64,000 nt of DNA from Rhodococcus sp. CH91. GTDB taxonomy: Bacteria > Actinomycetota > Actinomycetes > Mycobacteriales > Mycobacteriaceae. Below the pieces are notes generated by a model. The model searched no databases, was not told where the DNA came from, and worked only from the letters and a program-made list of their open reading frames with translations. The position numbers were made by a program, and so were the translations under genes. Location: contig NZ_JAKFYR010000002.1 of the NCBI RefSeq assembly GCF_022554085.1, positions 186,001 through 250,000 of the forward strand, in the 5' to 3' direction. Positions 1 through 64,000 of this stretch are shown piece after piece (the first letter of the stretch is position 1; every line of letters begins with the position of its first letter).

Positions 1-441
1 GAACCACTGCACGCCGTCGATCACCTGCAGGGCAGCGGCCTGGTCGAACTCGGCGGGCCGGTCGAGACCGCACCGCAGGACGACCTCCTCGCCGTCGGGC
101 GACTGCCATGCCGCAGCTCCCACCGGCGCGGGATCGGCCAGTTCGGCGCGCGCGTAGTCGCCGACCTTCTCGGGCAGTGCCTCGATCAGCTGTGCGCAGG
201 ACTCGGATTCGGCCTCGGGCGCCGGGACCGGGCCGAGGCCGACAGGGGTGTTCACCGGCGTCCGCGACACCACTACGGCCGCCACGACGACGCCCACCAG
301 CAGCGCGACAGGCAGCGCGATCGCCGTCGCGATCAGCGCGGGACTGCGCCGGGTCTTCTCGGATCGGCGACCGTCACCGGGCGCCTCGTCGGCAGGATCG
401 TGCTCGGAGGGTTCGTGGTCGGAAGCAGAGGTCTCGTTCAT
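1..441 (-). CDS. DUF3515 family membrane-anchored protein (C-terminus outside window)
   Basis: The reading frame runs off the left edge, so only about 147 N-terminal residues are visible. An acidic cytoplasmic stretch of about 30 residues is followed by a single hydrophobic helix (residues ~36-57) and a linker rich in Pro and Glu. A region with Cys near residues 79 and 120 comes next, as in the extracellular DUF3515 domain. Its position divergent from thiL matches Rv2980 of M. tuberculosis, which belongs to this family. The start ATG at 439-441 is the only good candidate before the hydrophobic helix. The molecular function of DUF3515 is unknown. Confidence 0.75.
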   Translation of the reverse strand, partial: MNETSASDHEPSEHDPADEAPGDGRRSEKTRRSPALIATAIALPVALLVGVVVAAVVVSRTPVNTPVGLGPVPAPEAESESCAQLIEALPEKVGDYARAELADPAPVGAAAWQSPDGEEVVLRCGLDRPAEFDQAAALQVIDGVQWF

Positions 442-549
442 GGTGTCCAGCGTCCGGGCTCGGGGTCAGGGGCGGTAGCGTGGATCGAACGTAGCAGGGC
501 GCTCGCCGGCTCTCTCCCGCCGCCGACCCAGAAAGAGGCGACCGTCACC

Positions 550-1563
550 GTGACGAACCCGACCGGACCCACCGTTTCCGATATCGGGGAGTTCCCCGTC
601 ATCGAGCGGGCGGTGAAAGGGCGGCGACAACCCGGCACCACGCTGGTGGGTCCCGGGCACGACGCCGCGGTCGTCGCCGCGACCGACGGGCGTATCGCGG
701 TGTCGACCGACATGCTCGTCGAAGGACGTCATTTCCGTCTCGACTGGTCGACCCCGCGGCAGGTCGGCCGCAAGGCCGTCGGCCAGAACGGGGCGGATGT
801 CGCTGCCGTCGGGGCACGGCCCACCGCCTTCGTCGTGGGTCTCGGATGCCCGCCCGGCACCCCTGTCGCCGTCCTCGACGAGATCTCCGCCGGGATCGGG
901 GAGGCCGCGGAAGAGATCGGAGCGGGAGTCGTCGGGGGAGATCTCGTGCAGGCAGGGCAGGTGATCGTCTCGGTCACCGTGCTCGGCGAACTCGAGGGAC
1001 GAGCCCCGCTGCTCCGCTCCGGCGCCCGTCCCGGAGACATCGTCGCGCTCGCCGGGACGACGGGTCGTTCGGCCGCCGGTCTGGCCCTGTTGCTCGCCGG
1101 AAACCGGGATTTTCCCGAACTGATCGAGTCGCACCTGGTGCCGGTCCCGCCCTACAGCGCAGGTCCCGCCGCGGCCGTAGCGGGAGCGCACGCATGCACC
1201 GACATCTCCGACGGGCTCGTTGCCGACCTCGGGCACATCTGCGCCGCGTCGGGCGTGTCCGTGGACCTGGACTCCGGTGCCCTCGCTCCCGGTCCGCGGC
1301 TCCGGGATGCCGCCGCGGCACTGACCGCCGACCCTTGGGAATGGGTCCTCACCGGCGGGGAGGATCACGCACTCGCCGCGTGCTTTCCCGCCGACATCCC
1401 GCTCCCGGAAGGGTGGCGGCCGATCGGGAGGGTGGCCCAGGGCAGCGGCGGAGATCCAGACCACGGCGGCGGGGTGAGCCTCGACGGAGAGCAGCGGACC
1501 GGCCCGGGAGGTTGGGAGAGCTTCTCGCCGGGCACCGCGCGCCGGCGGAGTCGCTCGAGATAG
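550..1563 (+). CDS. thiL: thiamine-monophosphate kinase ThiL
   Basis: ThiL phosphorylates thiamine monophosphate to the active cofactor thiamine diphosphate, using ATP in the cytoplasm. The product is 337 aa, normal for the family. The PurM/AIR-synthase-type fold shows GPGHDAA at residues 34-40, [11 protein letters not shown] at 52-62 (metal and ATP binding), a GGDLVQAG motif and a DISDGL motif in the C-terminal half. The frame is open upstream to about position 400, but sequence resembling ThiL begins just after GTG 550, so that start was chosen. An AAGAGG-like ribosome site lies upstream. The next gene follows 11 bp after the stop, and ung after that, suggesting one transcript. Confidence 0.9.
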
Positions 1564-1574
1564 GTTCTGGAGCC

Positions 1575-2096
1575 ATGGCTGTCTACGCACTCGGCGAGCG
1601 TGTCCCCGATATCCATCCCGACGCCTGGGTTCATCCCGACGCGGTCGTGATCGGCAATGTCACCCTCGGTGCCGGCGCCTCCGTGTGGCCGTCCGCGGTG
1701 CTGCGGGGGGACTACGGGACGATCACCGTGGGGGAGAAGACCAACATCCAGGACGGCACGATCATCCACTGCACCGCGATCGAGGCCACCCTCATCGGGG
1801 CCCGGTGCGTCGTCGGTCACAACGCGCACATCGAGGGCGCCACGATCGGCGACGGTGCCCTGATCGGATCGGGCTCCCTCGTCCTCAACGGTTCCGTCAT
1901 CGGTGCCGGCGCCCAGGTCGCCGCCGGTGCGCTGATCCCTCCGCGGTTCGAACTGCCGGCCCGCCGCATGGCGATGGGTGTCCCGGCGAAGGTGCGGGAG
2001 GGCTACGAGGTCCCCGAGGACAACTTCGACGCGAACGCCGAGATGTATGCGGCCAACGCCGCCTACTACCGGACCGCTCTCCGCCGCATCGATTAG
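1575..2096 (+). CDS. gamma-carbonic anhydrase-like hexapeptide-repeat protein
   Basis: A 173-aa left-handed beta-helix protein of the gamma-carbonic anhydrase/YrdA/PaaY group. Hexapeptide repeats run from about residue 15 to 135. The metal-site pattern is visible: an Arg-Gly-Asp (LRGD) near residue 44, QDG near 58, and two histidine segments (IIHC and GHNAHIEG). Proteins of this group bind zinc as trimers. Some hydrate CO2 and others have unknown substrates, so the exact reaction cannot be given. ATG 1575 follows the thiL stop by 11 bp, and ung starts 8 bp after this stop, consistent with co-transcription. Confidence 0.85.
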
Positions 2097-2104
2097 GAGT
2101 ACCA

Positions 2105-2833
2105 GTGGCCGACACCCTCGACACACGAACTGCGGCCGGGGACGCGGACGAACCCCGGACCGGCCGGCCGCTGGAGGAACTGGTCGATCCGGGCTGGGCG
2201 CGAGCGCTCGAGCCCGTGGCCGCGGACATCACCGCGATGGGACGCTTCCTCCGCGAGGAACTCGCCGCCGGACGCAGCTACCTGCCCTCCGGGCCGAACG
2301 TGCTGCGCGCCTTCACGCAGCCCTTCGACGCGGTGCGGGTGCTCATCGTCGGGCAGGACCCCTATCCGACACCCGGCCACGCGGTGGGTCTGAGCTTCTC
2401 GGTGGCGCCGGACGTCCGGCCGATTCCGCGCAGCCTGGCCAACATCTACCGCGAGTACACAGACGATCTGGGATTGCCGCAACCGTCCGACGGTGACCTG
2501 TCGCCGTGGACGGAGCACGGCGTCCTGCTGCTCAACAGGGTGCTGACCGTAGCGCCCGGCCAGCCCGCGTCGCACCGAGGCAAGGGATGGGAAGCCGTCA
2601 CCGAGCAAGCGATCCGCGCGCTGGTCGCGCGCGGCACCCCGCTCGTCGCGATCCTGTGGGGTCGCGACGCGGCCACCCTCGAACCCATGCTCGGGGACGT
2701 TCCCACCGTCAAGTCGGCGCATCCCTCGCCGTTGTCGGCCTCGCGCGGGTTCTTCGGGTCGCGTCCGTTCAGCCGCGCGAACGCCCTGCTCGTCGAACAG
2801 GGCGGCGAACCGGTGGACTGGCGACTGCCCTGA
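2105..2833 (+). CDS. ung: uracil-DNA glycosylase (family 1)
   Basis: Ung removes uracil from DNA as the first step of base excision repair. The 242-aa product has the family-1 water-activating motif GQDPYPT at residues 84-90. The DNA-intercalation loop HPSPLSA lies near residues 206-212. There is an N-terminal extension of about 25 residues rich in Asp and Thr, typical of actinobacterial forms. GTG 2105 is preceded by AGGAG at 2096-2100. The thiL-ung adjacency is kept in M. tuberculosis (Rv2977c-Rv2976c). It converges on the enoyl-CoA hydratase gene with 27 bp between them and no clear hairpin. Confidence 0.93.
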
Positions 2834-2860
2834 CCACCGGTCCGGCCCCGATGCATGTCC

Positions 2861-3679
2861 TCAGGAGCGGACTGCGTCCCAGTCGGGGCGCCGCTTGGCG
2901 ACGAAGGCGTCGACCCCTTCGATTCCCGTAGGTGTCGTGGCAGCTGCGGAGATCGCGGCCGCTTCCACGTCGAGGTGCTCGGACAGCGAACGACCCGCGG
3001 ACCCCGCGACGAGCGTGCGGATCGCGGCATAGGACTGTGTGGGCCCATGGGCGAGGGTCCGGGCCAGGCGCAGCGCCTCGCTCTGGATCTCCCCGTCGGC
3101 GACGAGCCGGCTCAGCAGACCCAGCCGCACGGCCTCGTCCGCGCCGATCACCGTGTCGGTCATGATGATCTCGCGTGCGCGGGAGGGGCCGACGATCCGC
3201 GGCAGCGTCCAGGACATCCCGCCGTCGGGGGAGAAGCCGATCGACGGATACGCCGCGCGCATCTTCGTACCCGGACCCGCGAGGGCGATGTCCGCCAGTA
3301 GCGCCAGGCTCATGCCGGCACCCGCGGCCCAGCCGTGGACGGCGGCCACGACGGGCACCGCGATCCGCTCGAGTTCACGGACGAAGTCGTGGAACAGGTT
3401 CGCGATCTCGAGCAGGTGGGCGCCGCGGTCCTCCGCGGCCGCGAAGCCGAGAACGTTCCCGCCCGCGCAGAAGTTCGCGCCCTCACCCACGAGCAGGACT
3501 GCACCGATCTCCGGGCCTGCTGCGCGCAGGGCTGCGATGCCCTGCTCCATTCCGGCGGGGGACAGGGACGTGCCGTGCTCGGACGTGGCGACGGCGATCC
3601 GCAGGACACGGTCCTCGACACTCACGAGCGAGTGCAGCGAGCCGTCGGCGGGGAAGGAAACTCGATTCTCGGTCACCAC
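2861..3679 (-). CDS. enoyl-CoA hydratase/isomerase family protein
   Basis: A 272-aa crotonase-fold protein. The oxyanion-hole segments are visible: NFCAGGNVLGF near residues 68-78, and the block HGWAAGAGMSLALLADIA in the middle. The usual catalytic Glu of true enoyl-CoA hydratases is not obvious: the region after the second oxyanion loop reads AYPSIGFSPDGGMSWTLPR, where Asp lies near the position of the second catalytic acid. It may therefore be an isomerase or another crotonase. GTG 3679 and GTG 3676 are adjacent starts. It is separated from rpmB by a strong hairpin, so it is probably transcribed on its own. Confidence 0.82.
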   Translation of the reverse strand: MVTENRVSFPADGSLHSLVSVEDRVLRIAVATSEHGTSLSPAGMEQGIAALRAAGPEIGAVLLVGEGANFCAGGNVLGFAAAEDRGAHLLEIANLFHDFVRELERIAVPVVAAVHGWAAGAGMSLALLADIALAGPGTKMRAAYPSIGFSPDGGMSWTLPRIVGPSRAREIIMTDTVIGADEAVRLGLLSRLVADGEIQSEALRLARTLAHGPTQSYAAIRTLVAGSAGRSLSEHLDVEAAAISAAATTPTGIEGVDAFVAKRRPDWDAVRS

Positions 3680-3711
3680 GGCACGATAACCGGCGGCGCG
3701 GATCGAACGAC

Positions 3712-3746
3712 GAAGGCCCCCTGCGCAGTCCGCGCAGGGGGCCTTC
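3712..3746 (-). terminator. hairpin terminator after rpmB
   Basis: An uninterrupted stem of 15 bp (3712-3726 with 3732-3746) closes a 5-nt loop. It lies just after the rpmB stop in the direction of rpmB transcription and before the enoyl-CoA hydratase start. There is no long T tract, as is usual for actinobacterial terminators. Confidence 0.8.
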
Positions 3747-3764
3747 GAAACAGCTCGACCGGAA

Positions 3765-3956
3765 TCAGCCGCGAACGACCTTGCCCGCCTTGAGGCAGGA
3801 GGTGCACACGTTCATCTTGCGGGTGTTGCCCGGGGCAACCTGAGCGCGCACGCTCTGGATGTTCGGGTTCCAGCGACGGTTGGTACGCCGGTGCGAGTGC
3901 GAGACCGACTTCCCGAAGCCGGGGCCCTTGGCGCATACGTCGCAGACGGCAGCCAT
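3765..3956 (-). CDS. rpmB: 50S ribosomal protein L28, zinc-binding form
   Basis: L28 is a structural protein of the large ribosomal subunit. The 63-aa sequence begins [15 protein letters not shown] and ends with [13 protein letters not shown]. The CxxC pairs at residues 5-8 and about 52-55 mark the zinc-ribbon (C+) paralogue. Many actinobacteria also have a cysteine-free copy induced by Zur under zinc starvation, not seen here. The ATG is preceded by AAGGAG on the minus strand. The gene is divergent from the FakA-like gene across 248 bp that must hold both promoters. Confidence 0.93.
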
Positions 3957-4204
3957 GTCGCGAACTCCTTGTGTCTAGTGGATAGATCTTCTGTCTGTGT
4001 TGTTTCACCCTGCGAACACGGGGAACGAGCCACCCGTGCGAGGCAACCCGGCAAGCTTAGCGAACTCGAGGGCAGATGGCCAAACCGGACGGTGAAGCGG
4101 CCCGCGGCTACCCTGTCCGGCAGGGTCGCACACCGGATCGTCCGGCGGGCGGGCCGGGTCGGCTCGGCAGTCGCGAGGTTGCCGGCGACGAGGAAGGGAA
4201 GGGG

Positions 4205-5881
4205 GTGGAATCGTTGCTCGATGCCCAGGACACGGTCGACGGCCGGGCATTGCGCCGGTGGGTCGACATCGGCGTCGAAGCTCTCGAACAGCGACGGGCG
4301 GAGATCAATTCGCTCAACGTCTTCCCCGTCCCCGACGGGGACACCGGCAACAACCTGCTGATCACCTTGCAGGCCGCCGCGGCGCGGATCGGTGGACCGG
4401 TGGACGGTGCGCTCACTGCCTCGGACGTCGCCGAAGGACTGGCCCGTGGTGCGTTCGCCGGGGCGCGCGGCAACTCCGGGGTCATCCTGGCGCAGGCCCT
4501 GCGCGGGGTGGCCGACGGGGTCGCGGGCCTGACCACGGTCGGTGCCCGGGATCTCGCCTCCGCCCTCGCGAACGCCGCCTCCCTCGTGACCGGAGCGCTG
4601 AGCGCGCCGGCGAAGGGCACCATCGTCAGCGTTCTCGAAGCCGCCGCGGAGGGGGCAGCGCAGGCCGCGCTGGAGGTCGACGCCACCGTGTGCGACGTCG
4701 TCGTCGCGAGTGCGGACGCCGCGGCCGACGCACTGCAGCGCACCACCACCCAGCTCGACGTCCTGGCCGCGGCCGGGGTGGTCGATGCCGGGGGGCTCGG
4801 TCTGCTCGTGCTGCTGGACTGTCTGGTCGAGGTCACCACAGGTCGGCGTCCCGACCGGCGGATGGTGCTCGCCGGCTCCTCGCGGCCGGTCGTGGAGCCG
4901 GAGATCGTCGAGGACCACCACGACCGCGACCATCAGGAATACGAGGTGATGTACCTCGTCGAGCACTCCGACACGGCGCGCATCGACGCGTTGCGTTCGG
5001 ACCTCGACGCGCTCGGGGATTCCGTCGCCATCGTCGCCGGGGAGCCCGGATGCTGGTCCGTGCACGTGCACTGCTGCGATCCCGGAGCAGCGGTGGAAAC
5101 CGGTCTGCAGGCGGGTGCTCTGAGCCGCATCGACATCACGTGTTTCGCGCTCGAATCCGTTCGCCGCGGGTGCGCCGACGTTCCCGCCTCACCCCGCGGC
5201 GCGGCCGGTGACGTAGTGGACACGCAGCCGCGGGCCGTCCTCGCGGTGGTCGGCGGTGACGGTGCTGCGGCACTCTTCGAGGCGGAAGGGGCGACGGTGC
5301 TGAGAGCGGAGGAGATGTCCGCTCCCGACGAGGTGCTCGCGGCGATCCGGGCGCTGCCGAGCCGGGACGTCCTCGTGCTGCCGAACGGAGTGCTCTCCGC
5401 GCAGGACGTCGTCGCGGTCGGTGCCCGGGCGCGACGCGAGGACCGGGACGTGATGTTCCTGCCGTCGTCCTCGGTGGTGCAGGGACTCGCGTCGCTGGCC
5501 GTGCACGACCCGATGCGGGCCACCGTGGACGACGCCTTCGCGATGTCGGAGGCGGCGGCGTGCGTGCGCTGGGGATCGCTGAGATACGCCACCGAGCGGG
5601 CCCTGACCTGGGTCGGAACCTGCGAACCCGGCGACAGTCTTGGACTCGCCGGACATGATGTCGTAGTGATCGAGCATGATCTGGTGACGGCGGGAGCGTC
5701 GCTGCTGGACAGGATTCTTGCCGCGGGCGGTGAGCTCGTGACGATGCTGGTCGGCGCGGACGCCCCCGTCGGCCTCGTCGAGCAACTGGCCGAGCACCTC
5801 GATCGTGTCCACCCGGAGATCGACGTGGTGGTCTACCAGGGAGGTCAGCGCAGCGACCTGCTGCAGCTCGGCGTCGAGTAG
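4205..5881 (+). CDS. DAK2/DegV-type fatty-acid kinase subunit FakA-like protein
   Basis: A 558-aa protein with an N-terminal DhaL/DAK2 ATP-binding domain and a C-terminal FakA-type region. The metal and ATP motif NVFPVPDGDTGNN lies near residues 37-49, and GARGNSGVILAQALRG near 88-103. The Rv2974c homologue precedes recG in M. tuberculosis, as here. FakA phosphorylates fatty acids presented by a DegV-like FakB protein. No fakB is in the window, so the substrate is inferred from the family. GTG 4205 with an upstream GGAAGGGAAGGGG purine tract was chosen over the longer open frame from 4076, whose first 43 residues look non-conserved. recG follows after 46 bp. Confidence 0.82.
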   Translation: MESLLDAQDTVDGRALRRWVDIGVEALEQRRAEINSLNVFPVPDGDTGNNLLITLQAAAARIGGPVDGALTASDVAEGLARGAFAGARGNSGVILAQALRGVADGVAGLTTVGARDLASALANAASLVTGALSAPAKGTIVSVLEAAAEGAAQAALEVDATVCDVVVASADAAADALQRTTTQLDVLAAAGVVDAGGLGLLVLLDCLVEVTTGRRPDRRMVLAGSSRPVVEPEIVEDHHDRDHQEYEVMYLVEHSDTARIDALRSDLDALGDSVAIVAGEPGCWSVHVHCCDPGAAVETGLQAGALSRIDITCFALESVRRGCADVPASPRGAAGDVVDTQPRAVLAVVGGDGAAALFEAEGATVLRAEEMSAPDEVLAAIRALPSRDVLVLPNGVLSAQDVVAVGARARREDRDVMFLPSSSVVQGLASLAVHDPMRATVDDAFAMSEAAACVRWGSLRYATERALTWVGTCEPGDSLGLAGHDVVVIEHDLVTAGASLLDRILAAGGELVTMLVGADAPVGLVEQLAEHLDRVHPEIDVVVYQGGQRSDLLQLGVE

Positions 5882-5927
5882 CCGGTGCGCCGCGAGGGCC
5901 ACCGCACGAGAAGCGGAAGGGACGGCA

Positions 5928-8219
5928 GTGGCGACACTCGCGGACCGGCTCGATCATGTCCTCGGCCGCAGGACGGCGGACGCCGTGCACGACGCGTTCG
6001 GCATGGTCACCGTCGAGGATCTGCTGCGGCACTATCCGCATCGTTACGCCACCCAGGGTGCCGAACTCGGTGAGAGCCGACCCGAGGAGGGCCAGCACAT
6101 CACGATCATCGCGCGGGTCGAATCGGCACAGGAGGTGCCGATGAAATCCCGCGCCGGGAAACGCCTCGCGGTCCGGTTGCGCTCCGACCGGCACAGCATC
6201 GATGTGACGTTCTTCAATCCGCACCGGGTCAAGCACAACATCAAGCCGGGCGTACGGGCGATGTTCTCGGGCACCGTGAAGTACTTCCGCGACAAGTGGA
6301 GCCTGACCCATCCGAGCTATCTCGTGCTGCCCGAGCCCCGCGATGCGGAGGATCTGGTCTCGGCGACCCCTGCCCGGGTGCGGGGGGCCGGCGCCCTCGC
6401 CGGGCTCGCCCGGACGGCCCAGGACGGTTCGGGGGTGGACATGTCGGTGTTCGACCGTGCTCTGATCCCCATGTACCGCGCCACCCGCGAGGTGGAGTCG
6501 TGGACAGTCATGCGGTGCGTGCGGCAGGTCCTCGACCAGCTCGACCGTGTCGAGGATCCGCTGCCGGAATGGGTGCGCGAGGAGCACGGTTTCGTAGGAC
6601 TCGACGAGGCCCTGCGGGCCATCCACCTGCCCGAGAGCAAGCAGGAGATCGACCGGGCACGCGATCGTCTGCGCTTCGACGAGGCGGCCGCGGTACAGCT
6701 CGTGCTCGCCGGTCGCCGGCACGATACCGAGACGCGTTCGGCGCCGGCCTGTCCGCACCGCGACGGCGGGATCGCCGACGAGTTCGATCGCCGGCTGCCC
6801 TTCGACCTGACGGCCGGGCAGCTCGCCGTGGCCGACGAGATCTCGGCGGACCTGGCCCGCGAACATCCGATGAACCGGCTGTTGCAGGGCGAGGTCGGCT
6901 CGGGCAAGACGATCGTGGCCTTGCGCGCGATGCTGCAGGTCATCGACTCCGGGCGCCAGTGCGCTCTGCTCGCGCCCACCGAAGTCCTCGCGGCACAGCA
7001 CGCCCGCTCGTTGACGAAGATGCTCGGCGATCTGGCCGCGGCCGGGGAGCTCGGCGCCCACGAACTCGCGACCCGCGTGACGCTGCTGACCGGCTCGATG
7101 GGGGTCGCCCGCAAGCGGCAGGCACTCAACGAGGCGGTGACGGGCGATGCCGGGATCGTGATCGGTACTCACGCTTTGATCGAGGACACGGTGCAGTTCT
7201 TCGATCTGGGCCTGGTCGTGATCGACGAACAGCACCGGTTCGGCGTCGAACAGCGCGACGCGCTGAGGTCGCGGGGGCGCGACGGGGCGTCGCCGCACGT
7301 GCTGGTGATGACCGCCACGCCGATCCCGCGCACCATCGCGATGACGGTGCTCGGAGACCTCGAGGTCTCCACGCTGCGCGAACTTCCGCGTGGCCGGTCG
7401 CCGATCGTCAGCCGGGTGGTGCCGGCGAAGGTGCACCCCACGTGGGTCGACCGGGCGTGGGAACGGATCCGCGAAGAGGTGGCCGAGGGACGCCAGGCCT
7501 ATGTGGTGTGCTCGCGCATCGGCGACGGTGACGCCGACGACGACGCCGCCCTCGACCCGAACGCGCCCGAACCGGCAGGAACGGGAAAGGGGAAACAGGC
7601 CCCGCCGGAGACCACCTCGGTGCTCGAGCAGTACGACTTCCTGACCTCCGGTCCGCTCGGCGACCTGCGCGTGGGATTGCTGCACGGCCGGTTGCCCGCC
7701 GACGAGAAGGACGCCGTGATGCAGGCCTTCAATGCTGCGGAGATCGACGTCCTGGTGTGCACGACCGTGGTCGAGGTCGGCGTCGATGTGCCGAACGCGA
7801 CCGTCATGGTCATCGTCGACGCCGACCGGTTCGGTGTCAGCCAGCTCCACCAGCTGCGAGGGCGTGTCGGTCGCGGTGGACATCAGGGTCTGTGCCTGCT
7901 CGTGACCGACGCGAAGCCCGGGACGCCGACGATGATGCGGCTCGAAGCCGTCGCCGGCACCACCGACGGGTTCGAGCTCGCGCAGCTCGACCTGCAACTG
8001 CGCCGGGAGGGCGACGTCCTCGGTGTCGCACAGTCCGGCACGGTGTCGACACTGCGGTTGCTCTCCCTCGTGGACGACGGCGACGTCATCGAGGCGGCGC
8101 GGGACTTCTCCAGGACGGTGACGGAGAAGGATCCCGGCCTCGAACATCATCCGGGGCTCGCGAGCATGGTGCGGGCCGCGCTCGACGCCGAGCGCGTCGC
8201 GTATCTCGACAAGTCCTGA
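5928..8219 (+). CDS. recG: ATP-dependent DNA helicase RecG
   Basis: RecG regresses stalled replication forks and moves branched DNA junctions. The 763-aa product has an N-terminal OB-fold wedge domain followed by superfamily-2 helicase motifs. These are Walker A GEVGSGKT near residue 323, the DEQH box in VVIDEQHRFG, TATPIPRT (motif III), and QLRGRVGRG (motif VI). A low-complexity insert rich in Asp, Pro and Lys (around residues 535-565) interrupts the second helicase lobe and looks like a surface loop. GTG 5928 follows a GGAAGGGACGG ribosome site. The frame is open further upstream but only across the end of the preceding gene. Confidence 0.95.
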   Translation: MATLADRLDHVLGRRTADAVHDAFGMVTVEDLLRHYPHRYATQGAELGESRPEEGQHITIIARVESAQEVPMKSRAGKRLAVRLRSDRHSIDVTFFNPHRVKHNIKPGVRAMFSGTVKYFRDKWSLTHPSYLVLPEPRDAEDLVSATPARVRGAGALAGLARTAQDGSGVDMSVFDRALIPMYRATREVESWTVMRCVRQVLDQLDRVEDPLPEWVREEHGFVGLDEALRAIHLPESKQEIDRARDRLRFDEAAAVQLVLAGRRHDTETRSAPACPHRDGGIADEFDRRLPFDLTAGQLAVADEISADLAREHPMNRLLQGEVGSGKTIVALRAMLQVIDSGRQCALLAPTEVLAAQHARSLTKMLGDLAAAGELGAHELATRVTLLTGSMGVARKRQALNEAVTGDAGIVIGTHALIEDTVQFFDLGLVVIDEQHRFGVEQRDALRSRGRDGASPHVLVMTATPIPRTIAMTVLGDLEVSTLRELPRGRSPIVSRVVPAKVHPTWVDRAWERIREEVAEGRQAYVVCSRIGDGDADDDAALDPNAPEPAGTGKGKQAPPETTSVLEQYDFLTSGPLGDLRVGLLHGRLPADEKDAVMQAFNAAEIDVLVCTTVVEVGVDVPNATVMVIVDADRFGVSQLHQLRGRVGRGGHQGLCLLVTDAKPGTPTMMRLEAVAGTTDGFELAQLDLQLRREGDVLGVAQSGTVSTLRLLSLVDDGDVIEAARDFSRTVTEKDPGLEHHPGLASMVRAALDAERVAYLDKS

Positions 8220-8401
8220 GTTACGTTCTGCACACCACTGCCGGGAATCCCGTGTGAGGTTTCGCCGGGATGCCCGGTATGTGGACAGGGTGTTACGGGG
8301 GAGCGGCACTGCATCGTTCCAGTTGAGGCATCCGGACGCCGCGTCCCACGATGTGGAACGCGCGCGAAGTTTCGAATGTTACCTCGCGGTACCGTCGACC
8401 A

Positions 8402-11400
8402 ATGTTCTCGAAAGTGCTTGTCGCCAATCGTGGCGAGATCGCGATCCGCGCATTCCGTGCCGCCTACGAACTGGGAGCCGGGACGATCGCGGTGTTCCCG
8501 TACGAAGACCGCAACTCCCTGCACCGGCTGAAGGCCGACGAGGCGTACCAGATCGGTGAGGAAGGGCATCCCGTCCGCGCCTATCTGTCGGTGGAGAAGC
8601 TCGTCGAGGCCGCAGTGGCGGCCGGTGCCGACGCGATCTATCCGGGATACGGATTCCTCTCGGAGAATCCGGATCTGGCTGCCGCGTGCGCGGAAGCGGG
8701 AATCACTTTCGTCGGTCCGTCCGCGGAGATCCTCGAACTGACCGGGAACAAGGCCCGCGCGATCGCCGCGGCGAAGGCGGCCGGACTGCCTGTGCTGGCG
8801 TCCTCGCAGCCGTCCGCCGATGTCGACGAACTCCTCGCGGCAGCCGAGTCGATGACCTTTCCCGTGTTCGTCAAGGCGGTCGCCGGTGGCGGCGGACGCG
8901 GCATGCGCCGGGTCGCCGCACCCGATCAGCTCCGTGAGGCGATCGAAGCGGCCTCCCGTGAGGCCGACGCGGCCTTCGGTGATCCCACCGTCTTCCTCGA
9001 GCAGGCCGTGGTCAACCCCCGCCACATCGAGGTCCAGATCCTCGCCGACAAGCACGGCAACGTCATCCATCTCTACGAGCGCGACTGCTCGGTGCAGCGC
9101 CGGCACCAGAAGGTCATCGAGCTCGCGCCCGCGCCGAACCTCGACCCCGAGCTGCGCGATCGCATCTGCGCCGACGCCGTCGCCTTCGCGAAGGAGATCG
9201 GCTATCAGTGCGCCGGAACGGTCGAGTTCCTCGTCGACGAACGCGGCAACCACGTCTTCATCGAGATGAATCCGCGGATCCAGGTCGAACACACCGTGAC
9301 CGAGGAGATCACCGACGTCGACCTCGTGCAGTCGCAACTGCGCATCGCCGCCGGGGAGTCGCTCGACGAACTCGGTCTGTCCCAGGAGAACATCACCATC
9401 CGCGGTGCGGCGCTGCAGTGCCGCATCACCACCGAGGACCCGGCCAACGGGTTCCGTCCGGACACCGGCCGCATCACCGGCTACCGCACCCCGGGCGGTG
9501 CCGGAATCCGTCTCGACGGCGGCACCTCGGTCGGTGCCGAGATCTCCGCGCACTTCGACTCGATGCTGGTCAAGCTCACGTGCCGCGGCCGCACCTTCGA
9601 GACGGCGGTCGCACGTGCCCGCCGCGCGGTCGCCGAGTTCCGTATCCGCGGCGTCGCCACCAACATCCCGTTCCTGCAGGCGGTGCTCGACGACGACGAC
9701 TTCCGCGCCGGCACGGTGAACACCTCCTTCATCGAGGCGCGGCCACACCTGCTGACGATGCGTTCCTCCGCCGACCGCGGCACCAAGATCCTGCGGTATC
9801 TCGCGGACGTGACGGTCAACAAGCCGCACGGGGAGCGCCCCACCACGGTCTACCCGCACGACAAGCTGCCCGCGATCGACCTGAGCACCGAACCGCCCGC
9901 CGGTTCGCGTCAGCGTCTGCTCGAACTCGGACCCGAGGGATTCGCCCGGGCCCTGCGCGAACAGAAGGCGATCGGGGTCACCGACACGACCTTCCGTGAT
10001 GCCCACCAGTCGCTGCTCGCCACCCGCGTGCGCAGCAAGGATCTGCTGACGGTCGCCGGCCACGTGGCCCGCATGACGCCGCAACTGCTCTCGATCGAGG
10101 CGTGGGGCGGCGCGACCTACGATGTCGCGCTGCGCTTCCTGCACGAGGATCCGTGGGAGCGGCTCGCGGCGCTGCGCGAGGCGATCCCCAACATCAACCT
10201 GCAGATGCTGCTGCGCGGACGCAACACCGTCGGCTACACCCCCTACCCGGAGGCCGTGACCCGTGCCTTCGTGCAGGAGGCCGCCGACACCGGCATCGAC
10301 ATCTTCCGCATCTTCGACGCGCTCAACAACGTCGACCAGATGCGTCCGGCGATCGACGCGGTGCGCGAGACCGGCACCACCCTCGCCGAGGTCGCCCTCT
10401 CCTACACCGGCGACCTGTCGAATCCGAACGAGACGATCTACACGCTCGACTACTACCTGCGCCTGGCGGAGGAGATCGTCGAGGCCGGTGCGCACGTCCT
10501 CGCCATCAAGGACATGGCCGGTCTGCTGCGCGCCCCGGCCGCCGCGACGCTCGTGTCCGCGCTGCGCAGCAACTTCGATCTGCCGGTGCACGTGCACACC
10601 CACGACACGCCGGGCGGGCAGCTCGCCACCTATCTCGCCGCATGGCACGCCGGCGCCGACGCGGTCGACGGCGCGGCCGCGGCCCTCGCGGGCACCACGA
10701 GCCAGCCGGCGCTGTCGGCGATCGTCGCCGCGGCGGCGAACAGCGAGTTCGACACCGGCCTCGATCTGCAGGCCGTGTGCGACCTCGAGCCCTACTGGGA
10801 GGCGCTGCGCAAGGTCTACAAGCCGTTCGAGTCCGGTCTGCCGGCACCCACCGGGCGCGTGTACACCCACGAGATCCCCGGCGGTCAGCTGTCGAATCTG
10901 CGTCAGCAGGCCATCGCACTCGGATTGGGCGACCGGTTCGAGGAGGTCGAGGCCGCCTATGCCGGCGCAGACCGGCTCCTGGGCCGCCTGATCAAGGTCA
11001 CCCCCTCGAGCAAGGTGGTCGGTGACCTCGCGCTGCACCTCGTCGGGGCCGGTGTCTCCGTCGACGACTTCGCGGCAGATCCCGGCAAGTTCGACATCCC
11101 CGATTCGGTGATCGGCTTCCTCCGCGGAGATCTCGGCACGCCGGCCGGAGGCTGGCCCGAGCCGTTCCGGAGCAAGGCCCTGGCGGGCCGCGCCGAGCCG
11201 AAGCCGGTCACCCCGCTCGCGCCGGAGGAGGAGAAGGCACTCGGCGGCTCGTCCGAGGAGCGGCGCCGGATGCTCAACCGGCTGCTGTTCCCGGGTCCCG
11301 CGAAGGAGTTCGAGCAGCACCGCGAGACCTACGGCGACACCACCGAACTGTCGGCCAACCAGTTCTTCTACGGGCTGCGGCACGGTGACGAACACCGGGT

Positions 11401-11803
11401 GCGTCTGGACAAGGGCGTCGAACTGCTCATCGGACTCGAAGCGATCTCCGATCCGGACGAGAAGGGTTTCCGTACCGTCATGTGCATCCTCAACGGGCAA
11501 CTGCGCCCGGTGTCGGTGCGCGACCGCTCCGTCGCAGCGGAGATCCCGGCTGCGGAGAAGGCCGACCGCAACCATCCCGGTCACGTCGCCGCACCGTTCG
11601 CCGGCATGGTCACGCTGGTCGTGTCGGAGGGTGACACCGTCTCGGCGGGCGACACCGTCGCGACGATCGAGGCGATGAAGATGGAGGCGGCGATCACCGC
11701 GCCGCGCGGCGGACGCATCACCCGTGTCGCGATCGGTCCGGTGCAGCAGGTCGAAGGCGGAGACCTGCTCGTCGAGGTCTCCACGGGGGACAGCGCCGAG
11801 TGA
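8402..11803 (+). CDS. pyc: pyruvate carboxylase
   Basis: This biotin enzyme carboxylates pyruvate to oxaloacetate, refilling the TCA cycle. The 1133-aa chain has the full single-polypeptide order. The biotin carboxylase domain (residues ~1-450) carries the ATP-grasp glycine loop AVAGGGGRGMR. The carboxyltransferase domain starts near TDTTFRDAHQSLLATR and is followed by the PYC/oxaloacetate decarboxylase region. The C-terminal biotinyl domain has the modified lysine in EAMKMEA at about residue 1093. ATG 8402 starts directly at MFSKVLVANRGE. No strong ribosome site precedes it, so a leaderless or weakly primed start is possible. The stop overlaps the rsmD start as GTGA. Confidence 0.96.
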   Translation: MFSKVLVANRGEIAIRAFRAAYELGAGTIAVFPYEDRNSLHRLKADEAYQIGEEGHPVRAYLSVEKLVEAAVAAGADAIYPGYGFLSENPDLAAACAEAGITFVGPSAEILELTGNKARAIAAAKAAGLPVLASSQPSADVDELLAAAESMTFPVFVKAVAGGGGRGMRRVAAPDQLREAIEAASREADAAFGDPTVFLEQAVVNPRHIEVQILADKHGNVIHLYERDCSVQRRHQKVIELAPAPNLDPELRDRICADAVAFAKEIGYQCAGTVEFLVDERGNHVFIEMNPRIQVEHTVTEEITDVDLVQSQLRIAAGESLDELGLSQENITIRGAALQCRITTEDPANGFRPDTGRITGYRTPGGAGIRLDGGTSVGAEISAHFDSMLVKLTCRGRTFETAVARARRAVAEFRIRGVATNIPFLQAVLDDDDFRAGTVNTSFIEARPHLLTMRSSADRGTKILRYLADVTVNKPHGERPTTVYPHDKLPAIDLSTEPPAGSRQRLLELGPEGFARALREQKAIGVTDTTFRDAHQSLLATRVRSKDLLTVAGHVARMTPQLLSIEAWGGATYDVALRFLHEDPWERLAALREAIPNINLQMLLRGRNTVGYTPYPEAVTRAFVQEAADTGIDIFRIFDALNNVDQMRPAIDAVRETGTTLAEVALSYTGDLSNPNETIYTLDYYLRLAEEIVEAGAHVLAIKDMAGLLRAPAAATLVSALRSNFDLPVHVHTHDTPGGQLATYLAAWHAGADAVDGAAAALAGTTSQPALSAIVAAAANSEFDTGLDLQAVCDLEPYWEALRKVYKPFESGLPAPTGRVYTHEIPGGQLSNLRQQAIALGLGDRFEEVEAAYAGADRLLGRLIKVTPSSKVVGDLALHLVGAGVSVDDFAADPGKFDIPDSVIGFLRGDLGTPAGGWPEPFRSKALAGRAEPKPVTPLAPEEEKALGGSSEERRRMLNRLLFPGPAKEFEQHRETYGDTTELSANQFFYGLRHGDEHRVRLDKGVELLIGLEAISDPDEKGFRTVMCILNGQLRPVSVRDRSVAAEIPAAEKADRNHPGHVAAPFAGMVTLVVSEGDTVSAGDTVATIEAMKMEAAITAPRGGRITRVAIGPVQQVEGGDLLVEVSTGDSAE

Positions 11804-12366
11804 CCCGGATCGTCGCCGGGCGGGCCGGGGGGCGGCGCCTGAAGGTGCCGCCCCGCGGAACCCGTCCCACATCCGAACGGGTGCGCGAAGCCCTGTTCAG
11901 TTCGCTCGAAGCACGGATGGACCTCGACGGTGCCGCCGTCCTCGACCTCTATGCGGGGTCGGGGGCGCTCGGCCTCGAGGCACTGTCGCGGGGTGCGGAA
12001 CACGCGATGCTCGTCGAGTCGGACGCAAAGGCCGCAGGGGTGATCCGTGACAACATCGCGACGGTCGGGCTGCCGGGTGCGGTGTTGCGTGCCGCGCCGG
12101 TCGCCGCGGTGCTCGGAGGCACTCCCGACCGCGTCTACGATCTCGTGCTGGCCGATCCGCCCTATGCGGTGACCGAGAGCGCCGTCACCGGTGTGCTCGA
12201 CGCGCTGGTGTCCGGCGGCTGGGTCGCAGAGGGCTCGATCGTCGTGGTCGAACGCTCCTCGAGGTCCCCGGAGACGGTGTGGCCGCAGGCATTCGAGGTC
12301 GGACGGGCACGCAGATACGGCGAGACCAGAGTGGAGATCGCCACCTGCTACGGTGCTGGGTCATGA
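11800..12366 (+). CDS. rsmD: 16S rRNA (guanine966-N2)-methyltransferase RsmD
   Basis: RsmD methylates G966 of 16S rRNA during 30S assembly. The 188-aa class-I methyltransferase has the SAM-binding motif [16 protein letters not shown] near residues 46-61 and the catalytic DPPY motif near residue 113. The conserved N-terminus is [12 protein letters not shown]. The GTG start overlaps the pyc stop (GTGA) and the stop overlaps the coaD start (ATGA), so pyc, rsmD and coaD are probably translated in a coupled way. The rsmD-coaD pair is conserved in many bacteria. Confidence 0.92.
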
Positions 12367-12854
12367 GCCGTGCGGTCTGTCCAGGATCCTTCGACCCGGT
12401 GACCAACGGGCACCTCGACGTCATCGGCCGGGTCTCGGCCCAGTTCGACGAAGTAGTCGTCACCGTCACGATCAATCCCAACAAGCAGGGGATGTTCACG
12501 ATCGACGAACGGCTCGAGATGCTCACCGAGGCCACCGCCCATCTGCCGAACGTCACGGTGGACGCATGGCAGGGCCTTCTCGTCGACTACGCACGTCAGC
12601 GGGGCATCTCCGCGATCGTGAAGGGTCTGCGCGGTGCCAACGACTTCGACTACGAGCTGCAGATGGCGCAGATGAATCACAAGCTCACCGGCGTCGACAC
12701 GCTGTTCGTGGCCACCAACCCGGTCTACAGCTATCTGTCGAGTTCGCTCGTCAAGGAGGTCGCGGCCTACGGCGGCGACGTCTCCGACATGCTCCCGGCG
12801 GCTGTGCACGACCGCTTGCTCGCGCGTCTGGCCGAGCGGGCCGCCGCGAAGTAG
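12363..12854 (+). CDS. coaD: phosphopantetheine adenylyltransferase
   Basis: CoaD transfers AMP from ATP to 4'-phosphopantetheine, the penultimate step of coenzyme A synthesis. The 163-aa nucleotidyltransferase has the N-terminal motif [13 protein letters not shown] (residues ~6-18, with the T/HxGH signature). The second signature SSSLVKEVA lies near residues 125-133. The length is normal. It begins within the rsmD stop and ends what looks like a pyc-rsmD-coaD operon. 155 bp follow before sepIVA. Confidence 0.95.
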
Positions 12855-13009
12855 CCGCCGGCCCACCTGCAGCCGCCCTCGTGCGGTCGCGGGGGGCTCA
12901 CGAATCCCGACACACCGTGCGCAGGGCACGCAACCGCACGCCACGCTGCGGCAGACTGGATGCCGGCGCGATCGCACCGAGCGCGCCGAGCGAGTGATTG
13001 GGGTTGGGC

Positions 13010-13768
13010 GTGTACCGGGTATTCGAGGCACTCGACGAGCTGGTCGCAATCGTCGAAGAGGCACGTAGTGTTCCGATGACGGCGAGCTGCGTGGTTCCGC
13101 GTGGCGACGTCCTCGAACTGCTCGACGACGTACGCGACGCGCTACCGCCCGAACTCGACGACGCACAGGACGTCCTCGATCACCGCGACAAGCTCATCGC
13201 GGACGCGCGGGCACAGGCGGACAAGACCGTCGGCGACGCCGACGAAGAAGCCCGCACCCTGCTTGAGGACGCGCGCGCGGATGCCGATCGGATGCTCGCG
13301 GACGCGAAGGCGCAGGCGGACCGGATGGTCGGCGAAGCACGGGCTCACGCCGACGAGCTCGTGCGCGACGCCCAGGCCGAGGCCGACGATCTCGTTGCCG
13401 AGGGGAACAAGCAGTACGAGAGCGTGACCGGACGCGCCCGGATCGAAGCCGATCGTCTGATCGAGTCCGGCCAGGCGTCGTACGAGCGCTCCGTCGCCGA
13501 GGGCGAGGCGGAGAAGGCACGGCTGGTCTCGCAGACCGAGGTGGTGCAGTCCGCGCACGCCGAGTCGGCGCGGGTGATCGATTCCGCGCATGCCGAGTCG
13601 GACCGCCTGCGCACCGAGTGCGACGAGTACATCGACGGCAAACTCGCGGAATTCGAGGAACTGCTGGGCACCACGCTCCGCTCGGTCGGCCGAGGCCGGC
13701 AGCAATTGCGCCTGTCCGGTGCCCCCGACTTCGCCGAAGCGGAGCACCGCGCCGCTCGCCGCCGCTGA
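13010..13768 (+). CDS. sepIVA: DivIVA-domain septation protein SepIVA
   Basis: A 252-aa coiled-coil protein matching SepIVA (Rv2927c family) of mycobacteria, which acts at the septum and in polar growth. The N-terminus VYRVFEALDELVAIVEEA and the PMTASCVVPRGDVLEL segment form the DivIVA-type head. Heptad-rich repeats dense in Ala, Asp and Glu run from about residue 50 to 200. The end is the conserved EFEELLGTTLRSVGRGR. GTG 13010 was chosen because the homologue starts with this residue. A TTG 12 bp upstream is in frame. Position between coaD and DUF177 fits the mycobacterial order. Confidence 0.88.
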   Translation: MYRVFEALDELVAIVEEARSVPMTASCVVPRGDVLELLDDVRDALPPELDDAQDVLDHRDKLIADARAQADKTVGDADEEARTLLEDARADADRMLADAKAQADRMVGEARAHADELVRDAQAEADDLVAEGNKQYESVTGRARIEADRLIESGQASYERSVAEGEAEKARLVSQTEVVQSAHAESARVIDSAHAESDRLRTECDEYIDGKLAEFEELLGTTLRSVGRGRQQLRLSGAPDFAEAEHRAARRR

Positions 13769-13886
13769 TTCCACAGGAAGTGCCGTTCCGGGATTTCCGC
13801 TGCCATCACGCATCGCGTATTATGGAGCGGTTGCCCAATCACGACCATGCGTCGTGTCCGACGTCGTTCGAAGTAGGTGAGTTCCC

Positions 13887-14501
13887 GTGTCCACCCGCAG
13901 TTCCAGCGCGTCTCGTCCCGGACGAGAAACCGGTCTGGTGCTCGACACGCTCTCCTTGGGCCGGCGGCCGGGGTCGATGCGCACGGTCGAGCGGACCGTG
14001 GCGTCGCCGTCGCGTATCGGTCTCGATCTGATCGCGATCGAGGAGGGCTCGGAGATCGACCTCGACCTCCGGATGGAGTCGGTGTCCGAGGGTGTCCTGG
14101 TCACCGGTACAGTTCGTGCCGAGGCCGTCGGTGAGTGCTCGCGGTGCCTCGAGTCGTTCACCTTGCCGGTGGACGTGTATCTCACCGAGCTGTTCGCCTA
14201 TCCGAACAGCGTCACGGATCAGACCACCGAGGACGACGAGGCCTACCGTATCGAGGACGATCTCATCGATCTCGAACCGGTGCTCGTGAACGCGGTGGGC
14301 CTGGAACTTCCGCTGCAGCCGTTGTGTAGCGACGACTGCGCGGGATTGTGTCCCGAATGCGGCATTCGCCTGGCGATTGCGGAATCCGGGCACAGTCATG
14401 AGACAATGGATCCTCGCTGGGCTGGGTTGGCAGCCAAGTTCGGCGCAGGCTCCGAAGAACCCAGCAGTCAAAACGACAGCATGAACAACGAGGAGAAGTA
14501 G
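13887..14501 (+). CDS. YceD/DUF177 family protein
   Basis: A 204-aa protein of the YceD/DUF177 family, which almost always sits directly before rpmF. Family members have been linked to 23S rRNA accumulation in plants and bacteria, but the exact role is not settled. Cys pairs are visible in CSRCLESF near residue 87 and in [13 protein letters not shown] near 147-159, a probable zinc site. The tail is acidic and low-complexity. GTG 13887 has an AAGTAGGTGAG purine stretch upstream. rpmF starts 2 bp after the stop, so the two are co-expressed. Confidence 0.86.
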
Positions 14502-14503
14502 AC

Positions 14504-14686
14504 GTGGCCGTCCCCAAGCGCAGAATGTCGCGTTCCAACACCCGGTCGCGGCGCAGCCAGTGGAACACCACTGCGCCGACGCTCGTCACCTGCCCGAACC
14601 GGGGTTGCGGAGAGAAGAAGCTGCCCCACGTGGCGTGCCCGTCCTGCGGCACCTACAACGGCCGTCAGGTGACCGCGCCCGTCTAA
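14504..14686 (+). CDS. rpmF: 50S ribosomal protein L32
   Basis: L32 is a small protein of the large ribosomal subunit. The 60-aa sequence starts [20 protein letters not shown], the family hallmark. It has a zinc ribbon formed by CPNRGC and CPSCG. The start is 2 bp after the DUF177 stop, and rnc starts 12 bp after this stop, continuing the DUF177-rpmF-rnc-mutM gene set. Confidence 0.95.
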
Positions 14687-14698
14687 ACGGTATTTCAC

Positions 14699-15472
14699 GT
14701 GACGAGCAAGTCCTCAGAAACAGCTACCGAGGGCGGCGAAGAGAGCCACGAGTCTCTCCTCGCCGCCCTCGGCGTGCCTCTGGACGCCGAACTTCTGTCC
14801 TTGGCGCTCACCCACCGCTCGTATGCCTACGAGAACGGCGGGTTGCCTACCAACGAACGTCTCGAATTCCTCGGCGACGCGGTCCTCGGGCTCGCGGTCA
14901 CCGAGAAGCTCTATCTCTCCCATCCCGACAAGTCGGAAGGGGAACTGGCCAAGATCCGCGCGAGTGTCGTCAACATGCACGCGCTCGCGGAAGTCGCGCG
15001 CGGCCTCGGCGACGGTGGCCTGGGAGCGCACCTGCTGCTCGGTAAGGGCGAAGAGCTCACCGGCGGACGTGACAAGGCCAGCATCCTCGCCGACGGCATG
15101 GAATCGCTCCTCGGAGCGGTGCATCTGCAGCACGGCATCGACGTGGCGCGCGAGGTGGTTCTGCGTCTGTTCGCCGCCCTGCTCGAGAGGGGGCCTCGCC
15201 TCGGCGCGGGCCTGGACTGGAAGACGAGTCTTCAGGAGCTGACCGCCGAACGCGGTCTCGGGGTTCCGGCCTACGAGATCTCCGCCACGGGCCCGGATCA
15301 CGACAAGGAATTCACGGCGACCGCGCTCATCGGCGGCAATCCCTACGGGACCGGTGTCGGGCGGACCAAGAAGGAAGCCGAGCAGAAGGCCGCGGCCACC
15401 GCGTGGAACGCGCTGTCCGCGGGTGACGCGGGGAGCACCACCGACACGGAAACCTCGTCCGGGAGCAACTGA
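14699..15472 (+). CDS. rnc: ribonuclease III
   Basis: RNase III cleaves double-stranded RNA in rRNA precursors and structured mRNAs. The 257-aa product has the catalytic signature [11 protein letters not shown] near residues 53-63 and the second acidic site [10 protein letters not shown] near 129-138. A double-stranded RNA binding domain (residues ~175-240) ends with [14 protein letters not shown]. The last 17 residues are Thr/Ser-rich and probably disordered. GTG 14699 is 12 bp after rpmF. mutM starts 6 bp after the stop, as in mycobacteria. Confidence 0.94.
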
Positions 15473-15478
15473 CCGCAC

Positions 15479-16345
15479 GTGCCGGAACTTCCCGAAGTCG
15501 AGGTGGTCCGTCGCGGGCTCGACGCGCATGTGGTCGGCGCGACCGTGAACTCGGTCCAGGTGCTCCATCCGCGTGCCGTCCGCCGGCACGAACCAGGCCC
15601 GCGCGACCTCGCCCTGCACTTGACCGGGCAGAAGGTCGCCTCCGCCGAACGCCGGGGCAAGTACCTGTGGCTCGTGCTCGAGCCCGCCGATCTCGCCCTC
15701 GTGGTGCACCTGGGAATGAGCGGGCAGATGCTCGTTCAGCCCCCGACCGTCCCGGACGAGAAGCATCTGCGTATCCGCGCCGTCCTCGACAACGGTGCCG
15801 ATCTGCGCTTCGTCGACCAGCGCACCTTCGGTGGATGGGCCCTCGCCCCACTGATGGAAGTGGACGGCGATCGGCTGCCGCTGCCCGTCGCGCACATCGC
15901 CCGGGATCCGATGGATCCCCGATTCGACCCGGATGCCGTCGTGGCCGTGCTGCGCAGCAAACACACGGAGATCAAGCGCGCTCTGCTGGACCAGACGGTC
16001 GTGTCGGGCATCGGCAACATCTATGCCGACGAAGCGTTGTGGCGCGCAAGGATTCACGGTAATCGGCCGACCGACGCGCTGTCCCGTCCCACACTCCGGG
16101 CCGTGCTCGACGCAGCAGCCGAGGTCATGGTGCAGGCTCTCGGCCAGGGCGGCACGTCCTTCGACGCCCTCTACGTCAACGTCAACGGCGAGTCCGGCTA
16201 CTTCGAGCGCTCGTTGAACGTCTACGGGCGCGAGAACGAGGGATGCCGACGATGCGGCGCTCCCATCCGCCGGGAGAAGTTCATGAACCGCTCGTCGTAC
16301 AGCTGCCCGAAATGCCAGCCCCGGCCGCGGACCAGGGCTTCGTGA
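15479..16345 (+). CDS. mutM: formamidopyrimidine-DNA glycosylase (Fpg)
   Basis: MutM excises 8-oxoguanine and ring-opened purines and then cleaves the strand by beta/delta elimination. The 288-aa sequence begins at the catalytic PELPEVE (Pro2 is the nucleophile once the initiator is removed). It has Lys in ERRGKYLWL near residue 60, the H2TH segment [13 protein letters not shown] near 178-190, and the C-terminal zinc finger built from CRRCG and CPKCQ. GTG 15479 puts PELPEVE right at the N-terminus, which fixes the start. Confidence 0.95.
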
Positions 16346-16392
16346 CCGCCTGCCCGACATCTCCGTCGGCAGCGCATGGCAGGATTTCTCCC

Positions 16393-16830
16393 ATGGCTGA
16401 CCAGACAACCGACCGTCCCGCCACCGAACTGTGGGTCGAGCGCACCGGGACCCGCCGCTACACCGGTCGCAGCTCCCGCGGTGCCGAGGTGCTCATCGGC
16501 TCCGAGAACGTCGAGGGTGTCTTCACCCCCGGTGAGCTGCTCAAGATCGCGCTGGCCGCCTGCTCCGGGATGAGCTCGGACTTCCCGCTCTCGCGGCGCC
16601 TCGGCGACGACTACGACGCCACGATTCGTGTCTCCGGTGCCGCCGACCGGGAGAACGAGGTCTACCCGCACCTCGAGGAGGAGCTGATCCTCGATCTGTC
16701 CGAACTCGACGCCGACGCCCGGCTGCGGTTGATCGCCCTCGTCGAGCGGTCCGTCGACAAGGTGTGCACCGTCGGGCGCACGGTGAAGGCCGGTGCCGAG
16801 GTGTCCCTGACCATCACTGCGGAAGACTGA
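16393..16830 (+). CDS. OsmC family peroxide-resistance protein
   Basis: A 145-aa OsmC/Ohr-fold protein. Members are dimeric, thiol-dependent peroxidases acting on organic hydroperoxides. The two reactive cysteines are visible, one in [11 protein letters not shown] (about residue 56) and one in [10 protein letters not shown] (about 128). The Rv2923c homologue occupies the same place. ATG 16393 follows a GGCAGGATTT ribosome region. acyP starts 4 bp after the stop. Whether it acts on peroxides or another small thiol substrate cannot be told from sequence. Confidence 0.85.
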
Positions 16831-16834
16831 AGTC

Positions 16835-17122
16835 ATGACCGGCCCGGCGGACCCCGAACGGCTCACGGCATGGGTGCACGGCCGCGTCCAGGGTGTCGGT
16901 TTCCGCTGGTTCACCCGTGCCCGTGCTCTGGAACTGGGCCTCGTGGGCCATGCGACGAACCAGCCGGACGGCCGGGTGCTCGTCGTCGCGGAAGGTCCGC
17001 GAGCCGCGCTCGAACAACTCCTGGGGTGGTTGCGCTCGGACGGCACACCGGGAGAGGTGAGTCTGGTCGTCGAATCCTGGGACGAGGCTCGCGGTGACCT
17101 GACCGGGTTCGTCGAGCGCTGA
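16835..17122 (+). CDS. acyP: acylphosphatase
   Basis: AcyP hydrolyses carboxyl-phosphate bonds of small acyl phosphates. The 95-aa sequence has the phosphate-binding loop [11 protein letters not shown] (catalytic Arg near residue 24) and the catalytic Asn in ATNQPDGRV near residue 42. It sits between the OsmC gene and smc, the same order as Rv2922A in M. tuberculosis. smc begins 22 bp after the stop. Confidence 0.92.
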
Positions 17123-17144
17123 GTCGTCGGTAAGGTCGTTCCCC

Positions 17145-20100
17145 GTGTATCTCAAGAGTCTGACGCTGAAGGGTTTCAAGTCCTTCGCCTCGTCCACGAC
17201 TCTCCGCTTCGAACCCGGCATCACCTGTGTGGTCGGGCCCAACGGCTCGGGCAAGTCGAATGTCGTCGACGCGCTCACCTGGGTGATGGGGGAGCAGGGC
17301 GCCAAAGCCCTGCGAGGCGGAAAGATGCAGGACGTCATCTTCGCCGGAACCGCAGGTCGTCCGCCCCTCGGTCGTGCCGAGGTGACTCTCACGATCGACA
17401 ACTCCGACGGCGCACTGCCCATCGAGTACTCGGAGGTCTCGGTCACCCGCCGTATGTTCCGCGACGGGGCGGGCGAGTACGAGATCAACGGCAGCGCGTG
17501 CCGTCTCATGGATGTGCAGGAGTTGCTGTCGGACTCCGGCATCGGCCGCGAGATGCACGTCATCGTCGGGCAGGGACGCCTGGCCGCGATTCTCGAATCG
17601 CGGCCGGAAGACCGGCGCGCCTTCGTCGAGGAGGCCGCGGGTGTGCTCAAGCACCGCAAGCGCAAGGAGAAGGCGCTGCGGAAACTCGACTCGATGCAGG
17701 CCAATCTCGCCCGTCTGAACGACCTCACCGCGGAACTGCGCCGTCAGCTCAAACCGCTCGGGCGTCAAGCCGAGGTCGCGCGACGCGCCCAGACCATCCA
17801 GGCGGACCTGCGCGACGCCCGGCTACGTCTGGCCGCCGACGACCTGGTCACCCGCCGGGCCGAATTCGCCGGACACGACGAGCAGGAGCGGATGGTCCGC
17901 GAGCGCCTCGACCACGTGCTGTCCGCATTCGACGACGCGAACGCCGAACTCGCCCGCCACGAACACGCACTCGCGCAGCTCACCCCGGGCGCCGAAGCGG
18001 CCTCGCAGACCTGGTTCCGGCTGTCCGCACTCGCCGAACGTGTCTCGGCGACCGTGCGGGTCGCGCAGGAACGCGCACGCCACCTGCACGCCGAACCGGA
18101 GGATCGTTCCGGCCAGGACCCGGACGAGATGGAGGCACGAGCCGACCGGATCGCCGCCGAGGAGGCGGAACTGATCGAGGCCGTCGAGATCGCGCACGGA
18201 GCCCTGGAGGCGGCACGAGAACAGCTCGCTGCCCAGGAGGAGGCCGCAACCGCGGCCGAACGCGCGCACCTGGCCGCGGTGCGTGCCGTCGCCGATCGTC
18301 GTGAGGGGCTGGCACGACTGGCAGGTCAGGTGGACACCGTCCGCACCCGTGCCGAATCGATCGATGCGGAGATCGCCCGCTTGACCGTGGCCATCGAGGA
18401 GGCCAGGCTGCGCGGGGTCGCAGCCCAGGCCGAGTTCGAGACCGCGCAGGCCCGGATCGACGACCTCGACGCCGGCGAGGTCGACGCGGACGCCCAGCAC
18501 GAGCGTGCGCTCGAGGCAGTGCGGCTCGCCGACGAACGGGTCGCCGAGCTCCAGGAAGCCGAACGGGCCGCGGGCAAGGAGGTCGCGTCGCTCGGTGCGC
18601 GCATCGAGGCCCTGTCGATGGGACTCGAACGCACCGACGGTGCCGCATGGCTGCTCGACAAGCGCCCCGGGGAGGGGCTCGTCGGCCGGCTCGCCGACCG
18701 GCTCCGCGTGTCCCCGGGATACGAGGCCGCGGTGGCCGCGGCCTTCGGCGCGGCGGCCGATGCCCTCGAAGCGGCGTCGGCCGACGCCGCGACCTCGGCG
18801 GTCGCGGCGCTCGCCGAGGCCGATCAGGGCCGGGTGGCGTTCGTACTTCCCGGCGCGGCCGGCCCCGGCGACACCGGCGAGCTGCCGGCCGGGGCGCGGT
18901 GGCTGCGTGCGGTGGTCGAGTGCCCCGCCGACCTGCGCGGTGGCGTCGAAGGGTTGCTCGCCCGCACGGTGGTGGTCGACGACGTGCTCACCGCCCTCGA
19001 CGTGTGCGCCGCCCGGCCCGATCTGCGGGCCGTGACCCGCGGGGGAGATCTCGCCGGAGCCGGCTGGCTGATCGGTGGTTCCCATCGTGCCCCGAGCACC
19101 CTCGAGATCCAGGCGGCCATCGACACCTCACGGGCCGGTCTCGAGCAGGCCGTGCGCCGATCGGAGGAACTGGCCGCGGCCCTGGCGGGTGCGCTCGCCG
19201 AGCAGGCCGAACGCGCCGAACACGTCGAACAGACCCTCGCCGCGCTCAACGAATCCGACGCCGCGATGTCCGCTGTCTACGAGCAGCTCGGGCGTCTCGG
19301 GCAGGCAGCACGGACCGCGCATGCCGAATCCGGCCGCCTCGCCGCCCAGCGTGCCGAAGCGGAGAAGGAACGCGACGCGGCACGCGAGAAGCTCGTCGAA
19401 CTCGAGGAACGGCTGCACCTGGCGGAGGACGACTCGGCGGGGACCGGAGACGGAGCCGGTACCGAGCACACCGCGGTCGAACGGGAGATGGCCGCGGCGG
19501 CCCTCGCCGAGGTGCGGTCCGTGGAGGTCGAGGCGCGACTTGCCGCCCGCACGGCCGAGGAGCGCGCCGAAGCGCTTCGTGGCAAAGCGGATTCGCTGCG
19601 TCGTGCGGCGCAGACGGAGCGAGAGGCCCGCGCCCGTGCCGAACGCGCGCGTGTCGCGCGACGACAGGCCGCGGCCGTCGCCGCGGCCGTCGCCGAAGCA
19701 GGGCAACGGCTCGCCGGCGAACTCGACGTGGCGGTGGCGGCGGCGCTCACGCAACGGGACGAGCTGAACCGCCGACGCGCCGAATGCTCCGAACAACTCG
19801 ACCGGGCCCGCGAACTCGTACGTGAACTGACGGCGCAGCGCGATCAGCTCACCGACGCGGTGCATCGCGACGAGGTCGCCCGCGCCCAGGCGGTACTCCG
19901 TATCGAGCAGCTCGAGCAGAACATCCTCGAACAACACGGAATCGCCCCGGACGATCTCGTCGCCGAATACGGCCCCGACGTGCCGCTGCCGCCGACGCCG
20001 TTGGAGATGGCCGAATACGAACAGGCCCGCGAACGAGGCGAGCAGGTCGTCGCGCCGCAACCCATGCCCTACGACCGGGCGACACAGGAGCGCCGGGCCA

Positions 20101-20771
20101 AGCGTGCGGAGAAGGATCTCGCGACGCTCGGGCGGGTCAACCCGCTCGCGCTTGAGGAGTTCGCAGCCCTCGAAGAGCGCTACAACTTCCTGTCCACCCA
20201 GCTCGAGGACGTCAAGAACGCCCGGAAGGACCTGCTGGCCGTGGTCGAGGAGGTCGACGCGCGCATCCTGCAGGTGTTCACGGAGGCGTATGCCGACGTC
20301 GAGCGCGAGTTCGAGCAGGTCTTCGCGAAGCTGTTCCCCGGCGGTGAAGGCCGGCTCGTGCTCACCGACCCCAGCGACATGCTCACGACGGGGATCGAGG
20401 TCGAGGCCCGCCCGCCCGGCAAGAAGGTCAAGCGGCTGTCGCTGTTGTCGGGCGGGGAGAAGTCCCTGACGGCGGTGGCGATGCTCGTCGCGATCTTCCG
20501 GGCGCGCCCGTCACCCTTCTACGTCATGGACGAGGTCGAGGCCGCGCTGGACGACACCAATCTGCGGCGTCTGATCGGCCTGTTCGAGCAACTCCGGGAG
20601 AAGTCCCAACTCATCGTCATCACGCATCAGAAACCCACGATGGAGGTCGCCGACGCGCTGTACGGCGTGAGCATGCGGGGCGACGGCATCACCAGGGTCA
20701 TCTCGCAGCGTCTGCGCGGCCGGGAGGTCGCGACATCGGTCCCCGAACCGGAAGACGAGCTCCGCGCCTGA
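17145..20771 (+). CDS. smc: chromosome segregation ATPase SMC
   Basis: SMC forms the long arms of the condensin that organises and segregates sister chromosomes, working with ScpA and ScpB (not in this window). The 1208-aa chain has the expected plan. The N-terminal ATPase half carries Walker [10 protein letters not shown] near residues 32-40. Long coiled coils at ~170-500 and ~670-1010 flank a glycine-rich hinge (~500-660). The C-terminal half has the signature [13 protein letters not shown] and Walker [16 protein letters not shown] 17145 starts directly at the conserved [14 protein letters not shown]. ftsY follows after 12 bp, as in mycobacteria. Confidence 0.96.
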
Positions 20772-20783
20772 CAGTATGGGTGA

Positions 20784-22328
20784 GTGAGTACCGGAGCCTG
20801 GATAGTCATCGCCGCCGCGCTGGCGGTCGTTCTCGTCGCGCTGGTCGTCGGTCTGACCCTCTACCGTCGTCGGCAGGTGTCACTGAAGGCGCCCGAGACC
20901 CCGCAGATCGATTCCGCCGAGACCAAGGACCGTTCCGGCGGTTACAAGGCGCAGAGCGGATTCAACTTCTCGCAGGGGGCGGCCGCGCCGCCGGCGCCCG
21001 CGCCCGCGCCGAAACCTGCACCGAAACCGGCGCCGCCCGCACCACCTACCGTGCCGCTGCCGGAGGAGGTCACCGAAGCCCCGCCGACGGCGCCTGCCCC
21101 TGCGGAACCGAAGCCGGCAGAGCCGAAGCCGAAGCCCGCAGAACCCGAACCGGTCGAACCGGAGGTCGCGCCGGAACCGACGCGTCCGGCACCCGAACCC
21201 GTCGAGCCCGAGGTCGTCCCCGAACCGTCGCGTCCGGCACCCGAGCGGGTCGAACCCGAGGTCGCTCCGGAGCCCGAGCCGGCACCCCGACCCGAGACCG
21301 CGCCGGAGACGGAGACGAAGACGGTCGCCGAGCCGGAGGTACTGCCCGCCCCTGTCGAACCGGCCGGACCGGCCGCCGTCCCGCCGGCGCCGCCGATCGA
21401 GGAGATCGAGCCTACCGCGGGACGCCTCGTCCGCCTGCGCGGCCGGCTGGCCCGCTCGCAGTCCGCGGTCGGCAAGAGCCTGCTCGGTCTGCTCGGCGGT
21501 GGCGACCTCGACGAGGACTCCTGGGAGGAGATCGAGGACACCCTGCTCGTCGCGGACCTCGGCGCCGCCACGACGACGAAGATCGTCGACCGCCTCCGCG
21601 AGGAGATGGTCGCGCACAACGTGCGCAGTGAGGCCGATGCCCGTGCCGTCCTGCGCAGCGTGCTCGTCGACGAGCTGCGGCCCGAACTCGACCGCTCCAT
21701 CCGGGCACTTCCGCACGAGGACCACCCCGCGGTGCTGCTCGTCGTCGGTGTCAACGGAACCGGTAAGACCACCACCACCGGCAAGCTCGCCCGGGTCCTC
21801 GTCGCAGACGGGCGGCGAGTGCTGCTCGGCGCGGCCGACACCTTCCGTGCCGCGGCCGCCGACCAGTTGCAGACGTGGGCCGAACGGGTCGGCGCCGAGG
21901 TCGTGCGGGGCAAGGAGGCCGCAGACCCGGCCGCGGTCGCCTTCGATGCCGTGGCGAAGGGCATCGAGAACGGTGTCGACGCGGTCCTCGTCGACACCGC
22001 CGGCCGCCTGCACACCAAGACCGGTCTGATGGACGAGCTCGGCAAGGTCAAGCGCGTCGTGGAGAAGAAGGCCGCTGTCGACGAGGTGCTGCTCGTTCTC
22101 GACGCGACCATCGGACAGAACGGTCTGATGCAGGCCCGTGTATTCGCCGACGTCGTCGACATCACCGGCGTGGTGCTCACCAAGCTCGACGGCACCGCGA
22201 AGGGCGGCATCGTCTTCCAGGTGCAGCACGAGCTCGGCGTCCCGGTCAAGCTCGTCGGCCTCGGTGAGGGTGCCGACGATCTGGCCCCGTTCGAACCCGA
22301 GGCGTTCGTCGACGCTCTGCTCGGCTGA
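20784..22328 (+). CDS. ftsY: signal recognition particle receptor FtsY
   Basis: FtsY is the membrane receptor that docks SRP-ribosome complexes at the translocon. The 514-aa product starts with one transmembrane helix (residues ~5-27). A long linker (~45-205) rich in Pro, Glu, Ala and Val follows, then the NG GTPase domain. GTPase motifs are GVNGTGKTTTTGKLA, DTFRAAAADQL, VDTAGRLHT and TKLDGTAKGG. A true N-terminal helix is typical of actinobacterial FtsY and differs from the amphipathic anchor of E. coli. A strong terminator follows. The linker contains an internal repeat, listed separately. Confidence 0.95.
   Translation: MSTGAWIVIAAALAVVLVALVVGLTLYRRRQVSLKAPETPQIDSAETKDRSGGYKAQSGFNFSQGAAAPPAPAPAPKPAPKPAPPAPPTVPLPEEVTEAPPTAPAPAEPKPAEPKPKPAEPEPVEPEVAPEPTRPAPEPVEPEVVPEPSRPAPERVEPEVAPEPEPAPRPETAPETETKTVAEPEVLPAPVEPAGPAAVPPAPPIEEIEPTAGRLVRLRGRLARSQSAVGKSLLGLLGGGDLDEDSWEEIEDTLLVADLGAATTTKIVDRLREEMVAHNVRSEADARAVLRSVLVDELRPELDRSIRALPHEDHPAVLLVVGVNGTGKTTTTGKLARVLVADGRRVLLGAADTFRAAAADQLQTWAERVGAEVVRGKEAADPAAVAFDAVAKGIENGVDAVLVDTAGRLHTKTGLMDELGKVKRVVEKKAAVDEVLLVLDATIGQNGLMQARVFADVVDITGVVLTKLDGTAKGGIVFQVQHELGVPVKLVGLGEGADDLAPFEPEAFVDALLG
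21147..21290 (+). repeat. 48-bp in-frame repeat in the FtsY linker
   Basis: Three consecutive imperfect 48-bp (16-codon) units encode EPVEPEVAPEPTRPAP, then the same with V/S changes, then ERVEPEVAPEPEPAP. They lie in the Pro/Glu linker between the membrane helix and the GTPase. The repeat keeps frame, so its copy number may vary without harming the protein. Confidence 0.75.
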
Positions 22329-22343
22329 TCCGTCCCGGGCCCT

Positions 22344-22380
22344 CCGGCCGCTGTCCGCTCCTGCGGACAGCGGCCGGTTT
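22344..22380 (+). terminator. strong intrinsic terminator after ftsY
   Basis: A perfect 15-bp GC-rich stem (22344-22358 with 22363-22377) with a TCCT loop is followed by TTT. It begins 16 bp after the ftsY stop and separates the smc-ftsY unit from the nitrogen genes. Confidence 0.88.
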
Positions 22381-22410
22381 CGTCGGTGAGGACGCCGCTG
22401 CGAACACTGT

Positions 22411-22480
22411 GAAACAAGGACGAAACAAGGTCGCTTCCTGCGTTCACGCCGACGAAACAGCGCAGCGCCTCCACCGAAAC
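22411..22480 (+). promoter_or_regulatory. putative GlnR operator upstream of amt
   Basis: Actinobacterial GlnR sites have the form gTnAC-n6-GaAAC, repeated once more after n6. Here TTCAC at 22443, GAAAC at 22454, a weak GCGCC at 22465 and GAAAC at 22476 are each separated by exactly 6 bp. A further pair, GAAAC at 22411 and GAAAC at 22422, is also spaced by 6 bp. The site lies 64-133 bp before the amt start, where an activator would act. GlnR control of amt-glnB-glnD is known in mycobacteria and Streptomyces. Binding here is inferred. Confidence 0.6.
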
Positions 22481-22543
22481 ATCGGGGCAGCAAGCTTTCC
22501 CTCGACAACGCGCCGCTCGGCGCGGCCTACAGGGAGGTTGCAA

Positions 22544-23851
22544 GTGGAGGAAGTGGTGAACACGGGCGACGCGGCATGGATGCTGATGGCTGCGTCCCTC
22601 GTGCTGCTGATGACCCCGGGCCTGGCGTTCTTCTACGGTGGGATGTCGCGGTCCAAGTCCGTGCTGAACATGATGATGATGTCCTTCGGCGCGATGGCGC
22701 TCATCGGTGTCATCTACGTGCTGTGGGGCTGGTCCATGTCCTACGGGACCCAGAACGTGCTCGGCATCTTCGCGAACCCGTTCGAACAGTTCGGCCTGCA
22801 GGGTGCCATCTACGACGAGAACGGCGAGTTCCTCCCCGGACTCGGCAACTACCCGCAGATCATCGACATCGGCTTCCAGGTGACCTTCGCGATCATCACC
22901 ACCGCGCTGATCAGCGGTGCGCTCGCCGAGCGCGTGAAGTTCGGTACGTGGATGGCGTTCGTCGCGATCTGGGTGACCTGCGCATACTTCCCGCTCGCCC
23001 ACATGGTGTGGGGTGGCGGACTGCTGTCGGGCTCCGAGGACAGCATCGCGGCCGCACTGTTCGGAACCGTCGACGACGGTGAGGGCGGCTTGACCGCCGC
23101 GGTTCACCCGATCGACTTCGCCGGTGGCACGGTCGTGCACATCAACGCCGGTATCGCGGCCCTGGTCCTGGCTCTCGTCGTCGGCAAGCGCGCCGGCTTC
23201 GGACGCACCGCCTTCCGCCCCCACAACCTGCCCTTCGTCATGCTCGGCGCCGCCCTGCTGTGGTTCGGATGGTTCGGCTTCAACGCGGGCTCGGCCTTCG
23301 CCGCCGACGGCACCGCCGGCCTGGCCTGGGTCAACACCACCACCGCCACTGCTGCCGCCATCCTCGGCTGGCTCGTCACCGAGCGGTTCCGTGACGGCAA
23401 GGCGACCAGCCTCGGTGCTGCTTCCGGTGCGGTCGCAGGCCTGGTGGCCATCACTCCCGCTGCCGGTTCGCTGAGCCCGGTCGGATCGATCGCGCTCGGT
23501 GTGATCGCCGGTGTCCTGTCCGCCCTCGCGGTGGGCCTGAAGTACCGGTTCGGTTACGACGACTCGCTCGACGTCGTCGGTGTCCACCTCGTGTCGGGCC
23601 TGTGGGGCACCGTCGCCATCGGTTTCCTCGGCACCGAGACCGGACTGTTCTACGGTGGCGACTACAAGCAGCTCGTCATTCAGATCGTCATCGCAGTCGT
23701 CGCCCTGGTGTTCACCGCCATCGTCACTGCAGTGATCGCCTTCGCGCTCAAGCCGATGGGCTGGCGCGTGACCGACGAGGAAGAGGCCCGCGGTATCGAC
23801 GAAGCCGAGCATGCGGAATCCGCATACGACTTCGCGCCGGCTCTCAAGTGA
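22544..23851 (+). CDS. amt: ammonium transporter Amt
   Basis: Amt is a trimeric membrane channel that takes up ammonium when nitrogen is scarce. The 435-aa product has about 11 hydrophobic segments. Family blocks include LMTPGLAFFYGGM near the N-terminus, the pore histidine region GGTVVHINAGIAAL, and the second pore histidine in DVVGVHLVSGLWG. GTG 22544 follows AGGGAGG at 22531 with 6-bp spacing; the frame is open upstream to 22409 but through a probable operator. Two further in-frame GTGs lie at 22553 and 22556. glnB follows after 63 bp and encodes the PII protein that plugs this channel. Confidence 0.95.
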   Translation: MEEVVNTGDAAWMLMAASLVLLMTPGLAFFYGGMSRSKSVLNMMMMSFGAMALIGVIYVLWGWSMSYGTQNVLGIFANPFEQFGLQGAIYDENGEFLPGLGNYPQIIDIGFQVTFAIITTALISGALAERVKFGTWMAFVAIWVTCAYFPLAHMVWGGGLLSGSEDSIAAALFGTVDDGEGGLTAAVHPIDFAGGTVVHINAGIAALVLALVVGKRAGFGRTAFRPHNLPFVMLGAALLWFGWFGFNAGSAFAADGTAGLAWVNTTTATAAAILGWLVTERFRDGKATSLGAASGAVAGLVAITPAAGSLSPVGSIALGVIAGVLSALAVGLKYRFGYDDSLDVVGVHLVSGLWGTVAIGFLGTETGLFYGGDYKQLVIQIVIAVVALVFTAIVTAVIAFALKPMGWRVTDEEEARGIDEAEHAESAYDFAPALK

Positions 23852-23878
23852 TAAGAAGACCACGACAGTGAGCAGTGA

Positions 23879-24253
<375 letters not shown>

Positions 24254-24273
24254 CCCCAAGGGGTCCGGCACTC

Positions 24274-24315
24274 GAGGCCCTGATTCCGCTGCCCGGGCAG
24301 CGGGATCGGGGCCTC
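24274..24315 (+). terminator. long hairpin between glnB and glnD
   Basis: Bases 24274-24294 pair with 24295-24315 over 21 positions including two G-U wobbles, a nearly perfect inverted repeat with a minimal loop. It starts 20 bp after the glnB stop and ends 2 bp before the chosen glnD start. It could end most amt-glnB transcripts so that glnD is made in smaller amounts, or stabilise the amt-glnB 3' end. Confidence 0.7.
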
Positions 24316-24317
24316 CC

Positions 24318-26783
24318 GTGTACTCGGACCGAAAGTCTGAGGTCGGGTCCTCGGGCCGCTCGCCTGCGCCGGGCGCCGCCGCCGACCTGGCGGTGGCCCG
24401 CGACACCCTGCTCTCCGGGGGGCCGCGTAGCCGCCGGCTGGACACGGTCGCCCTGCGCCATGCCCTCGTGGACCTGCACGAATTCTGGTTGACGACGAAG
24501 AGTTCCGAGGTCGGGATCAAGGGAGAGGGTGGCTTCGCCATCGTCGCCGTCGGAGGTCTCGGCCGCCGCGAGATGCTCCCGTACTCCGACCTCGATCTCA
24601 TCCTGCTCCACGACGACATGGCCCCGGCCGTGGTGTCGAAGGTCGCCGATCAGCTCTGGTATCCGCTGTGGGACGCGCACATCAAACTCGACCACAGCGT
24701 CCGGACCGTTCCGCAGGCCCTCCAGGTGTTCTCGGCCGATCTCACCGCTGCGCTGGGGATGCTCGAGGCCCGGCACATCGCGGGCGACGCCCAGCTGAGC
24801 AATCTGCTCATCGGCGGTGTGCGGCGTCAGTGGCGTACCGGGATCCGCTCCCGGTTCGACGAACTCATCGAGATGACCGAGGCGAGGTGGGAGCGAAGCG
24901 GACAGATCGCTCACCGAGCCGAGCCCGACCTCAAGAGCGGTCGCGGCGGGTTGCGGGACGTGCAGTTGCTCAATGCCCTGTCCGTCGCGCAGCTCACCGA
25001 CGGCATGCCGGGACTGGGGCCGGACGTGCCCGGCGGCGGCCTCGCGGCCGCCCACCGCAGACTGCTCGATGTCCGCACCGAACTGCACCGCGTCGCGGGC
25101 CGATCCCGTGATCAGCTGCGTGCCCAGGACGCCGACGAGATCGCCGCGGCGCTGCGGATCGGGGACCGTTTCGATCTCGCGCGGGTGCTCACCGAATCGG
25201 CCCGTACCGTCAGCTACTCCGTGGACGTGGGTCTGCGCACGGCCGCGAATTCGCTACCGCGCAAGGGCCTGTCCCGATTGCGTCGCGGGCCGGTACGACG
25301 TCCCCTCGACGAGGGAGTCGTCGAACACGGGGGAGAGGTGGCTCTCGCGCGCGACGCCCATCCGCGCCGGGACCCGGGTTTGATCACGCGGGTCGCTGCT
25401 GCGGCCGCGCAGGGCGGGTTGCCCGTCTCGGCGGCGACACTCACCCGGCTCGCCGACCACGCTCCCGAGCTGCGCGAGCCCTGGCCACGCGAGGCGCTCG
25501 ACGACTTTCTGGTGCTCCTGGGCTCGGGCCGCCGGGCGGTTGACGTCATCGAGTCGCTGGATCGGACCGGGCTCTGGGGACGGCTGCTCCCCGAATGGGG
25601 TGCGGTACGCGATCTCCCCCCACGCGACGCCGTCCACACCTGGACCGTCGACCGGCATCTGGTCGAGACGGCGGTGTACGCGAGCGAACTGACCACGCGG
25701 GTCGCGCGCCCGGACCTGCTCGTGCTCGGAGCGCTGCTGCACGACATCGGCAAAGGCCGCGGCGGGGACCACTCCGTGGTCGGAGCCGAGCTCGCCCTGC
25801 AGATCGGGCGCCGGATGGGATTGTGGCCGTCGGATCTCGCCCTGCTCACGGCAATGGTGCGGCACCACCTGCTGCTGCCGCATACCGCGACCCGCCGGGA
25901 TCTCGAGGATCCCGAGACGGTGGCGTCGGTGGTCGATGCGCTCGGCGGCGATCCGGTCCTGCTCGATCTGCTCCACGCTCTCGCCGAGGCGGACTCGCAG
26001 GCCACGGGCCCCGGCGTGTGGGGTGACTGGAAGGCGGCTCTGATCCGGGAACTCGTGCGTCGTTGCCGGATGATGATGGCGGGTGACGAGTTGCCCGCGC
26101 CGGATCCGATCGACCCCGGGCTCGTTCGCCTCGCCGAGGAGGGCGCCCTGCACGTCGCGCTCGAGGCGCGCGAGGACGGCCGCAGTTTCACCGCGACCTT
26201 CGTCGCGCCCGACGAGAGGGGAGTGCTGTCCGACGAGGCGGGAGTGCTCTCGCTGCACGGTCTGCGGGTGCTCTCGGCGTCGATCGCCAGCCACGCCGGC
26301 AGTACCGTCAACACGTTCGTCGTGGTTCCGCGGTTCGGTTCTCCTCCGGAAGCCGCCCTGCTACGGCAGGAACTCGTGCGGGCGAAATCCGGTGATCTCG
26401 ACCTGCTCGGGGCACTGGAGGCGAAGGACCGGGCCGCGCTCGAGAGCCGGCTTCCCGAACGCACAGCGCGAGCGGTGCCCGTCAGCGGGGCACTCGCGCC
26501 GCCGCGGATCATCTGGTTCGAGACGAACGAACCGGGTCAGGTCGTGCTCGAGATCCGATCGGAGGACCGGATCGGACTGTTGTGCCGACTCGCCGACGTC
26601 TTCGAACGTGTCGGAGCCGACGTGCGATGGGCGCGGGTGAGCACGCTGGGTTCGACGGTGATCGACTCGTTCTGCGTCGATCTTGCCGGCGCCCACACCC
26701 GCGTCTCCCGGGAACGTCTCGAAGGGGAGCTTCTCGCGGTCCTGCCCGCTCCCGGCCCGGCCGAGGTTGCCGACACGAAGTGA
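24318..26783 (+). CDS. glnD: PII-modifying nucleotidyltransferase GlnD
   Basis: GlnD adds and removes a nucleotidyl group on PII according to glutamine level. The 821-aa product has the nucleotidyltransferase motif [15 protein letters not shown] (active-site Asp pair) near residues 78-92. An HD phosphohydrolase domain has [14 protein letters not shown] near the middle, and two ACT domains sit in the last 200 residues, the glutamine sensors. GTG 24318 was chosen because the homologous part begins about 21 residues later and the length then matches the mycobacterial protein. An ATG at 24243, overlapping glnB and with a better ribosome site, would add 25 residues encoded by the hairpin. Confidence 0.9.
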
Positions 26784-26899
26784 CCGTGCGGGTGACCCGT
26801 CGCCGGGGGGCGGGCCACCCGCGGTCGCGCCTCGACACGAGCGGTTACCCTGGTTCGCAGCATTGTCCGCATCTTCGTCAGAGCTCAGGAGCGCATTCG

Positions 26900-28468
26900 G
26901 TGTTCGAATCCCTTTCCGACAGGTTGACAGGGGTCCTGAAGGACCTGCGCGGCAAGGGCCGGCTGTCCGACGCCGACATCGACGCGACCTGCCGCGAGAT
27001 CCGGCTGGCCCTGCTCGAAGCCGACGTCGCATTGCCGGTCGTCCGCGAGTTCATCAAGAAGATCAAGGAGCGGGCCAAGGGCGCCGAGGTCCACGGTGCG
27101 CTGAACCCGGCCCAGCAGGTCGTCAAGATCGTCAACGAGGAGCTCGTCGGGATCCTCGGTGGGGAGACCCGGCGACTGCGATTCGCGAAGACGCCTCCGA
27201 CGGTCGTCATGCTCGCGGGTCTGCAGGGTGCGGGTAAGACGACCCTCGCGGGCAAGCTCGCGAAATGGCTCAAGGGCCAGGGACACACCCCCTTGCTGGT
27301 GGCGTGCGACCTCCAGCGCCCCGGCGCCGTCACCCAGCTGCAAGTGGTGGGCGAGCGCGCCGGCGTCGCGGTGTTCGCTCCGCACCCCGGTACCTCCATC
27401 GGTGGCGGCGACAACGCGCTCGGTGTCACGGCCGCCGACCCGATCGCGGTGGCCGAACAGGGTATCGCCGAGGCCCGCACCAAGCAGTACGACGTCGTGA
27501 TCGTCGATACCGCCGGTCGTCTCGGCATCGACGAGGAACTCATGGCGCAGGCCGCGGGCATCCGCGACGCGGTGAATCCCGACGAGGTGCTGTTCGTTCT
27601 CGACGCCATGATCGGCCAGGACGCCGTGAGCACCGCCGAAGCGTTCCGCGAGGGCGTGGGTTTCACCGGCGTGGTGCTCACCAAGCTCGACGGCGACGCC
27701 CGCGGTGGTGCCGCGCTCAGCGTCCGCGAACTGACCGGACAGCCGATCATGTTCGCGTCCACGGGTGAGAAGCTCGAGGACTTCGACGTCTTCCACCCCG
27801 AACGTATGGCGAGCCGCATCCTCGGCATGGGTGACGTGCTCACCCTCATCGAGCAGGCCGAGCAGGTCTTCGACGCCCAGCAGGCCGAGGCCACCGCCGG
27901 CAAGATCGGTTCGGGCGAGCTGACCCTCGAGGACTTCCTCGAGCAGATGATGGCCGTGCGGAAGATGGGCCCCATCGCCAACCTCCTGGGCATGCTGCCC
28001 GGGGCCGGCCAGATGAAGGACGCCCTGGCCAACGTCGACGAGAAGCAGCTCGACCGGATCCAGGCGATCATCCGGGGCATGACACCGGAGGAACGTGCCA
28101 ACCCGAAGATCATCAACGGATCACGGCGCCTGCGTATCGCCAACGGCTCCGGTGTGAAGGTCTCCGACGTCAATCAGCTCGTCGACCGCTTCTTCGAGGC
28201 CCGGAAGATGATGACCGCGATGGCCGGGCAGATGGGTATCCCGGGAGCCCGCAAGAACCAGCGCAAGAAGGGCAAGAAGGGGAAGAAGGGTGGGCGCGGC
28301 CCCACCCCGCCGAAGGTCCGGGGCGGCCTGCCCGGCGGTTTCCCCGGCCTGCCGGGAGGTATGCCCGCCGGGATGCCCGACCTGTCGAAGATGCCGAAGG
28401 GGCTCGACGAGCTTCCTCCGGGTCTCGAGGGCTTCGACCTGTCGAAGCTGAAATTCCCCAAGAACTGA
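26900..28468 (+). CDS. ffh: signal recognition particle protein Ffh
   Basis: Ffh binds signal sequences and 4.5S RNA and delivers ribosomes to FtsY. The 522-aa product has an N domain (residues ~1-85) and a G domain with GLQGAGKTTLAGKLA, VIVDTAGRLGID and TKLDGDARGG. The methionine-rich M domain has the RNA-binding block KIINGSRRLRIANGSG. A Lys-rich then Gly/Pro/Met-rich tail of about 90 residues follows. GTG 26900 starts at VFESLSDRL, the family N-terminus. The frame is open upstream to 26582 but inside glnD. Confidence 0.95.
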   Translation: MFESLSDRLTGVLKDLRGKGRLSDADIDATCREIRLALLEADVALPVVREFIKKIKERAKGAEVHGALNPAQQVVKIVNEELVGILGGETRRLRFAKTPPTVVMLAGLQGAGKTTLAGKLAKWLKGQGHTPLLVACDLQRPGAVTQLQVVGERAGVAVFAPHPGTSIGGGDNALGVTAADPIAVAEQGIAEARTKQYDVVIVDTAGRLGIDEELMAQAAGIRDAVNPDEVLFVLDAMIGQDAVSTAEAFREGVGFTGVVLTKLDGDARGGAALSVRELTGQPIMFASTGEKLEDFDVFHPERMASRILGMGDVLTLIEQAEQVFDAQQAEATAGKIGSGELTLEDFLEQMMAVRKMGPIANLLGMLPGAGQMKDALANVDEKQLDRIQAIIRGMTPEERANPKIINGSRRLRIANGSGVKVSDVNQLVDRFFEARKMMTAMAGQMGIPGARKNQRKKGKKGKKGGRGPTPPKVRGGLPGGFPGLPGGMPAGMPDLSKMPKGLDELPPGLEGFDLSKLKFPKN

Positions 28469-28473
28469 CGCGG

Positions 28474-28512
28474 ACCGGCATCCGGCGGCCGCGAGCCACC
28501 GGGTGCCGGTTT
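28474..28512 (+). terminator. terminator after ffh
   Basis: A 12-bp stem (28474-28485 with 28499-28510, one G-U pair) with a 13-nt loop is followed by TT. It begins 5 bp after the ffh stop. Confidence 0.7.
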
Positions 28513-28675
28513 CGTCCTGGCTCGCGCATCTGGCAGAATGGTGCGCTGTCGTCGCATCCGGTTACGTACCGCGCGGCGGTCACAGGATAGAGGCAAAACC
28601 GGGCGTGCCAGAAGGGCGCGTCGTCCGAATTGCACGTGACACGCGCCCAGGCGCACCCCGAAGGAGAACACAGCA

Positions 28676-29110
28676 GTGGCTGTCAAGATCAAGCTCACCC
28701 GTCTCGGCAAGATCCGCAACCCGCAGTACCGCGTCGTCGTCGCGGACTCGCGCACCCGCCGTAACGGCCGGGCCATCGAGACCATCGGCAAGTACCACCC
28801 GAAGGAAGAGCCTTCGCTGATCGAGATCGACTCCGAGCGTGCGCAGTACTGGCTGGGTGTCGGCGCGCAGCCGACCGAGCCGGTCCTCAACCTCTTCAAG
28901 ATCACCGGCGACTGGCAGAAGTTCAAGGGTCTGCCGGGTGCCGAGGGCACGCTGAAGAAGGCGGAGCCGAAGCCCTCCAAGCTCGAGCTGTTCCAGGCCG
29001 CCCTCGCGCAGGCCGAGAACGAGCCGGCCGCCGAGGCCGTCACGCCCAAGAAGAAGAAGGCTGCCAAGGAGGAGGCCGCGGAGGCCGAGTCCACCGAGGC
29101 CGCCGAGTAA
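28676..29110 (+). CDS. rpsP: 30S ribosomal protein S16
   Basis: S16 is a small-subunit assembly protein. The first ~85 residues are typical ([20 protein letters not shown]). A C-terminal extension of about 55 residues rich in Lys, Ala and Glu brings the total to 144 aa, as in other Corynebacteriales. The GTG follows GAAGGAGAACACAGCA. The TAA stop overlaps the khpA ATG by one base. It heads the rpsP-khpA-rimM-trmD operon for ribosome maturation. The 207-bp upstream region holds the ffh terminator and presumably the promoter. Confidence 0.96.
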
Positions 29111-29352
29111 TGAGCGCCGTGGTCGCCGATGCCGTCGAGCATCTCGTTCGTGGAATCGTCGCCCATCCCGACGACGTCCGTGTCGACCTGATCGCAGGTC
29201 GCCGCGGACGCACCGTCGAGGTGCATGTCAACCCCGATGATCTCGGCAAGGTGATCGGCCGGGGCGGACGCACCGCCACCGCTCTGCGGACCCTCGTCAC
29301 CGGTATCGGTGGCCGGGGTATCCGTGTCGACGTCGTCGACACCGACCGTTAG
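29110..29352 (+). CDS. khpA: KH-domain RNA-binding protein KhpA
   Basis: An 80-aa single KH-domain protein (Rv2908c family). The RNA-contact GxxG loop is visible in the segment [16 protein letters not shown] (residues ~44-59). KhpA binds many RNAs and in some Gram-positive bacteria works with KhpB in cell elongation and division. It is translationally coupled to rpsP through a one-base overlap and followed by rimM after 10 bp. Confidence 0.9.
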
Positions 29353-29362
29353 GCGAGCGAGG

Positions 29363-29950
29363 GTGGAGCTCGTCGTGGGCCGTGTGGTCAAGTCACACGG
29401 CATCAGAGGCGAAGTGGTCGTCGACGTCCGCACCGACGAGCCCGAAGAGCGCTTCGCCGTCGGCGCGGTCCTGCGCGGCCGCAAGCCCCGCGACCAGCAC
29501 CTGCACGACTACACGGTGGAAGCCGCCCGGGAGCATTCCGGGCGGCTTCTGCTGCGTCTGCAGGGCGTCGACGGTCGCGATGCGGCCGACGCGCTGCGTG
29601 GGGTGCTGTTCGTCGTCGACAGTGCCGATCTGCCGCCGTCCGACGACCCGGACGAGTTCTACGACCACGAACTCGAAGGTCTCACCGTGCGGATCGTCGC
29701 GGGACGACCGGACGGGGGAACCGAGGTCGGCACGGTGCGGGAGGTCCTGCACACCGCGGCCGGTGAACTGCTGTCCATCCGGCCGACCGGACAGGATCGT
29801 GCGGAGGTGCTCGTCCCGTTCGTCACCGAGATCGTGCCGACGGTGTCCGTCCGCGAGGGTGTCATCGAGATCGACCCGCCCGAGGGTCTGCTCGACCCCG
29901 ATTTCGGTGAGCCTCCGTCCAAGAAGAAGACGAGCGAGGGGAAGCAGTAG
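29363..29950 (+). CDS. rimM: ribosome maturation factor RimM
   Basis: RimM helps mature the 30S head and binds S19. The 195-aa product has the N-terminal beta-barrel signature [15 protein letters not shown] and a PRC-barrel domain from ~residue 95 ([12 protein letters not shown]). The conserved VPFVTEIVP and [10 protein letters not shown] lie near the C-terminus, followed by a Lys-rich tail. GTG 29363 was preferred over an upstream start at 29309 that lies inside khpA. trmD follows after 3 bp. Confidence 0.92.
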
Positions 29951-29953
29951 TCC

Positions 29954-30661
29954 GTGCGACTCGACGTCGTCACCATCTTCCCCGAATATCTCGAACCCCT
30001 GCGTGTCGCGTTGCTCGGCAAGGCGATCGACAAGGGATTGATCTCGGTCGGAGTGCACAACCTGCGCGACTGGACCCACGACGTGCACAAGGCCGTCGAC
30101 GACTCGCCCTACGGCGGCGGGCCGGGCATGGTCATGAAACCCACCGTGTGGGGTCCGGCGCTCGACGACGTCCTGGCAGGACCGGACGGCGAGGCCGACC
30201 CGGAGGTGCTGCTCGTCGTCCCGACTCCCGCGGGGCGCCGATTCGATCAGGCCACGGCGCAACGCTGGTCACAGGAGAAACGGATCGTCTTCGCGTGCGG
30301 TCGCTACGAGGGTATCGACCAGCGTGTTTTCGACGATGCCGCGCGCCGGGTGCGGGTCGAAGAAGTGAGCATCGGCGATTACGTCCTCATCGGGGGTGAG
30401 GTCGCCGTGCTCGTGATGGTCGAGGCGGTGGTGAGGCTGCTTCCCGGAGTCCTCGGCAATCAGCAGTCGCATCAGGAGGATTCGTTCTCCGACGGTCTCC
30501 TCGAAGGGCCGAGTTACACGCGGCCGGCGGTCTGGCGCGAGCTCGAGGTGCCGTCGGTACTGCTGTCCGGTGATCACGCGAAGGTCGCTCGGTGGCGCCA
30601 CGAGCAGTCGCTGGCACGCACGCGCGAGCGCCGCCCCGATCTGCTTCCGCCCGGCGCCTGA
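29954..30661 (+). CDS. trmD: tRNA (guanine37-N1)-methyltransferase TrmD
   Basis: TrmD methylates G37 next to the anticodon, preventing frameshifts. The 235-aa SPOUT enzyme has [11 protein letters not shown] near residues 51-61. The trefoil-knot segments are [24 protein letters not shown] and [11 protein letters not shown] 29954 lies 3 bp after the rimM stop. It ends the rpsP operon and converges on the lipoprotein gene with 21 bp between them. Confidence 0.95.
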
Positions 30662-30682
30662 CGGTCCGGGCGTCCGCTCGTC

Positions 30683-31666
30683 TCAGCGCTGGTGATCGGT
30701 GCCGAGAATCGTCTCGGCGGCCATGGTCACGGTCTCCCGCGCATGCTGCGCACTACTGTCCGTCGTCGCGTCGTAGAGCGCAGTGTCCGGGAGGAATCCC
30801 GTGCCGTACAGCGGGTCCGATTCGTCGTAGGTGACTTCTTCCCGCGCGGCGATCACCACCACGAACCGGTGGTCCTCGCCGAAGAATCCGGTGGACAGGT
30901 GCAGCCACTCCTCGCCGGGGCAGCACATCCATCCTTGCTTCACCCCGAGATCGGCCGGGTCCACGAGCGCCGAGGGCAGCCCGAAGCGCTGGTCGTAGCC
31001 GTCGACACCCCGGTCGGTGTACTCCGACAGATGTCCCACGATCCGGGCGGCCGCCTGCTCGGTCGCTCCGCTGCTGAGCAGATCGTCGTACCAGGTGAGC
31101 AGATCGGACGCCGTCGTGGTCGTGTTCCACCACCACGACTCCTGATCCGGCGCGGCGGTGCCGGTGAGTGCGTGGCGCTCCGCCACCTCCTCGACGATCT
31201 CGGGACCGCCGTAGGCCTCCCACAACACGGTCGCCGCGCTGTCGTCCGAGGACCGCAGCATCGCGCGGATCAGCTCGTGGTCGTCGTCGGAGACCGATTC
31301 CTGCAGTGCCTGCTGCCGGAGCACTTCCTCGGCGATGAACAGTTTCACGGTCGAGGCCGTCTCGAAGGGCTCGTCCGCGCCGCCGAGGACCCGGGCCCCG
31401 GTTTCACGGTCGAGCACGGCGACGGTGAGTCGTGCTCTTCGGTCGGCGGCGAGTGCGACGGCGGAATCGATGCGGTCGGAGAACCCGGCCGCCCCCACGA
31501 GGATGTCCGGTGAGTCGTCGCGGTCGGAGTCCACGGCGGAGCCGAGTGCGAGCGTCTCGTGGGCGACGGACTGCGGCTGGATCGAATCGCAGCCGGATCC
31601 GACCAGCGCAACAGCCACGAACAGCATCATCGCGCCCGATCGTGCGCGCCCGCGCCTGCACTTCAT
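30683..31666 (-). CDS. LppW-type lipoprotein with beta-lactamase-like fold
   Basis: A 327-aa secreted lipoprotein. A basic N-terminus and hydrophobic helix are followed by a lipobox ending VGSGC, with the lipidated Cys at residue 26. The rest looks like a class A beta-lactamase/serine hydrolase. SxxK is seen as S105-T-V-K108. The usual SDN is changed to SDD at 140-142, and the KTG motif to KQG at 243-245. The family position (Rv2905 lppW, next to trmD) agrees. The altered motifs suggest weak or no beta-lactamase activity, so it may be a peptidoglycan-linked esterase/peptidase or a binding protein. Confidence 0.8.
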   Translation of the reverse strand: MKCRRGRARSGAMMLFVAVALVGSGCDSIQPQSVAHETLALGSAVDSDRDDSPDILVGAAGFSDRIDSAVALAADRRARLTVAVLDRETGARVLGGADEPFETASTVKLFIAEEVLRQQALQESVSDDDHELIRAMLRSSDDSAATVLWEAYGGPEIVEEVAERHALTGTAAPDQESWWWNTTTTASDLLTWYDDLLSSGATEQAAARIVGHLSEYTDRGVDGYDQRFGLPSALVDPADLGVKQGWMCCPGEEWLHLSTGFFGEDHRFVVVIAAREEVTYDESDPLYGTGFLPDTALYDATTDSSAQHARETVTMAAETILGTDHQR

Positions 31667-31786
31667 CTTCGGCTCCTGTGTTCCATTGTGCTGTGGACAC
31701 TAGCGTCGGCGCACGGGGGAGGACCGCCGGGGGACGCGTGCGGCCACAGGGGCAGCTGTGGAAGGGCAACTGTAGGGTCGTTCGAC

Positions 31787-34162
31787 GTGACGACCGAACT
31801 CGACACCGTGAACCGGCGGATCGCCCAGGAACTCGACGTCCGCGAACATCAGGTCGCTGCGGCGGTGGCCCTGCTCGACGGGGGCGCGACCGTGCCGTTC
31901 GTCGCGCGCTACCGCAAGGAGGCGACCGGCGGACTCGACGACGCCCAACTGCGTACCCTCGAGGAACGCCTCCGCTATCTGCGCGAACTCGACGAGCGCC
32001 GTGCCGCGATCCTCGAATCGATCGAGGCTCAGGGCAAGCTGGACGACGCACTGCGCGGGCAGATCATGGTCGCCGAGACCAAAGCCCGCCTCGAGGACAT
32101 CTATCTCCCGTTCAAGCCCAAGCGCCGCACGAAGGCCCAGATCGCGCGGGAAGCCGGGCACGAACCCGTCGCCGACGCGCTGATCGGCGATCCCACCACG
32201 GATCCCACAGGATTCACCTCCGAGCAACTCGACGGCGCCCGGGCGATCCTCGTCGAGCGGTTCGCCGAGGACGCGGACCTCGTCGGCGAGCTCCGCGAGG
32301 CCATGTGGACGCGCGGGAAGGTGACCTCCACCGTGCGTGCCGGCAAGGCGAACGACGGCGCGAAGTTCTCCGACTACTTCGAGTTCTCGGAACCGTTCAC
32401 CGACCTCCCCTCGCACCGCATCCTCGCGCTCCTGCGCGGCGAGAAGGAGGAGGTGCTCTCGCTGTCCTTCGACCCCGAGACGGACGAGCCCGTCCCCGGT
32501 GAGCGCAGCTACTACGAGGGGCGGATCGCGACTCGCTTCGGTATCGCCGACCAGGGACGCGCGGCGGACACATGGCTGCTCGACACCGTGCGGTGGGCGT
32601 GGCGCACCAAACTGCAGATGTCGCTCGCGCTCGACATCAGGATGCGGTTGCGGCAGTCGGCGGAGAAGGACGCGGTCGACGTGTTCGCCGCGAACCTCAA
32701 GGATCTGCTGCTCGCGGCGCCGGCCGGAACGCGGCCCACGATGGGCCTCGACCCGGGCTACCGGACGGGGACGAAGGTCGCGGTCGTCGACGGCACCGGC
32801 AAGGTCGTCGACCACACCACCATCTACCCTCACCAGCCGCACAACAAGCGGGACGAGGCCCTCGCCGTCCTCGCGGCGCTCGTCGCGCGGCACGGCGTCG
32901 AGCTGATCGCGATCGGAAACGGCACGGCTTCGCGTGAAACCGACGCCCTCGCTGCCGAACTCGTGTCCCTGGCCCGAATTCCCGGCCTGACGAAGATCGT
33001 CGTGTCCGAGGCCGGCGCGTCCGTCTACTCCGCGTCGGAATACGCGACGAAGGAACTTCCGGACCTCGACGTGTCCATCCGGGGCGCGGTCTCCATCGCC
33101 CGCCGCCTACAGGATCCCCTCGCCGAGCTCGTCAAGATCGACCCGAAGTCGATCGGTGTCGGCCAGTACCAGCACGACGTCTCGGAGACGATGCTCGCGC
33201 GCTCGCTCGGCGCGGTGGTCGAGGACGCGGTGAACGCCGTCGGTGTCGACGTGAACACGGCCTCGGTACCGCTGCTGTCCCGGGTCTCCGGCATCACCGG
33301 CTCGCTCGCAGAGAGCATCGTCGCCCACCGCGACCAGCACGGTCCGTTCCGGGCGCGCACCGCGCTGAAGGACGTGTCGCGTCTGGGCCCGAAGGCGTTC
33401 GAACAGTGCGCGGGCTTCCTGCGCATCCCCAACGGTGACGACCCGCTCGACGCCTCCGCCGTGCACCCCGAGGCGTATCCGGTGGTGCGCCGGATCGTCG
33501 ACCGCACCGGCAGCAGTGTGCGCGACCTTCTCGGCAACACCGCGACCCTGCGGAAGCTGCGACCGGACGAGTTCGCCGACGACCGGTTCGGTGTTCCGAC
33601 GGTGACGGACATCATCTCCGAGCTCGAGAAGCCCGGCCGCGACCCGCGTCCCGAGTTCCGGACTGCGACCTTCGCCGCGGGGGTCGAGAAGGTCGCGGAC
33701 CTGAAGCCGGGCATGGTGCTCGAGGGCGTGGTGACCAATGTGGCGGCCTTCGGCGCGTTCGTCGACGTGGGAGTGCATCAGGACGGCCTCGTGCACGTCT
33801 CCGCCATGTCGCGCAGCTTCGTGAAGGACCCGCACGACGTCGTCCGTTCCGGTGAGGTCGTCAAGGTGAAGGTCCTCGAGGTGGATGTCGCCCGCCAGCG
33901 CATCGGCCTGACGCTGCGACTCGACGACGAGCTGCCCGCCGCGGACGCCGACAGGTCCGGTGGCCCTTCGCGCGGGAACGGACGTCGTCCGGGGAACAAG
34001 GCCGCCGGCGGGCGGGACCGGAACGGCCAGGGCGGCCGTGCCCAACAGGGCCGCGGAGGCGACCGTGCACAACAGGGCCGCGGAAGCGACCGGCGTTCCG
34101 GCCCGGCCGCGTCGGGATCGATGGCCGACGCTCTGCGCCGCGCCGGGTTCGGCAACAACTAG
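31787..34162 (+). CDS. Tex-family S1 RNA-binding protein
   Basis: A 791-aa homologue of the transcription accessory protein Tex. In order it has the N-terminal helical Tex domain, a YqgF/RNase H-like domain (segment TMGLDPGYRTGTKVAVVDGTG), helix-hairpin-helix repeats (LLSRVSGITGSLAESIV), and a C-terminal S1 domain (LKPGMVLEGVVTNVAAFGAF). A ~60-residue tail rich in Gly, Arg and Gln (RGRG-like) follows and may bind nucleic acid. Tex affects transcription and RNA processing in several bacteria. GTG 31787 was chosen because the conserved start (TTELDTVNRRIAQEL) begins there; the upstream open frame overlaps the divergent lipoprotein gene. Confidence 0.92.
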   Translation: MTTELDTVNRRIAQELDVREHQVAAAVALLDGGATVPFVARYRKEATGGLDDAQLRTLEERLRYLRELDERRAAILESIEAQGKLDDALRGQIMVAETKARLEDIYLPFKPKRRTKAQIAREAGHEPVADALIGDPTTDPTGFTSEQLDGARAILVERFAEDADLVGELREAMWTRGKVTSTVRAGKANDGAKFSDYFEFSEPFTDLPSHRILALLRGEKEEVLSLSFDPETDEPVPGERSYYEGRIATRFGIADQGRAADTWLLDTVRWAWRTKLQMSLALDIRMRLRQSAEKDAVDVFAANLKDLLLAAPAGTRPTMGLDPGYRTGTKVAVVDGTGKVVDHTTIYPHQPHNKRDEALAVLAALVARHGVELIAIGNGTASRETDALAAELVSLARIPGLTKIVVSEAGASVYSASEYATKELPDLDVSIRGAVSIARRLQDPLAELVKIDPKSIGVGQYQHDVSETMLARSLGAVVEDAVNAVGVDVNTASVPLLSRVSGITGSLAESIVAHRDQHGPFRARTALKDVSRLGPKAFEQCAGFLRIPNGDDPLDASAVHPEAYPVVRRIVDRTGSSVRDLLGNTATLRKLRPDEFADDRFGVPTVTDIISELEKPGRDPRPEFRTATFAAGVEKVADLKPGMVLEGVVTNVAAFGAFVDVGVHQDGLVHVSAMSRSFVKDPHDVVRSGEVVKVKVLEVDVARQRIGLTLRLDDELPAADADRSGGPSRGNGRRPGNKAAGGRDRNGQGGRAQQGRGGDRAQQGRGSDRRSGPAASGSMADALRRAGFGNN

Positions 34163-34166
34163 CGGA

Positions 34167-34190
34167 GGTCCCCGGCCGCGGCCGGGGACC
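34167..34190 (+). terminator. terminator hairpin after tex
   Basis: An 11-bp GC stem (34167-34177 with 34180-34190), about 10 bp in practice with a GCGC turn, lies 4 bp after the tex stop. Confidence 0.65.
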
Positions 34191-34280
34191 CCGGCCCGGC
34201 CGGCGCGAAGTGCACCGGATCTCGCGCCTGTGCCTGCGATGCTGTGAGCATGAACTCCACGGTGGCAGGGTGATGCGGCG

Positions 34281-35186
34281 ATGCTGAGCTGGTTCCGCCG
34301 CGAGATCGTCGACCAAGGGCACCTGCCGATGCTGTTCTTCCTGATCGGCTTCGTGCTCGCGTTCGCTTTCATCCGGATCAGCGTGCGGTTGATCCGTGCG
34401 CAGGTCCGGTGGTGGCCCGGGAACATCACTCCCGGCGGGCAGCACGTGCACCATGTGGTGTTCGGCGTGGTCATGATGGTGATCGCCGGTGGGGGATTGA
34501 TCGCGATCTCCGAGGACGGGAACCGTATCGGTGCCACCGTCCTGGCGACACTGTTCGGTATCGGTGCCGCGCTGACCCTCGACGAGTTCGCGTTGATCTT
34601 CTATCTGAACGACGTGTACTGGGAGGAACAGGGGAGGGTGTCGGTCGACGCCGTCTTCGTCGCGATCGCGGTGACGGGGATGTGGTTGCTCGGGCTCCGC
34701 CCTTTCGAACTCGGTGACACGGAGAACTTCGACGACGCCGGAGATCGGGTGCAGCGTGCAGGACTCGTCGTGGCGGTGCTCGTGAATCTCGTCCTCGCCG
34801 CCATCGTCCTCGCGAAAGGCAAGATCTGGACCGGGCTCGTGGGGTTGTTCGTCGTCCCTCTGCTGTGGGTGGGCGCGATCAGGCTCTCCCGGCCCGGGGC
34901 GCCCTGGGCGCGCTGGCGGTATGCAGAGCGGCCGCGGCGGATGAGGCGGGCTGTCGCGCGGGAGCGCCGCCTGCGCCGTCCGGTGATCCGCGCCAAGATC
35001 TTCGTGCAGGACCTGATCGCGGGATCGCCGGATCTCGAGACCGTGCGGGGCAGCGTGGAGCATTCGCGGACCGCGGCCGAAGCCGAATTGGACCGGCGGG
35101 TGCGCCCGGCCCCGCCGCCGATTTCTTCGATCGGCGCTCCGTCTGGCACAATGGACGGGTTGCCCCGTTCGGGCACGCCTACCTGA
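34281..35186 (+). CDS. integral membrane protein of unknown function
   Basis: A 301-aa protein whose family I do not recognise. It has about six hydrophobic segments (near residues 15-37, 55-75, 85-112, 122-140, 152-172 and 178-195). A His-rich loop ([12 protein letters not shown]) lies between the first two helices and a conserved-looking acidic stretch [16 protein letters not shown] in the third. The C-terminal ~105 residues are basic, cytoplasmic and disordered at the end. The HVHH and DEF motifs could form a metal site, but that is a guess. The 3' end overlaps the likely promoter region of rplS, which starts 83 bp later. Confidence 0.7.
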
Positions 35187-35269
35187 CCTGGGCACGAACC
35201 GGTCGAGCCCGCCACACGGCGGTCGCCGCCAGGTTCCTCTGCTCGAGCGAACAAGAGGATGAACAACCG

Positions 35270-35611
35270 ATGAACACCCTGGACTTTCTGGACGCCAAGT
35301 CGCTGCGCGACGATATCCCGGACTTCCGTCCCGGCGACACTCTCGATGTGCACGTCAAGGTCATCGAGGGCAGCAAGGAGCGCGTGCAGGTCTTCAAGGG
35401 CGTCGTGATCCGGCGTCAGGGCGGCGGCATCCGCGAGACCTTCACCGTCCGCAAGGTTTCCTTCGGCGTGGGCGTGGAGCGTACCTTCCCGGTGCACAGC
35501 CCCAACCTTGCGAAGATCGACGTGCTGACCCGTGGCGACGTCCGTCGCGCGAAGCTCTACTACCTGCGTGAGCTGCGCGGCAAGGCTGCCAAGATCAAGG
35601 AGAAGCGCTGA
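35270..35611 (+). CDS. rplS: 50S ribosomal protein L19
   Basis: L19 sits at the subunit interface of the ribosome. The 113-aa protein matches the family throughout ([32 protein letters not shown]). ATG 35270 starts [19 protein letters not shown]; a second ATG at 35259 is out of frame. The ribosome site is AAGAGGA. A strong terminator follows and lepB is next, the same order as Rv2904c-Rv2903c. Confidence 0.96.
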
Positions 35612-35637
35612 TCTTCGGCTGCTGACCCCAGCGTCGT

Positions 35638-35673
35638 ACGACCCGGCCCGGACCTGTGTCCGGGCCGGGTCGT
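35638..35673 (+). terminator. terminator after rplS
   Basis: A perfect 15-bp stem (35638-35652 with 35659-35673) with a 6-nt loop is followed by CGCTTTC. It lies 26 bp after the rplS stop. Confidence 0.85.
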
Positions 35674-35759
35674 CGCTTTCGTGGGGATCTCCCGGCATCC
35701 GGAGCGGGTGGGTGCTCGTCCTCGGCAGTCCGCCTCGAGGCAGACGCTAGTCTGTCGAG

Positions 35760-36605
35760 GTGGCAGATTCCCCGCACGAACCGACGGACCCGGATACGAA
35801 CCGTGGTGATCGTCGAGGACAGGCTCGGAGCGACCGGGCCGACGGCGCACATCACCGGCGCGAGGACCCCGCGATCAGTGGTACGGCGGCGAAGGAGAAG
35901 AAGCAGAAGTCCTTCTGGCGCGAACTGCCGATTCTGCTCGTCGTCGCCCTCGCTCTGAGTTTTCTGCTGCAGACCTTCGTCGCGCGCGTCTATCTCATCC
36001 CGTCCGAGTCGATGGAGCCGACGCTGCACGGCTGCCCGGGTTGCACCGGCGATCGTATCGTCGTGGAGAAGGTCGGATATCTCTTCACCGATCCCCGTCC
36101 GGGCGACGTCGTCGTCTTCGAGGGGCCGGATTCGTGGTCGGAGGGGTACACCTCGACCCGCTCGGACAATGTCGTCCTGCGTGGACTGCAGGAACTCGGC
36201 TCGCTCGTCGGGGTCGTCCCTCCCGACGAGAACGATCTCGTCAAGCGCGTGATCGCGGTGGGCGGACAGACCGTCGAATGCTGCGACGACCAGGGACGTG
36301 TCCTCGTCGACGGTGTTCCGCTCGACGAGCCGTACGTGACCATGGACTATCCGTTCACGCCCGGCGTCCTCACCTGCGATACGGAGGTGCCCTCCGGACG
36401 GTGCTTCGGACCGATCACGGTTCCCGAAGGCCACGTCTGGGTCATGGGGGACAACCGGAGCAACTCCGCCGACTCCCGCTATCACGTGGGCGACGAGAAC
36501 CAGGGCACCATCCCGGTCGAGAACATCATCGGAAAAGCCCGCTTCATCGTGCTGCCTCCCGGCCGGTGGGGCACGATCGACTCCCCGGAGATCCTCCCCT
36601 CGTGA
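35760..36605 (+). CDS. lepB: signal peptidase I
   Basis: LepB cleaves signal peptides from exported proteins on the outer face of the membrane. The 281-aa product has a charged cytoplasmic N-terminus (~52 residues) and one transmembrane helix (~56-76). The catalytic Ser lies in [11 protein letters not shown] near residue 84. The catalytic Lys is in [11 protein letters not shown] near 162, and the conserved [12 protein letters not shown] is near 230. It has four extra Cys (GCPGCTGD and ECCDDQ), possibly disulphide-forming. The GTG start matches the homologues in layout. The stop overlaps the rnhB GTG (GTGA). Confidence 0.94.
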
Positions 36606-37381
36606 CTGCGTGGCCCCCGCGACCTGTGATCCGGCGATCCTCGGGACTGCGGACGATGGAATCGGCGCTCGTGCGATGCGGTCTCGGTCCGGTCGCGGGT
36701 GTCGACGAAGCCGGTCGGGGAGCGTGCGCCGGCCCGCTCGTCGTCGCCGCGTGCATGCTCGGGGCCAGACCCCACGCCTCGCTCGATCGCCTCGACGACT
36801 CCAAGAAGCTCACCGAACGCACGCGCGAGGAACTGTATTCGGTGATCGTGCGACGCGCCGTGGCGTGGAGTGTGGTGGTGATTCCGGCTCCGGAGGTCGA
36901 CGCGATCGGCATCCACGTCGCGAACATCGAGGGGATGCGCCGCGCTGTCGCAGGATTGTCGACCCCGCCGGGCTACGTGCTCACCGACGGATTCCGGGTG
37001 CCCGGTCTGCCGGCGCCGTCCCTGCCGGTGATCGGGGGCGATGCCGCAGCCGCGTGCATCGCCGCGGCCAGTGTGCTGGCGAAGGTCACACGCGATCGCA
37101 TGATGGTCGAACTCGACCGGGAGATACCGGAGTACGGTTTCGCAGTACACAAGGGTTACAGCACCCCGACGCACATGGCGGCGCTGGCGGAGCACGGCGC
37201 ATCGCCGCATCATCGGCGTTCGTGGGCCAACGTGCGCTCGGTGTGCGGAGTTCCCGGCGTCCGGCGGAGATTGTTCGCCGACGACGGAGGGCGTCGATTG
37301 TTCACCGACGACGGAGGGCGTCGATTGTTCACCGACGACGGAGGGCGTCGATTGTTCACCGACGAGGCCGATGCGGGATGA
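36602..37381 (+). CDS. rnhB: ribonuclease HII with repeat-bearing C-terminus
   Basis: RNase HII cuts RNA-DNA hybrids and removes single ribonucleotides from DNA. The 259-aa product has the catalytic [13 protein letters not shown] motif near residues 38-50, [11 protein letters not shown] near 64-74, and later acidic residues in a VLTDGF segment. The core ends near [14 protein letters not shown]. It then carries a C-terminal tail made of four copies of RRLFxDDGG, encoded by a 27-bp tandem repeat, which is not a family feature. GTG 36602 is coupled to the lepB stop. DUF2469 follows after 37 bp. Confidence 0.93.
37269..37376 (+). repeat. 27-bp tandem repeat in the rnhB 3' end
   Basis: Units start with GATTGTTC at 37269, 37296, 37323 and 37350, exactly 27 bp apart. 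The second and third units are identical, the first has a small change (GCC for ACC), and the fourth diverges after the first 15 bp. Each unit encodes nine residues, so copy-number change keeps the frame. Confidence 0.92.
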
Positions 37382-37418
37382 TTGCAGGACACACCAGATT
37401 GGGAGGACACCGAGACCG

Positions 37419-37733
37419 ATGAGTGCCGAGGATCTCGAGAAGTACGAAACCGAGATGGAGCTCTCGCTGTACAGGGAGTACCGGGACATCGTCGGTCAGT
37501 TCGCGTACGTCGTGGAGACCGAACGCCGGTTCTACCTGGCGAATGCGGTCGAACTGCTGCCGCACAACGCCAACGGCGAGGTGTACTTCGAAGTACGGAT
37601 GTCCGACGCCTGGGTGTGGGATATGTACCGGCCGGCGCGTTTCGTCAAACACGTCCGGGTCATCACCTTCAAGGACGTCAACATCGAGGAGCTGGACAAA
37701 CCCGAGCTGCGGTTGCCCGACAAGCTGGGGTGA
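37419..37733 (+). CDS. DUF2469 family protein
   Basis: A 104-aa acidic protein (MSAEDLEKYETEMELSLYRE...) of the DUF2469 family, which is confined to actinobacteria and found next to rnhB (Rv2901c). The central part has many aromatic residues (VWDMYRPARFVKHVRV). The function is unknown. ATG 37419 was chosen over the upstream in-frame start at 37371 because the conserved sequence begins here and a GGGAGGA site lies upstream. It converges on the ABC operon with only 6 bp between stops. Confidence 0.88.
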   Translation: MSAEDLEKYETEMELSLYREYRDIVGQFAYVVETERRFYLANAVELLPHNANGEVYFEVRMSDAWVWDMYRPARFVKHVRVITFKDVNIEELDKPELRLPDKLG

Positions 37734-37739
37734 ACCGCG

Positions 37740-38423
37740 TCACCGCGGGGGCCGGCGCCGGTCACCCGGCGGCGAGAGCGAGGACAGCTCGCGCACGGTC
37801 GCGCAGCACACGTCGAGAAGTTCACGATCGTGACTGATGAACAGCACTCCCATCGCGTGCAGCTCGACGTGGGACCGGATCATCGCGATCAGGGCCGCTG
37901 TGGTCGCCGCGTCGAACATCGATGTGGCCTCGTCGCAGACGAGATAGCGGGGACGCTGTGCCAGGGCGCGGGCGAGGCATGCTCGCTGCAGCTGACCTTC
38001 GCTGACATCGTAGGGGCGCCGGGAGAGCAGGTCGGGGGTCAGACCCACCGTGGCGGCGAGTTCGGCCACCTCCCCGGTCGTGTGCGGGATCCCCGCGATC
38101 TCCCACGGCTGGCTGACGACGGCGCCCAGGGTGAGCCGGGGATCGGTCGCTGTTCGCGGCGACTGGAAGAGCATGGCGACTTTTCCGCGTATCGCGGCGG
38201 GAGCACCGAAACGCGTCTTGGTCACCCGGTGGCCGTCGACGGTCACGGTGCCCGATCTTGGGCGGTCGAGCGTCGTGAGGATGCGCGCGAAGGTGGTCTT
38301 CCCGCTCCCGGAGGGCCCCGAGAGCCCGATGATCTGCTTCTCTCCGACCGTCAGGGAGACGCCGCGCAGGATGTCGGCCTCGCGCCCGTACCCGACGGTG
38401 ATGTTCTCGGCGCACAGACTCAC
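37740..38423 (-). CDS. ABC importer ATP-binding protein (DppF/CntF-type)
   Basis: A 227-aa ATPase, the last gene of a five-gene importer operon. Walker A is GPSGSGKTT near residues 36-44 and Walker B is YLVCDEATS. The H-loop is LFISHD. The family signature LSGGQ is replaced by VSEGQ (in YDVSEGQLQRACLARAL), unusual but still with Ser and Gly at the key sites. GTG 38423 overlaps the stop of the upstream ATPase (GTGA). It is short and lacks the C-terminal oligopeptide extension, like the second ATPase of Nik/Cnt-type systems. Confidence 0.85.
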   Translation of the reverse strand: MSLCAENITVGYGREADILRGVSLTVGEKQIIGLSGPSGSGKTTFARILTTLDRPRSGTVTVDGHRVTKTRFGAPAAIRGKVAMLFQSPRTATDPRLTLGAVVSQPWEIAGIPHTTGEVAELAATVGLTPDLLSRRPYDVSEGQLQRACLARALAQRPRYLVCDEATSMFDAATTAALIAMIRSHVELHAMGVLFISHDRELLDVCCATVRELSSLSPPGDRRRPPR

Positions 38424-39352
38424 AGCTCTCTCCTGTCCCGCCGGGTGCGGACGGTCCGGGAGCCGAGCGTCACGAGATGTGTGGGACCGCCGGAGAAGGT
38501 GGTGGACGGTTTGCGCAGGTGGTACACGCAGTCGTCGGGGAGGTTCGTCAAGCTCGGGGGTGACCCGGGCATCGACCGCAGTCCACGAGAGGGCAGTGCA
38601 GCAAGAAGATCGGCTGTGTAGTCGTGCCAGGGGTCGTCGAGAACGTCGTCGGCAGGACCTACTTCCATGATCCGGGAGGCGTACGACACGGCGATCGTGT
38701 CGGCGATTCCGGTGCGGAGCAGCGCACCGAGATCGTGGGTGATGAGCAGTACGGCGGCGCCCTCGTCGGCGAGTGCGCGCAGGACCGCCAGGATGTGGTC
38801 GGCGAGGGCCCGATCGAGTTGTGAGGTGGGTTCGTCCGCCACGACGACCACGGGGTCGGCCGCGACAGCGGCGGCGACCACCACTCGCTGCGCCATTCCC
38901 CCGGACAGCTCGTGCGGATACCGGTCGAGATCGGCGGGGTTCAGACCCACGCGTTCGGCGAGTTCGTCGCAGGTCTTCGGAGAGTGCAGCACGTCGAGGG
39001 TTTCCTGGAGCTGGGACCGCGCGGTGCGGACGGGGGTCAAGGAGGTGACCGGTGATTGGGGGACGAGCGCTGTCAGGCGCCCGCGAACATTCGCCCGGTG
39101 ATCGTGGGGAGGAAGTATCCGGACGGCGGAGCCGCCGGTGGTGACGGTGATGGAGCCGTGCGAGCGGGCATGGGCGGGAAGCATGTTCATCACCGCCGCG
39201 GCCAGGATCGACTTGCCGCATCCCGACTCGCCGACGAGCGCGGTGACGGTGCCCGCCGGCACGGTCAGCGAGACGTCGGTCGCGGCGTGCACGATCTCGT
39301 GCGGGGAGACCGGGATGCGGACCGTGAGGTGCTCGATCTGCAGGCCGTTCAC
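38420..39352 (-). CDS. ABC importer ATP-binding protein (DppD/CntD-type)
   Basis: A 310-aa ATPase of the peptide/nickel importer family. Walker A is GESGCGKSI, the signature is LSGGMAQRV, Walker B is VVVADEPTS and the H-loop is LLITHD. The C-terminal part after ~residue 250 (LLAALPSRGLRSMPGSPPSL) resembles the oligopeptide-ABC extension. However, it lacks the Cys cluster that binds Fe-S in some members. GTG 39352 overlaps the upstream permease stop (GTGA). Confidence 0.86.
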   Translation of the reverse strand: MNGLQIEHLTVRIPVSPHEIVHAATDVSLTVPAGTVTALVGESGCGKSILAAAVMNMLPAHARSHGSITVTTGGSAVRILPPHDHRANVRGRLTALVPQSPVTSLTPVRTARSQLQETLDVLHSPKTCDELAERVGLNPADLDRYPHELSGGMAQRVVVAAAVAADPVVVVADEPTSQLDRALADHILAVLRALADEGAAVLLITHDLGALLRTGIADTIAVSYASRIMEVGPADDVLDDPWHDYTADLLAALPSRGLRSMPGSPPSLTNLPDDCVYHLRKPSTTFSGGPTHLVTLGSRTVRTRRDRREL

Positions 39353-40167
39353 AGCCGTGCCACCGTCCGTACCGGGCTGACCCGCCCCCGCAGCACAGAA
39401 CCCGCCGCCGCCACCGCGAGCGTCGTGACGACGAGGAGACCGGCGGGGAACACCAGGGTCCACCAGCCCCCGAGGAGAAGGGAACTGCGTGCTTCGGCGA
39501 GCAGGGTGCCCAGACTCGGGGCGTGCGGCGGCAACCCGAAGCCGAGGAACGACAGGGTCGACTCGTGCCACACCGCGTGGGGGAGCAGCAACACGACGGC
39601 GATCAGCGCCTGAGGTGCGGTGGCGGGAACGAGATGCCGGATGATCACGTGCCGGCGGGACGCACCCGCCAGGATCGCCGCGTCCACATAGGGGCGAGCG
39701 CGCAGACCGAGGATCTCCGAGCGGATGATGCGTGCGACCTGGGTCCAGTGGGTCAGGGCGATCGACAGCACGATCGCGACGGCACTGCCGCGGAACATCG
39801 CCACGATGACGATGCCGAGGAGAAGATGCGGGAGCGCGTTGACGGCGTCGGTGACACGCATCATCGCGCGATCCGTCCACCCTCCGGCGAAGCCCGAGAC
39901 GGCTCCGATGAGGACCCCCAGAACCGTCGCCAGCGCCGCGCACGCCACGGCGATGAGCAGTGAGGTCCGGATGGCCTTGGCGATGCGTACGAACAGGTCC
40001 CGTCCCGAGGCGTCGGTACCGAACGGATGGGCCGGCGACGGAGCGGACCGTGCCACCGCGAAATCCGTGACGCGGTCGTCCACCCCGGCGATCCAGGGTG
40101 CTGCCACCGCGTAGACGACGAGGACGGCCAGGACCGCCGATGCGGCGAGCAATCGCCGGTCAACCAT
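39349..40167 (-). CDS. ABC importer permease (DppC/CntC-type)
   Basis: A 272-aa membrane permease with about six helices. The periplasmic loop HPFGTDASGRDLFVRI after the first helix is a hallmark of DppC-type subunits. The EAA-type coupling loop is seen in PYVDAAILAGASRRHVIIRH followed by LVP. It overlaps the upstream permease gene by 8 bp and the downstream ATPase by 4 bp, so the operon is tightly coupled. Confidence 0.87.
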   Translation of the reverse strand: MVDRRLLAASAVLAVLVVYAVAAPWIAGVDDRVTDFAVARSAPSPAHPFGTDASGRDLFVRIAKAIRTSLLIAVACAALATVLGVLIGAVSGFAGGWTDRAMMRVTDAVNALPHLLLGIVIVAMFRGSAVAIVLSIALTHWTQVARIIRSEILGLRARPYVDAAILAGASRRHVIIRHLVPATAPQALIAVVLLLPHAVWHESTLSFLGFGLPPHAPSLGTLLAEARSSLLLGGWWTLVFPAGLLVVTTLAVAAAGSVLRGRVSPVRTVARL

Positions 40168-41197
40168 CGGTGCTCACCCGTGGGTCGAGGCCCGCGTACA
40201 CGACGTCGGCGAGCAGGCTGCCCGCCATCACCAGGAGGACGGTGCCCACGGTGAGTACTGCGAGCAGCGACATGTCCAGGTTTCGTGCGGATTCCACGAC
40301 CGCGCTTGCCAGCCCCGGCCAGGAGAAGACTTCTTCCACGAGAACCGCCCCCACGAGGATCTCGGGCAGCCGGACCCCGATGATCGTCACGAACGGGGCG
40401 AGCGAGGTGGGGAGGATGTGCCGGCGGGTGACGAGCGAGGGAGGGATTCCTCGCGCGACGGCACCGGCGACGAAGTCCTCACCGCGGGCGCTCGACACGG
40501 ATTCGCGGACGGCGAGCAGAAGCCACGGCATCTGGGACAGGGCCAGGACACCCGCGGGCAGTGCGAGATGCCGCAGTACCTGACCCACCGTCGGATCGGC
40601 GCCCGCATCGGTGAGGCCCGCGACGGGGAACCAGCCCGTGGCGACTGCCAGGACGGCGACCGTTCCCAGGGCGAGGACGAAAGGGGGCAGGGACTGCACG
40701 ACGACGCAGATCGCCGAGACGATCCGGTCGATCCTTCCACCCCTGTGCATGCCGGACCACGTGCCGATCGCCAGGGACAGAACGATCGCTGCCGTGAGCC
40801 CGACCGCCGTCAGCAGCAGGGTCCACGGCAGCCTTTCGGAGACGACCTGCGCGACGGGCTGGTCGAACGTGCGGGACATGCCGAGGTCGCCGGACGAGAC
40901 GGCGCTCAGCCAGTCCCCGTAGGCGGAGTACCAGGGCCTGTCGAAACCGAGTTCCTCGGCGATGAGTGCCTTGTCGGTTTCGCTCGTGGTGACGTAGCGG
41001 GTGCCGAGATAGCCGACCAGCGGGTCGAACGGCGACGCGGCGGCCGCGGCGAACACTGCAGCGGATACCACGGCCAGCACCGGGACGAAGAACAGGAGGC
41101 GACGGCCGACCATCCGGACGATCGCGCGGCGCCGCGCTGCGCCACGCCCGGCACGTCGTGGGGGCGATGTCTCGTTCCGGACAGCGAGATTCGTCAT
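40160..41197 (-). CDS. ABC importer permease (DppB/CntB-type)
   Basis: A 345-aa permease. It has an N-terminal basic segment and first helix (FFVPVLAVVSAAVFAAA), a periplasmic loop with ELGFDRPWYSAYGDWL, and five more helices. The EAA loop is in GEDFVAGAVARGIPPSLVTR followed by RHILPTS. ATG 41197 (MTNLAVRNE) overlaps the stop of the substrate-binding protein by 4 bp. The open frame extends upstream to 41761 but only through that gene. Confidence 0.87.
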   Translation of the reverse strand: MTNLAVRNETSPPRRAGRGAARRRAIVRMVGRRLLFFVPVLAVVSAAVFAAAAASPFDPLVGYLGTRYVTTSETDKALIAEELGFDRPWYSAYGDWLSAVSSGDLGMSRTFDQPVAQVVSERLPWTLLLTAVGLTAAIVLSLAIGTWSGMHRGGRIDRIVSAICVVVQSLPPFVLALGTVAVLAVATGWFPVAGLTDAGADPTVGQVLRHLALPAGVLALSQMPWLLLAVRESVSSARGEDFVAGAVARGIPPSLVTRRHILPTSLAPFVTIIGVRLPEILVGAVLVEEVFSWPGLASAVVESARNLDMSLLAVLTVGTVLLVMAGSLLADVVYAGLDPRVSTDG

Positions 41198-42801
41198 GGC
41201 TCGCGTGTCCAGGTGTCGAGCGACCACCAGGGGCCCCAGGTCACCCCGTGAGAATGCGGTTCGAGGATCGGCTCGGAGGTCGCCCACTCCGAATCGCGGG
41301 ATATGTACGTGTGGTCGAGGAAGGCGAGGAAGACGTATCCCGGATCGGCGACATAGGCGGCCTGCATGTCGCGGTAGAGGCTGTTGCGGGTGTCCGGGTC
41401 GAGTTCGCGGCGGGCCCGGTCGAGGGCCTCGTCCACAGCGGGATTCGAATAGTCGCTCGCATTGTCGTAGATGCTGCCCACTCCGGGCTCGACGTACTGC
41501 GAACTGAGCGTGGTGTACGCCTGGGTGTCCGGATCGTAGGGTTCGCTTCCGCCACCGAGAAGAGTTGCGTCCGTGTTGATCCGAGGATCGATCCGATCCC
41601 AGGACAGTGCCTCGAGATCGATCTCGACGCCCACGGCCAAGGCGTCCGAGGCGAATGCCTGGGCAAGGTCGCGGCGGAGGGTGTCCTCCGAGTTGTACAT
41701 GAGGGTGAATTCCGCTCGGTTGCCGTCCTTTTCCCTGATGCCGTCGGCGCCTCGCTCCCAACCCGCGTCGTCGAGCAGTTCCTCGGCGCGCTGGGGGTCG
41801 TACGGGAATGTCGCGTCGGGGTCGTATGCCGCTCCGTAGACATCGGGAATCGGTGTCGACGCCGGTCGCCCGTGCCCACCGAGCACGTGGTCGATCATGG
41901 TGGGGCGGTTCGCGGCGAGGTTCAGTGCCACACGGATCGCTTTGTCTCCGGTGACGGGATCGCCGGTCGGCAAGGACACTCCGCGCCAGTCGGCCGAGGT
42001 GTGCGCGGTCAGCGTGGTGTCCTGGCCGGCGATCCGCTGTGCGAGCAGGGGCGGGAGGTTCGCGCCGTCCACTTCGCCGGCCGCCGTGCGCTGTGCGCGC
42101 GTGTTGTCGTCGGGCACATGGATGTAGGTCACGGTCTTCAGTTCGGGTGCGCCCGCCCAGTAATTGTCGTTCGCCTCGAAAACCGCTCGGTCCGGGCGGA
42201 GTTCGCGCAGGACGTAGGGCCCGGTTCCCACCGGCGCCGTGTTCAGCGTCGACTCGGTGGCGGGCTGCGCTGCGGCCACCGACTCGGAGGGGACGATTCC
42301 GATCAGCATCTTCGTCGCGAACGGAGCGTACGGATAGCGGAGAGTGAATCGAACTGTCGAATCATCCACTGCTGCAACGGTGTCGATCATCTCGAAGGAC
42401 GATCGGACCTCCGAGGCGGATGCCGGATCGAGAATCGCGCGGTAGGTGGCGACGACATCCTCGGCGTCGAGGGCGGAACCGTCGCTGAAGGCGACCCCCT
42501 CACGTAGCGACGCCGTCCAGGCGGTGGCGTCCTCGTTCGGCACCGGCAGCGCGGAGGCGAGCGCAGGCTCGAAACCCGGCATGCCGTCACCGCCTGTGAG
42601 CTGAACCAGGCCGTCGTACATGATCGATTCGCCGGCGAGACCGTAGCCGGCGATCGGGTTGTAGCCCCCTGGGGCGTAGCCGTCGGCAAGGACGAGATCG
42701 CCCTCGGTGTCCACCGCCGACGAGGGGGTTCCACACGCCGAGAGTGTCGCTGCTGCGGCGAATCCTGCTGCAGTTCCGGTTATGGTGCGTCGTTGTCTCA
42801 C
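41194..42801 (-). CDS. SBP_bac_5 family substrate-binding lipoprotein
   Basis: A 535-aa extracellular solute-binding protein, the first gene of the importer operon. The signal region VRQRRTITGTAAGFAAAATL ends in a lipobox (LSAC, Cys near residue 25). The mature part has family segments such as LREGVAFSDGSALDAEDVVATYRAILD and PVGTGPYVL. The family takes up di/oligopeptides, nickel or metal-chelator complexes. The five-gene order SBP-B-C-D-F fits any of these. GTG 42801 has GGAGG 4 bp upstream. A small AT-rich dyad in the 193-bp divergent region may be the operator. Confidence 0.85.
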   Translation of the reverse strand: MRQRRTITGTAAGFAAAATLSACGTPSSAVDTEGDLVLADGYAPGGYNPIAGYGLAGESIMYDGLVQLTGGDGMPGFEPALASALPVPNEDATAWTASLREGVAFSDGSALDAEDVVATYRAILDPASASEVRSSFEMIDTVAAVDDSTVRFTLRYPYAPFATKMLIGIVPSESVAAAQPATESTLNTAPVGTGPYVLRELRPDRAVFEANDNYWAGAPELKTVTYIHVPDDNTRAQRTAAGEVDGANLPPLLAQRIAGQDTTLTAHTSADWRGVSLPTGDPVTGDKAIRVALNLAANRPTMIDHVLGGHGRPASTPIPDVYGAAYDPDATFPYDPQRAEELLDDAGWERGADGIREKDGNRAEFTLMYNSEDTLRRDLAQAFASDALAVGVEIDLEALSWDRIDPRINTDATLLGGGSEPYDPDTQAYTTLSSQYVEPGVGSIYDNASDYSNPAVDEALDRARRELDPDTRNSLYRDMQAAYVADPGYVFLAFLDHTYISRDSEWATSEPILEPHSHGVTWGPWWSLDTWTREP

Positions 42802-42836
42802 GGTGCCTCCAGCACGTGATCGGCACGCTCTACTGC

Positions 42837-42859
42837 TCAGATGTTCAGATGAGAATCTA
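42837..42859 (-). promoter_or_regulatory. possible operator in the divergent SBP/yraN region
   Basis: In an AT-rich island just upstream of the binding-protein gene, TCAGATG occurs twice (42837 and 42845). It is followed by an AGAT-GAGA-ATCT dyad (42847-42858). TGAGAATC resembles one half of actinobacterial Zur/Fur-type boxes, but the other half is poor. Regulation by a metal sensor is only a suggestion. Confidence 0.3.
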
Positions 42860-42994
42860 ACACCGGCCCGGGGTCCGCCAACGCGTTTCGCGATACCGCA
42901 CCGGGTTGTCCACACCTGCCTCCTTCATCCACAGGATCTCCGTTTCGCGTGGAAGGCGCCGATTCTCGGGTCCTTCGGCTGGCACGGTGAGGGC

Positions 42995-43372
42995 ATGCAG
43001 GGGATGAGGGGGCAGATGGGACACAACCGGGATATCGGCGCACGAGGAGAGGATCTCGCCGCAGAGTTTCTCGAATCGTCGGGAATGGTGGTACTCGAGC
43101 GGAACTGGCGCAGCCGCTACGGCGAGCTCGATATCGTCGCGCAGGACGGCGCGGCCGTCGTCTTCGTCGAGGTCAAGACACGCACCGGAACCGGCTACGG
43201 AACACCGGCCGAGGCGGTGACGCCGCTGAAAGCCGAGCGTATCCGCCGTCTGGCCGGATTGTGGCTGTCGGAGCAGTCCCGGCGCTGGTCGCGCATCCGC
43301 GTCGACGTGGTGACCGTGCTGCTCACACGCGGTCGCGCGCCCGAGATCACCCACCGCAGGCAGGTGCTCTGA
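42995..43372 (+). CDS. yraN: YraN/UPF0102 family endonuclease-like protein
   Basis: A 125-aa protein of the YraN family with a restriction-endonuclease-like fold. Its motif GELDIVAQDGAAVVFVEVKTR (E, D, ExK) lies near residues 39-59. Such proteins are thought to act on branched DNA or in transformation, but the role is unsettled. ATG codons at 42995, 43004 and 43016 are all in frame and the start is uncertain. The stop overlaps the yifB ATG, giving a yraN-yifB-dprA unit as in mycobacteria (Rv2898c-Rv2896c). Confidence 0.87.
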   Translation: MQGMRGQMGHNRDIGARGEDLAAEFLESSGMVVLERNWRSRYGELDIVAQDGAAVVFVEVKTRTGTGYGTPAEAVTPLKAERIRRLAGLWLSEQSRRWSRIRVDVVTVLLTRGRAPEITHRRQVL

Positions 43373-44304
43373 TGGCACTCGGGCGAGCGTGGTCGGTAGC
43401 GGTCTCCGGGATAGACGGCCAGGTGGTCGAGATCGAAGCGGACATCGGCGGGGGTCTTCCGGGTGTGAAAATGGTGGGACTGCCGGATACCGCCTTGCAG
43501 GAATCGCGCGACCGCGTACGGGCTGCGGTGGCGAATTCCGGTGCCAGATGGCCCGATTCGAAGGTAGTGCTGGCGTTGTCGCCGGCCACGCTCCCCAAGG
43601 TCGGAAGTGTCTACGATGCGGGACTGGCGTGTGCCGTGCTCAACGCTGCGAACGTCGTGCCACTGGACCTGCTCGAGAAGACGATCCTGCTCGGCGAACT
43701 CGCCCTCGACGGCAGGCTGCGTCCGGTGCGGGGAGTGCTCCCGGCGGTACTCGCGGCCAAGAACCACGGCTGGCAGAAGGTCGTGGTACCGACCGCCGCG
43801 ATGAGCGAAGCGGCCCTCGTGGAGGACATCGATGTCCACGGCGCCGACAATCTGGCAGATCTGGTGCGCTGGTTGCAGGGCGACGGTCCGCTGGATCGCC
43901 CGGACGGACACCGCTCCCCGCCGCGCCCGGTCCGTAGCGATCTCAGCGAAGTGGTGGGCCAGCACGAAGCGCGCCGCGCACTCGAGGTGGCCGCGGCCGG
44001 TGCCCACCACCTCATGCTGACCGGTCCGCCGGGAGTCGGGAAGACGATGCTCGCGCAACGCCTTCCGGGAATCCTCCCGGAACTGAGCGAAGCGCACGCC
44101 CTCGAGGTGACGGCGATCCATTCGGTGGCGGGCGCGTTGTCGGCGGATCGGCCGCTCGTGACCGAGCCGCCCTTCGTCGCGCCGCACCACACGGCCACGG
44201 TGAGTTCACTGATCGGCGGGGGCACCGGTATGGCGAAACCGGGAGCAGTGAGCCGGGCACACCGCGGCATCCTCTTTCTCGACGAGTCGGAGACTTGCGA
44301 ATGA
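43372..44304 (+). pseudogene. yifB: yifB/comM 5' fragment, truncated by insertion
   Basis: YifB/ComM is a hexameric AAA+ branch-migration helicase that promotes integration of incoming DNA during natural transformation. This fragment encodes the N-terminal Lon-protease-like fold (~1-170), Walker A GPPGVGKT at residues 218-225 and Walker B ILFLDE at 300-305. Immediately after Glu305 the sequence becomes foreign, and after five unrelated residues (SETCE) reaches TGA, so the product is 310 aa instead of about 502. Sensor 1, the arginine finger and the C-terminal Mg-chelatase-like part lie on the other side of the insertion. The start overlaps the yraN stop by one base. Confidence 0.93.
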
Positions 44305-44363
44305 CACCCTAGGACAACGGATTTCGGAGTATATCAGCTCGCGGAGCAAAGTTCATCCTTTGC

Positions 44364-44525
44364 TCAGACCCGCCTCTTAATCAGCCGAACTACCCTGTCG
44401 AGCGTGTGCGGATGAACCACCTTTCCAGGTACAGCCGACGCCTCCGTCGACCGCCGCACGTAGTCCGCCAGATCAAACTCCGGGGGAGTGGCCGACTTGT
44501 CCTGACGATCTTGGTGGCGCGGCAC
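44364..44525 (-). CDS. possible small protein at the element's left end (53 aa)
   Basis: A short frame on the minus strand from GTG 44525. It reads VPRHQDRQDKSATPPEFDLA and continues DYVRRSTEASAVPGKVVHPH, ending LIKRRV. Third codon positions are GC-rich, which suggests real coding in a region with no other gene. The layout (acidic residue-Leu-Ala-x-Tyr-Val-Arg, then a short C-terminal helix) recalls small proteins common in actinobacterial phages; no database match was made. There is no convincing ribosome site, so it could also be the 3' end of a larger gene lost by deletion. Confidence 0.35.
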   Translation of the reverse strand: MPRHQDRQDKSATPPEFDLADYVRRSTEASAVPGKVVHPHTLDRVVRLIKRRV

Positions 44526-44594
44526 TGCGGGGATGCTACGGCTATCAAGATCCCGGTGGGGGTGCCCGATGTCACACGTGGATAAGATCCGCTG

Positions 44595-45395
44595 GTGAGC
44601 ACAGGGGAGAACGGCAAGAACTGGCCGTCGCGGGGATACAAGACACTGAGTTGGATTAGCAGGGTGCTGCTGGTCCCTACGTTGATCTTTTCCCTGTTCT
44701 TTCTTGTGAGAGCTCTGATCACCAGCATCAGCAACTGGAGCGGTTGGACGGGCTCAGAGTGGTCTGCGCTAGGGGCGTGGGCTAGTGCGGCTGCCGCAGC
44801 GTTTCTGGCGAGCGTTTCGGTGTGGCAGACGCACCGAGCGAACAAGCAAGCGCGGGCAGCAGAAGCGCGGGCTGACCAAGAGGTTGAGAACGCAGAGAAG
44901 CGCCACGCGGAACAGATGGCTCATGCGACAAGAACTACGGATGCTGAACTAGAGCGGCTTAAGACCGAGGCAGAGTATCAGGCGGTACAAGAAATACTTC
45001 ATTCGATCGTTACAGTTGCGTCAGAGGTCGGTGCAATGGAAGACCTTATTCATACGTTCAAGAAAAAGCCCTCAGAAGTAACTACGGCACAACTCTTTGA
45101 AGGCAGGAAAAGTGTTGTATCGCACACCAACGTTGCAGCTATCAAGTTCATGATGGCACTGCCTCGTTTGGCGGATAAAGACTTGCTTGAACAGGCGTAC
45201 AACCTGCATGAGACGATGCACGCCGTGCTGAAGAGTTTTAATGGAACAGATCCCGATCAGCTAGCGCCGGACTGGGAGAAGGCTGCTGATAATCTTCGGC
45301 CGATGCTTGAAGCACTGCGAGACATGCAGTCATTTGCTATAGGTTACTTCTCGGTCTACAAGAGGATGCAGGAGGCGTCGAAGGACGCGGCCTAG
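44595..45395 (+). CDS. membrane-anchored coiled-coil protein of the element
   Basis: A 266-aa protein I cannot assign to a known family. Two transmembrane helices are predicted near residues 18-42 and 56-78. A coiled coil rich in Ala, Glu, Arg and Lys follows (~79-128), then a helical domain of about 135 residues (segments VQEILHSIVTVASEVGAMED and DMQSFAIGYFSVYKRM). Base composition and codon use (many A/T third positions) differ sharply from flanking genes, so it was acquired. Small two-helix membrane proteins with a cytoplasmic domain carried by phages often act in exclusion or defence, but that is only a possibility here. It converges on the yopX gene with a 4-bp overlap. Confidence 0.7.
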   Translation: MSTGENGKNWPSRGYKTLSWISRVLLVPTLIFSLFFLVRALITSISNWSGWTGSEWSALGAWASAAAAAFLASVSVWQTHRANKQARAAEARADQEVENAEKRHAEQMAHATRTTDAELERLKTEAEYQAVQEILHSIVTVASEVGAMEDLIHTFKKKPSEVTTAQLFEGRKSVVSHTNVAAIKFMMALPRLADKDLLEQAYNLHETMHAVLKSFNGTDPDQLAPDWEKAADNLRPMLEALRDMQSFAIGYFSVYKRMQEASKDAA

Positions 45396-45790
45396 CCTTG
45401 ATTGAGAAGTTCCGGATGCTCGTGGACGTTGCCTCTTACCTCAACGAAGTCGCAGCAGTCGTGTAAGGACTCAATAACATTCTCCCACTGATAGCACCAA
45501 CCACCCTCATCCCAAATTACTTCACCCCAAGTCTCATCGTGCGGGTTCCAGCAGATGTCACCTTCGTATAACTCATTGTTGTGAGCATCTGATAAACCCG
45601 TAAATTGCCCGACGGTTCTGTAGTCGACGAAGATAGAACGCCGCACCTTTCTACCCGTTCGAACTGTGCCGTACCAGATAATCCGCGCATCCTTGTTAGG
45701 CTTCATATCAAGCTGTCCATAGACCATCTCCGTTTTATTCCTCGTGCCTCTTACTCTTGATAGCCCTCGAAACTTAATCTCACGGATCAT
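45392..45790 (-). CDS. YopX family phage protein
   Basis: A 132-aa protein with the clear YopX pattern. It has REIKFRG at residues 3-9, MVYGQL at 22-27, TVGQFTGLSD at 59-68, ELYEGDI at 73-79, VIWDE near 91 and GNVHEHPELL at 120-129. YopX proteins are found in phages and prophages of Firmicutes and other bacteria; the function is unknown. It is the best evidence that the element derives from a phage. ATG 45790 overlaps the stop of the upstream gene (ATGA), so the two form a small operon. An in-frame extension to 45895 has no homology. Confidence 0.85.
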   Translation of the reverse strand: MIREIKFRGLSRVRGTRNKTEMVYGQLDMKPNKDARIIWYGTVRTGRKVRRSIFVDYRTVGQFTGLSDAHNNELYEGDICWNPHDETWGEVIWDEGGWCYQWENVIESLHDCCDFVEVRGNVHEHPELLNQG

Positions 45791-46122
45791 GACTCGCCTC
45801 CACGCCGCACAACTTCTGAATCCATGTGATTTCCTACTGCTACACGGAACTCTTTGGCGGGGTAGATGCCAGTCTTCTGTTCGGCTACAAGCCACGCGTC
45901 GGTGAAGATGTCCAGGAACTCAAAATAAGTCATCTGTTGAGGCGTATCGTCCTTGACCGTTTGGGCAGCTATATCAAACAGCTCGCGGTCGTACTGAAGG
46001 TTATTTTTTCTAGCCTCCACCTCTTGGCGGATTGCCCTTGAAATAATGTCCGGTAAGTCGTCACGGACGGCGTTGAACGCTTCGAGATCATCCTTGCGGA
46101 CGTAAATAGTTCGATTTGGCAC
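45787..46122 (-). CDS. ribbon-helix-helix-like small protein, probable regulator
   Basis: A 111-aa protein starting VPNRTIYVRKDDLEAFNAVR, then LPDIISRAIRQEVEARK. A short strand, a turn and two helices at the N-terminus suggest an Arc/MetJ/CopG-type ribbon-helix-helix DNA-binding domain. It is followed by a ~65-residue helical part (MTYFEFLDIFTDAWLVAEQK). No partner toxin is recognised, so an antitoxin role is not supported. GTG 46122 has a perfect AAGGAG 9 bp upstream, which fixes the start against a longer open frame to 46614 that runs into yifB. It probably controls itself and yopX through the AT-rich dyads just upstream. Confidence 0.65.
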   Translation of the reverse strand: MPNRTIYVRKDDLEAFNAVRDDLPDIISRAIRQEVEARKNNLQYDRELFDIAAQTVKDDTPQQMTYFEFLDIFTDAWLVAEQKTGIYPAKEFRVAVGNHMDSEVVRRGGES

Positions 46123-46145
46123 TGCTTGGTTCTCCTTATTTAATT

Positions 46146-46173
46146 GTATATGTATAAATATACGCATATATGC
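46146..46173 (-). promoter_or_regulatory. AT-rich promoter/operator region with dyads in the element
   Basis: GTATAT (46146) pairs with ATATAC (46158) across 6 bp. It is followed directly by the perfect palindrome GCATATATGC (46164-46173). The block is by far the most AT-rich spot in the window. It lies 24-51 bp upstream of the RHH-like gene and is a likely promoter and autoregulatory operator. An origin-like role is less likely given the lack of a replication gene. Confidence 0.5.
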
Positions 46174-46286
46174 ATATATTAACAATAGCATTTGTTGCAT
46201 TCTCAACTGGTTTTCCACACCCACTTCACCGTTTCCCCAGGTCATTGACGTTTTGTCAAAGATGTGACGTGGTGTTGGTGGAGGAA

Positions 46287-46880
46287 GTGGCCGAGATGCC
46301 GACGAAGACTCTCGAAGCGCTGCGTACCCCACTCGAGGACGGGGAGGTGCGCGTCGCGCGACGTGACGGGGTGGCGCGCTATCCCGCACGTTTCCAGCTG
46401 ATACTCGCCGCGAATCCGTGCCCGTGCGCGCCTCCGCGTGACGCCGACTGCATCTGTGCGCCGGCGGCGCGTCGACGCTATCTCGGCAGACTGTCCGGAC
46501 CGTTGCTCGACCGCGTCGACCTGCGGGTCCGGCTGCAGACGGTATCGACCAGTGCCCTGATGGGCGACGCGGGGGAGTGCACCGGCGACGTTCGTGCGCG
46601 TGTCGCGGCGGCACGGGCCTCGGCCGCCGAGCGGTGGGCGGCCTACGGATGGTCGACGAACGCGGAGGTCCCCGGCCCTGCTCTGCGCCAGAAGTTCCGG
46701 CTCCCGCCGGCGGCGTTGCGGCCGCTCGAGCGAGCTCTGCGCAAAGGCGCGGTCACGGCCAGGGGTGCGGATCGGGGACTGCGGGTCGCGTGGACGATAT
46801 GTGATCTCGACGGCGCGGTCTCGCCGTCGGAGGTGCATGTCGCCACCGCACTCGGTTTCCGGGACAGGGAGAGCGCATGA
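46287..46880 (+). pseudogene. yifB: yifB/comM 3' fragment
   Basis: The rest of YifB resumes at VAEMPTKTLEALRTPLEDGE and includes the AAA+ sensor region LILAANPCPCAPP, a Cys cluster (CPC, CIC), the SGPLLDRVDLRV arginine-finger region and the C-terminal Mg-chelatase-like helical domain (about 197 codons). GTG 46287, or ATG 46296 three codons later, could start a separate peptide. Without Walker A and B it cannot be an ATPase. The stop overlaps the dprA ATG (ATGA), so dprA may now depend on a promoter inside the element or on read-through. Confidence 0.92.
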
Positions 46881-48004
46881 GCGAGCCGGACGACCGTCGC
46901 CTGGCATGGGCGTATCTGTCCACGCTCGCACAGGGCGCGTCACGGTCGCTGTCCGCAGCGATCGCCGAACGCGGGGTGCTCGATGTGGCGGAATCCGTCC
47001 GCGCGGGCAGGTACGGCGGCGAACTCGCGTCGCGTCTCGCGGCGCGTGCCCACCTCGATACCGCTGCGTCCGATCTCGCGAGGGTGGCGCGCGCCGGCGG
47101 TCGCCTGGTGACGCCGGACGACGACGAATGGCCCGCCTGGCAGCTCCTCGCCTTCGACACTCTCGGCACGGCGACCGACACCGACGGCCCGCCGATCGCC
47201 TTGTGGGTCTGGGGTGAGCGCCGCCTCGACGAGCTCACCGAACGATCCGTGGGGATCGTGGGAACACGGGCCGCGAGCGGTTACGGCGAACACGTCACGA
47301 CCGAGATCGCGAGCGATCTCGCCTCCGACGGGTGGACGGTGATCTCGGGAGCGGCCTTCGGGGTGGATGCCGCGGCTCACCGGGCCGTGCTGGGCGTCGG
47401 TGGCGCCACCGTCGCCGTGCTCGCGTGCGGGGTCGATCGGGCATATCCGGCCGCACATGCCCGGTTGCTGCAGCGCATCGCCGAAACAGGCCTCGTGATC
47501 AGCGAATATCCTCCGGGAACGACTCCGGCCCGGTACCGATTCCTCGCCCGCAATCGTGTGATCGCGGCGCTCAGCGCGGGGATCGTGGTCGTCGAGGCCG
47601 GTTGGCGCAGCGGCGCCAGGAACACCGCAGCGTGGGCGCGTCGGCTGAGCCGGCCCGTCGGTGCCGTGCCCGGTCCGGTGACGTCGGCCGCGTCGCAGGG
47701 GTGTCATCGCATGATCCGGGAGGGTGAGGCCCGGCTCGTGGGCACCGCACGCGACGTGCTCGAGGAATGCGGACCCCTGCTCGGCTGCGAGGACGACCGC
47801 GATGCTCTGTTCCGGCGGGATCTGGACGGACTCTCGGGGGACATGACGGCGGTCTACGAAGCCCTTCCGGCTTCCGGAGTGTGCGAGCCGGCAGCCGTGG
47901 CCGAATCTGCGGGAGTGCCGGTCGACCGTGTGCGAGCGGCACTGCCGCTGCTCGAGCTCGAAGGGCTCGTGCTGCCCACCGACGAAGGCTGGCGGCGTGC
48001 GTGA
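46877..48004 (+). CDS. dprA: DNA-processing protein DprA
   Basis: DprA loads RecA on single-stranded DNA taken up in natural transformation. The 375-aa product has an N-terminal helical region, and the Rossmann-like core with SVGIVGTRAASGYGE near residues 122-136. It also has the block ISGAAFGVDAAAHRAVL and the arginine-rich stretch RYRFLARNRVIAALS. A C-terminal winged helix (AVYEALPASGVCEPAAVAES) is present. It is intact although the adjacent comM gene is split. It converges on the ClC gene with 13 bp between stops. Confidence 0.93.
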   Translation: MSEPDDRRLAWAYLSTLAQGASRSLSAAIAERGVLDVAESVRAGRYGGELASRLAARAHLDTAASDLARVARAGGRLVTPDDDEWPAWQLLAFDTLGTATDTDGPPIALWVWGERRLDELTERSVGIVGTRAASGYGEHVTTEIASDLASDGWTVISGAAFGVDAAAHRAVLGVGGATVAVLACGVDRAYPAAHARLLQRIAETGLVISEYPPGTTPARYRFLARNRVIAALSAGIVVVEAGWRSGARNTAAWARRLSRPVGAVPGPVTSAASQGCHRMIREGEARLVGTARDVLEECGPLLGCEDDRDALFRRDLDGLSGDMTAVYEALPASGVCEPAAVAESAGVPVDRVRAALPLLELEGLVLPTDEGWRRA

Positions 48005-48017
48005 CCGCCGCGGCCTC

Positions 48018-49358
48018 TCACGTCTCCTCCGGCCGGGGCCCGGAGACGGAGGATCCGAGCATGCGTATGCGCAGGCTGTCGTAGATCGGACGGCTCCCGA
48101 GACGCTGAGCCACCACGACCGAGCAGGCTGTCGCCGCCAGCATCGGAACTGCGACGCTGGTGACGGCCGTCATCTCCATCACGAGCACGATGCCGGTGAG
48201 GGGAGCCCGGACCGAGGCACCGAACAGCGCCGCCATCCCCACGAGAGCCATCGGCACGGCGAGGGAGGAATCGACCCCGGGCACCACTGCTGCGCAGATC
48301 TCGGCATACAGCACGCCCCACAGCGCGCCGAGGGCGAGCATCGGCGCGAACAGTCCGCCCGGGGTGCCTGCCGCGTACGACACCGGACCCGCGACGAAGC
48401 GCACCAGGAAATACCCCGCCACAACGGGAAGTGCGAAGGCCCCTCCTGTCACCGCGCGCTCGACCAGGTCGTCACCACCGCCGGCGATCCACGGTGCGAC
48501 ACTGCCCGCGAGCCCCAGGACGCCACCGATGACGGCGGCCTTCGCAATCGGTGTGAGCGATCGGATCGCACCCACCACCTGCAGCGACGACATGATCATC
48601 CGGTTGTAGGCGGCGCCCAGGAGGCCGGTGAGCAGCCCGAACACCACGAAGACGGGAAGCAGGGCCAGGGAAGGCGAGTGGAGGTCGCCGACAGCGAAGT
48701 CGGGAAGGTCGCCGACGATCAGACGCGAGCATCCCACCCCGGTCGCCACCGCGAGCAGCGCGGGAACGACGATGCGCAGGCGGAGAGTGTGGGTCACTTC
48801 CTCCAGGACGAACAGGGCTCCGCCGAGAGGCGCTCCGAAGGCCACGGCCAGTCCTGCGCCTGCGACCGAGGACTGGAGCAGGCGGATGTCCTCGATGCCC
48901 ATGCGGGCGCGGCGTCCGGTCTCCGCACCGACCGCGGCACCCATGTGCACGATCGGCCCTTCTCGGCCCAGCACGAGTCCCGAGCCGATGGCGAGTATTC
49001 CGCCGACGAAAGTGGCCGGGACTATCACGAACCGGGGAGGGTCGGCCTGCTTGCGGGCGACGGCCTCGACGTGCTGGATGCCACTGCCCGACACCAGGGG
49101 GACGTGCCGGACGACGACCGCCGCCACCGCGGCGCAGACGGCAGTGACCCCGGCGGGCACCAGCCAGTCCGGGCCGGGGAGCGCGTGTGACCAGTCCAGC
49201 AGGTGCAGGCGCAGGTCGTCGGCCCGTTCGAGACACCAGCGGAACGCCCCGCCCACGAACCCGATGAGGGCTCCGGCCACGGCGGCCAGCAGGCAGATCG
49301 TCGTCAGCTCACGGAGGGGGAGGGTCTGTTCCTCCGGGGAGTCCTCGGGTTCTGCCAC
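48018..49358 (-). CDS. ClC-family chloride/proton antiporter
   Basis: A 446-aa membrane protein with the ClC signature sequences: GSGIQ near residue 90, GREGPIVH near 130 (with the gating Glu), and GGLFAP near 340. The internal proton Glu (in VLEEVTHTL) and the inner-gate Tyr (RPIYDSL) are also conserved, which points to a 2Cl-/H+ exchanger rather than a channel. It lacks C-terminal CBS domains. Such exchangers help acid resistance in other bacteria. ATG 49358 gives a short acidic N-terminus before the first helix. Confidence 0.92.
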   Translation of the reverse strand: MAEPEDSPEEQTLPLRELTTICLLAAVAGALIGFVGGAFRWCLERADDLRLHLLDWSHALPGPDWLVPAGVTAVCAAVAAVVVRHVPLVSGSGIQHVEAVARKQADPPRFVIVPATFVGGILAIGSGLVLGREGPIVHMGAAVGAETGRRARMGIEDIRLLQSSVAGAGLAVAFGAPLGGALFVLEEVTHTLRLRIVVPALLAVATGVGCSRLIVGDLPDFAVGDLHSPSLALLPVFVVFGLLTGLLGAAYNRMIMSSLQVVGAIRSLTPIAKAAVIGGVLGLAGSVAPWIAGGGDDLVERAVTGGAFALPVVAGYFLVRFVAGPVSYAAGTPGGLFAPMLALGALWGVLYAEICAAVVPGVDSSLAVPMALVGMAALFGASVRAPLTGIVLVMEMTAVTSVAVPMLAATACSVVVAQRLGSRPIYDSLRIRMLGSSVSGPRPEET

Positions 49359-49432
49359 GTCGCCTCCGAACCGCGATGGCCGTTTCTCGGGTCCGTCTCA
49401 CCGGCCGGGCATGTTGCTCCGGCAGCGGCCGG

Positions 49433-49696
49433 TCAGTCGGCGGCCTCCTCGGGGGAGGACGCCTCGACGTACCAGGCGCGGGCCTCGCGGTCCCACTTGA
49501 CTTCCTCGCGGCGGGACTTGCGGAACTCGCGGAGGACGGCGCGGTCGATCGACGGGTGACCGTTGTCGTTGACGTAGATCCAGTCGGAACCGAACTTGGC
49601 CTCGATGGCGTCGACCATGTCGGTCTGGGCGACCCGTCGTTCGGTGTCGATGATGTCGGTCATCCAATCGGCGATCTCCGCCGCGGTGGTGCTCAT
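49433..49696 (-). CDS. small DUF6953-type protein
   Basis: An 87-aa acidic protein starting MSTTAAEIADWMTDIIDTER, with VDAIEAKFGSDWIYVNDNGH and a C-terminal KWDREARAWYV. The pattern fits the small DUF6953 family of actinobacteria, whose function is unknown; the fold looks like a winged helix. ATG 49696 was preferred to the longer frame to 49840, which overlaps the divergent flavoprotein gene. Confidence 0.72.
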   Translation of the reverse strand: MSTTAAEIADWMTDIIDTERRVAQTDMVDAIEAKFGSDWIYVNDNGHPSIDRAVLREFRKSRREEVKWDREARAWYVEASSPEEAAD

Positions 49697-49793
49697 GGCT
49701 ATCGAGCCTAGATCGTCGGAGAAGGTGACCACACCATTGTCCCCGGACACGGGGTAGCGTGGCTCGAGATAGGTAACCCTTACAGGAGGTCCC

Positions 49794-50576
49794 GTGGCAG
49801 CCAGATCCCGCACTTCGACCATTCTCACGGTGCTGCGCACCGAGGTCGTCGGCGAGCACTTCGTCCGTGTGGTGTTGGGCGGGCAGGGCTTCGACGAGTT
49901 CCCGGCACGTCCGGAGACCGACAGTTACGTCAAGCTCGAACTGCCGGTGGGGGACGAGACGCTGCTGCGCACCTACACCGTGCGCCGTGTGGATCCGGAG
50001 GCCAGGGAGATCTGGATCGACTTCGTCGTCCACGGCGACGAAGGGGTCGCGGGGCCGTGGGCACGATCGGTGCAGCCGGGCACACAGGTCGTCGTGCACG
50101 GACCGGGTGGGGGCTACAGCCCGGATCCGTCCGCGGATTTCCACCTGCTCGCGGGGGACGAAACGGCGCTCCCGGCGATCGCGGTGGCACTGGAAGGACT
50201 TCCCGGGCATGCGCGGGGCGCGGTGTTCGTGGAGGTCGCCGGTCCGTCCGACGAGCTCGCCCTGTCGGGACCGGAGGGCGTCACGATCACCTGGCTCCAT
50301 CGCGGGGTGGCTGCCGGAGATGCCGGGGCCGATCGGAGTGAAGGCAATGCCCCGCTCGTGAAGGCGGTCGAGGCCATGCCGTGGCCGGGCGGAGACGTGG
50401 AGGTCTTCGTGCACGGGGAGGCCGAGACGGTCATGAAGCACATTCGCCCGTACCTGCGGAAGGAGCGGGCGGTGCCGTCCTCGCGCGCGTCGATCTCGGG
50501 GTACTGGCGTCGTGGGCGCACGGAAGAGGGCTTCCGCGTGTGGAAGAGCGAACTGGCGGCGGCGGAGACCAGCTGA
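49794..50576 (+). CDS. siderophore-interacting FAD-binding ferric reductase
   Basis: A 260-aa member of the SIP/ViuB family, which reduces ferric siderophores in the cytoplasm. It has the FAD-binding LRTYTVRRVD motif (RxYT) near residues 59-68. The NAD(P)H-binding region FHLLAGDETALPAIAVALEG follows, as does the C-terminal FVHGEAETVMKHIRPYLR with GYWRRGRTEEG. The GTG is preceded by an excellent ACAGGAGGT site. It holds the place of Rv2895c (viuB) between dprA and xerC. No iron-regulator box could be confirmed upstream. Confidence 0.9.
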   Translation: MAARSRTSTILTVLRTEVVGEHFVRVVLGGQGFDEFPARPETDSYVKLELPVGDETLLRTYTVRRVDPEAREIWIDFVVHGDEGVAGPWARSVQPGTQVVVHGPGGGYSPDPSADFHLLAGDETALPAIAVALEGLPGHARGAVFVEVAGPSDELALSGPEGVTITWLHRGVAAGDAGADRSEGNAPLVKAVEAMPWPGGDVEVFVHGEAETVMKHIRPYLRKERAVPSSRASISGYWRRGRTEEGFRVWKSELAAAETS

Positions 50577-50601
50577 TCGGCAGCAGCACCGATCGGCTGG
50601 T
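50568..50601. terminator. bidirectional terminator between convergent genes
   Basis: A 13-bp stem with one G-U pair (50568-50580 with 50589-50601) and an 8-nt loop overlaps the stop of the flavoprotein gene and precedes the end of the MFS gene. It can serve both strands. Confidence 0.7.
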
Positions 50602-50613
50602 GCCGCTGCCTCG

Positions 50614-51801
50614 TCAGCTGGTGGACTCGCGCGCGAGCACCGTGATCGCGGTGAGCGCGAGTCCCGAGCAGACCACGATGGAGACGGCCATCGGGATGCC
50701 GGTGCCTTCGCCCCCGAGTCCCACCAGCGGGGAGACCACCGCGGCGAGGCCGAACTGGGACGCGCCGATCACGGCAGATCCGGTGCCGGCCGCCTTCGGG
50801 ACCTGCGCCTGGGCGAGGGCGGTGGCATTGCCCATCGTCATGCCGACGGCGCTGACCGCGACGAACAGCAGCGGCAGGATCACCGCGGCGTTGTAGCCGA
50901 CCACGATCATGGCGAGCAGGAGCAGGGTGCCCGCGGTGAACATGGTGGTCACACCGACGAGCAGCAGTTTTCGTACCTCGAACCGCCCGATGAGGCGGGC
51001 ATTGATCGCGTTGCTCAGGACGAGTCCGACGGAGTTGACGGCGAACACCATCGAGAACTGGCCGGGACTCAGCCCGAGAACGTCCTGCGTGACGAAGGGG
51101 GACGCCGAGATGTACGAGAACATGCCGCCGAAGCCCAGGGCCATCGCAGCCGCGTAGCCGACGAACCGTCGCTTGCTCAGCACGTAACCGAAATTTCCGG
51201 CCATGATCTTCAGGCCGCCCCCGTGTCGCTTCTCGGGCGGCAGGGTCTCGGGGACGAACAGGAGGGCTCCGAGCGCCATCACGATTGCCAGTCCGGTGAG
51301 TACCCAGAAGATCCCACGCCACCCGATCGGGCCGAGCAATACGCCGCCGAGCAGCGGCGCGGCCACGGGCGCGACTCCACCGATGATCATCATGAGGCTG
51401 AACAGCTTTGCCGCCTGGTTGCCCTTCGCCTTGTCGGCGATGACCGCGCGGGCGAGAACGATCCCGGTGCCGCCGCTGAACCCCTGGATCAGGCGTGCCG
51501 CGATCAGCACCTCCACGGTGGGTGCCATCGCGCAGATCGCGCTGCTGATCGCGAGCACGACGGTGCCGGCGAGGATCAGCTTGCGCCTGCCCCAGCTGTC
51601 GGACAGCGGGCCCACCAGGAGTTGGCCGAGCCCGAGCCCGGCCATGAAGGTCGTGAGGGTGAGCTGGACGCCCACGGTCGTGCTGCCCAGGCTCTCCGCC
51701 ATGATCGGCAGTCCGGGTAGGTACATGTCGGTGGCGAGAGGCGCTGTCGCCGACAGCAGAGCCAGTGCGAAGAGCATCGGCACCGGAATCATTTTGTTCA
51801 C
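50614..51801 (-). CDS. Bcr/CflA-family MFS drug exporter
   Basis: A 395-aa, 12-helix major facilitator transporter. The N-terminal ATAPLATDMYLPGLP motif, the loop GPLSDSWGRRKLIL (MFS motif A) and ARAVIADKA identify the Bcr/CflA subfamily. Its members export drugs such as bicyclomycin, chloramphenicol or sulphonamides; the real substrate cannot be told. It is divergent from xerC across 61 bp. Confidence 0.88.
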   Translation of the reverse strand: MNKMIPVPMLFALALLSATAPLATDMYLPGLPIMAESLGSTTVGVQLTLTTFMAGLGLGQLLVGPLSDSWGRRKLILAGTVVLAISSAICAMAPTVEVLIAARLIQGFSGGTGIVLARAVIADKAKGNQAAKLFSLMMIIGGVAPVAAPLLGGVLLGPIGWRGIFWVLTGLAIVMALGALLFVPETLPPEKRHGGGLKIMAGNFGYVLSKRRFVGYAAAMALGFGGMFSYISASPFVTQDVLGLSPGQFSMVFAVNSVGLVLSNAINARLIGRFEVRKLLLVGVTTMFTAGTLLLLAMIVVGYNAAVILPLLFVAVSAVGMTMGNATALAQAQVPKAAGTGSAVIGASQFGLAAVVSPLVGLGGEGTGIPMAVSIVVCSGLALTAITVLARESTS

Positions 51802-51862
51802 GAAAGCACTTTAATCGGCGGGGTTCGTTGCGCTCGAGGCACCGGCAGCGCACGGTAGGACC

Positions 51863-52801
51863 ATGCGACACGACGGATCGGACGGTCTCCCCGCGCCCCT
51901 GGCCGTACATCTCGGCGACTTCGTCGACCACCTGCGACTCGAGGGCAACCGCTCGGAACATACGATCCGGGCGTATTCCACCGACATCCGCTCCCTGCTG
52001 CAGCACCTCGCGGTTCAGCGCCCCGACGCGCGTATCGCCGATCTCGACCTCGATCTCGTGCGTGCATGGCTGGCCGGGATGGTGCAGGCGGGCGCGGCTC
52101 GAACGACGCTCGCCCGGCGGACGTCGTCGGTTCGGGTCTTCACGGCCTGGCTCGTCCGTACCGGGCGCCTCGACGCCGATCCCGCGACGCGGCTCGTCGC
52201 TCCACAGCCGCACCGGTCACTACCCGCGGTACTGCGCGACGACCAGGCGCTGGAGATCATGGAGGCTGCGAAATCCGGTGCGCGCGAACTCGATCCTGTC
52301 GCCCTCCGCGATCGTGTGATCGTCGAACTGCTGTACGCGACCGGAATCCGGGTGGGGGAGCTGTGTGCAGCAGACGTCGACGACGTGGATACGGACCGAC
52401 GCGTGCTCAGGGTCCTCGGCAAAGGTGACAGGGAGCGAATCGTTCCCTACGGAGGCCCTGCGGCCGAGGCGCTCGACGCGTGGCTGAGTCACGGACGTCC
52501 CCACCTCGCGCGTTCGTCGTCGGGAGCAGCGCTGGTCCTCGGGAAGCGCGGCGGTCGCATCGACCAGCGACAGGTCCGCTCGGTGGTACACGAGGCCGTC
52601 TCGTCGGTTCCCGGTGCACCGGACATCGCTCCGCACGGTCTGCGTCACAGCGCTGCCACGCACCTGCTCGAAGGGGGAGCGGACCTGCGGGTGGTCCAGG
52701 AGGTGCTGGGCCATTCGAGTCTGGCCACCACCCAGCTCTACACCCATGTGTCGGTGGCCCGACTGCGTGCCGCGCACGAACAGGCTCATCCGCGCGCCTG
52801 A
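51863..52801 (+). CDS. xerC: tyrosine recombinase XerC
   Basis: XerC, with XerD, resolves chromosome dimers at the dif site. The 312-aa product has an N-terminal SAM-like core-binding domain (~12-110) and the catalytic domain with all six residues: Arg163 (TGIRVGEL), Lys187 (GKGDRE), His258 and Arg261 (HGLRH), His284 (LGHSS) and Tyr293 (TTQLYTHV). It is the housekeeping enzyme by position (Rv2894c). Although nearby, it is not part of the yifB insertion. XerCD could in principle act on a foreign dif-like site, but none was seen at the element ends. Confidence 0.95.
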
Positions 52802-52883
52802 TCACGGCCCGAGTCGAGGCGTGGTCGCCGGAATGCCGGTTTGATAGCGTGCGCCGGCAACATCATCGACTTCGGGGGAACAG

Positions 52884-54191
52884 ATGAGACGCAACGAGCC
52901 CGGCCCAGCCCTGCCCGCCTGGTTGCAGGACGGGCCGGATCCCGGGCCCGAACCTGCCCGGCGGGGCGTCCGCCGCGGAGCCCGCGAGACCGGGAACCCC
53001 GCGAACTCCCTACCGCCCGAGGACGACGCGGCCTCGCTCGTCGTCTCCGTGCCGCTGACGATGGCGTTTCCTCCCCGGACCGCCGCGGGCGAGGAACCCG
53101 ATGCCTCTTCTGCTCCGGAACCGGAACCCGAGAGCAGCCCCGAGCCCGAGCCGGTGCAGCCGGACCCCGTGCTCGAACCGGGCGACCGCGATCCCGGATC
53201 CGTTCCGGAGGACGCGCTGCACGACGGGATTCCTCACGTGCTGCAGCGACTCGACCAGGGACCGTCGAGCGTCGATCTCGAGTCCGGAACACTCGTCCGG
53301 CGATCCCGCCGTTCGGCCGGGCGCTGGCGGGAGAGCGTCCACCGGCTCACGGGAGGTCGGTTCGACGCCGGGGGCTCCGAGCGGCACGAGGACCTCATCG
53401 CCCGTATCCGCCAGCCGGTTCCGGGCGACTACCGAATCGCTGTGCTGTCGTTGAAAGGCGGGGTGGGGAAGACCACCACCACGATCGGCCTGGGATCGAC
53501 CTTCGCGTCGTTGCGGGGCGACTGCGTGATCGCCGTCGACGCGAATCCCGATTTCGGGACCCTCGCGCAGCGTGTGCCCCGGCAGACGGATTCGACGGTG
53601 CGGGATCTGCTCGCCGATATTCCACGCATACAACGTTATTCGGATGTCCGGATCCACACCTCGCAGGCTCCCAGCCGGCTCGAGGTGCTGGCGAGCGAGC
53701 GGGATCCGGCGGCTTCGGAGGCGTTCAGCGAGGACGACTACCTGCGGATCGTCGACGTCCTCCAGGTCTTCTACAACATCATCCTCACCGACTGCGGGAC
53801 CGGGATCATGCACTCGGTCATGAGTGGAGTGCTCGCCTCGGCGAACACGCTGGTGCTCGTCGCTTCGCCGGCGGTCGATGCCGCGCGCAGTGCCGCCGCG
53901 ACCCTGGATTGGTTGCAGGCGCACGGCTACGGAGACCTCGTCGAGCGCACGGTCGTCGTCATCAGCTCGCCGCGTCCGGGTTCGGCGAACGTCGACATGG
54001 ATGCCCTGATCGGGCATTTCCTCGCGCGCTGTCGCGCGGTGAAGGTGGTGCCCTTCGACGAGCATCTCGCCGAGGGTGCCGAGATCGACCTCGAACGGCT
54101 CCGGCCCGCGACCCGCGCGGCCTTCGTCGACCTGGCAGCGATGGTCGCCGACGACTTCCCCGCCCTGTCGGGGCGTCACGCGGTGTACTGA
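52884..54191 (+). CDS. MinD/ParA-like ATPase with long acidic/proline N-terminus
   Basis: A 435-aa protein. Residues 1-180 are low-complexity, rich in Pro, Glu and Arg. The C-terminal half is a ParA/MinD ATPase with the deviant Walker A KGGVGKTTT at 191-199, the switch-region VDANPDFGTLAQRV, and Walker B-like ILTDCGTGI. The plan (disordered N-terminus plus MinD-like domain) is that of EspI-type proteins linked to ESX secretion in mycobacteria, but no ESX genes are in the window. A chromosome or pole-positioning role is also possible. ATG 52884 follows GGGGGAACAG. A tandem repeat begins exactly at its stop. Confidence 0.82.
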   Translation: MRRNEPGPALPAWLQDGPDPGPEPARRGVRRGARETGNPANSLPPEDDAASLVVSVPLTMAFPPRTAAGEEPDASSAPEPEPESSPEPEPVQPDPVLEPGDRDPGSVPEDALHDGIPHVLQRLDQGPSSVDLESGTLVRRSRRSAGRWRESVHRLTGGRFDAGGSERHEDLIARIRQPVPGDYRIAVLSLKGGVGKTTTTIGLGSTFASLRGDCVIAVDANPDFGTLAQRVPRQTDSTVRDLLADIPRIQRYSDVRIHTSQAPSRLEVLASERDPAASEAFSEDDYLRIVDVLQVFYNIILTDCGTGIMHSVMSGVLASANTLVLVASPAVDAARSAAATLDWLQAHGYGDLVERTVVVISSPRPGSANVDMDALIGHFLARCRAVKVVPFDEHLAEGAEIDLERLRPATRAAFVDLAAMVADDFPALSGRHAVY

Positions 54192-54253
54192 CGCGGCGCG
54201 TCAGGCGCGGTACCGACACGGCGCGTCAGGCGCGGTACCGACGCGGCGCGTCA
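54189..54253. repeat. 25-bp tandem repeat between convergent genes
   Basis: Units at 54191-54215, 54216-54240 and a half unit at 54241-54253 differ at one position. Each unit contains a short dyad (GACGC-GGC-GCGTC). The first copy supplies the TGA stop of the ParA-like gene. The last copy supplies the stop (TCA on the plus strand, 54251-54253) of the opposite M23 gene. Confidence 0.9.
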
Positions 54254-54757
54254 CACCGGGTGCAACCGGATCACCGGTCGTTGCACGAGCGGGAGGGGAT
54301 CGAGGTAATCGTCGCGGTCGCGGCGCAGACCCCAGTGCAGGCAGGCTGGTGCGGCGCATCCCTCGTGGCCGGCGACGACCGTGCCGATCGGCTCGCCTCT
54401 CGCCACCCGGCGACCCGCCGTGACCGTCGCGTCGACGGGCTCGTAGGTGGTGCGCAGACCACCCGGGTGATCGATGGACACCACGGGTTTCCCGGCCACC
54501 AGGCCGGCGAACACGACGATGCCGTCCCCTGCCGCTGCGACCGTCCGACCGGATCGTGCTTCCAGATCGACACCCCGGTGCCCGGGGAGCCAGTCATGCT
54601 CGGGCGGATCGAAATGCCGGGTCACGACCGGGCGGGGATCGAGCGGCCAGACGAACCGCCCCGTGGTGGCCGAGCCTGTGCCCGGTAGGCCGACCAGCAC
54701 TGCGAGCGCAGTGATCGCGACGATGCGGACCGTGCGGCCGGGCGCGTCGAGGAACAT
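54251..54757 (-). CDS. secreted M23-family peptidase-like protein
   Basis: A 168-aa exported protein with an N-terminal hydrophobic signal ([20 protein letters not shown]). An M23/LytM domain follows. The zinc ligands of active enzymes appear as H..D in [10 protein letters not shown], and HWGLR near the end. The first H (in [14 protein letters not shown]) is also present, so it may be an active peptidoglycan endopeptidase. It matches Rv2891, which lies between xerC and rpsB. ATG 54757 was chosen over the longer frame to 55174 because the signal helix follows it directly. Confidence 0.85.
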
Positions 54758-55061
54758 GCCGTCAGCCTGGCGAATTCCGGGCGGGAGACGCCAGAGATAT
54801 TTCGTGATCTGTGGACAGCCCGGCTCTCTCCACAGGCCCCGTGCCTCCCGGTTGGGTATCCGAGCCGGGGCCGCGTACACTTGTCGGGCGGTCTGTATAC
54901 GCAGATCGACTTCGCGCGTCCGCGCATCGGTACCGACCCTCTTCTCCGGGTCGCGCCGAAATGACCGTCGCCGGTCCCGCAAGGGTTCGACGGGCATGTG
55001 GACGCCAGGGCGGAGGTCGCAAGATCTACCGCGGAAACCGACACGAAAGAGAGAAACAGGC
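54758..55061. other. divergent promoter and rpsB leader region
   Basis: This 304-bp stretch separates the divergent M23 and rpsB genes and contains no convincing gene. It should hold both promoters and the leader of rpsB. A CTGTATAC segment near 54893-54900 could be part of a -10 region. I could not identify a conserved S2-binding structure by eye. Confidence 0.5.
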
Positions 55062-55904
55062 ATGCCTGTTGTGACTATGCGGCAGCTGCTCGACAGCGGC
55101 GCCCACTTCGGCCACCAGACCCGTCGCTGGAACCCGAAGATGAAGCGGTTCATCTTCACCGACCGCAACGGCATCTACATCATCGACCTGCAGCAGACCC
55201 TGACGTACATCGACAAGGCGTACGAGTTCGTCAAGGAGACCGTCGCCCACGGTGGAACCGTGCTGTTCGTCGGTACCAAGAAGCAGGCTCAGGAATCCAT
55301 CGCCGAAGAGGCCACCCGCGTGGGCATGCCCTACGTGAACCAGCGCTGGCTCGGCGGCATGCTCACCAACTTCTCGACCGTCCACAAGCGCCTGCAGCGC
55401 CTGAAGGAGCTCGAGTCGATGGAGCAGACCGGCGGCTTCGAGGGACGCACCAAGAAGGAAATCCTCATGCTCACGCGTGAGAAGAACAAGCTGGAGCGCA
55501 CCCTCGGCGGCATCCGCGACATGGCGAAGGTTCCGTCGGCGATCTGGGTCGTCGACACCAACAAGGAGCACATCGCCGTCGGTGAGGCCCGCAAGCTGAA
55601 CATCCCGGTCATCGCGATCCTCGACACCAACTGCGATCCGGACCTCGTCGACTACCCGATCCCGGGTAACGACGACGCGATCCGCTCCGCGGCGCTGCTG
55701 ACCAAGGTCGTCGCTTCCGCGGTTGCCGAGGGCCTGCAGGCCCGCGCCGGCAAGAGCAGCGACGCCGAGGCCAAGCCCGAGGCCGGTGCCGAGCCGCTCG
55801 CCGAGTGGGAGCAGGAACTGCTCGCGCAGGCCACCCCCGCCGCAGACGCCGAGGCGCCCGCAGCGGACGCGGCCCCCGCTGCAGACGCAGCCCCCGAGGC
55901 CTGA
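55062..55904 (+). CDS. rpsB: 30S ribosomal protein S2
   Basis: S2 is a small-subunit protein that bridges S1 and 16S rRNA. The 280-aa sequence starts [20 protein letters not shown] and is typical to about residue 225. A 50-residue Ala/Glu/Pro/Asp-rich tail follows that is common in Corynebacteriales. The ribosome site is GAGAAACAGG. tsf follows after a hairpin, the universal rpsB-tsf pair. Confidence 0.97.
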
Positions 55905-55914
55905 TTCGTTGCCC

Positions 55915-55952
55915 GGCCCCGACCGCTCGATCGAAAGATCATGGTCGGGGCC
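55915..55952 (+). terminator. attenuator-like hairpin between rpsB and tsf
   Basis: A 10-bp outer stem (55915-55924 with 55943-55952) encloses a 4-bp inner stem (GATC with GATC) capped by a GAAA tetraloop. It lies 10 bp after the rpsB stop and 81 bp before tsf. It may lower tsf expression relative to rpsB or mark an RNA-processing site. Confidence 0.7.
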
Positions 55953-56033
55953 GTCGCATCGCAGCCCGAGCCCATCCGGGTGCCGGGCTGCGCCCCGAGA
56001 CTTTTCCACCACCGACACAGGAGGCTCGCTTCC

Positions 56034-56858
56034 ATGGCGAACTACACCGCCGCCGACGTCAAGCGTCTCCGTGAGCTCACCGGCTCCGGAATGCTGGACT
56101 GCAAGAACGCGCTCGCCGACAACGACGGCGACTTCGACAAGGCTGTCGAGCAGCTGCGCATCAAGGGTGCCAAGGATGTGGGCAAGCGTGCCGAGCGCTC
56201 CACCGCCGAGGGCCTCGTCGTGGCCAAGGACGGCGTGCTGGTCGAGCTGAACTCCGAGACCGACTTCGTCGCGAAGAACGACGAGTTCAAGGCTCTGGCC
56301 GACAAGGTCGTCACCGCTGCCGCCCAGGCTCGTCCGGCCGACGTCGACGCGCTCAAGGCCGTCGAGGTCGACGGCAAGACCGTCGATGCCCTCGTGCAGG
56401 AACTGTCCGCGAAGATCGGCGAGAAGCTCGAGCTGCGTCGCGTCGCGGCTTTCGACGGTCAGACCGCCGTCTACCTGCACAAGCGTGCTTCCGACCTGCC
56501 GCCGTCGGTCGGTGTGCTCGTCGAGTACACCGGTGAGGGCGACGCCGCTGCCGAGGCCGCTCGCGCTGCCGCGATGCAGATCGCTGCTCTGAAGGCCAAG
56601 TACGTCACCCGCGACGAGGTGCCCGAGGACATCGTCGCCAACGAGCGTCGTATCGCCGAGGAGACCGCCAAGGCCGAGGGCAAGCCGGAGCAGGCTCTGC
56701 CGAAGATCGTCGAAGGCCGGGTCAACGGTTACTTCAAGGACGTCGTCCTTCTCGAGCAGCCGTCGGTGACGGACTCGAAGAAGACCGTCAAGGCCATCCT
56801 CGACGAGGCCGGAGCGAACGTCGTCCGCTTCGTGCGTTTCGAGGTCGGCGCCAGCTAG
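56034..56858 (+). CDS. tsf: elongation factor Ts
   Basis: EF-Ts recycles EF-Tu by exchanging GDP for GTP. The 274-aa product has the N-terminal UBA-like domain ([20 protein letters not shown]) and the conserved [10 protein letters not shown] near residues 79-88. The core ends in VRFEVG. ATG 56034 has ACAGGAGG at 56017-56024. A strong terminator follows. Confidence 0.97.
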
Positions 56859-56869
56859 TTCTTCCACTC

Positions 56870-56904
56870 CTCGACCCCGTCGGTTGTCCACCGGCGGGGT
56901 CGAG
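56870..56904 (+). terminator. strong terminator after tsf
   Basis: A 15-bp stem (56870-56884 with 56890-56904, with one wobble pair) and 5-nt loop, starting 11 bp after the tsf stop. Confidence 0.85.
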
Positions 56905-57051
56905 GTGTGTCGGGCCACCCTGCCTCGCGGCCCGGAGGCGACCGTGTCCGCACGGTGACAGGCGTGGCGTGTCGATCTGCCCGGTCTCGGATCCCACGGG
57001 CGGATGAGGCAGGATGATAAGGGCCGATTCATGCGCAACCAGAGGAGAGTC

Positions 57052-57780
57052 ATGTCCGACCACGCCCACGATCGGCCCGGATTCCGCCGGGTACTGCTCA
57101 AGCTCGGCGGCGAGATGTTCGGCGGAGGCAAGGTCGGACTCGACCCGGACGTGGTGACGACCGTGGCCGAGCAGATCGCCGAGGTCGTGCGCGGTGGCGC
57201 CGAAGTCGCGGTCGTGATCGGTGGAGGCAACTTCTTCCGGGGCGCCGAACTGCAGCAGCGCGGCCTCGAACGCGCCCGCTCGGACTACATGGGCATGCTC
57301 GGCACCGTCATGAACTCGCTTGCGCTGCAGGACTTCCTGGAGAAGCAAGGAATCGACACCCGCGTGCAGACCGCGATCACCATGGGGCAGGTCGCCGAAC
57401 CCTATCTGCCCCTGCGTGCGCGTCGTCATCTCGAGAAGGGGCGGGTGGTGATCTTCGGTGCCGGCATGGGCATGCCCTACTTCTCCACCGACACCACCGC
57501 GGCGCAGCGCGCCCTCGAGATCGGCGCGGAGGTCGTCCTCATGGCGAAGGCCGTGGACGGTGTCTACTCCGACGACCCGCGGATCAATCCCGATGCCGTC
57601 CTGTTCGAGGAGATCACGCATCGCGAAGTCATCGAACAGGGCCTCAAGGTCGCCGACGCGACCGCCTTCAGCCTGTGCATGGACAACTCCATGCCCATCA
57701 TGGTCTTCAATCTGCTGACCAAGGGCAATATCGCTCGTGCCATCGCCGGTGAGAAGATCGGAACACTCGTACGGTCATGA
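57052..57780 (+). CDS. pyrH: UMP kinase
   Basis: PyrH phosphorylates UMP to UDP for pyrimidine nucleotide synthesis. The 242-aa amino-acid-kinase-fold enzyme has [12 protein letters not shown] near residues 11-22 and [14 protein letters not shown] near 49-62. The block [11 protein letters not shown] and the ATP-site segment [12 protein letters not shown] are also present. ATG 57052 follows AGAGGAG with 4-bp spacing; the earlier in-frame ATG/GTGs lack homology. frr follows after 28 bp. Confidence 0.95.
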
Positions 57781-57808
57781 ACGGACAACGGAACATGGAG
57801 GAATTGCC

Positions 57809-58366
57809 GTGATCGATGAAGCCCTCTTCGAAGCCGAAGAGAAGATGGAGAAGGCCGTCACGGTGGCCCGGGACGATCTGGGCGGTATCCGGACGGGTCG
57901 CGCGAACCCGGGTATGTTCAACCGGATCGTGGTCGACTACTACGGCGCGCCCACCCCGATCACGCAGATCGCCAGCATCAACGTTCCCGAGGCCCGCATG
58001 GTCATCGTGAAGCCCTACGAGGCTTCGCAGCTCAATGCGATCGAGACCGCGATCCGCAATTCCGATCTCGGTGTCAACCCGAGCAACGACGGCAACATCA
58101 TCCGCATCTCCGTCCCGCAGCTCACCGAGGAACGTCGCCGCGAACTCGTCAAGCAGGCCAAGGCCAAGGGTGAAGACGCCAAGGTGGCGGTCCGCAACGT
58201 CCGTCGCAAGGCGATGGAGGAACTCGGCCGTATCCAGAAGGACGGCGAGGCCGGCGAGGACGACGTGAACCGCGCCGAGAAGGAACTCGACAAGACGACC
58301 GCGAAGTACGTCGGTCAGATCGACGAGCTGATCAAGCACAAGGAAGCCGAACTGATGGAGGTCTGA
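57809..58366 (+). CDS. frr: ribosome recycling factor
   Basis: RRF splits post-termination ribosomes together with EF-G. The 185-aa sequence is typical: [16 protein letters not shown] near residues 24-39, the arm region [16 protein letters not shown], and the C-terminal [21 protein letters not shown] 57809 follows GGAGGAATTGCC. cdsA starts 2 bp after the stop, giving a pyrH-frr-cdsA unit. Confidence 0.96.
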
Positions 58367-58368
58367 CG

Positions 58369-59343
58369 GTGGGTAGAGCCGACGGGTCCTCCGGCCCGCA
58401 GCTTCCACTCGGTACCGGAACCGCACCCGGTGCCACCCCTGCAGACCCGGCCTCGACGGCCGGTGCTGTATCTGCAGTACCGGCGAACGGCACACCGGCA
58501 GCCGGCGCCGCGCCGGTGAAGAAGCCGTCGCGGGCCGGACGGGACCTTCCGGCCGCCATCGCGGTGGGCGGCGGCCTGGGTGCGCTCGTCATCGGCATCC
58601 TGTTGTTCGCGCCGACCGCATGGCTCGCCGTGGTCGCCGCTGCGATCGGCATCGCGACCTGGGAGGTCACGAAGCGACTCCGGGAAGCGGACGTGCTCGT
58701 CCCTCGGGTGCCGCTGATCGCCGGTGGCCAGGCGATGATCTGGCTCGGCTGGCCCTACGGAACGACCGGTGTGCTCGGCGCGTTCGCGGGCACGGTCGTG
58801 GTGACGATGCTGTGGCGCCTGTTCGACCACGGACTCACCGCCCAGCCACGCAATTACCTGCGCGACACCGCCGTGGCAGTCTTCGTCGCAGGCTGGCTGC
58901 CGCTGCTCGCGTCCTTCGCGACCCTCATGGTCCTCGAGGACCAGGGCGCGCAGCGCGTGTTCTGCCTGATGATCGTGACGGTCGCTTCGGACATCGGCGG
59001 CTATGCGGCCGGTGTGCTGTTCGGCCGGCATCCGATGGTGCCCGCGATCAGCCCGAAGAAGTCCTGGGAGGGCTTCGCCGGTTCACTCGTGGCCTGCATC
59101 GTCGCCGGAGTGCTCACGGTCACCCTGCTGCTCGGCGCTCCGTGGTGGGTCGGCGTTCTCCTCGGGGCGGTCCTCGTGACGACCGCGACCGCAGGCGACC
59201 TGATCGAATCACAGGTCAAACGCGACCTCGGGATCAAGGACATGGGCACTTTGCTGCCCGGTCACGGGGGAATCATGGACCGGCTCGACTCGATCCTGCC
59301 GTCCGCCTTCGTCACCTGGCTCATCCTGACCGCCTTCGTCTAG
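58369..59343 (+). CDS. cdsA: phosphatidate cytidylyltransferase
   Basis: CdsA makes CDP-diacylglycerol, the precursor of phosphatidylinositol, cardiolipin and other phospholipids. The 324-aa product has a Pro/Ala-rich cytoplasmic N-terminus (~60 residues) and about eight membrane helices. The CTP/metal signature reads GDLIESQVKRDLGIKDMG, then LLPGHGGIMDRLDS, near the C-terminus. The GTG start lies 2 bp after frr. The methyltransferase gene follows 20 bp downstream. Confidence 0.94.
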   Translation: MGRADGSSGPQLPLGTGTAPGATPADPASTAGAVSAVPANGTPAAGAAPVKKPSRAGRDLPAAIAVGGGLGALVIGILLFAPTAWLAVVAAAIGIATWEVTKRLREADVLVPRVPLIAGGQAMIWLGWPYGTTGVLGAFAGTVVVTMLWRLFDHGLTAQPRNYLRDTAVAVFVAGWLPLLASFATLMVLEDQGAQRVFCLMIVTVASDIGGYAAGVLFGRHPMVPAISPKKSWEGFAGSLVACIVAGVLTVTLLLGAPWWVGVLLGAVLVTTATAGDLIESQVKRDLGIKDMGTLLPGHGGIMDRLDSILPSAFVTWLILTAFV

Positions 59344-59363
59344 CGCCGACGGTGCGGTCATCG

Positions 59364-60098
59364 ATGGGGCGAACAGTCGGCCGGGAGACCGGGAACGGGG
59401 TGATCGCCAGCCCCAACATCTGGCACTGGCCGGAGATCTACGAACAGGAGAACCGCGCGCAGGACGTCCACGGCGCCGTTCACGCCGCACTGCGGGAGAC
59501 CGTGGACTGGGCGGGGCGCGATGTCGTGGACGTCGGCTGCGGGGCCGGATTCCACCTGCCGATGTTCGCCGTCGACGCCCACACCGTGACCGGCGTCGAA
59601 CCGCACCCACCGCTGGTCGCCGCGGCGCGGAGCCGGGTGCGCGATCTGCCGTCGGTGACGGTCCTCCGAGGTTCCGCATCGGGGATGCCGATTCCCGATG
59701 CCTCCGCGGATCTCGTCCATGCCCGCACCGCCTACTTCTTCGGACCGGGCTGCGGAGCAGGCATCCTCGAGGCGATGCGCGTGCTGCGTCCCGGCGGTGT
59801 GCTCGCCGTCGTCGATCTCGACGCCACCGCTCACCCCTACGGAAGATGGATGCGGGCGGACCTCCCGCACTACGATCCCGCAGCGGTCGAAGCGTTCTTC
59901 GAGGCACAGGGTTTCGAGCTGCGCAGGATCGACACGCTGTGGGAGTTCCCCGATCGCGGGACACTGGAAGGTGTACTCGGGATCGAGTTCGCACCCGAGA
60001 CTGCGGCACGAGCGATCAGGGAGACTCCGGGCACGACACTGACGGTCCGCTACCGCCTGCACGTGCGCCGCAAGCCGAGGGGATTCGAATTCCGCTGA
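59364..60098 (+). CDS. class-I SAM-dependent methyltransferase
   Basis: A 244-aa methyltransferase with motif I VVDVGCGAGFHLPMFA near residues 55-70, an acidic motif II (GVEPHPPLV) and the post-I segment VLRPGGVLAVVDLD. The closest pattern is the UbiE/Methyltransf_11 type; the substrate is unknown. ATG 59364 was chosen; GTG 59400 is an alternative start, just before the segment ASPNIWHWPEIYEQENRAQD. The stop TGA (60096-60098) is the first base triplet of a tandem repeat. Confidence 0.82.
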   Translation: MGRTVGRETGNGVIASPNIWHWPEIYEQENRAQDVHGAVHAALRETVDWAGRDVVDVGCGAGFHLPMFAVDAHTVTGVEPHPPLVAAARSRVRDLPSVTVLRGSASGMPIPDASADLVHARTAYFFGPGCGAGILEAMRVLRPGGVLAVVDLDATAHPYGRWMRADLPHYDPAAVEAFFEAQGFELRRIDTLWEFPDRGTLEGVLGIEFAPETAARAIRETPGTTLTVRYRLHVRRKPRGFEFR

Positions 60099-60194
60099 GC
60101 CGGCGGCGAACCGGGGCGGCTGAGCCGGCGGCGAACCGGGGCGGCTGAGCCGGCGGCGAACCGGGGCGGCTGAGCCGGCGGCGAACCGGGGTGG
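60096..60194. repeat. 25-bp tandem repeat starting at a stop codon
   Basis: Four units start at 60096, 60121, 60146 and 60171. The first three are identical and the fourth differs near its end. Each begins with TGA. Because 25 is not a multiple of three, the copies place a TGA in all three plus-strand frames. The array fills the gap between the methyltransferase and the convergent CitE-like gene, leaving 14 bp before that gene's stop. Confidence 0.93.
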
Positions 60195-60208
60195 CGATTC
60201 CGGCCGGG

Positions 60209-61048
60209 CTAGTGCGATCGTCCGATACCGAACATCCTCGCGAGCTCGGTGATCTTCTTCGCCTTCGCGAGGTTCGGCAGATCACTGCCGTCGCGGACGT
60301 TCCGGCCGTCCTCGCCGAGTCTGACGATCACACCCTCGGCCCACTCCACATCCGTGCTGTCGGGGCTCAACGCCACATTCGCGTAGGATGCGCGTTCCGC
60401 AGTCATGCACAATTTGCCGGTCATCCCCATCGAGCGGGTGAGATCGGCTTCGAACTTCAGCACGTCCGGGTCGTCACTGAGGGTGGGGCCGTCGATCGGC
60501 CCGGGAAGGCGGGCGGCCCGGCTCGTGATCACCAGCCGCGACCGTGCGTATCCCATCGCCAGCGGTGTGTCGTTCATCCCGGTGTCGCGCCGGAAGTCGC
60601 CGCTGCCGAAGACCAGCCGGAAGGTGCCTTCCGCTCGGGCGATCTCGGGAGCGGCCTCGAGCCCCGTCGCGGATTCGATCAACACGAGGATGCGGGTGCC
60701 CTCGGGTAACCCTCTCGCGGTGGCCTCGACCTGATGACCGCTCTCGGCCTTCGCGAGCATGACACCGCGCAGGCCGGGCAACCCCGCGAGCGCGGCGAGA
60801 TCGTCGGACCAGAACGGAGTCGTGGCGTCGTTGATGCGCACCCACGCCTCCCCGCCGCTGCGGAGCCACGCGACGATGTCCTCGCGTGCGGTGGGCTTGG
60901 CTGCGCCCGGCACGGCGTCCTCGAGATCGAGGACGATCGCATCGGCCTGGGACCGCGCGGCGGCGTCGAAGAGGTCGGGGGAGCGGCCGGGCACCAGCAA
61001 CCACGACCGTGCCACTTCGGGAGCGACGAGACGGGCCATGCCCTCCAT
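60209..61048 (-). CDS. HpcH/HpaI aldolase-family CitE-like lyase
   Basis: A 279-aa protein of the CitE-like lyase family. It has the N-terminal [18 protein letters not shown], the metal/substrate segment [11 protein letters not shown] near residues 38-48, the Glu in [12 protein letters not shown], and [11 protein letters not shown]. Stand-alone CitE homologues in actinobacteria act on malyl-, citramalyl- or related CoA esters (Rv2498c-type), not in a citrate lyase complex. No partner genes are here. The start is either ATG 61048 or ATG 61039; neither has a strong ribosome site. Confidence 0.83.
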
Positions 61049-61135
61049 ATTCCCGCATCCCGGCCGTCGCGAGGGGGTGAGCATCACAGCGGTGTCCGGA
61101 CCGGTCGGTCCCCGGTCATGGGAGAATGGGTGATT

Positions 61136-62245
61136 ATGGCTTCTTCCCTGCCCCTCGTCTTCGACGCGCCCAAGCGCGGTATGCCTCCGCGGCACCTCGC
61201 CGACCTCGACTCCGATCAGCGTCGGGACGCGGTGCGTGAGCTGGGGCTGCCCGCCTTCCGCGCCGACCAGCTCGCCCGCCAGTACTACGGACGGCTCGAA
61301 GCGGATCCGGCGAAGATGACCGACCTGCCGGCCTCGGTTCGCGACAAGGTCGGGGAGGCGCTGTTCCCGCCTCTGCTCACCGCGGTCAAGCACATCGCGT
61401 GCGACGGGGGAGAGACCCGGAAGACGCTGTGGCGCGCCCACGACGGCACCCTGCTCGAAAGTGTGCTCATGCGGTATCCGGACCGCGCCACCCTGTGCAT
61501 CTCCAGCCAGGCCGGCTGCGGTATGGCATGCCCGTTCTGCGCGACCGGCCAGGGCGGTCTCGACCGTAACCTGACCACCGCCGAGATCGTCGACCAGGTC
61601 CGTGCGGCCGCGGCGGCCCTTCGGGACGGCGATGTCGCCGGCGGGCCCGGCCGCCTGTCGAACGTCGTGTTCATGGGCATGGGCGAGCCACTGGCCAACT
61701 ACAAGCGTGTGGTCGCGGCGGTGCGGCGCATCACCTCGCCCGCTCCCGAGGGGCTGGGTCTGTCGCAGCGCTCGGTGACCGTCTCGACCGTCGGCCTCGC
61801 GCCCGCCATCCGGAAACTCGCCGACGAGGGCCTGAGCGTCACCCTGGCGGTGTCCCTCCACACACCCGACGACGAACTGCGCGACACCCTCGTACCGGTC
61901 AACAACCGCTGGTCGGTGAAGGAAGTCCTCGACGCTGCGCGGTACTACGCCGACAAGACCGGTCGTCGCGTGTCCATCGAGTACGCCCTGATCCGCGACG
62001 TCAACGACCAGCCGTGGCGCGCGGACATGCTCGGGAAGAAGCTGCACAAGGCGCTCGGCTCGCTCGTGCACGTGAACCTCATCCCGCTCAACCCGACACC
62101 GGGCAGCGAGTGGGATGCCAGCCCCAAGGACGTGGAACGCGAATTCGTCCGGCGTGTGCAGGCCCAGGGTGTGTCGTGCACGGTGCGCGACACGCGGGGT
62201 CAGGAGATCGCCGCCGCCTGCGGGCAGCTCGCCGCGGAAGCCTGA
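61136..62245 (+). CDS. rlmN: dual-specificity rRNA/tRNA adenine-C2 methyltransferase RlmN
   Basis: RlmN is a radical-SAM enzyme that methylates A2503 of 23S rRNA and A37 of some tRNAs. The 369-aa product has the cluster motif CGMACPFC (Cx3Cx2C) near residues 127-134, the GMGEPLANY segment, and SLHTPDD. The C-terminal catalytic Cys is in [14 protein letters not shown] second Cys typical of the mechanism is present. ATG 61136 follows GGGAGAATGGGTGATT. The open frame upstream overlaps the divergent lyase gene. Confidence 0.95.
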
Positions 62246-62263
62246 CAGGCACCGAAGACACGA

Positions 62264-62297
62264 CGAAGCCCGTCCGGACATGCCCGGACGGGCTTCG
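62264..62297. terminator. bidirectional terminator after rlmN
   Basis: A perfect 14-bp stem (62264-62277 with 62284-62297) and 6-nt loop lies between the convergent rlmN and DUF2631 genes. Confidence 0.87.
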
Positions 62298-62310
62298 AAC
62301 GTAGGTGGTC

Positions 62311-62559
62311 CTAGCGCGCTCGGCGGCGACGCAGGGCATCGCGCACGACGATGAACACCAGCACCGCGGCGAAGCCGATCAGGTACACGCTCTCGACATG
62401 GCCCTCATGATTGCCGATGAGCATCAGCAGCAGGAACGCCGCGGCGACGAAGGCCATGACTCGGAAGAACTTGGGAGCTTCCCCGCTCCAACCCCACTCG
62501 GCCGACGGCACTTCCGCCGCCAGATCGTTATGAGTGGACTGCAACTCGGTACCGGCCAC
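62311..62559 (-). CDS. DUF2631 small membrane protein
   Basis: An 82-aa protein with two hydrophobic segments ([19 protein letters not shown] and [15 protein letters not shown]) and a basic C-terminus (RRRRAR). It matches the actinobacterial DUF2631 family (Rv2876), found between rlmN and dxr in this block. The function is unknown. On the minus strand the ATG follows GAGGAAACGG. Confidence 0.85.
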
Positions 62560-62711
62560 CGTTTCCTCCTGCTCACCAGACGCTGCTTGTAGTGTTCATC
62601 GTGACATACGACCCCCTGTCGTACGAAGCGGGGGCGTGCGTGAGTCCTCTCCGGAAGCCGGGCGACCGGGCGGTTCAGGAACTCTTCAGGTCCGTCAGGA
62701 ACAATGCTCCC

Positions 62712-63863
62712 GTGGCCGACAGACGATCCTCCTCCCGTACCCGTGTGTTACTGCTCGGCAGCACCGGTTCCATCGGTACCCAGGCGCTCGACGTGATCGC
62801 CGCCAATCCGGACGACTTCGAGGTCGTCGGGCTGGCCGCGGGCGGCGGCAAGACGGACCTGCTGGCCGAGCAGATCCGCGCGACCGGCGTACGCGAGGTA
62901 GCGGTCGCCGATCCGGCCGCCGCCGCACGTCTCGAGCTGCCGGTCCGCAGCGGTCCGCAGGCTGTCACCGATCTCGTTCGCGAGGTGGAGGCCGACGTCG
63001 TGCTCAACGCGCTCGTCGGTTCCCTCGGGCTCGAACCGACACTGGCGGCCCTCGGTACCGGCGCCAGGCTCGCGCTGGCGAACAAGGAATCGCTCGTCGC
63101 GGGCGGATCGCTGGTGACCGCGGCGGCGGCACCGGGGCAGATCGTCCCCGTCGACTCCGAGCATTCCGCGCTCGCGCAGTGCCTGCGCGGCGGTAGCGGT
63201 GACGAGGTGGCCCGGCTGGTGCTCACCGCCTCGGGCGGGCCGTTCCGCGGCTGGACCGCGGACCGCCTCGAATCGGTGACCCCGGAACAGGCCGGCGCAC
63301 ATCCCACCTGGTCCATGGGGCCGATGAACACCCTGAATTCCGCGACCCTCGTCAACAAGGGCCTCGAACTCATCGAGACACATCTGCTCTTCGGAGTCGG
63401 GTACGAGCGGATCGACGTGACGGTGCACCCGCAGTCGATCGTCCACTCGATGGTGACCTTCGTCGACGGTTCGACGCTGGCCCAGGCGTCGCCCCCGTCG
63501 ATGAAGCTGCCGATCGCCCTTGCCCTCGGCTGGCCGCACCGAGTCCCGCATGCCGCGCCCGCACTCGACTTCTCCACCGCGTCGACCTGGGAGTTCGAAC
63601 CGCTCGACGACGAGGTGTTCCCGGCCGTGCGGCTCGCCCGGCAGGCCGGTCTCGGAGGTGGCTGCCTCACGGCGGTCTACAACGCCGCCAACGAGATCGC
63701 TGCGGAGGCGTTCCTCGCCGGAACCCTCTCGTTCCCGCGGATCGTGCAGACCGTCGAGGCGGTGCTGAACGACGCGCACGAGTGGTCCGCCGAACCCAGT
63801 ACCGTGGACGACGTGCTCGCCGCCGACGGCTGGGCCCGCGACCGGGCGCGCACACTCGTATAG
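62712..63863 (+). CDS. dxr: 1-deoxy-D-xylulose-5-phosphate reductoisomerase
   Basis: Dxr is the first committed enzyme of the MEP isoprenoid pathway and the target of fosmidomycin. The 383-aa product has the NADPH motif GSTGSIGTQ near residues 15-23. The metal ligands lie in VDSEHSAL near 148-155 and in [18 protein letters not shown] near 205-222. The flexible active-site loop near GPFRG is also visible. GTG 62712 was chosen; an in-frame start at 62592 would add 40 non-conserved residues. rip1 follows after 15 bp. Confidence 0.94.
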
Positions 63864-63878
63864 GAGGATCGGCCACTC

Positions 63879-64000
63879 ATGATGTTCGCACTGGGCGTGG
63901 TGGTGTTCGCCCTCGGCATCGCCATCTCGATCGCCTTGCACGAGGCCGGCCACATGTGGACGGCGCAGAAGCTGGGCATGAAGGTCCGCCGCTACTACAT
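63879..64000 (+). CDS. rip1: site-2 intramembrane metalloprotease Rip1 (start only)
   Basis: Only the first 40 residues are in the window. They form a membrane helix containing the zinc motif HEAGH (HExxH) at residues 21-25, in [20 protein letters not shown]. This is the S2P/RseP family; in mycobacteria Rip1 (Rv2869c) cleaves anti-sigma factors. Position right after dxr supports the call. ATG 63879 follows TAGGAGGATC. Confidence 0.9.

Follow-up and report, generated by a model that had tools for sequence, protein, structure and literature searches.

The yifB/comM gene of Rhodococcus sp. CH91 is split at codon 305 by a 2-kb insert which, at a rough probability of one half, is an integrase-less mini-element bounded by attachment sites and belonging to a lineage of phages in which large serine integrases take this codon as attB. 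The insert lies in the window, the 64,000-nucleotide stretch of DNA analysed here (Table 1). Judged from its sequence, it is very probably a serine-integrase attachment-site insertion without an integrase, and the odds that it arrived as a small unit are about even; movement of a small unit by a helper integrase is favoured, with decay of a prophage in place as a close rival. Interruption of yifB/comM is in itself expected, since the gene is a published hotspot for large serine integrases: prophages that carry them, and other mobile elements, have been described in yifB/comM (Durrant et al. 2022, PMC10083194; Croucher et al. 2016, PMC4774983). More of a surprise is a 2-kb passenger that lacks a recombinase and has a right end found only on other recombinase-free units.

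Table 1. Features of the interrupted yifB/comM locus (positions in the window)
Feature	Position	Strand	Description
yifB/comM 5' half	43372..44285	+	ChlI domain, Mg_chelatase up to the LFLDE motif (Pfam)
GA, putative crossover dinucleotide, left junction (attL)	44284..44285	+	Centre of mirrored arms in G004, G033 and G039
Inserted element	44286..46285	.	2,000 bp, 52.1% GC
Putative left attachment arm	44286..44320	+	Half-site GACACC at 44303-44308, +18 to +23 from the core
Small ORF, 53 aa	44364..44525	-	Reads towards attL
ORF A, 266 aa	44595..45395	+	Membrane protein; charged, coiled-coil-like tail (by eye)
ORF B, 132 aa	45392..45790	-	YopX family: PF09643 E 1.9e-15, phrog_98 E 2.9e-22
ORF C, 111 aa	45787..46122	-	GTG start picked by eye; ATGA overlap with ORF B
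AT-rich palindrome	46157..46180	.	Upstream of ORF C
Putative right attachment arm	46224..46283	+	Conserved with two copies in Prescottella defluvii
Palindrome TTGACGTTTTGTCAA	46245-46259		Within the right attachment arm
GA, putative crossover dinucleotide, right junction (attR)	46284..46285	+	From junction comparison
yifB/comM 3' half	46286..46880	+	Remainder of Mg_chelatase and Mg_chelatase_C (Pfam)
dprA	46877..48004	+	Open ORF, 375 aa, DNA_processg_A domain, downstream of yifB

Interruption of yifB

The yifB frame starts at 43372, stays open as far as E305 (codon 44284-44286), continues for five sense codons (SETCE) and meets a stop within the insert. YifB is certainly broken by the insert and, cut after the LFLDE motif that we take to be Walker B, the protein is presumably inactive, to judge from the sequence; transformation, if this organism is capable of it, may be shut down through the split. 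No second yifB was found when the genome was searched with the locus. A sequence-only reading of this DNA had proposed that 2,000 bp of foreign DNA split the gene beside an intact dprA, and both points are borne out: the GC content is 52.1% in the insert compared with 67.5% and 71.1% in the measured flanks, deletion of 44286-46285 gives a gap-free YifB of 502 amino acids, and dprA is open with its expected domain. The join of 44285 to 46286 was made in silico, solely to model the empty site. Since the joined protein aligns without gaps, at 74-92% identity, in all eight loci chosen for comparison, 2,000 bp is the exact length to remove.

The lower GC content, in evidence taken from the assembly, would also fit an assembly or contamination artefact. 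Nevertheless, this reading is very improbable, as the insert is present in a single copy inside a 660-kb contig, the genome is listed as 100% complete and 0.04% contaminated, and its junctions match those seen elsewhere in the comparison.

Codon 305 insertions in related genomes

A search for the locus over 61 genomes matched 57, of which 48, by hand count, carry both yifB halves on one contig. The empty sites that the sequence-only reading had suggested seeking in relatives are frequent, with 44 of these 48 loci uninterrupted at codon 305, including two (G027 and G060) that have an integrase elsewhere in yifB or at its edge. The remaining four are split, with 2 kb between the halves in the window, 59 kb in a congener (G004), ~79 kb in another genus of the family (G033) and ~124 kb in a member of the same order (G039). 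The three larger insertions occupy the same codon with the same GA core, and each has a serine integrase at one end. Both junctions were read in these three genomes and the 3' junction alone in G108, where codon and core are again the same. With regard to the integrase of G004, its three best matches by score (G004 itself, G033 at 56% and G108 at 54%) all adjoin the 3' half of yifB. The idea that relatives carry the sequence as part of a larger prophage holds in part: one of the 17 congeners searched has a prophage at this codon (G004, 59 kb), which has its left end and gene families in common with the insert and a different right end.

Searches for serine recombinases in the genome of the window gave no match (PF07508 and PF00239, each 0 of 1), so that an excised, intact yifB is not expected in culture. 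A regulated 'active lysogeny' switch, in which excision would restore YifB on demand, is very improbable: precise excision would mend the yifB frame, but with no serine recombinase detected in the genome a superinfecting helper would be needed.

Attachment-site features of the ends

The insert appears, from its sequence, to be bounded by serine-integrase attachment halves. The two junctions have just the 2-bp GA in common. The left arm matches that of G004 at 24 of 35 bases, a similarity that none of 100000 shuffles equalled, and its half-site (GGTGTC, exact) stands in the same register in the G004 and G033 prophages. On the other side, the half-site GATGTG (46261-46266), at the mirror position, matches GGTGTC at four of six bases, and the right arm of G108 is likewise out of register.

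AbaR-type islands interrupt comM in Acinetobacter by Tn7-like transposition with target duplication, and the insert had been regarded in the sequence-only reading as an unrelated element that found the same target. Such an independent, transposon-like island converging on comM would account for the choice of gene, since comM is hit repeatedly in other phyla (PMC4774983). However, the ORFs scanned against Pfam, PHROGs and NCBIfam include no transposase, the repeat search showed neither terminal inverted repeats nor a meaningful flanking duplication at the borders, none of the Tn7-like proteins was seen, and the left end matches the attachment arm of the G004 prophage. With serine-integrase-like ends common to same-codon prophages in the order, and no target duplication longer than the GA, the AbaR analogy is very improbable and was abandoned.

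The right end and the units of Prescottella defluvii

Outside the window, the right end is found only in P. defluvii (G128), as two tandem copies with no linked integrase, which brings the known copies to three, in two genomes. A profile built on the window genome and G128 and run over 401 family genomes gave matches at E up to 0.1 in 27 of them, strong in these two only. The next best match, in G021 (2.9e-4), was judged from its local sequence to be due to chance; among the other 24, local sequence was inspected for G360, G075 and G316. By exact pattern, the right end occurs in one stretch of the GTDB collection. It was found in none of the viral contigs and in none of the prophage pieces searched (G004 whole, G033 and G039 at their ends). 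PF07508 had no match on the P. defluvii contig that bears the right ends.

One of the P. defluvii units, Y, measures 2,181 bp from core to core and has both ends; like the insert, it is arranged as left arm, small ORF, ORF A and right arm. In the other, X, the small ORF is broken and a left arm was not recognised, and a third unit upstream of X was rejected as unsupported by the right-end profile. The units sit between response-regulator and histidine-kinase genes, and yifB is intact in this genome. Their half-sites are GGGGTG on the left and GATGTG and GAAGTG on the right, as opposed to the GGTGTC of the prophages; because of this, and because the units lie outside yifB, they need not share an integrase with the prophages. 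A dedicated cassette array at the P. defluvii locus was also considered and rejected. Of 13 other genomes of the genus, 8 have inserts there, and a blastn search for these ends in them returned nothing below E 0.05, so the locus is a generally plastic spot.

Contents of the insert

All four ORFs are open, and they fill the space between the arms closely. Relatives of the small ORF are found on the attL side of the yifB prophages of G004 and G033 and in unit Y, and its comparison with the latter gives a dN of 0.067 and a dS of 0.995 (21 codons). The small ORF and the start of ORF A look, from such sequence comparison, to have been kept by selection between the insert and unit Y, a selection that could date from full-size ancestors. 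ORF A has relatives in unit Y and in the G004 and G033 yifB prophages, compared through small loci in place of the 11 regions around such relatives, and a weak match to a holin family (E 0.001) in the Pfam, PHROGs and NCBIfam scans. A second gene of the YopX family, to which ORF B belongs, is located in the G004 prophage (PF09643 E 8e-18). ORF C gave only weak matches in the three collections; its start is presumably ribbon-helix-helix-like, and the AT-rich palindrome upstream is a possible operator.

In the scanned ORFs no structural, lysis or replication genes were recognised, the only clear matches being those to the YopX families. The insert contains neither transfer genes nor an integrase, a search for remnants of five integrases revealed no trace of them (best E 0.25), and PADLOC returned nothing on the proteins of the window. 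At the DNA level, no close copies of the element were found in phages or plasmids. Seven of the 401 family genomes matched it, and beyond the window strong matches to the insert were restricted to G128; those of G004 and G114 fall at its left end, on the side of yifB, and those of G281, G072 and G423 are short and weak. Neither ORF A nor the small ORF has a protein match in plasmids or phages, or a confirmed one in viral contigs. A literature search, mostly at title level, found no account of this element.

Prophage remnant or small mobile unit

Prophages commonly lose internal segments, and the insert could be what is left of a full serine-integrase prophage at yifB that lost its interior and its integrase in place, with 2 kb remaining between attL and attR. 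This alternative, whose chances are somewhat short of even, draws on the 59-kb G004 prophage, which occupies the same codon and has the left arm, the small ORF and members of the ORF A and YopX families, and on the finding of a single small element of this kind in yifB. Conversely, the right end is of neither the G004 nor the G033 type and was otherwise found only in another genus, at another locus, on units to which no integrase is linked. The open, packed ORFs and the lack of any trace of the five integrases searched for also speak against decay in place.

In the favoured reading, in which a helper moves a small unit, a small circle would have entered yifB by recombination between attP and attB, with a related prophage supplying the integrase in trans; the element would now be stranded for want of an integrase. 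Its cargo (ORF A, the YopX protein and ORF C) might act in phage-phage or phage-host conflict. A more speculative and rather doubtful extension is a family of ~2-kb integrase-less cassettes of Mycobacteriales that parasitise prophage serine integrases, with a phage-type left arm, a private right arm bearing a TTGAC-N5-GTCAA palindrome, a conserved attL-side protein of 53-68 amino acids, swappable phage-conflict cargo and tandem chaining. The attL-side protein would perhaps be a directionality factor by which the borrowed integrase excises the cassette and, if the reading is true, it is an immediate candidate for that role. An element moved by a borrowed integrase would show helper dependence in a minimal form, and would offer a natural system for testing what makes serine integrases opt for excision.

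Relation to known systems

Phage satellites such as PICI and PLE have their own integrase and packaging-interference genes. The insert resembles them in being small, phage-associated and, if the reading is right, helper-dependent, but it has no integrase of its own and no packaging-interference genes were found in it. SCC elements lacking ccr are serine-recombinase att-site islands without their own recombinase, placed in tandem with others. A comparable case is that of the integrase-less ssrA islands of Dehalococcoides, described in PMC3146451 as tandem att-site islands without their own recombinase, linked to a CcrB-like integrase family. The insert differs from both kinds of island in its target, and its genome yielded no serine recombinase.

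Cis-mobilizable elements (CIMEs) are described as decayed ICEs or IMEs (PMC5704250). The insert is likewise bounded by attL and attR, their att function being predicted, and has no integration genes, so that it shares with CIMEs the retention of att sites without an integrase. The tandem arrangement of related right ends in P. defluvii is accretion-like, and compatible with mobilisation through accretion with an active element. However, the insert is very small and, in view of its YopX gene, looks phage-derived.

The serine-integrase prophages and other mobile elements of yifB/comM (PMC10083194, PMC4774983) are also close to the insert: the target gene is shared and, within the order, so are the codon and the GA core. 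The register of the left attachment arm and the attL-side gene are also held in common. Those prophages span tens of kb, whereas the insert has 2 kb, no integrase, no recognised structural gene and another right arm. To the puzzle of what draws mobile elements to competence genes, it adds an actinobacterial case that is exact to the codon.

The interruption of yifB and its boundaries

The reading frame of yifB/comM stays open up to E305, after which it runs on for five codons (SETCE) and stops. The sequence-only reading had the gene split by exactly 2,000 bp of foreign DNA, and its coordinates proved exact, as joining 44285 to 46286 restores a YifB of 502 residues that aligns without gaps to YifB in all eight chosen loci. 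The insert has a GC content of 52.1%, compared with 67.5% and 71.1% in its flanks. Both yifB halves were recognised by Pfam, as was dprA, whose place beside the split gene had also been claimed. YifB is cut directly past the Walker B motif and is presumably inactive; a second yifB was sought in the genome and none was found, and the element has a single copy there.

Neither of the serine recombinase families PF07508 and PF00239 was detected in this genome (the PF00239 control set was positive in 10 of 14), so spontaneous excision is not expected. Comparison of five integrases with the six frames of the insert gave a best E value of 0.25. The only sequence shared by both junctions is the crossover dinucleotide GA. 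In G004 and G033, two genomes with insertions at the same codon, GGTGTC lies at −23 to −18 from GA and its complement at +18 to +23. On the left arm of the window's insert GGTGTC keeps this register, and the right arm has GATGTG; the left arm is identical to that of G004 in 24 of 35 bases, with none of 100,000 shuffles as good. The third such genome, G039, has GGGTGT on each side; its arms are inverted and of ~12 bp. A passage of PMC3783163 describes the attP of serine integrases as a central dinucleotide with half-sites of ~25 bp. The insert lacks an integrase, is bounded by attachment sites and occupies a serine-integrase attB.

Positions of the insertions and other features (window coordinates unless a contig or fetched locus is named)
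Genome	Feature	Position	Extent of reading
Window	yifB frame, open to E305	from 43372	
Window	2 kb insert at codon 305	44286–46285	junctions read
Window	GA at both junctions	44284–44285, 46284–46285	
Window	AT-rich palindrome upstream of ORF C, possible operator	46157–46180	
Window	yifB 3' half resumes	46286	
G004, same genus	59 kb insert at codon 305		junctions read
G033, other genus of the family	79 kb insert at codon 305		junctions read; interior read in part
G039, other family of the order	yifB halves ~124 kb apart	L204–L205, G039:C1:3845–3970 kb	junctions read; interior read in part
G027	integrase in or at edge of yifB, near codons 82–102	L209, G027:C4 near 153981	
G060	integrase in or at edge of yifB, near codons 82–102	L215, G060:C9 near 258345	
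G128 genus	convergent response-regulator/histidine-kinase gap	L144–L156	
G128	two adjacent large serine recombinase genes	L058:9287–12493 (G128:C53)	
G316	two close copies of ACATCTTTGACA	L163 (G316:C1:762995)	

Related insertions and their integrases

The yifB locus search covered 61 genomes, with a match in 57 and both halves on one contig in 48 (counted by hand), of which four are split at codon 305. Large serine integrases of 489 and 492 aa, 56% identical, adjoin the yifB 3' half in G004 and G033, and in G039 a serine recombinase ORF of 565 aa, in which Resolvase and zinc-ribbon domains were recognised, lies beside the 5' half, at attL. A protein search with the G004 integrase matched 46 of 201 genomes at E up to 1e-30; integrase loci were obtained for ten, and seven were examined for yifB. 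The three top scores (G004, G033 and G108) all adjoin the yifB 3' half, with the arm in G108, read on the 3' side alone, out of exact register. Codons 82–102, near which the G027 and G060 integrases lie, are a second integration spot within the gene. No yifB was found alongside the G080 and G128 integrases. The G471 match, outside these seven, was 55% identical over residues 11–207.

The insert holds four ORFs, namely a 53-aa small ORF, ORF A (266 aa, a putative membrane protein), a YopX protein and ORF C, of which YopX alone reached its curated cut-off. Matches to the small-ORF profile appeared in 10 of 401 family genomes (E up to 0.01). In G004 the relative lies 92 bp from the core and points towards attL, like the window's, and in G033 it lies 1.2 kb from the core in the same orientation; G371 has a weaker relative near a serine integrase and G154 a similar frame broken by a stop; the other matches may be unrelated. 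The ORF A profile matched 17 of the 401 genomes, those in G004 and G033 within the yifB insertions, and the G004 prophage also carries a YopX gene. The insert's left end and some of its cargo therefore belong with the yifB phage lineage.

The element belongs to a known kind, since both yifB/comM insertions and integrase-less attL/attR islands have been published. The gene that a passage of Durrant et al. (PMC10083194) gives as a target of large serine integrases is, by our reading, yifB/comM. Croucher et al. (PMC4774983) treat insertions into comM across several genera, together with the proposal that these block transformation. Islands with attL and attR and no integrase appear as CIMEs in a section of PMC5704250, and in one of PMC3146451 at ssrA in Dehalococcoides.

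The right end and the arrival of the insert

The last 60 bp of the insert, the palindrome TTGACGTTTTGTCAA followed by the arm, differ from the right ends in G004 and G033. Two tandem copies of this right end lie in Prescottella defluvii Ca11 (G128), whose yifB is intact, between response-regulator and histidine-kinase genes. Unit Y spans 2,181 bp from core to core and, besides a left arm, contains the small ORF, one further gene and a relative of ORF A, while unit X has the right end and a broken small ORF, and a search for its left arm found none. PF07508 was not detected on the contig holding both units and occurs three times elsewhere in that genome (C53 twice, C22). The exact right-end pattern was absent from viral contigs and from the other records of the GTDB collection, and the right-end profile, run across 401 family genomes, gave strong matches in no others than the two from which it had been built.

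Arrival of the insert as a small unit, to which we give a probability of about one half, is favoured by a right end so far seen only on units that lack an integrase, by the compact layout common to the insert and unit Y, and by conservation of the small ORF (dN 0.067, dS 0.995 over 21 codons) and of the ORF A start (pN 0.17, pS 0.75 over 50 codons). A related integrase acting in trans would then have placed it in yifB. It is also quite possible, at somewhat under an even chance, that the insert is a prophage that decayed in place, which would account for the presence of the same gene families in a full prophage at the yifB site; the degenerate unit X and the differing half-sites in P. defluvii likewise speak against small-unit arrival. 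Because unit X has a single recognisable end, the small-unit reading was weighted slightly down and decay slightly up. The more novel part is the possible family of helper-dependent mini-units.

The gap between the convergent response-regulator and histidine-kinase genes is a plastic site in the G128 genus, with inserts of 0.8–6.2 kb in 9 of 14 genomes and next to nothing in five; the inserts at this spot in 8 of the 13 congeners share neither end of the units. The recombinase genes on G128:C53 are divergently oriented in a prophage-like region, and resemble ccrA/ccrB by arrangement only. The ACATCTTTGACA copies in G316 are similar to part of the right-end palindrome and may represent an insertion-sequence end.
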